DNA from: Branchiostoma floridae
Taxonomy: Eukaryota > Chordata > Leptocardii > Amphioxiformes > Branchiostomatidae
Length of the DNA stretch: 64,000 nucleotides
Direction of reading: 5' to 3'
Assembly: GCF_000003815.2 (NCBI RefSeq)
Contig: NC_049983.1
Location: 9,219,470-9,283,469, forward strand
Numbering within the stretch: position 1 is the first letter of the stretch; each line of letters opens with the position of its first letter. The notes under the pieces were generated by a model, which searched no databases, was not told the origin of the DNA, and worked only from the letters and a program-made list of their open reading frames with translations. Position numbers and translations under genes: made by a program. Of this stretch, positions 1 through 64,000 are shown in pieces.

Positions 1-949
1 CCCCCCCCATTCTGTGCACTCCCAGTATCTGCTCCAAAGTGTGGTTGAACAGCATTTAGATACAAATTTTGGTGTCTAAATTGATGGAGAGTAGTCTCCT
101 TGTGACAGGGTGAGCAGATTTTACCATTTCCCCCTGTTTGTGTCACTTTTTGCTGAGCAATATGAAGTCTAATCAAAGCCACAGGCCTTACCACAGGCCT
201 CCTGACACCTGTGCTCCCTGGGGACCAATCCTAGGGGTAGGGTCTCCGTGAAGTCTTTGAAACTTGTGACGATGCTTGACAACCCTTCCCGCATCACTTG
301 GAGTGTCTTGACACTTGCCAATTTTGAACTAGAATACCCTACCGAAAGCATGCAGGCTAAATTTCAATATTTCCTATGCATATTCTTAACAATGGGAATC
401 ATGGGAGAAAGAGGCTGTCAAAAATCACCTACCTGACTTTTAGAACATGAAAAACTCACATTGGCAAGGTTGTCCGACCTCTGAAGAGTAATTTAACGAC
501 AAAAAACGGAAAAAATTTACGGCGGAATTATATTATACGCCATGAAAACATAGGTGGGAGACCTTTTCACCCCCTTTCACTGCATGTAAACAACACCAAA
601 ACACCTAACTTCTAAGGCCTACTGCAACCACAAATATCACTAAAAATCTGTTTTTTCAACACAATATAGAAGCTACAACCCTTGCCTATAAGATGCACCC
701 CCAAAATCCAAACATATCCCAAGAAAAACGATTTTACAGCCACTTTTCCCAAGCCTACCTAAGCATTCTGAGGGCACTAAAACTGGGTCATCTGCGCAAG
801 TCCGGAAATACTGACATTTGCCCTTGAGGCTTCAGTAGATGAAATTTGTATTATCACAGACCTATTATCACATATCAATACGAGAGTACTAAATAAATAA
901 ATAAATTACTAGTAACACGTTCCGATCATAAATTTGAATTTTTATGAGA
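1..949. other. no gene recognised
   Basis: The short frames here show no recognisable domain. A donor-like AGTCAG/GTAGGT is present on the minus strand near 430-440, but nothing supports an exon around it. The segment reads as AT-rich non-coding sequence. Confidence 0.4.
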
Positions 950-1241
950 CATGAGAGGGTCTGCATGCTCTTTTCCGTAAGGATTTTTAATTTCCCGTAA
1001 TTTGCAGGGAAGCTATTTTATTGTACGTAATTCGTATTGAGGATGGGAAAATTTATTGTAAAGCGTAGCCAATGCATTTCACGTAAAGCGTAATTGAGCC
1101 AAAAAATTTCACGTAAAGCGTAATCAAGCCAGAATGTAGCGCAAAGCTTGCTGGCCTTTCTGAATTTAGCGTAAAACGTTATCAACCATCACAAATTTTG
1201 CGTAAAGCGTTGTCAGGGCCCCCCATGCAGACCCTCATATG
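950..1241. mobile_element. short inverted-repeat element with internal CGTAAAGCGT array
   Basis: GAGGGTCTGCATG at 955-967 is matched by its exact reverse complement at 1224-1236, and both arms extend imperfectly outward. Between them the motif (A)CGTAAAGCGT recurs at least five times (about 1054-1217) with different spacers. This is the structure of a non-autonomous inverted-repeat element carrying internal subrepeats. No transposase frame is present. Family membership is unknown. Confidence 0.6.
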
Positions 1242-1454
1242 ATTATGTATACTAGTATGCAAAGTTTTTGGAAAAATGATGATCTCCTCCTTATTGTACC
1301 CTACCTTATATACCTGAAGTACATTGTATACTGCATGCATTTTATCAATAAACTATATTTCTCATAACTTCAATTTCTTCCAGTAAACAGGTCTCCGATT
1401 GTCAACTCAAAACAGAAACTCTAGCTGCACCACTAATTTGACTAAACAAGCAGA

Positions 1455-1674
1455 ATGGCGAAAAGCATGCGCAGCAAAAGAAAGAGGGCGTTCCGCGCCC
1501 TGAAGAGAGAGAAATACGCCAAGAAGGAACTTGTGAAGCTGAAACAGCTGCTGGGGGTGGGGGATCAGGAGATGAAGGAAGCTGGCAGTAGTCAGGCAGG
1601 GGCAGCAGACGTTAAAACTACAGACGTCTCAAAAAGTACTGAGGACAACAGCATGGAAGTTGTCACCAATGAAG
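1455..1674 (+). CDS. LLPH: LLPH-like protein (LAPS18-like), first coding exon, partial
   Basis: The frame opens MAKSMRSKRKRAFRALKR and continues with KKELVKLKQLLG. This matches my memory of the conserved N-terminus of LLP homolog/LAPS18-like, a small basic nucleolar protein linked to ribosome biogenesis (human about 129 aa). The exon runs to GAAG at 1674, followed by a strong donor GTACGT; reading on would give an 88-codon frame ending at 1721. A pyrimidine tract with CAG near 1375-1387 could be the acceptor of this exon, placing a short 5' UTR before the ATG. The conserved C-terminal part (a Trp-Met-Asn-Gln-Arg type motif followed by a Lys/Arg-rich tail) was not found downstream. It is probably in the N gap at 1871-1970. 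The gene is convergent with IPO9. Confidence 0.8.
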
Positions 1675-2411
1675 GTACGTGTACTAGTACTTTTAATGAT
1701 ACATATAATGAGGGCAAATGAAGAAGAATAAGAGGAAAGAAAATCTTCTGTGTATTAATTTTACACTTTTTTTAAAACTCATCGAGGTCTATACATTTGT
1801 ACACGTTGATGAAATGTAGATATTTCTAGGTGAACAATATTCTACAATTTGATCTCTGCAATTGGGTATGNNNNNNNNNNNNNNNNNNNNNNNNNNNNNN
1901 NNNNNNNNNNNNNNNNNNNNNNNNNNNNNNNNNNNNNNNNNNNNNNNNNNNNNNNNNNNNNNNNNNNNNNGTTCACGCGTGGTCCATGTGCACACTATTA
2001 GTATTACACTGGGATCATGTTTGAATGCAGAGACAATTTTCTAAGTGACACTAAAAATGACGTCCCACTTCAAAGACTTGTCACATCATTTTCCATGTTC
2101 TTTAATTTCCTTCGATTTCACAAGAATGTGATTGACAAGCTAGTCATCGTCTCCATTTTCTGTCCAGAAATCTCTGTACGCGACACGACACACATTCGCA
2201 GACAATGAAGTTGTTTTCAGTAGCTTCAAATGTAACACTTGTCTGAGCAATCATACTTTTTATAGTGCTTCAAGTATCGTTAATTTGTATGCTTCTAAAC
2301 TCAACCAAAGCCTGCACATAGCAAGTATATTGAGAATGACTGGAAATAGATTTACTCACACAAAGTCTAGTTCTTCTATCTCAGAAACACCTACCCTGGG
2401 AAAACGCAGAC
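1675..2411. other. LLPH intron and assembly gap
   Basis: Intronic or downstream sequence of the LLPH-like gene. It includes a run of 100 N at 1871-1970, the usual size for a gap of unknown length. Any remaining LLPH exon cannot be seen. Confidence 0.7.
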
Positions 2412-2645
2412 TCCTAACGAGGCACGCAAAGTTTACCGATCCCTACAACACGCACGCACGGGACACCCGCCGGCCCTCGAACCAGCTGGCCCCTACTAAC
2501 ACGAGCCTCTTTCGAGAAGCGAGCGATGTTGGGGACCGGCGTAAGTGGGGCCAGCTGGTAGTCAGGGGCGGGTGCATAGAGGCGGGAGGGCGCGCGTTAG
2601 GCAGGGGATCGGTAACTGTTATTTGCGAAGCTTCTCGAGCAGGTT
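2412..2645. repeat. imperfect foldback (GC-rich inverted repeat)
   Basis: The left arm contains TTTACCGATCCCT (about 2432-2445) and ACCAGCTGGCCCCT (about 2481-2494). The right arm contains GGGGCCAGCTGGT (about 2548-2560) and GGGGATCGGTAAC (about 2604-2617). The arms pair in order over roughly 70-80 bases each with mismatches, leaving a centre near 2510-2535. The segment is much richer in CpG than its surroundings. It could be a foldback element or a diverged regulatory palindrome. The frames on both strands show no known domain. Confidence 0.5.
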
Positions 2646-3888
2646 TCCCAGGGTAAGAAACACCAAGCACTTACATGTAAACCTAGCCCAGTTCACTGTG
2701 TGTATACACATCCTTTGTACTTGTATGGTACATGTACCTCTGGTGTATTTTACTTAGACCATTCCTCACACAACCTAGATTCTACTCAGACACAAAACAG
2801 GGTACCTCACACATAGAAAGGCCTCCAAATGGTCAGTTCAGTCTTAGGCACACTTTAAACACTTACGATTCTTCATTCAACAACTCTGGACACATTTTAA
2901 TCTGGAATTTCCATGCTGCAGCTTCTTTCAGGAATTATTACTATCATTTCAATTCAAAACTTATCAATTGTAATGTTGATTCTTTCTTAGCGATTAGTTA
3001 GGAAGAACATTTTAGTAACATTACATACAAAGGAGAAAATGCAACAGTTCCTTTTAGAAAGGAGAAAAACTACCTAAATCTTACCATAGTTTTTTTTCTG
3101 TCAGACTCACAATACAGCCATCACACAATATTTGGAAAAAATATTTGGCATAATACACCAACTATAGACCACAAAAGTTTGTCAGTTGTCTCATTGCTCT
3201 ACTTTGAAAATGGGTACAAAGTAAGAATCTGAGAAGTCAAATGTCCGTCAGATTTCAAATTATTGCTTCTTTCCTCGCACAAAACAGCAACAACTGGCCT
3301 CCTATGGAAACTTTCAAAACAACTGAACCATTAGTGTTCACATTCATTAAGTCAAACTGCAATTTTCAATATTTCTTTCAGCTTGGAAAAAAACAATGCT
3401 GCCTTTGTCTTTACCATAAACCATTGTGAATTCAGTCTATTACAAACAATAGAAGACATTTTAAACATAGGGAACATTGAATAATATGTTATGTACAATG
3501 CTGGATTTTTTTTATCCAGTGTGCATACTAATTTTGATAACTTACGATAATTATAATTCATAATGATGCACATACTATACTTCTTAATATTACCGGTAAT
3601 CACCAATTTTAAAGAAACTGATTTGGTTTTAATGCCCATGGGCTATCAATATCACACCAAAGTTGTAGCAACTACAGTGCAAGTCAAAGGGAAGAAAGAT
3701 AATTACCTTACTGAATGATCATGTCAAAAACATGACTGTTTGACTTGCCCTATCTTAAAAGACCATGTAATCGTATACAAATGTGGGTGAATAGCCAGCA
3801 TACAAACGACAATGAAAGTCTTACAACATGTAGTATGAGTCTATATATGGGAAAGCAATAAAGTCAGATATTGGATGGCCTGGCATTA
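2646..3888. other. intergenic, nothing recognised
   Basis: AT-rich sequence between the LLPH-like exon and the 3' end of IPO9. I see no exon, RNA gene or clear repeat. Confidence 0.4.
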
Positions 3889-4117
3889 GGGGTGGGTACT
3901 GGTACAGTGTACAGGTACAAAACCGTTTTAATTCTTGTTGGACCGGTCCAGAAAAACAGGACCTAAAAAAAAATCAGTGGACCGATAAGAAAATGAACAG
4001 ATTATATTAGCAGGCATTTATGTGTTTTGTGGCTTATTGGCCCAAGAAAATAACGAGCAAAGGAGAGGAGAGATGAGGCCATTTTTACTAAATTTTCTGT
4101 ACAGGTACCCACCCTAA
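3889..4117. mobile_element. MITE-like element with GGGTGGGTAC inverted ends
   Basis: The left end AGGGGTGGGTACTGGTACAG is mirrored by CTGTACAGGTACCCACCCT at the right end, about 229 bases apart. Internal text (AGGCATTTATGTG...GGCCCAAGAAAATA) recurs diverged at 54886-55105. The same right-end phrase (TTTCTGTACCGGCACCC) appears near 11045-11065. This is a dispersed non-autonomous family. Confidence 0.6.
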
Positions 4118-5536
4118 TGGCCTGACATTCTTTGGTAGCTTTGTTGGCAGTGTTAGTTTCAAAGCTTCATGACATAAACAGATCAAGGAATATTCTGCAA
4201 GAACAACTTTGATCTAGTACTAGATCACACAGTATCAACATACACAATGTATAGGGCAGAGCTATTGAAAACCAATGCCTATGAGTTGGCAAACTTCTAA
4301 GGTACATTAACAAACAACATGTCCATTACAGTACAGAGTAGCACCCTATATTAAATGTAAGACCTTTTACAAGATTCAGGAGATTCTATTAAAGCCCTTG
4401 CTAACAGAGCTGAGGCCTTTATGCCAGCACTTTAGAGTTTTCGAGGCAGAGCTCGCTTGAGTATATGTAAGGGAAATAGACAATTTGACTACTGGAGTTC
4501 TGTAGTTGTAATATTGTTTGCTATAAGCTATTCGCCTAGAAACAGCTACATACACAGAATGAAAAAGAAGCTTCTTTACCAATTTTCCCATTATAAACAA
4601 GTAGTGTATACATAATACATATATTTGATATATGCAATAAAATTCAACTTTGAAGATATGATTGCAAAAGGTCTAAAGATAAAATTGGCAAAGTACAAAC
4701 ATACATACAATACCATCTTTAGTAGAGGAAGCTGAGTGGACCTACTGTAAGCCATAACATTTCACAACACAACTAAGCATTTAGACTTGATCAAACAGAT
4801 GAAGTTAATTATTGAGACATATTTTTTCCCTCTACACAAGAAAAATCTTCAAACATAAGTTGCAGTGAAGTAGTCTTTTAAGCGGATGATCATTGTAACA
4901 CACAACCTATGAGCACCTCAACACAAATGCTACCAAGGCTCAAAATACCACCCGCATATGCAGGTAGGTTCAGGTGGAATTGGAGTTGTGCAGGCATTTC
5001 TGATGTCTTCCAGTACAAGGGTAAGAGTAAGGGCCCCTGACACTGAAGTCAAAGAAAACAAGCAATGCAGGGATTATCTGTCTGGCCAGTTGTAGGTTTT
5101 TTGAGCCCGGGCAATGTTATAGGCTATACCAGATTAAGATGATGGATATATGTCTTGGTACAAGCTAAAAAACTTTTCTTCCAACACAGTACGGTAGTGG
5201 GATTAACAATTTTTTTTTCAGTCTTCCTTAGATGAAATAACTCACCACTACCTTGAACATACATGTATGATGCACTCCTTATAAGGTCACAAGACAAAAG
5301 TGCTTAGTGGGTCATTCTATATGAAGAAGGCTGCAGAAAATAGCTTAAAATTGCCTTTCCCTAAAAAAACAATTTGATACGCCTACATCGAAGGATCAGC
5401 TGTGTTGAATCAGAAAAGTTAGTCTTTTTCCACCATGCTAATGTTGAGTCAGATTTCTGGGGTATGTTTTGGGGTAAGATGAGTCAGATTTCTGGGGTAT
5501 GTTTTTCGGTGGGTTCCCTGGTCTCTCCCTGGCGTA
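4118..5536. other. intergenic / IPO9 3' untranslated region
   Basis: This lies downstream of the IPO9 stop on the minus strand and must include its 3' UTR, but I could not fix a polyadenylation site. GAGTCAGATTTCTGGGGTAT occurs twice with a 36-base period at about 5445-5504, a small tandem duplication just after the stop. The phrase TACAGTCAAACCTGTA at about 5713, inside IPO9 intron 25, is a relic end of another repeat family. Confidence 0.4.
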
Positions 5537-26534
<20,998 letters not shown>

Positions 26535-26639
26535 CTTGGCCGTGAATTCCGGAGTGAGCATGCGCCAGAAAAACGCGCGAAACTCAAATCACGTGATTGT
26601 GTCCCACATTCAGCACGTTGTTGAACTTTTGGACTTTGG

Positions 26640-27429
26640 GGTCGTTTGGCCGCCCCATACGACCAAGGTTCCTGGGTTCACCCCCCCCCCCCTTTATGCC
26701 ACCAATTTAAATCTGCCATTGGGAAATGCACATGCATATATTACCGTGACAATTGCCGCAGGTGAAACCTAGCTTCGGTTAGGAACGTCCCTCTGATAGG
26801 TCGTTGAATGGAGGTCCAGTGTGTTGAAGTACAGAATCACTAAAATAAGTTGAAGGCGGCTAGGCTAAAACACACACACACACACAAAAAAAGAAGGCCT
26901 GGCCCACGTGAAATGGATAAAGTTATTGCTCTGCCCCGTAAAAAAAGCACATAAGTTAGAGATAAACTTGATCGTATAAAGTTATATCTTCAAACATTCT
27001 TCAACGTTACAGTCATTCACTTGTTCAGTTTCAGATTCCGTGCAATGGAAAAAGTTTCCAACAATTGATAAAACATAGACACGTATAACATCTATTATCA
27101 TAATACCGGCACGTTTACGACGATTTCTCTAGCCATACTGATTTGACAAATTGTCAACGCATCATTTTCTCCAGTTACATGTTGCTGTTATAGCTTACCC
27201 TTGCCACTTCTTCTGTGTAACTTTTCTGCCACTCTTGTCCTGCTAAAAGCGTAATATTGTAATTGTAACACGCCGCGGAATTAAACGGCGAACGGGCGCG
27301 TGGTTGAGAGGGGGTACAAAATACCGGCCGGAAGAAACACGGCACAATTAACTGTCGCTATGTACATTTATACATCCTCCATGTTCCTTCATTTTCTGTT
27401 AGTAAATGCATAAAACATAAACCTGCATG
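26640..27429. other. spacer upstream of IPO9 with repeat pieces
   Basis: It contains GGTTAGGAACGTCCCTCTGATAGGTCGTTGAAT at about 26778-26810, the same phrase as in the SINE at 34325-34700 in the same orientation, and a (CA)n run at about 26868-26886. No gene is recognised. It probably contains the IPO9 promoter. Confidence 0.45.
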
Positions 27430-28975
27430 AACTTGAACTTTATTAAAGTCACCACTTTGCAGGCAATTGAGCCTGAATTGTGTTGGTGTTTACAAGCTTC
27501 GTTATTAAACATTGTTTAAAAAGTTATTACAATTTTAAAGGCATACTTTACATTGACTTATAATTTTGCTTAAAATCACAAATTACAGACGTTTACTATA
27601 CAATATTTGTAACAATGAGTTCGGTACACGTCATACGGATGTGATAGTGCGTTAATTGTCATTCAACAGAGCAAGGGCCCTGGGGATAAACGATTGCGAA
27701 TGTCTGTTGGACCGGCTCAGTGGCAGCTTAAAACGGGGAGCCCGTCGTAGCTGGTACTGACACTCTGTAGCCGGCTGCAGGAACTCCTGGCAAGGGTGAG
27801 TGGCGTCAGCCACCACCCTTCTCAGTTCACGTACAGTCGCATCCCGTCTCCGGGACTCCAAGGTAGGTAGCTGTTCGTAGGGTATACCGATGATCCTGCA
27901 ACAGGACCTCTGGACTTTCTCCAGCTCTTCAGCCAGACCGCGGGGTAGACCTCCCCACACCGGTGAGCCGTACTCCAGTACTGGGCGGATGAATGTCTTG
28001 TAGATCTGGAGAAGTACGTCTGCTGGTAGCCCGGCTCGTTTGGACAGTCGCAGGTAGTGAATCCTGGGGCTGACTTTCGACAACATGTACTCAATGTGTG
28101 GGCCCCAGGACAAGTCGTCGCTGACTATCACTCCAAGGAGTTTGAACCTCCGCACACGTTCTACGTTCTCCCCGTTCAAAGTAAGTGGAGGGGGGTTCAC
28201 TGCCTCCTTACGACAGCTGACCACCATGTCTTTGGTCTTTTTCACATTAGCTGCCATACTGTAGGACTTCGCCCAAGAGTCAACTTCATTGATGGCAAGT
28301 TGCATTTGGCCTGGTAGCGATCCCATGAGAAGTTCTGTGTTTGTCAGGTCATCAGCGTACTTAACTGGGGCTACACTGATCGGGATGCCTTTGTCAAGAC
28401 TGTTCATGGCCAGGACAAACAGAGATGGCGAGATGATCCCACCCTGAGGGGTTCCGGCGAGTACTGGGCGTGGCGAGGAGATACACGAACCCCACCTGAC
28501 ACGCTGTACACGGTCACTCAGGTAACTGCGCAAGCAACACCACAGGTCCCGTCTCACCCCCATCTTTGCCAAGCTATGCAGAAGACTGCCGTGGTCAATT
28601 GTGTCAAACGCCCGGCTAAAGTCGATGAATGACACATGTACATCCATTTTCGGCTTACTGTTGAGCGCGTCGTGCCAGGTTTGCGTAATGTGGTTGAGGG
28701 CCGACACCGTTGATCTCCCCGGCCTGAAGCCATGTTGGGAGCCATGGATCAGGTGGTCAGTGTCTCTCTGTAACAGCACACGGACAAACGATTCCAGTAC
28801 TTTACCCAGACAGCTGGTAAGGGAGATTCTTCTGTATTCTTCAGGCCCCTTGGGTTTAGATGTCTTCGGTACTGGAACGACCAACTCCGACTTCCATTGT
28901 TCAGGGAATATGCCCTGTTGCAGACAGGAGTTGTAGATGTTACATAGCACAGGAGCAAGTTCCTCGTGGAAAGTA
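27430..28975 (-). mobile_element. 5'-truncated CR1-like non-LTR retrotransposon
   Basis: It includes the reverse transcriptase frame ending at 27652 and a ~220-base 3' UTR. The UTR ends in a small hairpin, CAGGC...GCCTG (minus strand, near 27462-27478), and then GACTTTAATAAAGTTCAAGTTCA, a short-repeat tail. A 3' hairpin plus microsatellite-like tail is typical of CR1/L2-type elements. Similarity to the family starts around TFHEEL in the frame, so the 5' junction is near 28975. The endonuclease domain is missing. Confidence 0.75.
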
Positions 28976-29031
28976 GTCAGAACATACAAAATGTCATGAG
29001 AAAACGGACGTATACTGTCAAGAATTTTCAT
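27652..29031 (-). CDS. reverse transcriptase of a CR1/Jockey-like LINE, 5'-truncated
   Basis: Open frame of 459 codons. It shows the non-LTR reverse transcriptase blocks in order: ELVVPVPK (about 49-56), HGFRPGRST (100-108), FIDFSRAFDTIDH (135-147, first catalytic Asp), AGTPQGG (192-198) and KYADD (224-228, catalytic Asp pair). These are followed by a KLLGVIVSDD thumb segment and a PVLEYGSPVW block. There is no endonuclease or RNase H domain. The first ~20 codons do not look like the family and follow an in-frame TAA just before the ATG. The open frame therefore starts partly in host sequence after 5' truncation, and it is unlikely to be mobile on its own. No frameshift or stop interrupts the reverse transcriptase part, which suggests a fairly recent insertion. 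Same strand as IPO9 and FReD, lying between them. Confidence 0.93.
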   Translation of the reverse strand: MKILDSIRPFSHDILYVLTTFHEELAPVLCNIYNSCLQQGIFPEQWKSELVVPVPKTSKPKGPEEYRRISLTSCLGKVLESFVRVLLQRDTDHLIHGSQHGFRPGRSTVSALNHITQTWHDALNSKPKMDVHVSFIDFSRAFDTIDHGSLLHSLAKMGVRRDLWCCLRSYLSDRVQRVRWGSCISSPRPVLAGTPQGGIISPSLFVLAMNSLDKGIPISVAPVKYADDLTNTELLMGSLPGQMQLAINEVDSWAKSYSMAANVKKTKDMVVSCRKEAVNPPPLTLNGENVERVRRFKLLGVIVSDDLSWGPHIEYMLSKVSPRIHYLRLSKRAGLPADVLLQIYKTFIRPVLEYGSPVWGGLPRGLAEELEKVQRSCCRIIGIPYEQLPTLESRRRDATVRELRRVVADATHPCQEFLQPATECQYQLRRAPRFKLPLSRSNRHSQSFIPRALALLNDN

Positions 29032-30092
29032 TTAACTTTTGTCTGTCACAACCGCTGTGACGTAACACTTTACTGCTAGCGTAGATATAAAAATGGCGGG
29101 AAAATGGCTGCGTACGTTCAATTTTGCCCATTCAGTCGTAGATCCGGGCTATTATGCAACGGTTCTTCACACTTTTACATGAGTTGTAGGAAGACAACAG
29201 AAATTCAAGATTGCTGTTGAATCATGTTCGTCTTGTGCCGTGAGCATGTGTAATTATGATCTACAAATCTGGCAATGAATGTGACGGTGTGTTCGTCCCA
29301 CGACGAGCTGCCTGTCACGAAAAAGATACTGAAAACTTTTCGCCTTGTTGTCTTCGAATGCATTGTAATCGATGCTTTGTAAATGATGTATTGGACACCT
29401 GGATGTCTGAAGTGTGCATACCTCAGAAATAACTATTGTTGCATGTGTAGATCTCTTTAAATTGCATTATTTTTTATCGGCCGGTATAAGTCTTATGGCC
29501 GGTATTATGCCAATGCATGTTACTGAGAGATTGAGAGCGCAAATTTATTAATTTCGATCACATTAGTTATCACATTATTTTTACAGTTCAACGTGCTCTA
29601 TTTTACATAATTTGCTCCGTACTATAAATACCATCCAGAAATAATCTTTAAATTACAGTGCCACATTCACTAAGCTGGGACAGAAGCCATTGTCTTTCTA
29701 GTTCTTGGTAACAAAAAAACAAAACAAAAAAAACGTCATGATTCGGGTCTGAAATTGCACACAAACAACTAAAGAAAAGATGGCTGTTGGTCGATCAAAT
29801 TTTTCTCAAACAAATTAGACGATTCTCACAGCATAACTTTCTAATCAAACACTATTGATATATAATCTAATAGACGTTTCAAACAGCATCCACTGTTTTT
29901 CATCCTTAATAGAAAATAAAAGTATACGATGATACCTAGGCTTAACGTTATATGTATACAAGAAATACAATATAACGTTAATACAATAACAATGCCATAC
30001 CATGTTGATGTAACGTTACAACACAATGGACGCGACATCATTTATTAAGAAAATGTTCTCCAGTATGGCTTCTTCTTTAAGACACGTGTCTT
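29032..30092. other. intergenic, nothing recognised
   Basis: AT-rich spacer between the retroelement and the last exon of the fibrinogen-related gene. TAACGTTA-type phrases recur. No exon, RNA gene or complete repeat was recognised. Confidence 0.4.
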
Positions 30093-33000
30093 CTAGAAGT
30101 CGGAGGGCCGAAGCTTCATCTCTGCTCTCGCCAGAGGAACGTTGTCTCCTGAGAAGCTGTACCAGTTGATGGACTGGGAGGGGCCGCCGTGGTACGCGCC
30201 GTTCAGATCACTGGTGTGGCAGTCTTTAAACCACCAGGCACCCTGAAACACACGCAAACATCTTGGTAATTTCATGTATTCTCTACCACCTACAAGCTTC
30301 AATGAATTTATATTTTTACTTGCTGTGACCAGAACTAAAATGACAACAATACATGTACAGCGCAATGACGTACTGATACAGAAGCGCCGCCTTGCGAACA
30401 AAATCATTATGTGATAACAAAATCATGATCCAAGCGGAAAGATTTTGATTTCTTATCTGTGATTGGTCAAATTGATAATGTTTCAGGCATTCTCATTGGT
30501 AGAGATGCTACCCTTGTCAACCAATGGTATCGTATCAATTTAACAGCTTACGGTTCATTTTACGCAAATTTACCTGTCTACCATTGATTAACTTTGTCCA
30601 ATCATATCAACGATAGAATCCGCGTTAGCCAATTAACGCCAAGCTCTATCCTTTGTCAACGAAAGAGCTGCACTTTGCTTTCTGGTCACTAGGGGGCACT
30701 GTGAGACCGTGAGGAATTCGACTGAGACGCGTGAAAGTGGCTTCTATGAGACACTGTGGTTTTAACTGAAATGTGTTGCTTGAGTGGCACTTTTGGTGAA
30801 TAACCTGGTATCCATTCTATCTCTGATCTCCTCCTCTGATTGGTTTTGCCGATTTCGGAGCTAGAACTAGATCGAAACCGGGTTGCACTAGTTGCAACGT
30901 TGGGGAGGGGGGAGGTCAACATTGAATCCTGCGAACCATGTTAGATAGTCGTGTTGACTGTAGCAGGTTTTTCTTCCCTACGAAGTCTCAGTGCTTGACT
31001 TGAGTCGACGTCACAGATAAAAGTACCACTCTTTAACTTCTATCTACGTTCGACATCACTAAATGACTTCTACGCAGAGCTATTCCACGGACTATACAAT
31101 GGTGAGGATTTAGCATATTTTTCATCATCTAAATACGCAACTATACTGTTTTTGTGGGAGGAGAGTCTGTCTTTCTTTTTTTTAAAAGAACATTCCTGAA
31201 GAAAATGCTACGGGTATACACCATGTATTCACCTTGCCATCCTCTGCACAGTTAGAGGCGGACCTGTCGTTGTCCCTGTCCGGGGTGCTGAACGCCATGT
31301 CACGGTGGTACTCCAGGGAGTCCCCCGCCGAACCTTCCAGGTACAGGCCCAGCCGTAACGTGTAGTTCGTGTCTTCGTCCTCGACTTTGAAGCCCCTATA
31401 ATAGTACCAAAACGATCAATTATAATCTAACAATAACAGAAATAATTGTAGTATAGTAAAACTTTTTCTAGGACAGTCTTACCTGTAGTCATTTGCTACA
31501 AACAGAATTACAGAATTTGAAGCATGTACACGGCTTGTGCAATATCGATATCCTAGTGTTGCTGTTTTAGATTGACGACAAAGGGACAGTGCTGCCGTTC
31601 TTTTGCATACATCTTTACCCTACACGTTTAACGTAAAACGTATACGGCTGCAGTAGCAAACATTTTAAATGTAATGTTACATAGTAAACTTGATATACAC
31701 ACACTGAGTTCTACCCACCTGTACCGAGCGAACTTCTCAGTGCCTCCAGTGTCTGCCACTGTTACACGGAGGTCCGTTGGTCTATCCCTGGTCAGACGGT
31801 GGATGTGTTCCAAGCCGATCCAAAACTCCCGCGGATCTCCGAACCCCCTCTTGTAGGCATCCCAGTCACGGAAGAAATCCACACTTCCGTCCTATGCGTA
31901 AGGAAAAGTGATAAATTGAACAAAGAAAAAAATTAAAAAAAGAATTCCTGATATCAACAATTGCTTTTCTTCAATTTCTGTGCAATGAAAACATCGCACG
32001 TCTTACCACTCAGAAAAAATATGATGATTTTTTCCGAGGAACTAACGAGAAAATATTTCTAAGAAGAGGGACCGGTGTAAAATCTTGTTCTCGGACTGCC
32101 TCAAAGTCTAACGTTAGTTGCTGAACGTTTGATTGACTTTAAATCATGTTATTGATTGGTGTTAATGTGTCATTTATCCTCCGAAACCAGCAAATGATAA
32201 TTCAGGCTAACATTTCATGATGTTATGTTGTCAAATGATGTTAACTCGTAATTACAATCTATGTATATTATGGAAGAGGGCTCCGGGAAAAGTAGTGGTT
32301 GTATTTCAACACTAATAGAGATTCATTGATAAACAAACAAACAAACAAACAAACAAACAAACAAAACTCCAACCTGTCTCTTCTGGATGACTGTCCACCC
32401 TCCCCCGTCACTCTCCATGTCACAGTACACCTCTATCTGTCCCCCACCGTCCGGGTCTGTCGTGTACACACCGTTGGCACGGACACCGCTCTTGTACAAC
32501 ACGTCACATCCTCTAGCAACACTTACTGAGTCTGAACGAAAGTAAAAAGCAGCGCATGCAAATATTTAGACATTGCATTGGAAACGCATCCGATGTGCAA
32601 TGTGATCTGTGCAGGCATTAAAATCAACGGTTTACCAATTAAAAACAGATTGACGCCCATGTTTTTTAGGTTTAATGATCAGTTCAATTCTACATATTGT
32701 GTCATTTTCTGAACTCAAATTACATTTCACGCAATTATGATATGTGGTGATTTGGGCCCAAACTTTGCCTGCTAAAATATAGTGTAGTCATCGATTTCAA
32801 ACTTTCTTTTTTATAAAATAAGCAAAATTCCCCACACGTTTATACTGTATGTTTTCTTATACAACGTCGAAGTTCTTTCAGAATCTAAAGGGTTTCTGAG
32901 TATCCATATCTCTCTCCACTATGAAAGGAATTTATTTCAGAGCCGCGTATGATTTTACTTGATGTTCCTAAATGTTAAGATATGTAACATAGCTCACAAG

Positions 33001-34061
33001 CCTTTGCACTGGATACCAGATACTACATGTAAAAATTCATCGATTTTTGCTGGAACTTAATTTCGAGCTAGTTTTGATATCTGCCATCTGTCTTACAGTA
33101 TCAATACAGTGGAAACTCATATTCACAGATCATGATTTCACGATGGACTGGTCATAGCGAAAACCGCGGAAATAAAACCACCTTGAATATTCAAGACTCA
33201 TAATAATCCACCCTCACCCTTCGAAGTTCCAAAATGAGGAAGGAATACACTGGTTCTTATACGTAAGGTACTGTAACCATATCCCCTGCCCCCATGATGA
33301 TTACCTGCTCCGTCCTGCGTACACACCCCCTGTGTGGGCCGGGGTGTAACAGGTGCGGTGACGTTATCCTTATAACACTGACAGACACAGGCCGGGCACG
33401 GCGGACAGGAACACACGTTCTGCGGGCACGGCTGTGCACTGTACACTATCTGACACGTTGAACCAACCTACAAACGAGGATAGTATACTATCAAAACACA
33501 AAACAACACAAGTGTGCAACAAACTACACAATGATGTTCAGTCTAGATTCAAATTTATTGGCATACGAACGATCGCGATTACTTTGCAGTGGATGAAAAG
33601 TGTCAAATATAGAACCCACTAATAGTACTGGCATGATCCATATCTAAGTTATGGATCTTTAATTTGCATGTTCGTGACGACAGATATACCGATTTAACCT
33701 AACTACTAAAATGTGGTACCGTAGCAGCTAACAACTGTGCATACTACAAAGTGGCTAGAACACGGAAGTTCCGAAACAAAAAATTCTGCAATCTTCTTTT
33801 TCAACACTGACATTTCTACACATGCCCGAAAATAACAACGTAGGACGATGTACTAAGCGTAGCCAACGTATCGCTAATACTAGGGACCATATTCATATGT
33901 TGTGCCATACATTTGATTACGTACAGCTGCGATAAACAGGTGTCACCCCCTCCGCTTACCTGTGCAGGTTGAAAGGAGGACCCCGTAACGTCCTGACTAC
34001 GGCCTGTCTGCGCTAGTAACGTCGTGAGAGTTCCCGCCAAAATTACCCACCAACATCCCAT
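30093..34061 (-). CDS. secreted fibrinogen-related domain (FReD) protein with Cys/Pro-rich hinge
   Basis: Six exons join in phase to 302 aa: 33960-34061, 33305-33467, 32374-32531, 31719-31891, 31233-31395, 30093-30242. Exon 1 encodes a signal peptide (MGCWWVILAGTLTTLLA). Exon 2 encodes a short segment with eight cysteines in about 18 residues (CPQNVCSCPPCPACVCQC). The FReD follows from about residue 95: [90 protein letters not shown], and a C-terminal AEMKLRP. The D-R-D-N-D stretch and the following Asn-Cys sit where the family binds calcium and forms its conserved disulfide. Relatives (ficolins, tachylectins, tenascin and angiopoietin C-termini) are secreted recognition or matrix proteins; amphioxus has many, often immune. 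There is no collagen stalk or coiled coil, so the Cys-rich hinge is the likely oligomerising part. Ligand unknown. Confidence 0.93.
32330..32366. repeat. (AAAC)n microsatellite beside a FReD donor
   Basis: About nine AAAC units end some 7 bases before the donor of the exon 32374-32531 (GTTGGA on the minus strand). A similar imperfect AAAC/AAAT run at about 11779-11811 forms the T-rich tract before IPO9 exon 18 on the minus strand. Confidence 0.85.
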
Positions 34062-34324
34062 GTCTTAAACATCCATAGTTACTTATATTTCATAAGACTT
34101 TCTTTGACCGTGGTCCTGCACTTGAAGCTCGTCACGGCAGTCTTTCCTTGGCCGATTTTGTTCAGGTACATGTAATTCTATCCCCTTGGTATCCCATACG
34201 CCAACGCGATGGCCCTTTGTTTACAGAGTCATGCTTGTAAACTCAATGTTACACGGCTTGTTCTATGGGGAAGTGTCAAGTGCTAATTGGGTACAGATAT
34301 ATCAATACACAAGGTAATCGTGGA
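34062..34324. promoter_or_regulatory. presumed FReD upstream/promoter region
   Basis: Unique sequence immediately upstream of the FReD start codon. No convincing TATA or other core element was identified, so the call rests on position only. Confidence 0.25.
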
Positions 34325-34700
34325 AATGTGGTCTTGTGGTATGGTGACTTAGAATCTAAAGGTTTTGGGTTCGAATCCATGACAGGGCACAATGTTGTGT
34401 AGTTAGCTATAGCAAAGGCGCCTTACACCTATTTCTTCATTAGACTCATGAGGTTAAAATGAGTACCTGGCTTAGGTTAGGGACGTCCCTCTAATACTAG
34501 GTCGTTGAATTGAGGTCCCGCGTTTATTAATAAAAGAGAGTCACTCCTTGAGCATGTAAAAGAACAAACCACACTTGTCGAATAGAGTAGGGGTCCTAAG
34601 CTTCCCGGTGTGAGTGGATCAATTAAATCTGTCCGGATATGAAGCTTGTACTGTTCAGTACAAACCTGGTGTGTTACGCCTTAAAGCGGTTAACCAGGTA
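34325..34700 (+). mobile_element. tRNA-derived SINE, long body
   Basis: The head TTGTGGTATGGTGAC is followed by box B-like GGGTTCGAATCC (about 34369-34380), in RNA polymerase III promoter spacing. The body of about 300 bases contains GGTTAGGGACGTCCCTCT, GAGTAGGGGTC and TGTGTTACGCC...GGTTAACCAGG. Pieces recur at about 26770-26830, 12835-12985 and 48865-48930. Not a functional tRNA gene: no acceptor stem closes. Confidence 0.65.
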
Positions 34701-35451
34701 TGCAATACAAAACGAAAATACAAAAACTTCCAGAACCAGAATTCGTGTTTGTGTCTTTGATCTAGATCCTAGACTGTAAATCGAAGTAAAAAATGATGTT
34801 AGCTCCTGCCACGATTTAGTTTTTTTCTATTTCAAAATAACGAAAAATAAAACATCCCACTAAACATCTGATTTATTCCTCTGTACATTTACAATACATT
34901 TCCAAATATACAAAACAATACTTTTATTCCTTATTCCATTATTCCACGTAGGTTTCTATAACTTTATTATCTATGCCATTTTGCTACCACCTTAATGTCA
35001 TTTTGGTGGGATCATAGTGGATTCTATCCGAAACGTCTGACCGTTTCCAAAACCATATCCAGTTGCTTGAGTAACTACTTTTTGGTGTAAAATCCCTGGT
35101 TGTTGAATTTATCGTTACATGTCCCCTATTGATGTTCCCGTTCCTACCAACGTAAACATATCTTAACTTATCCTAATGTATACCACCAGTAAACACATAT
35201 TTACAAATACAAAGTCCAGTCTTGGATATAGCTTCATATCTAAGCATGTAATTTTCAAAACAAAGGAGTCACAAGGATAACTGTGCAAGTGTTGTATTTT
35301 AGGGTAGAAGGAAAAGATGCCGCAAAACGCAAATTCATTTCTAGGCATTCGTTCCGTACAAATATGATGACGATCGCACGACCTATGTGACCGCACCCCT
35401 AAGAACACAGAAAGAGGTGGAATTGTCATTATTATTCCTATATTTTTTGTC
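34701..35451. other. intergenic / Kelch gene 3' region
   Basis: Probably holds the 3' UTR of the Kelch-like gene on the minus strand. No other gene or repeat recognised. Confidence 0.4.
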
Positions 35452-38398
35452 CTAAGTTTGTCCTGCGTGAATGTCTTCCTTGTACATCTGAACAGTGACG
35501 AACCCGTGCCGGTACAACTGGCAGGGTAACTTGTGTCCGACAAACGTCCACTCGTCCTTCTTGGGATCGTAGCACTCGATGCAGTCCAGTGCGGGCCCGT
35601 TGGACTCGGTGACGCCGCCGGACACGTAGATCTTCCCGCCCACCACGCTGACGCCGCAGTTGTCCCGCTTGATGTTCATGTCGGCCACGCGTACGATGGA
35701 GTCGTCAGACGGGTCGTAAGCCTTCACCGTCTTAGAGGAGCCTCCTGGAAACAGATGAAATACCACAGATAAGTCTCAAGTCATCGTTAATGAATGAATG
35801 AATGAAGACCTTTAGTTAATATGGTTAATAATGGTCATCGTTAATAATAGTACATTGGGCAGTAAGTATCCTTGCTGTTTTAGTTGCAGGAATATTTTTA
35901 CATGGATGGGTTGGTAAGCATATTCCTTGTTTCAGGCACCTCCTCTAACACAAACACTCGTTTAGTCCCTTCCAAAAGACCGGTCACTGTGTGGTAGATT
36001 TATGATACGTGATTACTGGCTATTAAAGTCGACACTGTGATTGTTATGACTCTTTGATTATACATTTGTACGTGCAAATTGACGAATGACGTCTCTTTTG
36101 GTCATAAATAAAGGGCGCCATGTCTTCAAAAGACCATCGTCGAAACAGCAACAACTTTGGAACAATGTCTCTCCTTTTTTGAACCTTACATCTAAAACTT
36201 TATCTTTTAGTAACTATATAGCTAGAGTTACGATATTACCGTGACCGACAGCAACAATGGGCAGCAACAATGGTCAGGTGTGTTGCGCAGAAAAATAGGT
36301 GTGTTGCCCATTGTTGCTGTCGGCCAAGGTATGATGTACACAAAATTGTGAGTGCCCACCTAGTAAGTATATCCTGTTGTCCAGTCTGACGGCATGTGCG
36401 CAGGTGTAGTCTATCATGTTCGACTCCACCACACTCCAGGAGTTGTTTTGGGGATCGTAGCACTGCAGCTGCCGGGAGATGTTATACCCGTCGTAGAACC
36501 CTCCAAACACGTAGATCCTGCGGTCGTAGGCGGCCACGGCTGGGCACTTCACCGCGTGGACCAGAGGGGCGAGCCTCTCCCACTTGTCCGTATCGGGGTC
36601 GTACCGCTCCACGTCCTCCAGACACCGTTGGCCGTCGTACCCGCCAATGACGTACACCTTCCCGTCGAGCACCGCGGCACCGTGGTGGTAGCGCGGATGC
36701 AGCATGGACGCGATGGGTTTCCAGACGTTGAGGTAAGACACGTAGCACATGGCGTCTTTTCGTGCCTTGTCGTTTATCAGTCCGCCTGTGATGTAGATGT
36801 CATAACCCGTGGAGACAGCGCTGGAGACTTGAAGATCTTTAGACGGCACGGGACCTAGAGCTCGCCATCTCTGGTGGACTGGGTCGTAGTAGGGCACTTC
36901 CCGCGCCTTGCTCGACCCTTTGAAAGTCTTCTTCTCTCCACACACTACAACCATGACTTCCACACAGTTGCACTTTCGCGGTCGTCTCTGTCTCGTCTTC
37001 ACCGCTCTTCTGTACGTACCCGAGATCTGGAAGGCCCTCGCTTCGTATATCTGTTGGACGCACCCGTCGGAGTTGTACACGAGCGGGTCAAGCGCGATCT
37101 TGGAGATCAGATACTCCGGCGTCACGAACGGCAGACGAACCAGCTCGATCAGCTGATCCAGATCCTGCGATCTACCTTCCCGATCGAACTTGATCCATCT
37201 TATAATCGCCTTGTAGATCTCTTCTTCGTTTTCCGTGTTCAGTTCATCATCGGACAGATAGTCTACAATGTACTGTTTAGGTAGCTGCAGAAACTCCTCC
37301 GTTTTTATGACTTTCGAGAACCGACTTCGGGCCAAGTCTCTCGCTTTTCGAAACAGCGAGTCGCAAGAATGAATCTCAGCAAGCTTACGAATCTCTATAC
37401 AGTTCGAGACGTCTAGGATCCGCTCTAAGAAGGTGAGGCAAGCGTCTTTGACGGGCAAGACTTGTAGTAAGTCGGAGGCTTCGAAGAGTTGGAAGACGTT
37501 GTCGCGTGTGAGGGTGACTTGGCCGGTGTAGGCGTAGTCCAGGTGAAGCTGCATGGTGTCGGCGGGGATGCCTTCCATCTTGATCCGCTCGGCACGGCTC
37601 TCTCTCAGGTTTCCTGCGAACATGGCCGTGAAGTAGGGGCTGCTGGCCGCAAGGACGGCTCTGTGGACAACGTGGCATTTTTAAAGAGTTGGCTATTCAT
37701 CTCATATGTCACTAGTAATGATAGTTGTCTTGGAAAAGCGTGGTAGCTACATTGATGCGTGATAGCGATAGGTAAAACTTTGTCACGTTATTTCGCCAGC
37801 AAAAGAATTCAATCTGTTATCTAATTTTCACCATAAACAGATTCAAGAAATTTGCGGATGTTGGATAGCACCCCCTTCGTGAAAACCCATTCATACAACA
37901 TTAAAGATTTCTCTGTTCTTATGCTCACAATGTGATGTAGGGTTGAATAGCAAAGCTGTCTATAGCATGTTCTTGTGGGAGACTATCCGACTTTGGGATG
38001 TAGATTAAGTTTAGACATCCAAGGAAAGAGTGGAGGTAAAGAGGTAATCGGCGATTTGCAACATTGGCTAAGATTCTCTTTGCTGGGATCGGAAAGATAA
38101 TTTTGACGCCGCAAAATCTAAACTACTTTCTCTATGCTGGGTTCTCATTTCTGCACTTTCCAAGCATAGAAAACCTTAGCCTATGTTGAAAGTCACCAAT
38201 AAAAAAACGCGAAGAACGAGTCTGCAAAGGTTCTTTGACATCTTCAACTCACCGGTGACAGTGGAACTCCTCTTCTTCTACAGCCAGAATGACGTCAGTC
38301 AGTACCTTGAACCCGCGCATGTCATTTAGCGCCTGGAGGATGTCCGCTGCCTGGAACGGCTGGTTGAAGTCCATCCTGTCTGTAGTCGGACTGGGCAT
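35452..38398 (-). CDS. Kelch-like protein (BTB-BACK-Kelch), KLHL24/KLHL35-like
   Basis: Three coding exons (38253-38398, 36360-37660, 35452-35744) give 579 aa, the usual length for the family. The BTB domain is at about 30-135 (LTDVILAVEEEEFHCHRAVL, SSPYFTAMFAGNLRES). BACK follows at about 136-240 (LDVSNCIEIRKLAEIHSCDSL...). Kelch repeats run from about 275 to the C-terminus, with Gly-Gly pairs in YITGG, YVIGGYDGQRCLEDVERYDP, YVFGGFYDG, YLLGG and YVSGG. Such proteins dimerise through BTB, bind cullin-3 and present substrates on the Kelch propeller for ubiquitination. The substrate cannot be told from sequence, and the nearest vertebrate member (KLHL24, 35 or 38 group) needs a tree. The ATG at 38398 is chosen because a good acceptor (TTTGTTGCAG) lies 12 bases upstream, making everything before it a spliced 5' UTR. 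Confidence 0.93.
35855..35985 (-). mobile_element. SINE-body relic in Kelch intron
   Basis: It matches the body of the SINE at 23690-24007 in order (TTTCCTTGCTGTTT..., AGGCACC/AGGTGCC, GTCCCTTCCAAAAGAC against ATCCCTTCCGAAAAAC). Diverged and headless. Confidence 0.45.
36245..36323. repeat. perfect 19-bp inverted repeat (hairpin) near a Kelch donor
   Basis: CCGACAGCAACAATGGGCA at 36245-36263 is exactly complementary to 36305-36323, with a 41-base loop. It lies 37 bases inside the intron after the donor of Kelch exon 2 (exon ends 36360). A partial direct copy of GCAACAATGG also sits beside the left arm. Confidence 0.9.
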
Positions 38399-38838
38399 GG
38401 TGACGGCGTGCTGCAACAAACATGTGGAAAATCCTTCAGTTATAAGAATATCTGTGAATATTTTCATCAAGTTGGTACATTATTGAATAAAGAGACTCTT
38501 TTTACACAACCATTGTTTTATTCACAAAGTTTCGTTGACTGTCACCTTCCAAGAAAATCTGCGTCACCTTTATAATTAACGTTATATGGGTGTTGATTTC
38601 AAGTCGCGTAATTCCAATTTTGGCACAGACATTATGTATAATATCTTGTAGTGACCACCACCCTTTGTCACTGTGGCTACTTTTTGTTTGTAGTCACGGT
38701 GTTGTAGTTTGTTTTTCTTCATGCAAAAACACTAATTATGCGTTCTATAATTAAAGATAACCATTGTGATCACGTCTGTACGGTTCTAAAGATAGAATAA
38801 TCCCTTTCTCCCAATGAAATGTTGTGCTGTGTTGTGCT

Positions 38839-38889
38839 GCGCTGTATTTTGTGTTGCGCTGTATTTTGTGTTGCGCTGTATTTTGTGTT
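38839..38889. repeat. 17-bp tandem repeat, three copies
   Basis: GCGCTGTATTTTGTGTT is repeated at 38839, 38856 and 38873. Related GTTGTGCTGT text precedes it. Confidence 0.85.
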
Positions 38890-39324
38890 GTCGTCAGAAA
38901 ACGCCATTTAGGCTCCAGTTGGGAGAGAAACACATCAACAGCTGCAGTTATCTCCTAAGTAAATTTAGATGATTGGTGGACAATTGTAAACTCCCCTGAC
39001 AGTCCCCTAACCCTGTATCCTCAATGCTTCTCCATCCCCAAATCTGCTTGGAGCTTCACACTGACGCACACACTTGGGTTGTGAATATTTTCATGCTGAG
39101 AAAATAGCATGTTTACCTTAGCCTGTGTTATTCATCACTATAATTTTTCTGCCATAACACGGCCATTAAATTTCGCTGAGGTGACTTCGGTACAACATGT
39201 AATTCCTGACGACAGGACAGCAATTATGCACGATTTATCGTTTTCGTGAAAGGACAAGACACACGATAGAGGACGGAGCATGTGCAGTATACTAGTACCT
39301 TGGGGCAGTTTTAGGCTAGGGCTT

Positions 39325-39570
39325 CCTACCGATGAAATGGTCGAGTGGGTAGTGTTCATTTTGCAATCGGTAGGTCGTGAGTCCGAGTCAAACGAAAGGC
39401 TTTAAAATGGTACTCGCTGCTTGCACTGTTGAGCAGCTCAGAAGTTGGAAAAGACTATGGTAGCTTAACACAAAGACCACTTAACACCAGTGGACTAGTT
39501 CACTGCTGTAGTGATTGTATAAAAGTTTTGTGGCCGAGAAACTAAAACAGAGATGGGTGCCACGGTATGC
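39325..39570 (+). mobile_element. tRNA-derived SINE, third family
   Basis: A tRNA-like head, ATGGTCGAGTGGGTAGTG (box A), is followed by GGTCGTGAGTCCGAGTC (box B-like) about 35 bases on. The body (GTACTCGCTGCTTGCACTGTTGAGC... to GGGTGCCACG) does not match the other two SINE families here. Confidence 0.6.
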
Positions 39571-39608
39571 ACTACTTGGTGCGGAAAGGACTTCAACTTG
39601 AAATATTT

Positions 39609-39782
39609 ACATTTCCTAACCGGTCATTTTGCGGGAAACGAAAAGTATGATATTCAAGACAACTAACACACACAAAAAAGGAACAGAAATTAGTCATGAG
39701 CATAATTTGTGTAGATTTCTCGATAGATGATTTTATTTTTCGTTCCTGTAAACAGCCCGGTCGGGCCCCGGTTTGGAAATAT
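39609..39782. mobile_element. MITE, ATTTC(C)AAACC(A)GGGCC ends, diverged copy
   Basis: It shares GGGAACGAAAAGTATGATAT and GGGCCC(C/T)GGTTTGGAAAT with the better copy at 45930-46112. The left terminal repeat is degraded (ATTTCCTAACCGGTC). Confidence 0.55.
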
Positions 39783-40083
39783 GACCCTTGCATTCAAATA
39801 GAGGTACACCATACGACCTAGGAGTTCACCATACACACAATTGCAAAAGAAAACAAAACGTGCTCTCAAAACACTTGTGGGGCCTGCAATGTGTGACCTA
39901 CTCTAAAACGTGACGTCTTCTATAGACCAGCAATCGCTGTTTCCTGCCATTTTCTAAGTACATGCTCTTACGTTACTTTGATGTAAGAAAAGGAAAGTCA
40001 GGCAAAAGGGTCCCCATTGTGTTGATGTCTAGTCTGTATGCAAACTCTTTATAACCTCCAATTACCTCCAGAAAGGGAGGAAG

Positions 40084-40183
40084 NNNNNNNNNNNNNNNNN
40101 NNNNNNNNNNNNNNNNNNNNNNNNNNNNNNNNNNNNNNNNNNNNNNNNNNNNNNNNNNNNNNNNNNNNNNNNNNNNNNNNNNN
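40084..40183. other. assembly gap (100 N)
   Basis: A run of 100 N, so the sequence is missing. The flanks show no exon cut by the gap. Confidence 0.98.
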
Positions 40184-42364
40184 ATTTTTTTCGTGGGTTT
40201 TCATGGATAGCTTTTGTTGTACGGAAGACGTGGTGTAGGGTTAGGCCCCCTAGCCGCATGTTTCCAACATACTCAACATTTCACAAAACATCGCTCCTTT
40301 TTCTGACAGAAGTTCGTATATATGATTTCCTTTTCATGTGCTACAAAAATCTGGCGCACTTGACAACATAACAAACGAAGCTATATAACGTGTTATGGCT
40401 TTACCAGGACAGCTATTCTCGTCAACAATCTTACATCTTTGCCTCCCTCACCAGAAATGGTTCACAGAATCCTTTGACTACGCACGCCCCCACTGTTGTC
40501 ATGTGCCGTGGCTATTTTAGTAGAAGGCGGGGTCTAAGTCAATATTTCCCCTCGCGCGATACACACTTTACCGAGTGAAAAGACTTAATAAACACTACAT
40601 GAAAAAGCCGGGCAAACAATGAGTGGCCGTCACAGAAGGCTGCCAAATGGCGTGCAGAAGTCAATATTTCTGTAGGGCATTTTTAGAACAATGTTCGTCG
40701 TTTACCAAACGTGGTTTCCCGTCCTTTTCTACATGTAATAGGTTAGGTATTATCTGTGTATATGACAAACACTGCTCGTCTTTTCTCTTCGCTGATCCCA
40801 TTGAAGAATGAAGAAAGACCCTCGGGTGAAGGTGCAGAAGCAGGCGGAACAAAAGACTGTTGGCCCCGGTTGCTACCCACTCGTGTGCGCCTGAATCGCT
40901 CTGTCAGAGATTGGTGTTTGTATGTGCACACGTCATTATGTACAGACCATGTTTTCTGTACATAACGTTACATATCGCACAGTAGCTTGGTGATATAGGG
41001 GGTGTGGGTGGACCAATGGCCTGGTTATCTTTCTTGGGCAGTCAGATTTAATTTACTAAGGCTTTGTAATAGACTAAGGCTTAGAAAAATGCTATGTACT
41101 GCACTAGCCGAATGCCTGTGGCATCACGCCACCATACTCCTTCAATATACAGACAGTCCGTGTTCTCTGTATACCGTACATGATAGGGTCAGGGTGTCAC
41201 GATATAGAACAAGGAACGTTATAGGGTGGGAATGGTCTTGATTTTTCTTTAGGACGATCAAATCTAATGCTAAGACGCTGAAATTTCAGGAAGAAAAGCG
41301 TGGATTTGTCAGTCTTATTACAGTACATTAAGAAATGCATTTGGCGTTAAGAAACGAACCACGTGCACCTCCCAGACTCCTATCTTTCCTTGAAATGTCA
41401 CACTTTCTCAAGATTCGTAAGATTTAAAAAGAGAGGAGAAATTATCATTTGTATATCTTTTATAAAAGGTATAATTGCTGTCTCATGCTGTTGTGAAAAT
41501 GTTGGACAAACAGCTGGGCCGTCACGAGAAATTGGTTCTGTTTGAAGGTTCACAGGTGGCACGACTGCCCTGTTAGTCATGTGCATCAGACAAACCAAGA
41601 CAATTGTTTGCCACGGATTTTTTTCACGCGTTGAACTTCAACTATGGGTTCGTTGCAACTGCTAACGTTACACCGTTGTCGTAATTTTAGCACAACAATT
41701 CAATCTCTAAGATTGCAGGAGATGGGTTTGTGCCAAATGTCACAATTTGTCAAACACACGTTTTCCCTCCATTCAATGATGACGTTTGTTTTCCAAGTTC
41801 AATGCACGTTTAGAAAACCCCCTTTAAGCTCAGTAAACATCTCAAACACAATAGAACAAACACTATGACCTTCTCCGTACAACAGGACTCGGCATGTAAA
41901 CAATGTTATTTTAAGTGGACTACTGAAAGTGGTACGTCATAGCAAAAATATTCACGTTGTCAGTGCACCTATCATTGCCATGTGGTCGATGTTCACGATT
42001 TGTAAATATCTAATCTACTCAAAATCCAACAGCGTAACGCTAATGCTGTATCTAAGGTACCCAAGCGATGCTTCGGGAATTAGATTTGGAATTTGTACCT
42101 TTGTATACTGTACACGTTTCACTGGGATTTGCTAGCATTAAAATTATCATCGGTTCACGTTCGACACCTTTTCTTGTTTTCCCCAAGCCACATGAAAACA
42201 TACTATCGGGTCATTCGGCGTCAAAAGGCAAAACAACCGCCTGACAGAAATCGATCCAGTGAAATCCTATACTTTAAAAAGGCCCTAGGCGTACACAACA
42301 TGTATATTTTCCCCCAACAGTGATTCGCTATATCCACAGGTACAAGACAAACAAGGTAACTCAC
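40184..42364. other. no gene recognised
   Basis: Mixed AT-rich sequence with short frames lacking domains on both strands. Possibly intron of the Kelch-like gene. Confidence 0.35.
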
Positions 42365-42620
42365 CTGAAAATCACCTGTCGCGAGCAATGAAAACAGGGC
42401 ACCTGTGATTCCTGGATGGTGTAGAAAACACAGAAGGAAAGTGTTTCTTTGTCATTTCACTCCCGGACCTTAATTTGACGAGCTAGCTCCTTGAGTTGTA
42501 TCTCTTAAGGGCCCGGGACCCCCTCAACAAAGCACTGGCCAGCTGCGAAAATGTACCGAGGCAGAGGTCACCTGTATTATCGCCTCACCAGCCAATGGCT
42601 GACGAGAACGTCGGTCACGT
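42365..42620 (-). promoter_or_regulatory. candidate non-coding first exon and promoter of the Kelch-like gene
   Basis: On the minus strand a strong donor ATTTTCAG/GTGAGT ends a possible exon at 42365. The only well-placed acceptor without a partner on this strand is the one 12 bases before the Kelch start codon (near 38410). About 180-260 bases upstream are CCAGCCAATGG (a CCAAT box) and GGTCACGTGAGC (an E-box/CLEAR-like motif) at about 42587-42625. Exon start and promoter use are inferred. Confidence 0.35.
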
Positions 42621-45217
42621 GAGCGAGATGTCAACCCAACCAGGTAAGAAAACCTCTGTTTCAGGTGTCCCGCTTGTGTTTTGAGAGGTAAGAACAGAGA
42701 CTGCTGTATCCACTTCAGACAACACTCCCTCTGATAAAAACACTCTAATTTGCTTTGCAAAAGTAACCAGCGCCTTTTGGTAGTCTTGACTGACAGCTTG
42801 TCTTGGCCCCCTCCCAAGAGTAGTATGCATAACAAATACATTATATTTAATCCTGGGAGACTGCAAGACTGGCGCACTGTGTAATTGTCATTCTTTGTGT
42901 CTTACACACATGTAAAAACCAACACAATCATCGCTTTTCACTCGTAATTAGCAGGCTGTTTCAAATGGAGTAATTGATTTTAAATTGGTTTATGGCGAGG
43001 TTCGGAGGTGATTTCACTGGTCTATGACGTCATGCAGGTGTCCCGACCACTTCTGGATCCTTCTCCACTTTCTGTTTCAAGGGCCTCTAGAAACACGTCT
43101 CCACCCGGTCCTTATGTACTACTTAAGAAAATGATGAAATGAAAGCCACATTTATTTGATTAGTTGGTTCCCGGATTTTTCAGAAAAATATGGAGTGACA
43201 GGGCGAAAATTATTATTTACAAAAAGTCTGGGCTGGTGTTAAACAACATAAACATAACAGCAAGAAAATAAACACTACAACACTATCACTGCACAGCAGG
43301 TTCACTTCTTTTTTTCAAAATTATGAAAAAATTCTTAATGTATATAATTCAAATGTATGTACTTCATTAATGAAAAATCTCACTACAACGATAAATGTAA
43401 CCACATTTGAAGGAACTTATAAAGTTCAACTTACTATACTAGAAAATTGTTGAATTGCTGAATGGAAGGTGTGGTGAATTTGTTTTTTCATTGCTCGAAA
43501 AATAAAAGGGCAGGCAATTCCGAGAACCAAATGATTTGACTGGTGTGACCTTAGCAATTAGAATAATTTGCCACGGGAGTTTGGCGACCATACAGGGTAT
43601 GATCATAAATGTTACTCTTAATCCCCTGGCCATTCATTTGCCCTGAATTTGTCAAATTCTAGTGTCCATAACCCCTCAGGAAGGCCTTGTAAACATGTAA
43701 CAACGGAGTAAATAAAGTAAGAACACAAGGCCAGCTAGCATGCAGTAATTTTCTTTAATCACTCTCACAATCAGGAGACCTTGTGCAAACGTGTTATTCT
43801 GTTGAAGGCCCAAAATAAAGACAAACTCTTAAGAATGAAAAGGCTGTAATAGAGAACTATGTCCAGCTTACAAATAAATTATAAAAAGTATGGGCAGATA
43901 AAGTCCCAAAGTAATAAATAAAAGTATCAAATTACCTTCTGCATACAGCACAACACTTCACGTATTTAGTGTTTACATGCTCCTAATTCAGACTACTATA
44001 AATGACTGGAAAAGACTTTCAGAAAAATCTTTATTCTTTGTAAAAGACCAACATCACAAATGTATTAATTTTCTTCGATCTCTATCAAGTCTGGCAAAGG
44101 CCATATCTCGCAATTGTGTAAAGAGGTAGATCAAAATACTGGTTTCAATACAAAATAGATCTTAGCACCTAATAGTATACCCTGGGTAAAAAGCTTTGAT
44201 GAATGAATGAGGTCTGTTTCTTCAACACATCACAGATTCTGACATACTAGCACACACATCATTAGAATGCATTGTTAAATATTAGAAACACTGCAAATAA
44301 CCTTGAGTAAAATTTGTAAAATGACAATTCTTCCCAATTTGCTTCTCTTATCTATAGCAAAAACTTTTCTCTCCAAGTTATAAAATATGCTGCCTATATG
44401 GCCAGTGAGTGATCCCTAATGACTAAATCTACAATTATTAACCTTTTTAAAAGTTAAGGATTAGAAGAGAAAGAGGGAAAGAATGGACAGTTGAGGTATT
44501 CATTACAGGTACACTGTCAAATGACAGTACTGTTAAATTTTTTATCATCTATTCCCTGAAGTTTTAATTTATACTTTTTGTAACATTTCATTATTCAATA
44601 TTCTTAAAAGTTGCATTTCAAAAAGTTGTTAAGATTTATTGCCGTTATTCTTTAACTAACACAGATCATCCACTATACCTTGCAAGTAGGTCACCCCTGA
44701 GGTAGTGATTTCACTAACATTATACAAAACTTTGTTACAATTAAAACATTTGCAAGCTTGCCGTTTTCTTCAAACCACAAGCTGATTCAGGCCTGATATT
44801 TGCATTGTTATTAAAAAAAAAGAATAATATTGGCTCGAGATATTCTTTTGGACCATAAAACAGAAGGCAAGAAAACTGGCCATCCTTCTATCCTAAAATG
44901 TTGTATTCTATATTTACAAATTATGTCATACCTGGGTCATGATAACGTTTGATACGAGTGTTCTGGACCTAGTGATAAAAAGCTGTATCACACAGGTTTC
45001 AAATTTTTATCACACAGGCTTCCATTGAATAAATTGATCATACTCTGCACTCGTCGAGTGCGACGTGATTGAAAAGTCAAATACCTGATTCTGACGTTGG
45101 AATTGCTGCTGTAAGAATTTTTGTTTGAGGGCACCAATTTGCAACACAGTGTATTCTGCATCACCCTCGGTCCCAGCCCTTCCCTGGGTCGGATCTCCAT
45201 ATATGTGTGAGTACACT
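42621..45217. other. intergenic, nothing recognised
   Basis: AT-rich spacer. It includes the probable 3' UTR of the glycosyltransferase fusion gene near its right end. No gene, RNA or complete repeat recognised. Confidence 0.4.
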
Positions 45218-48200
45218 TCAATCTTTGTCTGGCACTTTCTTGCCATAGTACCACTCCGCTAACGTGTCGGGATGAACCCCCATCTTGTACGCCAGCAGTA
45301 TGAACGTGTTCATCGATGTCACCTGGACGTGAGAAACAAAGCACAACATGAGACAAGTGTCTGTGAAGATGCAAGTTATAACACTACCAAAACTATAATG
45401 TATGGTATCAGGACACCTTTTTGCACCAATGTTTGTCAGTCACACAAAGACTCAGACAGGAGACATGCCCTAGAGTTGTTGCTGCGGCAGCTCTTAATAA
45501 CAGGTTGCACATGACATCATTATAAAACACACCTAACGTGTTAACATCTCGTTTTACACCACAGGAGGCCAGACATGTGTTGTATCAAGGTTTCCTTTAT
45601 GTAGAAATAATAACTTTTGAAACCTTGTCCTTTACAAATGATGATTTCATCCCAAATGTAGGTTGATGTCCAAGGATACTGTTATGTCTGTAATCAATTT
45701 TGATTATGTAAATGTACATGTGTACATGTCAGAATGCATGATTTATGGTTAAAAAGATATTGTGGATGATGTCATTGTAATGGCAGTTGTAATGCCAGGG
45801 ACAAAATACTGTTCACACTTTTGATTAGAGACAAGGGTGTGGGGACTGTGACAAAGGCTATGTGACAGAATGACATCATGTAAATGTACAGGGACAGATG
45901 AAGGGAAAGTGGGGCCTTTAGGCCTATGTCATATTTCAAAACCAGGGCCGGGCCAGGCAGCTTTCGGGAACGAAAAGTATGATATAAAAGACACCAAACT
46001 ACACATGAGATAAAGAGAATAGTTGTGGGCATTATTTGTGCATATTTTTACATATACATTTCTATTTTCCGCTTCCACAAGGAGCCCAACTGGGCCCTGG
46101 TTTGGAAATTAGCCTATCATGCGTTGCAATGAAAAACAACAACAAAAACAACCTTTTTTGAACTGCCATTTTGTCTTCAATTTTTATGTAAAGTTGTTTG
46201 CACCAGTCAACTACAACTATTGAAAAAGTTGGGAAAGTTTGCTTGCACACAATCAGTGGAGTAAACTGGAGCTAGAATAGGATGGATTCCTGGCTACTCA
46301 CAAACCAGTGCTCAGACCTTGGTTGGAGAGTAGTCAGTAGCAAAGTCATGGGAAGATGTGTGACAGAAGCTTTACAATGTGATAGCAAGAGTTGCTTCCA
46401 CATACCTTGAGGTAGCCATGTTTCCTCCACCTGCGAGCGGAGGTTACCACCCCCCTCCCGTCTACGATGGCCACGTGGCCGTGCTGCTTTAACTGCTGCA
46501 CCATCTCCACATCCTCCAGCAGAGGGAACTCTGGGAAGCCTCCCACCGCCTGGAACTGTCTCCTGGTCATAAACAGTGCCTGGTCTCCATATGGCAGTTC
46601 TGTGAAAAAATATGAAATGTAGTAAGCCGTTGTTGCTGTCCATGTTTAACATCTATTATTTTGCTAGATGTGGCCTCTAGGTGTTGGATAACTTATGGTT
46701 TAGTATTATAATTTCTTGCTTTAATCTGATGAGGGTAACTTGCTTGCCTTGGAATCCCAACAACAACAAATTGTAATGCGCAAATTGTTACTGTAAGCAA
46801 TCCGCAGAAGGAAAAGTCAAATAACATTTTCACCGAAAATATTACATACATTTCAAATGGCATCAATTTGTCTAAGATGAATGATACTGCCTGAACCTTC
46901 TGTCACTTAGTATATCTTCCGCGTGTGATGTTTTTATATGTCAAAGTGTCAGAATTTCAATACTTACACTCATTTACTTTCATCTAAACTCACCAAAGAA
47001 TGAAGCTCTTATGTTGGTCCCCCATTGTACAAGTCTCATTTGTGTCCTAAACCACCAGGAATCTGATCTGAAATAACAAATCTATATGTTATTCTGAACA
47101 GGCAATTGTACAAAGAAAGAAAGATACTATTTAATAGTACTTCAAATGTACATTACAATTTTAATGTACACATGTACTATAGTACACTCACATGCTGAAG
47201 ACCCATCTTCTACTATAATCAGACTCATTTGTACTATACTGTACCACCCTAGCCTTGGTACTGAAATGCATTCTTCACCTTGCACTATAATGTTCATTCC
47301 CTTACCTTAGTGAAAAAAACAAACTTCTTCCATCTTATAATATAATGCACCACATATAGCCTTGGTACTAAAATGCATTCTTTCATCTTGCACTACAACA
47401 TTTCCTCCCATTCCCTAGTGCAAAAAACTTCTTCCATCATACACTATGATGTAACACCTATAGCCTTGGTACTGAAATGTATTCTTTCATCTTGCACTAC
47501 AACATTCCCTCCCATACGCTAGTGCAAAAAAAGACTTCTTCCATCATAGTATGATGTACCACCTTTAGCCTTGGTACTGAAAAGCATTCTTTCATCTCAC
47601 ACTAAAATGTTTCCTCCAATACCCTAGTGCAAAAAAACTTCTTCCATCATACAAAATAATGTACCACCTATAGCCTTGGTACTGAAATGTATTCTTTCAT
47701 CTTGCACAACAACATTTCCTCCCATACCCTAGTGCAAAAAAACTTCTTCCATCATACAAAATAATGTACCACCTATAGCCTTGGTACTGAAATGCATTCC
47801 TTCATCTTGCAATACAGTATTCCCTCCAATACCCTAGTGCAAAAAAAATGTACCACCCTAGCCTTGGTACTAAAATGCATTCTTTGCTATTTGGAATATA
47901 ACAAGGGGATTTATTTACTGTACCTTGAATGATTTGAATCTTCCACCACATCGAGTCCAAAACGAAAGGCTCCCACCACCACCCCTGGCCTGCAGAGTGT
48001 TCTGTACGCATCCTGTTGCCATGACAACGGCAACTGTGTGTCAGCATGCAGAAAGAGGAGGTAGTCTCCTGTTGCATGCTGGGTACCGGTGTTCAATTGT
48101 ACTCCTCTACCTGGGGACAGGGTAGGATAATATGTCAGTGTTCTATGAAAGAAAATTATTTCACATTCAACCATTTTAACCAACCGAAGTTTTAGTAGAG

Positions 48201-51200
48201 TGTTCTATATACAGTGATATACGCAATTCTTTCAGCACTGCCCTCAATGAAGACACACGATGTAAACAGTTAACCAAGGTTGAACTATTTGTACGTATAA
48301 TGACAGCCACAAACATTGTACAGCAAAAACTATATGAGTTCGTATACACTTGTTTTAAGAAGAGGGAAGAGGCATGAAAACAATAGTTATAGCGTGATAG
48401 CATAGCTCCAGATGTTTTGTTTATCCTGAACTGTTTGCTTGTATCACTACTTGTAATAGTATTGCATGCGATATGTAATACACATGTACTATTGAATTGC
48501 TGCAAATAGCCCATGTGCGCAAGAACATGCAAATAAAGATCTTGTTAACTCAACAACTACATGATATAGAGTTAACCATGGCTTTTATCATTAGTTAGAC
48601 AAAAGAATCCTCAGGATAAGTGACAATTCGTTGCAATATTAGCCCATAAAATCATCCAAAAATGTTGTGTGCATAATGTCATTATTGTCCAATACCATTA
48701 TGACTGGATACAAGCTTGACTGTTCCCCGAGGATACGACTTAGCCATGTGTCGGACAATGTCTTGAGTACCATCTGTGCTGCCTCCGTCACTCACCACCA
48801 CTTCTACATGGTGCTGGGGTGAGAAGTTCTATAATGGTAAAATAAAAATAGCACACTGTCAGGTCTTCAGCACTGAAACCACTGGTGTGTTATGCCAAAG
48901 GGCGGTTATACTGGCTATTTGGATACAGATACTGATACAATGTATTTTATTACAATTCCAGATTGATTAAATAAGGACAAGTGGTTTTTAAGCTCTATGT
49001 TTAATGAGTACCTCTGTATGAAATCTAATCAAAGCAAATTTGTATTACACATGTGCACCAGAATCTATCACGTATGTACCATGTTAAAAATTTGCTTTCT
49101 TTCTGCTCTATCTAGAGAACATCTACATGTACCTCTAGTGTATTTTCTATCGTAGCTTTGATGTTCTCTGCCTCATTCAGTACAGGTATGATGACACTCC
49201 ACTTTGGGCTGCACAGTTCCTGCCGAGGGACGCCTGTCATCCGCTCAAACTCACCAAGGTCATCTGATGTGTCCTGAAACACACTTTTACGATCAGATAT
49301 GATTCATTGCAACACACTCATTTTGTCTTTCTTGTTCTTAATTGTACTTGTTGAGATTTCCTCAATCATTTGAGTGGCCTCACCAATGGTTTATCTCCTT
49401 CTCAGCATCCGTTGTCCTACAAATATCATTATTTCATTGTTGACTACTCTGGTGTAGCAAATTACCATGACCCCTGACCGTACATCCCACCTGCTAAATC
49501 TGTAGCTTGTTACCCTCTTCAAGGCAGCTTTTGCTAATCTGGATTCACCAGGCATGGGATTGATCCCGATGCACAAAGGCATGTCTTCCTCAGCAGGTGG
49601 ATTTAGCAGATCCAGCTTCTGTTGTGATTGGGTGTATCTTATATCACTGTAACTCAACACACTCTCTTACCTTTAAAACAGCATCTATTTGAGCACCTAT
49701 TTGAGCATCTATTGAGTGTATCTTACAACATACAAGTTTAACACTCACCACATCCTGTAACTTTTGAGACAGCAGGTGGCACCTGACTCCCAGCTGTTCC
49801 CCCACCTGCAGCTGCTGTTGGAGCACCTGATCTGTCCCCCACCTCATCCCCTGGAACAGCTGACCTATAGAACATTTGTAACAAGAGTTCTGAGACCTCA
49901 TACCTCCATGAAATATTTCATGTGAGTTTTCATCATAAGTTTTACATTCCTAGTTTGCAGCACATAGGAATAAGAAAAATCAATACTCCAACCTCTGGTG
50001 GTAGGTGTCATATTTCCCAGCATGCCCAGCAAGTCAATATGGCAGCAGCCATATGATTCGGCATCTATCATCAGGGGTGGATTGCTAACACATCTTTACT
50101 CAAATGGACCGATCCTGAAGCCCTGTCTCCTGTTTGATCATGGTTCTATCTTTCAAACACCTCCATCAAAAACAGTGCTATTAGGATAAAACTGGCCGCT
50201 AGCAGTATTTTAGCTGATAATACCGACTAACATTTAGCTTTTGGGCCCTGAAGTCCTCCCAGTATAATTCATACTTCTGCAGTGTCTGAGCCCCTGTAGT
50301 GTCCATAGCCCCTGTAGTATTCGTAACCGTTGTGGTGTCCGTACCCCCTGTAGTGTCTGTAGCCCCTGTAGCTTTCGTACACCCCAATAGTAGCCACTAA
50401 GGCACAACAAGGGTCATAGCAACATCAAGATACAAGTACAGTACTACTGATTAAACGTTCTTTACCTATAACACTGCTGTCTGTTTGTCTGTTCAGACCG
50501 ACTAGATAGTAACCACCATCTATAGCAGGCCCTAGAACACAGACATCTTCTTCCTGAGTCGACTGCAGAATCTGAAGAGCCTCCTCCAAAATGTCTGCAG
50601 TGATGGCAGGAATGTCACTCCCTACCTGTAATGTTGAACACAGACAAGGAAAACTGGTATACAAAGGATTGTGCTTGGAGCAACTTGGTACGTTTCTTAA
50701 GGAGCACATTGTCTTGTTGAGCATTTTCACAGCATACAGGAAAATATTGTTCTGACAGTTATTGACGATGATAGATGAGTGTAGAAGTGTAGAACTGTAA
50801 CATGAGAGTTGAGTGAAACTGTTGGGGGAGACCTAGTGTGAGCACCCAGACAAAGGATCTCATTAGTGACTGTTAGTCAGGTTTATGATTAGTTTTGTAG
50901 GCATAGTTGTGTTAAACTTTGCTAAACTAGGTTGGCAGTGGTCTGTACTGCAAGTCTCAGGCAGACACGGCTCTGACCATTTGTTTCAAAGGAAACAGTA
51001 TAAGGTACGGGTATGAAAACTAGATAGGAAAACCCTTTAGCATCCTTGGTTCTGTGTAACCCAGCACTTACCAACACCACATTTTCTGTACCCTCTTTAA
51101 AAGCATCCTGAAAAGCGTTGGCCATTTTGTGTCCCAGGTCCTCTCCGTCCTGCACCCTCCACCAACAGCTGATGTCCGCCCTTCTCTCCAGCCAGTACCT

Positions 51201-52059
51201 CATGTCGTCCTCAGTACCTCCATGGTAGCGCACTTCTACTGAAAGACTCTCTGGGTCCCTCTGTTGAAATTTACCCGCTTCATGTAGAATGGCATTTGTC
51301 TGCAACATAGGTTATATTGGTAACAGTGTTACTAGACATAAAAGACTTTTGTAGACATTTCAATATGGTAACGTATGATTGGCTCCTTCTAAACCAGTCA
51401 AAGAGCCAATACACAAAACTGGTAAGTTCAAACTGTTATAATATACTGTAAATGCATTTAAGTTCGCGGGGATTTAATTTGGCGGTGGCGGGAAAAAGGA
51501 CTTTTCGCAGTGGTTTTAAGTTCGCGGTAACACCATAGACTGCAGTCTAACACCATAATAGAAAAATGTTCGCGGTGGTTTTAAGTTTGCGGTGAAGTAG
51601 TCACCGCAAAAACCGCGAACATTAATCCACCGCGAACATTTCTGCTTTACAGTAATACATAGTGTACCATTAGGCTCTTCCCTGTGGCATTGCCAAAATT
51701 ATGTACCCAGAAAGTCCACACATTAAGCAAAAGTTTTTTCTAATGACTCAGCAGTTTCAAGTACAGGCAAGAATATCTTAGTCTTACTATTTTTAATGGG
51801 TTCACATTGTTTATGAATTTGACAAACAATAGAAATATAGAAACACCATCACCATGTAAAGCTGTGCCAGTGCTGCACCCTGTTCTCCAAGCGCTGGTTT
51901 GAGTCTAGATTTGGTAGTTCCTGGTGAAGGGTACCGGGTGAACACGATCACACGCTGACGTCTGGACTTCAGTGATCTCTTCTTTCGATAGTTGATGTAG
52001 CCAGGTATTGTAACAGCAGCCACAGCGGAGGATAAGATAACAGCGGCGCGGTAGGACAT
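45218..52059 (-). CDS. two-module glycosyltransferase fusion (DUF2064/TIGR04282 + GT2/TIGR04283)
   Basis: Ten exons join in phase to 509 aa: 51853-52059, 51072-51299, 50466-50625, 49749-49864, 49133-49273, 48696-48813, 47924-48110, 46994-47067, 46406-46599, 45218-45322. Residues 5-21 form a hydrophobic anchor followed by a basic patch (NYRKKRSLKSRRQR), suggesting a membrane-tethered enzyme. Module 1 (about 35-245) has the DUF2064 signatures VIVFTRYPSPGTTKSRLKPA, DGEDLGHKM, VLVGSDIPAITADIL, LGPAIDGGYYLVGL, WGTDQVL and DVDTSDDL. Module 2 (about 265-509) is a GT-A family 2 enzyme: WSVIIPVLNEAENI, VVVSDGGSTDGT, GRGVQLNTG, GDYLLFLHADTQLP, GAFRFGL, PYGDQALFMTRRQF, PLLEDVEMV, TSARRWRKHGYL. In bacteria these occur as separate neighbouring genes, annotated as rSAM/selenodomain-associated or arsenosugar-biosynthesis glycosyltransferases. 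The two modules meet at the exon 4/5 boundary. Donor and acceptor sugar are unknown. Divergent from ABTB1. Confidence 0.92.
45930..46112. mobile_element. MITE, ATTTC(C)AAACCAGGGCC ends
   Basis: The left end ATTTCAAAACCAGGGCC is mirrored at the right end by GGGCCCTGGTTTGGAAAT. The body is shared with 39609-39782. It lies in the last region of the glycosyltransferase gene (between exons 9 and 10). Confidence 0.7.
47240..47885. repeat. ~105-bp tandem repeat, six to seven copies
   Basis: CCTTGGTACT begins at 47253, 47360, 47464, 47569, 47674, 47779 and 47862, so the period is 107, 104, 105, 105, 105 and then 83. Each unit carries TGTACCACC-TAGCCTTGGTACT, TTCTTTCATCTTGCACTA and CCCTAGTGCAAAAAAACTTCTTCCATCAT. 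It fills the glycosyltransferase intron between exons 7 and 8. Confidence 0.9.
50275..50390. repeat. imperfect short tandem repeat (GTAGTGTC-AGCCCCT)
   Basis: Repeated variants of AGCCCCTGTAGTGTC about 15-18 bases long, in the glycosyltransferase intron after exon 3. They create a low-complexity Thr/Gly frame on the minus strand, which is not a gene. Confidence 0.65.
51444..51654. mobile_element. palindromic MITE, second copy
   Basis: TACTGTAAATGCA at the left and CTTTACAGTA at the right, with TA at both borders. The interior GTTCGCGGTGGTTTTAAG / CCGCGAACATTAATCCACC blocks match the copy at 24722-24940. It lies in intron 1 of the glycosyltransferase fusion gene. Confidence 0.85.
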
Positions 52060-52984
52060 AATGCAGTAGTTTTAGGTTTGAAACCCGTTTCTTCGTGCTG
52101 CAGCTGAGGCACTCCAATTCAACTTCATGCATGCCTGAGTAGAAACCTGAGTGGTTTTTGTTCACACAGGTGTATCCCTAATGCTACAACCAAGTGGAAC
52201 GCATTTGAACGCATGGCTCAAAACGTTCTGTTTTACCTGAGTTGTACAACTGGTCGCATGTCTTTCGGCAGGGGAGCAATGACCTGGTGTCACAAGATTT
52301 GCACGTGGAAAATAGCTTACGTTATACGGACGATACTAAGTTCAGTTCAGTTACTAAGACGTTACGCCAACACAAACAAAATGCTGCAACAACCTCCAAA
52401 TTATCATCATGCCAGGCTGCCATCATTCCTGAGAAGGAATCCCCTCCCATATCAAACTCACTCCGGTGTTGTCTTTCTCTTGTCAGTCTTGTTGTTGGCA
52501 AGATGCTGCGACAACTCCCAAAATTGCTCTTGCCAAAATAAATACGTGAGCGTACGCTTGCAAACTTTGACCTCACTGATGTTTCTTGCATAAGACAATT
52601 CCTGGTCATTCAGGGCGGATTTTGCGATTTATACAGAGCCCCAACTCAGAGCCCCAGAGAATTGAAGCCAAGTGTATTCCACAATTTGAAATCAGTTAAC
52701 TGCTTCGCATTCCCGACAAAATGTTATTAAAACCTCAGAAGGAGTCGCCATTTCCCGCCAAATCTAGGTCAAATGTTGACCCAGCTGACCTTTAATCCGG
52801 AGGCGCTAATTGGTTCAAATGAGTGACCAATCAGAGACTCGCGTCTCCCCAAGGAAATCCAATATGGCGTCCGATTGTTGACATCTCACAGAGTGTTGCA
52901 ATCACAGCCCAAGTTTTCGTGTTATTCTGCCGCGCTGAAGAGATTGTGATATATTTACCGAATGGTAACAGAATATAAGACACC
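52060..52984. promoter_or_regulatory. shared divergent promoter interval (glycosyltransferase fusion / ABTB1)
   Basis: The two start codons are 925 bases apart and face away from each other. Near the ABTB1 side there is CCAATATGGCGTCC, a CCAAT box and ATGGCG motif at about 52858-52872. Frames inside this interval show no domain. A bidirectional promoter is inferred from spacing only. Confidence 0.4.
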
Positions 52985-55229
52985 ATGGATCTTCATGAAT
53001 TGTTCCTGGCGTGCAGAAAGGGAGATTTGTCGCGTGTCAAGTGAGTTTTCCGTCAAAGTTTGCTGATCGTCTGCTACTAGGTTTCAAGTGGGAGGGGGGC
53101 GTTTTCCTGCATAGGCAACTTCTCTTGGTGTGTGTATTTAGCTGTAGCTGCCTCTGGTGTCAAGTGACAAACATACTCTATAATAGGATCTTACCCGACC
53201 TTGTCTTGTACATCACAGTCCAGGACAACGTTCCAAAGAAATCTTCAGAACCGACAAATAACAAACATTTCAAACATTAATTTTGGAATTTTGTCAGTTG
53301 AATTTGGTATCTTAGATGAGAAGGTATTTCTGAGACCTACCTGCACTTAAGTACTTTTTTCTTTCCTGTAACTATGTATTCTTAGAAATAACAAATTGCA
53401 AACCAAAGAAAATAATAAATGGCTTTGTTACAGCTTTCCATATGACAAATTCTTTTCCTACAGAGTAGTGCAAGTAAATTTCTCGCATTAGTATTGAGAT
53501 TATGCCTTTGTTCCAACACCTGCTACATATACTTGCATACTCTGCATAGTCATGATGAATGTATTTTGATGACTCTCTTGTAGGACTTTCAAATAGTTCA
53601 AATGAGCTGAAATCATGACCAATAGGCCTCAAATGACTGAGAGAAGACCCACTAGTCTGAAGAATACAGTTGTTACTGATTAGCACCTACTTGAGAAAAT
53701 GATTGTTTGTTTAACATTATTCTATTGCAATCAAAAGCAACAAATCAAGGGATGAACATTTGCAAAACATACATAGTAGTTAATTAATACTGTATTGTGT
53801 AACTTATAATGATTATGAGATAAATGACTATACTCAGGGTTATAAGACTATTAAGAGCCTCTGTAAAAATAAAAGCGTCCCGAATGGTTTGGATGCTGGT
53901 CCGGGACAGCACCCGTGTCCAAATTATGACTGATTTGGCCGATGAACATTAGGTCTTTTTTCATTAGAAAATGTCTGAAAATGGACATCAATTCCTTACT
54001 GGAAATCTCGAACGGACGGGATGAAGCAAATCTGGATTGGACAGGGGGGTTGGGTCAGGGAAATTTGGATTGGATAGGAGGGTTGGGTCAGGGAAATTTG
54101 GATTGGATAGGGGGGTTGGGTCAGTGAAATTTGGATTGGATAGGGGGGTTGGGTCAGGGAAATTTGGATTGGATAGGGGGGTTGGGTCAGGGAAATCTGG
54201 ATTGGATAGGGGGGTTGGGTCAGGGAAATCTGGATTGGATAGGGGGGTTGGGTCAGGGAAATCTGGATTGGACAGGGGGGTTGGGTCAGGGAAATTTGGA
54301 TTGGATAGGGGGGTTGGGTCAGGAAAATCTGGATTGGATAGGGGGGTTGGGTCAGGGAAATCTGGATTGGATAGGGAGGTTGGGTCAGGGAAATCTGGAT
54401 TGGATAGGGGGGTTGGGTCGGGGAAATCTGGATTGGATAGGGGGGTTAGGTCAGGGAAATTTGGATTGGATAGGGGGGTTGGGTCGGGGAAATCTGGATT
54501 GGATAGGGGGGTTGGGTAAAAAAAATCTGGATCGGATGGGGGGGGTTGGGTTAGAAGCTGGATTGAGACCTCTTCCACCCCCCCCTTCTCAAATATTTTT
54601 TGGAACAGCCCATTGCTTGTCATGTTTTGTTGATCTCAGGGTTTACTTAAGATTTATCAAGGCAGAGGTTGTTTATAAAAGGCTCAGGTCAGGGAAGAAT
54701 CATAACCCTAAACGGGTTCAATTCAGTTCAATCATCACAAGATTCACAGGGTGCCATTTCTATCATTGTAATAGGAATTGTAACTGTCACATTAAAAAAC
54801 TGATGTGAGCGCGCGAATAAAAATGAGGTATGAAATATAAGTGGTCAGGAAGGTTGTAACGGGTGTAATGGGTTTTCCTGAATAGATAATGGACACACTA
54901 TATTGGCAGGCATTTTGGGGCTTACAGCTGGGCCAAGAAAATATCAAGAGCAATGTTGAGTAGAAATAGAATTTATAGTCATTTGCACCAGGTTTCTACA
55001 GTCAAAGGTACAGAGGCAGTTAACTTTGACTACATTAAGATAGGATTTTAAAATGCCTGAACCGGACCTGTATCTGAATTTTCTGTACTAGCACCCACCC
55101 CTACCAACAATAGATTTTCATTTTTGTTCTTTTCCATCTTATCTGCACTATTTCAAACAAATATGTCTAAAATGTTCTGTACAAGTACTTAGATGGGAAG
55201 CAGATAATGCTGATTCAGGGTCATAAATT

Positions 55230-55260
<31 letters not shown>

Positions 55261-58200
55261 CGACTGGCAATTACAGGCAGCCAAGCTCGCCCAACTAGCG
55301 AGGCTATTGCAAAGTGCTGACCTTAAAGAAAATAGGGATTTGATGTTCATGTCATGTTTTCTCCAGCAGTTGTATATTATTATGATGAATTATGTCTCTG
55401 ATTTAATAACTTAAGGTTGAATCTGGGCACAACCTCAATGTTTTGAGTATTACTTTATGGTGATTATGTTATTGCATGCAAAGGAAGATGTTTACTCTGC
55501 AGCAAATGAAATATTGAATATTTACACTTTCCAGGCACCTGGTGGAGCAAAAGGAAGTGGACCTGAATGTGAGAGACCGGTGGGACAGTACACCATTGTA
55601 AGTTGCATCTGTGCTTTTGCCTGCTTAATGTCATGAACTCTTACCTGTTGTGATGGTTCAACATGTAATAGATAGCTGGACTTGATTCCAATACCAAAAA
55701 TACATTCAGCAAGTTGCAGTGGGTCAGCAAAAAAATTAGTGCATGCATTTTTGGTATTGGAATAAAGTCTGAGTACTTACTGATCACATGTCAATCATAG
55801 GTCTTAGAATCCTCTTGGAAACATTTACAGTCAAACCTGTCTATAGCGGCCACTCAAGGGACTGGTCAAAATTGGCCACTATAGAGAGGTGGCCACTATA
55901 GAGAATATGCTAATTAATGGACCACAAGCAAATAAGTTACACATGGTTTTAGTACCCACTGATCTCTATTCACATAATACAGGACTGTACATGTACTGCA
56001 ATGATTTTTACACTATATGTATTAAGAAAACAAAAGCTATAAAAAGTTTTAAATGTTCTACAGTTGATATTGTCTGAAGAGACCGGTATCGTCATATTTC
56101 TTTGATCTTTCGTCTTGTATCCTTTGATACTTCGCCGTCCGTGTGTTCCCGCTCGCGTTCACACGTCAGATTCGCCCATTATGCTAATGTGGTACTCACA
56201 AGAAAAGTCACGTCATTTTAGACTTATCTCTTAATAAATGTAAGAATACAATCCACCATAGTCTGAAGATCATATCATTTTGTCTTTGTAACAATTATTG
56301 AGAATTTTTTGTGATGTAAATTAACCTAAGCGATAGTGTATTAGAACGTAACTTTAACACAATTTACCTCCGTAATATTGGTGTCGTCTATTGACCTTAT
56401 ATGACCTCGTTTGTCAGCGGGTATGGGTAGCGCCAGTTTACGAAGTTTTGTTTTGAAAATAAGTCAAAGAGGTTTTAAATCCGGCGTAGGGTGACGATAC
56501 GGCCGCTGTATATGGCCGAACGCGTGCCGAAACATAGATCAGCGGTCCGCGTGGCCGTAATCGGCAGTGTTTTTGTACCTGCGGGACCGGAAATCGTGTG
56601 GCCGTGGCCGCGTTGGACAGGTGGCCGCTAAGCCTATTTCTTAATCATTGCGAATCCAAGGGACCGACAAAAAGTGGCCACTATGGGCAGGTGGCCGTTA
56701 TGCAAAGGTGGCCGCTAATACAGGTTTGACTGTATAGTGGTCAGTTATGTGTAACAAGTGACCCTCAGTATTTCTCATGTATTCCTAAAAGGCATTTCTT
56801 ACTAGGTTTTTGTTGCATTCTATATTGTCATCTCATATCTCTGTCTTTTCTACCATACACACAGGTACTATGCTTGTCTATGTGGCCATGAAGATCTAGT
56901 GGAGTATCTACTGGACAAAGGCAAGAATTTTAAGATTATAATTTATTTTTATAACTTATTAGTATCATGTAAGTATCACACATGATAAATAAAAGAAAAA
57001 AGATGCCCGTACTCTTTTTCGAAAGGTGTGGTGGGTCCTTTAACGTGCGTGGGGTGTGGCTCTCTTCAAACACAGGACGGCCCTAAACCAAAGCTAGCTA
57101 CTCATTTTTACCTGAGTGAGTTGGAGAAAGTCATGTTAAGTGCCTTTCCCAAGGGCACAAGTTCCATGACACGGTAGGTTTTGAACCCCGGACCTCTAGG
57201 TCCTTTGCCAAACATGCTGCTGATTACGCCACACGATAAACTACTAGTGCTATACAGTGGAATCCGTATTATGGCAATATGAGGCAAGTACATAATACAG
57301 TAATGGGAGATTGAAGGAGCATTTAGTATTTTTTACACATTCACTAAGATGGTTTTGTATCCTTGTACCTGTCCAGGTGCACGATGTGAAGCCAACACCT
57401 TCGACGGCGAGCGCTGCCTGTACGGCGCGCTGAACGACAGAATCAGGAACATGCTGAAGAACTACAAACAGGTCACCTCACAGACATTACGAAGGGACAA
57501 CTACGACGAGTTTCTACGAAAGTAAGTTTGCTTTCACACAGCTAGCATGGGTGGCCATTGTAGCATGAGTAGAAAAAAATCACGGATAATCCTGGGGAGC
57601 AAACCTTAGCCAAAAGGGTAGTGGGAATGGCCGGGCCCCTATATATATGTATATAGCACGAAGAAAATGTGCTGTTATGTTCTGTACAAATATATCTGTC
57701 AAAGTGAGTAAGAGTGGGGTAGTCTTGAAAATGGTAAGCATCACTAAATTCTGAATCATGGATCAGTGTCAGCATTCTACTAGTACTACATTTGTATTTC
57801 ATTATGTATACTAGTATACTGTGCAATCAATGTTTAAAACAAGATGTCTGAAATGGTTTCATGCATGTAGGAGTATCGAATAGTTTGGGATTCCAAGGAA
57901 ATGCACTGGTGACATTGTTTGAACCAGTGATATAAAACCTAAAAGGTTTGCACATACTGTATGTATAGTAATACAGTATAGTACACTTCTAGGAAATGAA
58001 AAAGACAAAAGACTTATATAGGGTCCTACTATTCAACTTAGAATTCTAAATGTTGGTGTACCCAAAGAGAAATAGTATTGTTCATGTAGCTGTGACACAT
58101 ATCATCTTGCAGGCTTTTAGAGCTGGGAAACTACGAGGATGTTGAGTTTGAGGTGCACGATGAGGTGTTCACGGCCCACAAGTGCATCCTGAGTGCACGG

Positions 58201-61200
58201 TCAGGGTACTTTGCAGAGATGCTGCAGACAAAGTGGAAGAACAAGGCTCACGTTCAGATCAAACATAGTCTGGTCAACCCCAGCGCATTCAGATCAGTGT
58301 TACAGTATCTATATACAGGTAAGCAAAGCATTGCCAAACTATTAAGGGAAGTATGACAGTTACTGTAAGAATTGTTTCAGTGGTTGTTGTATGATTTTCA
58401 AATGTTTGGGAATGGTCATTACCAGTAGAAAATGTGGGTAGTTTTTAGAACAGGACTCCCAATGTTACATGGGCCCATGTTATATTGAATCTAGCTGTGC
58501 CATGTCTATGTGATAAAACTCTCTCTTTCCCTCTCACTGTAGGTCGATTAGATACTGATGTCTACAATGTTGAGGACTGTATAAGACTGGCCAAGCAGTG
58601 TCGACTAGGAAAACTCATCGATGAACTTGAGAAGAGGCTAAAGGCAGTGTATGACTTCGGTATGTATTGTATGACTTTAGTTGCATTGCATTGTGAGTAA
58701 ACAGCTTTAATTCATTACACCCAGGTTCAAGTTTTAGGGACCAGACTTATAGGGTTGTTTCATTCACACCAGGATGGACTCCTATGTATATTGTTAGTTT
58801 TATGTGGCGCTCAAGGTATGGCTGTCCTTAAATATGGAACCTATGGCTTTACATCGTATTCAAAGGAGTGTAACCCTTTCCAGTATAGGGTGCAAGTTGG
58901 TTAAGCGCCAAAGGCCACGATTTATGTTTCTCCTCTCCAGGCCCAGAAAAAGCATTACTTTGAAAGTTTCTTAGTTTCTTCATAACGTTTGCAAGGTGAC
59001 CTGTTGTAGCTCTTCATCATGTTCCTAATTCTGTCATTCAGAGTACTGGCCTTTGTAAAGACAATGCTCACTACCGAAGGTGTTGGTTTCACATTGTGCA
59101 CCTGGCCTGGTTTTACTATTTTTCTGCTGCCCTGAAAACAAAGAAAAAACTACAAAGAACAATGTCTGCTTTAAAGTAGGATCCCACGGGTCCAGAGATG
59201 AGGTTACTTAGCATCAGCTTGTGTCTTTTTCCCCCAGTATCTACCAAGCCAGGCACTCATGTGACCATGATCAGTGTGGAACATGAGGGTCTGTATAACC
59301 AGGATCTATGTGAAGACTTCGGCAGACTTGCGGAAAGCTGCATGCCTCCAGAGCTGGGCAACTGGGTATGTGCAGAACAACATTAGCACAACCAATTTAA
59401 AGTTGAAAGGAATCATTAAAAATGTTCTTCTTCATATGTTGATGAAGGTAAAGTAAACATTTTAAGTATCCAAGTAAATATTTTTTGTATTTCAATGCCT
59501 ACAACTACAACTACAACAAAATACAGACATTACTTCCAGACATTTTGTGTGATATCCGTCACTATGAACATAAATACATGAGATGTAGCTCGTACTGTTG
59601 AATAGGAAAAGTGATGAATGTCACTCAAAACATAATCTCAATATTCTATCCAATTGTAGAGATTGAATTGTCTTTAAAACATGTTTTTCTTGGTTGAGTT
59701 CCTTTCCCATCCTTCTATGTATGTGGATATTTGCTAAAAACTATTGGATTTTCCTTTTCAGGTCACCTCCGGAGTCTTACCGTTTTTCTGCAGCCCTGAA
59801 GACGAAGACAAGACTGCGTATGATGACGTCTGCTTTGAGGTAGAATCCCACAGGTTCTACTGTCACAAGGTAAGGCAAGTTCCTACCCACTGATAATTCT
59901 TTCATGTGTTTAAACACTTCGTCACTGAATACAAGAAAAATAGGTTAGTAGCCTGAGTGCCAGCCTCCGTAATGACTGCTGGATCAATTCAAAAGGATTG
60001 AGCCAGCTGTTACTATGAGGGCTGTCACTCAGGTTAAAAAAGACACTCCCATATTGATATTAGAAAAGTCCCTTTTTCCACTTGTTACCATTGATATCTT
60101 GTATTAAAGCACTGTACTTGTTCTATAGATATTGTTTTTCTAGATACAGTCGCAATTTGCTTTTAGCCAAGAACTTGCAAATCGATAAATAAAATTGTGC
60201 TTTCTGTATCTATGTTAGAAGACTTGAAAATATTGATTCATAAAGGTAAGGAAGTCAGAAAAAGGCGAAAATAGCATTTCAGAGGGTGTAGATTTAAAAC
60301 AATTTCTGGACCCCCCAGGATCGTCGCGTCTGCCGTGCTCAACACGATTTCCATTCAAAATCCAGAGGACGTAAAAAAATTCAGGCTAGCTAGAACGCTG
60401 ATCTTCTCCAATTTTATAACATTCACAGTTGTGTTGCTTAATTGTGACAAACTACTAGTATTTCCCCTTTGTTTCCAGGTCTTTCTCTGTGGTCGCAGTG
60501 ACTACTTCAAGGCCCTTCTGATTGACCACTTCAGCGAGAGACCTAAGGAGGACTCGGAGACGGAGGCTCCCATCCCTGTAGTGGAGTTGCATGATGTCAG
60601 TGCATACGTCTTCAGCAGGGTCTTATACTACATCTATCAGGACAGCACTGAGGTAAGGGCTTGGATAAGGATTGTAGTAGTTTTTTTTGGTGATTTTGAT
60701 TTTAATTATGATAATGCTGAAATGACAAACAATAGTAGTAACAATAGTACCAAAATTGAAAATAACAATGATGACAATGATTGCAAAAAATGTTGTTGGT
60801 GTAGAATATTCTTCCTCCTAGCAGAAAAGGTTTACAGAAAAGGCTGGGCTGGCTATTATGTCAGGCTACCCAAGTACCCCCATTCATCGCCCCAATTCTT
60901 TTTTCCCTCGCACACACTACTTTGGGGCGGGCTTAATAGTATTGTATGTGAGTAGCTTGACACGAGGCTAGAGGGAAAAACATTATGAATTTTTGCAAAA
61001 ATGTTGTTTTCTAGTTTACCTGTATAATTCCTAATATTGCGTGCTGAAGTCTTGTACTTTTACCTGCAGGTGTCCCCTGACCATGTGTTTGAGGTGTTAC
61101 GAGTAGCGGACATGTACCTGTTACCTGGGCTGAAGAGACAGTGTGCCAACGTCATCAGTCAACACCTGGACGAAAACAACGTCATCCCGGTCCTCCGAGC

Positions 61201-62041
61201 GTCGCGACTGTTCGAGCTGCCACGGCTTGAGGATCAGTGCACCGAATACATGGCCAAGGTCTTGGATAAGGTGAGCAAGCCAGAAGGCAGATGTGAAACT
61301 TGTAAAGTGTAGTGTAGCATCATACCAAGATGTTTGTAAGGGTGGTGGTAGGGTGGTAGCTGGTCTCGATGGCGTCTCTTACATAGAGTTCGTGAGAATA
61401 GCTGCCAATATTAGTCGTAAACTCAAAACCCTAGAAAACGCAGAAGTTTGCTACGGTTGCTTGTCTTGTTCCCTCTCTCTCCGTGACTCTCTAAAAGAGT
61501 ACAAAAGTGCTACTCTACTATTTATACATTTCCTTATCTGTCAGTGAAAGTAACATTTTTCTCTGACTTAATCATGATGACCTATATCCTGGGCAGTTTA
61601 ATGGAAAGCTCCCAACTGTATCCCAAGTATGGTGATGTCCTTGTTCAGTGACCACAGAGTCGTGCTTACTGACCATAGAGCCTTGCTCCCCAACGGTACA
61701 AACTCGAATGGAATGTAGCTGATGATTCTAGCTGAGTAAAGTCAGTAAAGTCCACTTAAGTTGAAGATTCAAGTTCTGCATTGAAGTAGACAAATCTAAT
61801 CTAAAATTCCTAATATGTACAATCCTTATCTCAGCTGGTGGAGACGGATGACTTTGCGGACCTGGTTCGAGAGGACGCGGCCCAAGTGGAGGCGCGAGAG
61901 GAGACGGACTCCATCCCCGTGGTGGACGACATCCGCTACCACATCACCAGTAACGTGCAGACCTACAGCGCTCTGGACGAGGCCAATCAGAAGCTGGCGG
62001 CGCTGGACTGGTTACTTGACAGGCTGGGGTTAGAAGGGTAG
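52985..62041 (+). CDS. ABTB1: ABTB1, ankyrin repeat and BTB/POZ domain-containing protein 1
   Basis: Complete gene; 11 exons join in phase to 486 aa (human about 478): 52985-53040, 55535-55597, 56865-56920, 57377-57521, 58113-58318, 58543-58659, 59238-59365, 59762-59869, 60479-60652, 61070-61270, 61835-62041. It starts MDLHELFLACRKGDLSRV, the ABTB1 opening. The N-terminal ankyrin part (about 1-75) includes DRWDSTPLYYACLCGHEDLV and GARCEANTFDGERCLYGAL. BTB 1 (about 110-215) has YEDVEFEVHDEVFTAHKC and SGYFAEMLQTKWK. BTB 2 (about 275-395) has DDVCFEVESHRFYCHKVF, CGRSDYFKALL, VLRVADMYLLPGLKRQC. The C-terminus has EDQCTEYMAKVLDKL and ETDSIPVVDDIRYHI. In vertebrates it is a cytoplasmic BTB adaptor with growth-related roles. 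The donor after exon 3 is GC (AAAG/GCAAGA). Large introns 1-3 carry most of the repeats. Confidence 0.97.
54028..54545 (+). repeat. 33-bp G-rich minisatellite, about 15 copies
   Basis: The unit GGATTGGATAGGGGGGTTGG + GTCAGGGAAATCT repeats with a 33-base period and few substitutions, in intron 1 of ABTB1. Each unit has three G-runs of at least three (GGGGGG, GGG, GGG) on the transcribed gene's sense strand. As 33 is a multiple of three and stops are rare, long frames open on both strands (LDRGVGSGKFG-type and NPDFPDPTPLS-type repeats). These are by-products, not genes. Confidence 0.95.
54886..55105. mobile_element. diverged copy of the 3889-4117 element
   Basis: It shares TATTGGCAGGCATTT...GG(C/G)CCAAGAAAATA and the end TTTTCTGTACTAGCACCCACCCCTA. 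The left terminal repeat is not clear. In ABTB1 intron 1. Confidence 0.5.
55227..55260. repeat. (ATTG)n microsatellite
   Basis: About seven ATTG units, in ABTB1 intron 1. A shorter ATTGATTGATTG run occurs near 63745-63765. Confidence 0.85.
55826..56734. mobile_element. 909-bp inverted-repeat element of the ACAGTCAAACCTGT family
   Basis: TACAGTCAAACCTGT at 55826 is mirrored by ACAGGTTTGACTGTA ending at 56734, with TA at both borders. The terminal ~80 bases on each side match the small MITE at 63375-63556 (GGCCACT.., GGTGGCC..). The interior (about 55900-56640) is not in the small copies and has higher CpG content. No transposase frame was recognised. In ABTB1 intron 2. Confidence 0.8.
57005..57247 (-). 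mobile_element. tRNA-derived SINE
   Basis: On the minus strand, GTGTGGCGTAATCAGCAG is followed by GGTCCGGGGTTCAAAACC (box B-like), and then a body with CCCTTGGGAAAGGCACTTAACATGACTTTC and GGTAAAAATGAGTAGCTAGC. It lies in ABTB1 intron 3. It differs from the SINEs at 23690 and 39325, though its body pattern (GGTTTAGGGCCGTCC) recalls the one at 34325. Confidence 0.7.
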
Positions 62042-63374
62042 TAAGTGTGATGGAACCTTCCATGTCATCTTCAGGGGTGCCTAAGCTTTTGCACAAAGTT
62101 TATGAAATCGGTATGAATTTTATTAAAAACACAAAAATCACTATGCGAAAATATAAAAATCTTATGTGATATGCGCAAATATACCATCTTTTCCTGTTAC
62201 CACCATCTTAGATACCTCGCTTAACTTCATGCAACCTGTCATGCAACCTGGACAGCAGTTGGCCGGTTTGCATAAAATGAATACGTATCCAGTTTGATTT
62301 GTTGACATTTCACAAATCACGTTTCACATGTTGATGCGTATCACAGAAGATTTGCGGGTTTTCACTTTGCACTTCAGTCAGTCAATAAGCCATTTATATT
62401 CACGTATAATATGGGCTTATCTAATAGAATTTTTAAAAAGTTTTTGCACAGTGATTTTTGCGTTTTTGAAAAATTCTTACACATTTTATCAAATTCCTGC
62501 AAATACTTGGACACCCCTTGTCTTCAGATTGAAGAATTCTGTCCAAAAAAAAGTTAAGCATACTAACTTATAGCTTGGATTGTTCACATGGCTTAATAGG
62601 CAATGTACAAAGATGTAATTCTAAGCTGCCCGAATACTAGAAAAATAGCTTCAGAATGAAGAATTTTGTTGCAAGCAAGTTCGCACAGTTGTAGCTTGGA
62701 TTTTAGGCCAACAGAAAACACACACAACAAACAAAATAATGTTTTGTCTACTTCTGTGCTGATAGGGAATTCTTGGGTAACTATAGTCTTTCACTTTCTC
62801 ATTATACTACTGGAACTACTAGTAAAAATTACAGGTAAGAGTACATGGTTGTATATGTATTTAAGTGGAATTCTTTTGTAGCAAATTAAACTCAACCCTG
62901 CCTTGTAAAAAATGGAATGTTACTAATAGAACAGTATTATATCTAATGTTATGCAAAACAAGAGAAGTGGTTTTAGTAAGTAAAAAATATTAGAAAGTAA
63001 TATGATAATGTTTCATTGTAAAATATGACTTGTTGATATTATGGAATCAAATGTCCTAATTATTATATCATATTCAACATATATCTACAATAATAAGATT
63101 GTAAAAGTGTGACATATTCACAAACATTCATATTGAATGTAGAGAAAATTATTCATAGTTTAATGGTGAAAATATTTAATATGTACTTTTCATATTCAAT
63201 TCCTCTTGCATTTGTTGCCTCTATGCACATATAGCAGTATAAATTTGCTGGCACATTGTGTGTATATTGTATGAAATGTTTCCAAATCTTTTTATATATT
63301 TTACTATATGCTGATGCCATGATACGCCTTTGTACAATTTCATGTATATTAATTTGCCAAATTCACATCTTCTA
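62042..63374. other. ABTB1 3' region, AT-rich, nothing else recognised
   Basis: Downstream of the ABTB1 stop. Must contain its 3' UTR; no clear AATAAA was fixed. No further gene recognised. Confidence 0.4.
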
Positions 63375-63556
63375 TACAGTCAAACCTGTATTAGGGACCA
63401 CCTCTACAGAGGGGCCACCTGTCCATAGTGGCCACTTTTTGTCGGTCCCTTGGGTATTTTATCTACAAGTTGCCACCTCTATACAGAGGCCACCTGTCTA
63501 TAGTGGCCAAATTTGTCCGGTCCCTTGAGTGGCCGCTATAGACAGGTTTGACTGTA
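63375..63556. mobile_element. complete small MITE, ACAGTCAAACCTGT family
   Basis: TACAGTCAAACCTGTATTAG at the left and CTATAGACAGGTTTGACTGTA at the right, 182 bases, with TA at both borders. The body is built of repeated GGCCACCTGTC(C/T)ATAGTGGCCA text. It is the reference copy for the relics at 14043, 25266 and the long copy at 55826. Confidence 0.88.
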
Positions 63557-64000
63557 TATACATTTGGTGCTTTTTCAAATCCATCATTTTCTGCCAGTTT
63601 CTTTATGTTTTCTACCAAAGTTAATGTAACTTGGTGATAGCCATATGTAGACAACAGTTACATGTTGTCTGTACATGTAGGTTACATACTCTACAATTAA
63701 GGAGCATATATACATGTGTGTAGCTTTCTCTGATTGGTCAATTGATTAATAGATTGATTGATTGACATATTGCTTTACCGTTTCCTGTTGAAACACTCCA
63801 AGCTCATACCATACATTTGTATGGCAATCGGTATACCATGTATACTTGCCAGACGATTTCAGAAATGGAACTTCCTTAATAGCTTGAAATAGAATCTCCT
63901 TGCTTTTGAATACCAGGTAGTTTTCATGCTGCTATTATAATAGGGTGCTTCTCTTGGTAGGTGTCAACATAAGGATGTATTTGCATGTTGTCTAAATCAA
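63557..64000. other. no gene recognised
   Basis: AT-rich sequence with a short ATTG run; nothing else seen to the window end. Confidence 0.4.

Follow-up and report, generated by a model that had tools for sequence, protein, structure and literature searches.

The window (the whole stretch of 64,000 nucleotides of Branchiostoma floridae DNA analyzed here) carries a spliced gene in which a TIGR04282/DUF2064 module and a GT2 module of the TIGR04283 family are read as one protein, and we consider that this protein, on balance, probably has two enzyme functions in a cephalochordate pathway of the arsenosugar type. The chemistry and the product we infer from a gene set that is spread over the genome: the window gene lies on contig C5, a diverged second copy on C6, and a gene for the radical SAM enzyme ArsS (TIGR04167) outside the window on C1. 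With these genes on three contigs, there is no neighborhood linkage in amphioxus.

The whole coding gene occupies 45218..52059 on the minus strand, and the splice model (CDS 52059..45218) gives it ten exons, nine GT-AG introns, and 514 codons plus a stop. The preliminary description was right to call it a spliced gene of ten exons that fuses both modules; the protein length it gave, 509 aa, should be corrected to 514 aa. Exon 1 (51853..52059) holds the start codon, a hydrophobic stretch at residues 5–23, and the start of module 1 with its GTTKSRL motif. Module 1 continues through exon 2 (51072..51299), exon 3 (50466..50625, with the GSD and GPxxDGGYYLxG motifs), and exon 4 (49749..49864). Exon 5 (49133..49273) contains the end of module 1, from D238 onward, followed by the linker and the beginning of module 2. 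The remainder of module 2 is encoded by exon 6 (48696..48828, DGGSTDG), exon 7 (47924..48110, RGVQLN and LHAD), exon 8 (46994..47067), exon 9 (46406..46599, GDQ and ED), and exon 10 (45218..45322), which also supplies the stop. The domain seam had been placed at the exon 4/5 boundary; that junction falls instead after V237, inside a conserved D-V-D motif of module 1, and the flanking D236 and D238 are both kept in 40/40 bacterial module 1 rows. Because splice-compatible open frames are retained in two copies, a single transcript is predicted.

Module 1 (residues 37–243, spanning 49256..51951 with introns, minus strand) matches TIGR04282 with 174 bits (E=2.8e-51; profile positions 1–189 of 189) against an NCBIfam cut-off of 134, and Pfam DUF2064 with 100.9 bits against one of 25.8; there is also a weak match to NTP_transf_3, below gathering. 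Module 2 (residues 263–505, spanning 45248..49198 with introns, minus strand) matches TIGR04283 with 221.5 bits (cut-off 182; E=9.6e-66; profile positions 2–221 of 221), which puts this family 168 bits ahead of the runner-up NCBIfam family at 53.5 bits; this gap speaks against membership in an ordinary animal GT2 family, the alternative that the preliminary description had named as refuting. Module 1 keeps 31 of the 36 columns that are conserved in ≥85% of 40 bacterial rows, deviating from the bacterial residue at V49T, T51S, Y66Q, R127K, and T216Q. Module 2 keeps 29/31 such columns (≥85% of 45 bacterial rows, one long-branch GT2 row being left out of the count), including D298, D303, H350, D352, D421, E444, and D445. 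Our searches of the open-licence PMC literature found no enzyme with assayed activity in either family, and likewise no paper on the amphioxus fusion gene or on DUF2064.

The second copy, on C6, has the same domain order at 64% identity, and the alignment with the fused protein takes in 503 of the 519 residues of its model. Eight of the nine junctions match those of the window copy in aligned column and phase, while the ninth is off by one column with equal phase. A comparison of 506 codons between the copies gives a dN/dS of 0.15, a sign of selection; at a pS of 0.686, synonymous change is almost saturated. An N-terminal anchor had been proposed for the protein, and the hydrophobic stretch is present in the window copy (mean Kyte-Doolittle 1.57) but not in the C6 copy, where a scan over the first 60 start positions reached no more than 0.72. 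Since domain order and junctions are shared and dN/dS is low, chance or a pseudogene is unlikely as an explanation, and we rejected both two neighboring genes and a pseudogene. We give hardly any credence to the idea that the model merges two adjoining genes, or that we are dealing with contaminating bacterial DNA or with a pseudogene: the nine introns are canonical, the contigs are large (C6 28.1 Mb and C1 35.3 Mb, with the window within C5), the fused structure recurs in the second copy, and the substitution ratio speaks against decay.

In bacteria, the two modules had been described as separate genes, which is not always so. Both occur in one ORF in 6 of the 41 genomes examined, all of one phylum (47 genomes were positive; G035, G102, G144, G222, G244, and G252 were not included), and we therefore rejected the notion that the fusion is an animal invention without bacterial parallel. 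These fusions come in both domain orders, with the TIGR04282-first order of amphioxus in one of the six. A pattern scan recovered one relative among 287 pattern matches in genome contigs and none among 26 in viral contigs. Trees were built from 42 rows for module 1 (including four of the six fused bacterial proteins), 48 rows for module 2, and 31 rows for ArsS, sampled from one phylum plus six plasmids; the module trees omit L023/L024 as duplicates, a second GT2 ORF from L104, and every domain shorter than 150 residues, which is why two of the fused proteins are missing for module 1. Each of the two amphioxus modules has a long stem (1.17 and 1.72), and all three trees leave amphioxus at open forks, so that we rejected the naming of any bacterial donor. 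As to the evolutionary origin of the amphioxus gene, which we can only infer, a bacterial gene may have entered already fused, or as a pair that fused later; entry in fused form is possible because of these open forks on long stems and the one bacterial fusion in the same order.

The preliminary description suggested looking in the same genome for an ArsS-like radical SAM gene and for As3MT/ArsM. The former is present: the spliced ArsS model on C1 scores 422 bits (cut-off 300), its CxxxCxxC is intact, and its seven or more exons yield pieces that span profile positions 2–302 of 303. For the first coding exon, there were short, unconvincing candidates only. A PDB search with this protein returned generic radical SAM matches (E≥7.2e-4). 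AS3MT is listed for B. floridae (PMC5398495). In our own searches of the genome, NF008823 matched in part at 17 places, all of them under cut-off and none identifiable as AS3MT, and a cyanobacterial ArsM query found nothing.

The amphioxus ArsS is apparently a candidate animal radical SAM selenoprotein, judging from its sequence. An in-frame UGA stands at the position of the C-terminal motif that is Cys in 30/30 bacterial homologues (L024, the same gene as L133, and L099, with a broken frame, were dropped from this set), and homology continues after it with the residues xG common to the bacterial rows. In the 3′ region lies a SECIS-like element, a full-length SECIS_1 match (E=5.6e-4) with 32.4 bits, below the gathering threshold of 35; its fold z-score is only −1.48, with 12 of 200 shuffles folding equally well. 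The site is absent from a genome-wide SECIS list in which 150 of 11176 candidates were scored, and the window itself has no SECIS match at E≤1. TIGR04167 is listed as a GxxU selenoprotein in the excerpted text of PMC13188914. We found no paper in the open-licence PMC literature on an animal radical SAM selenoprotein, nor any on a selenoprotein with radical SAM in amphioxus.

In the pathway that we propose, AS3MT would methylate arsenite to dimethylarsenic, and ArsS would put a 5′-deoxyadenosyl group onto the arsenic; adenosylation of arsenic is the chemistry given for ArsS-type enzymes in the excerpt of PMC12159101. A phosphorylase of the MTAP/MtnP type would then take adenine off, leaving 5-dimethylarsinoyl ribose 1-phosphate. 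Module 1 could turn this compound into a nucleotide sugar, TIGR04282 presumably having a CofC/MobA-like nucleotidyltransferase fold although it is named “glycosyltransferase.” Module 2 would transfer the arsenoribose to an acceptor, for example glycerol phosphate or a lipid, and the fusion would allow the activated sugar to be handed from active site to active site.

Another possibility, which we think unlikely, is that the nucleotidyltransferase and GT2 modules serve a different sugar-conjugate pathway that has nothing to do with arsenic, the co-presence of ArsS being incidental. It is worth remembering that the names of both modules derive from genome context and not from assays. Moreover, ArsS over cut-off is missing from 24 of the 47 genomes with the module pair, including all six with a fused protein; the pair therefore also works, or worked, without it. 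Incomplete draft genomes may account for part of these absences. Nevertheless, all 23 of the ArsS-bearing genomes (among 285 of one phylum) have matches to the fused protein at E≤1e-15, as compared with 24/262 of those without ArsS and 47/285 in all, which gives a Fisher p of 3.6e-21 for genomes that are related and not independent. Likewise, ArsS adjoins the modules at several loci: of six plasmid ArsS loci, opened out of 54 matching records (47/54 Burkholderia), five have a TIGR04283-type gene and four a TIGR04282-type gene no more than 9 kb away, and mtnP is near ArsS in two of five annotated loci. That a gene as rare as ArsS, found over cut-off in those 23 genomes and in 1 of 14 control genomes, should co-occur with the fusion in the same animal genome also argues against coincidence.

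It is very improbable, in our view, that selenium or another nucleophile is handled in place of arsenic, with a selenosugar-like product and the Sec of ArsS as a mark of selenium-linked chemistry, even though TIGR04167 is named rSAM/selenodomain and the amphioxus protein is an apparent selenoprotein. Bacterial ArsS genes have arsenite-methyltransferase-like neighbors, and there is one ArsS-methyltransferase fusion, all under the cut-offs of the ArsM families; in Pseudanabaena, the ArsM adjoining ArsS is annotated as arsenosugar ArsM, and the chemistry published for ArsS, as excerpted, involves arsenic (PMC12159101). Quite improbable, too, is a purely dietary route, in which algal arsenosugars are taken up and arsenoribose from the diet is remodeled, or conjugated anew, by the fused enzyme. 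Arsenosugars do reach invertebrates along the food chain, according to the excerpt of PMC10456119, but ArsS, as maker of the As-C5′ bond, would be superfluous for remodeling and yet is retained.

Returning to the arsenosugar reading, amphioxus may make these compounds itself, because the fused enzyme gene and ArsS are in the same genome. That a chordate does so de novo, with a complete nuclear set of AS3MT, Sec-containing ArsS, and a fused two-copy nucleotidyltransferase-glycosyltransferase, we offer more tentatively, as something a little short of probable. The arsenosugars of marine animals are usually ascribed to food, as far as the excerpted source goes, and this gene set opens endogenous synthesis to testing; we found no arsenic speciation of amphioxus in the open-licence PMC literature. 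The enzyme order in the fusion suggests a role in nucleotide-sugar synthesis for the uncharacterized TIGR04282.

How does this compare with known systems? Module 1 aligns along its full length with the CofC-like 2-phospho-L-lactate guanylyltransferases (TIGR03552, E=5e-8) and with PDB 3cgx, a “putative nucleotide-diphospho-sugar transferase” (E=1.9e-22); it differs from CofC by its score, 32.8 bits and far under the cut-off of 105, and presumably by its substrate. The bacterial TIGR04282 and TIGR04283 “arsenosugar biosynthesis glycosyltransferase” pairs belong to the same families over cut-off and have the same conserved residues, whereas the amphioxus form has nine introns, a hydrophobic stretch in one copy, and two copies per genome. 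With bacterial ArsS, the amphioxus protein shares a score over cut-off, the CxxxCxxC, and the C-terminal CTAGxGSS(C/U)xG motif; it differs by its introns, the UGA at the last Cys position of the motif, and a sub-threshold match to the eukaryotic-type SECIS_1, while prokaryotic Sec forms rely on bacterial machinery. Table 1 of the amphioxus selenoproteome paper (PMC3473315) gives 40 selenoproteins for B. floridae, and none of the 21 families in the table is radical SAM or ArsS; if our reading is true, ArsS would add a radical SAM family to the animal selenoproteins, the first to be described in an animal.

The fused gene on the minus strand of the window (52059-45218) is one real gene. The window (G000:C5:9219470-9283469) belongs to an amphioxus genome of 513,431,437 bases in 431 contigs, and our splice model of the gene has ten exons, nine introns that are all GT-AG, and a single open frame of 514 codons. 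TIGR04282 spans residues 37-243 of the protein (174 bits against a cut-off of 134) and TIGR04283 residues 263-505 (221.5 bits against 182); the next-best NCBIfam family after TIGR04283 reaches 53.5 bits, and Pfam agrees, with DUF2064 and Glycos_transf_2. The observation of a fused gene in the preliminary description is confirmed, and its interpretation partly supported. It had placed the domain seam at an exon boundary; exon 4 ends after residue 237, so that its junction with exon 5 separates D236 from D238, whose columns are Asp in 40/40 bacterial rows of module 1, and the seam therefore lies inside exon 5.

Family searches of the whole genome also find both modules on contig C6, where a second fused copy (C6:4870040-4880564; L019:2040 to L021:2564 in the fetched pieces) is modeled with ten exons and 519 aa. 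The copies are 64% identical (503/519 residues of the C6 model used), and eight of their nine exon junctions agree in aligned column and phase, the ninth being one column off with its phase kept. Between them dN/dS is 0.15 over 506 codons (dS 1.85, close to saturation), and this second copy under selection is among the strongest new points. As for the N-terminal anchor claimed earlier, a hydrophobic stretch is present in the window copy but absent from the C6 copy.

Other features of the window can be listed briefly. A 105-bp tandem repeat (5.8 copies, 47235-47847) lies within intron 7 of the fused gene, and a 33-bp one (15.8 copies, 54028-54551) is open in more than one frame. Ankyrin/BTB-like frames on the plus strand (~52985 and 60275-60955) begin head to head with the fused gene, ~0.9 kb apart; these were recognized by eye, as were two minus-strand ORFs, BTB/kelch-like (468 aa, 36274-37680) and LINE-type reverse transcriptase-like (459 aa, 27652-29031). 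A weak Rfam mir-2001 match on the plus strand (36236-36332; E=5.7e-4, 35 bits where gathering requires 74) overlaps a short CAGCAACAATGGG repeat, adjoins the kelch-like ORF, and is probably due to chance.

The modules had been described as separate genes in bacteria, which is not always so. Using a profile built from the two amphioxus fusion proteins, we searched 285 genomes of Candidatus Omnitrophota (the phylum of G001) and obtained matches in 47 (E<=1e-15). ORFs were checked in DNA from 41 of these, and six carry both modules in a single ORF, all above both cut-offs; the amphioxus order occurs in one of them, L086 (448 aa), and the opposite order in the other five. With both orders present, fusion has arisen more than once, and since a same-order bacterial fusion exists, fusion inside eukaryotes cannot be asserted for amphioxus. 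Trees covering amphioxus, as sole eukaryotic genome, and bacterial rows unite the two copies in one clade for both modules (100/100), but the stems are long and the forks from which they spring are unresolved; amphioxus ArsS likewise sits at an unresolved fork in its tree. For module 1 the nearest row by path length is L086, without support.

In the bacteria sampled, ArsS mostly keeps company with the modules. ArsS scores above cut-off in 23/285 Omnitrophota genomes, all within the 47 module-bearing ones (Fisher p=3.6e-21, indicative only, given two differing E limits and related genomes). Among six plasmid loci opened from 54 matching records (47 of them Burkholderia), a TIGR04283-type gene lies within 9 kb of ArsS in five and a TIGR04282-type gene in four; at the Pseudanabaena locus that stretch holds neither, and ArsM is present. 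Against a strict link, 24 of the 47 module-bearing genomes have no ArsS above cut-off, including all six with fused proteins. Of nine Omnitrophota neighbor ORFs scanned, four are arsenite-methyltransferase-like, below the cut-offs of the ArsM families. Long Omnitrophota ArsS frames of 500-750 aa occur at L087:4486-6540 and in L092, L093, L106, L108, L112, L135, and L136; the one scanned, L087, has an arsenite-methyltransferase-like domain behind ArsS, again below ArsM cut-offs.

Although TIGR04282 is named a glycosyltransferase, module 1 resembles nucleotidyltransferases: its matches include CofC at E=5e-8, under that family's cut-off, NTP_transf_3 at E=8.9e-4, short of the gathering score, and 3cgx, a "putative nucleotide-diphospho-sugar transferase" (E=1.9e-22). 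The chemistry of ArsS is described as arsenic adenosylation (PMC12159101, crediting Cheng 2021). We infer every chemical step in amphioxus: ArsS would make the adenosylated product, phosphorolysis would strip its adenine to give arsenoribose 1-phosphate, module 1 would convert this to nucleotide-arsenoribose, and module 2 would form the glycoside. This route is consistent with the nucleotidyltransferase likeness and with the mtnP-like phosphorylase gene near the ArsS cluster in Acinetobacter and Burkholderia. B. floridae is listed among animal AS3MT sequences in PMC5398495; our genome searches leave this neither confirmed nor denied. A cyanobacterial ArsM query had no match in the amphioxus genome, and NF008823 touched 17 partial places, none above cut-off, two of them (C12 and C4) with two exon-like pieces.

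The preliminary description proposed looking for ArsS in the same genome, and it is there. Six exon pieces on contig C1 together match profile positions 2-302 of 303 in TIGR04167, and a spliced model of seven joined exons (403 codons; C1:21267246-21272238, L020:3246-8238) reaches 422 bits, well over the cut-off of 300; the first coding exon was not found. Identity to bacterial ArsS reaches 53%, and the CxxxCxxC cysteines are invariant in 31/31 rows. The frame ends HCYGCTAGMGSS-UGA-QGSTVS-stop, and SECIS_1 is matched over its full length ~160 bases 3' of that stop (C1:21272397-21272459, L020:8397-8459; E=5.6e-4, 32.4 bits), with the core elements AUGA, AAA, and UGA. That the genome holding the fused genes also encodes this spliced ArsS, carrying a UGA and a SECIS match, is likewise among the strongest new points.

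Should the SECIS be believed? Its position and strand are those required, and the 64-kb window holds no SECIS match at E<=1. Against it, 32.4 bits is below the Rfam gathering score of 35, the predicted fold is just 1.5 sd better than shuffles, and the site is missing from a genome-wide search, although that search scored only 150 of 11,176 candidates and assigned E=0.026 to a 32.7-bit site. With its in-frame UGA at the motif Cys and the SECIS_1 match downstream, we regard amphioxus ArsS as a candidate animal radical SAM selenoprotein. It differs from the B. floridae complement as tabulated in PMC3473315 (Table 1: 40 selenoproteins, 21 invertebrate families), where no radical SAM family appears. 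In prokaryotes, TIGR04167 is listed among selenoproteins with a GxxU motif (PMC13188914); in our alignment, the column holding the amphioxus in-frame UGA is Cys in 30/30 bacterial ArsS rows, followed by a shared xG.
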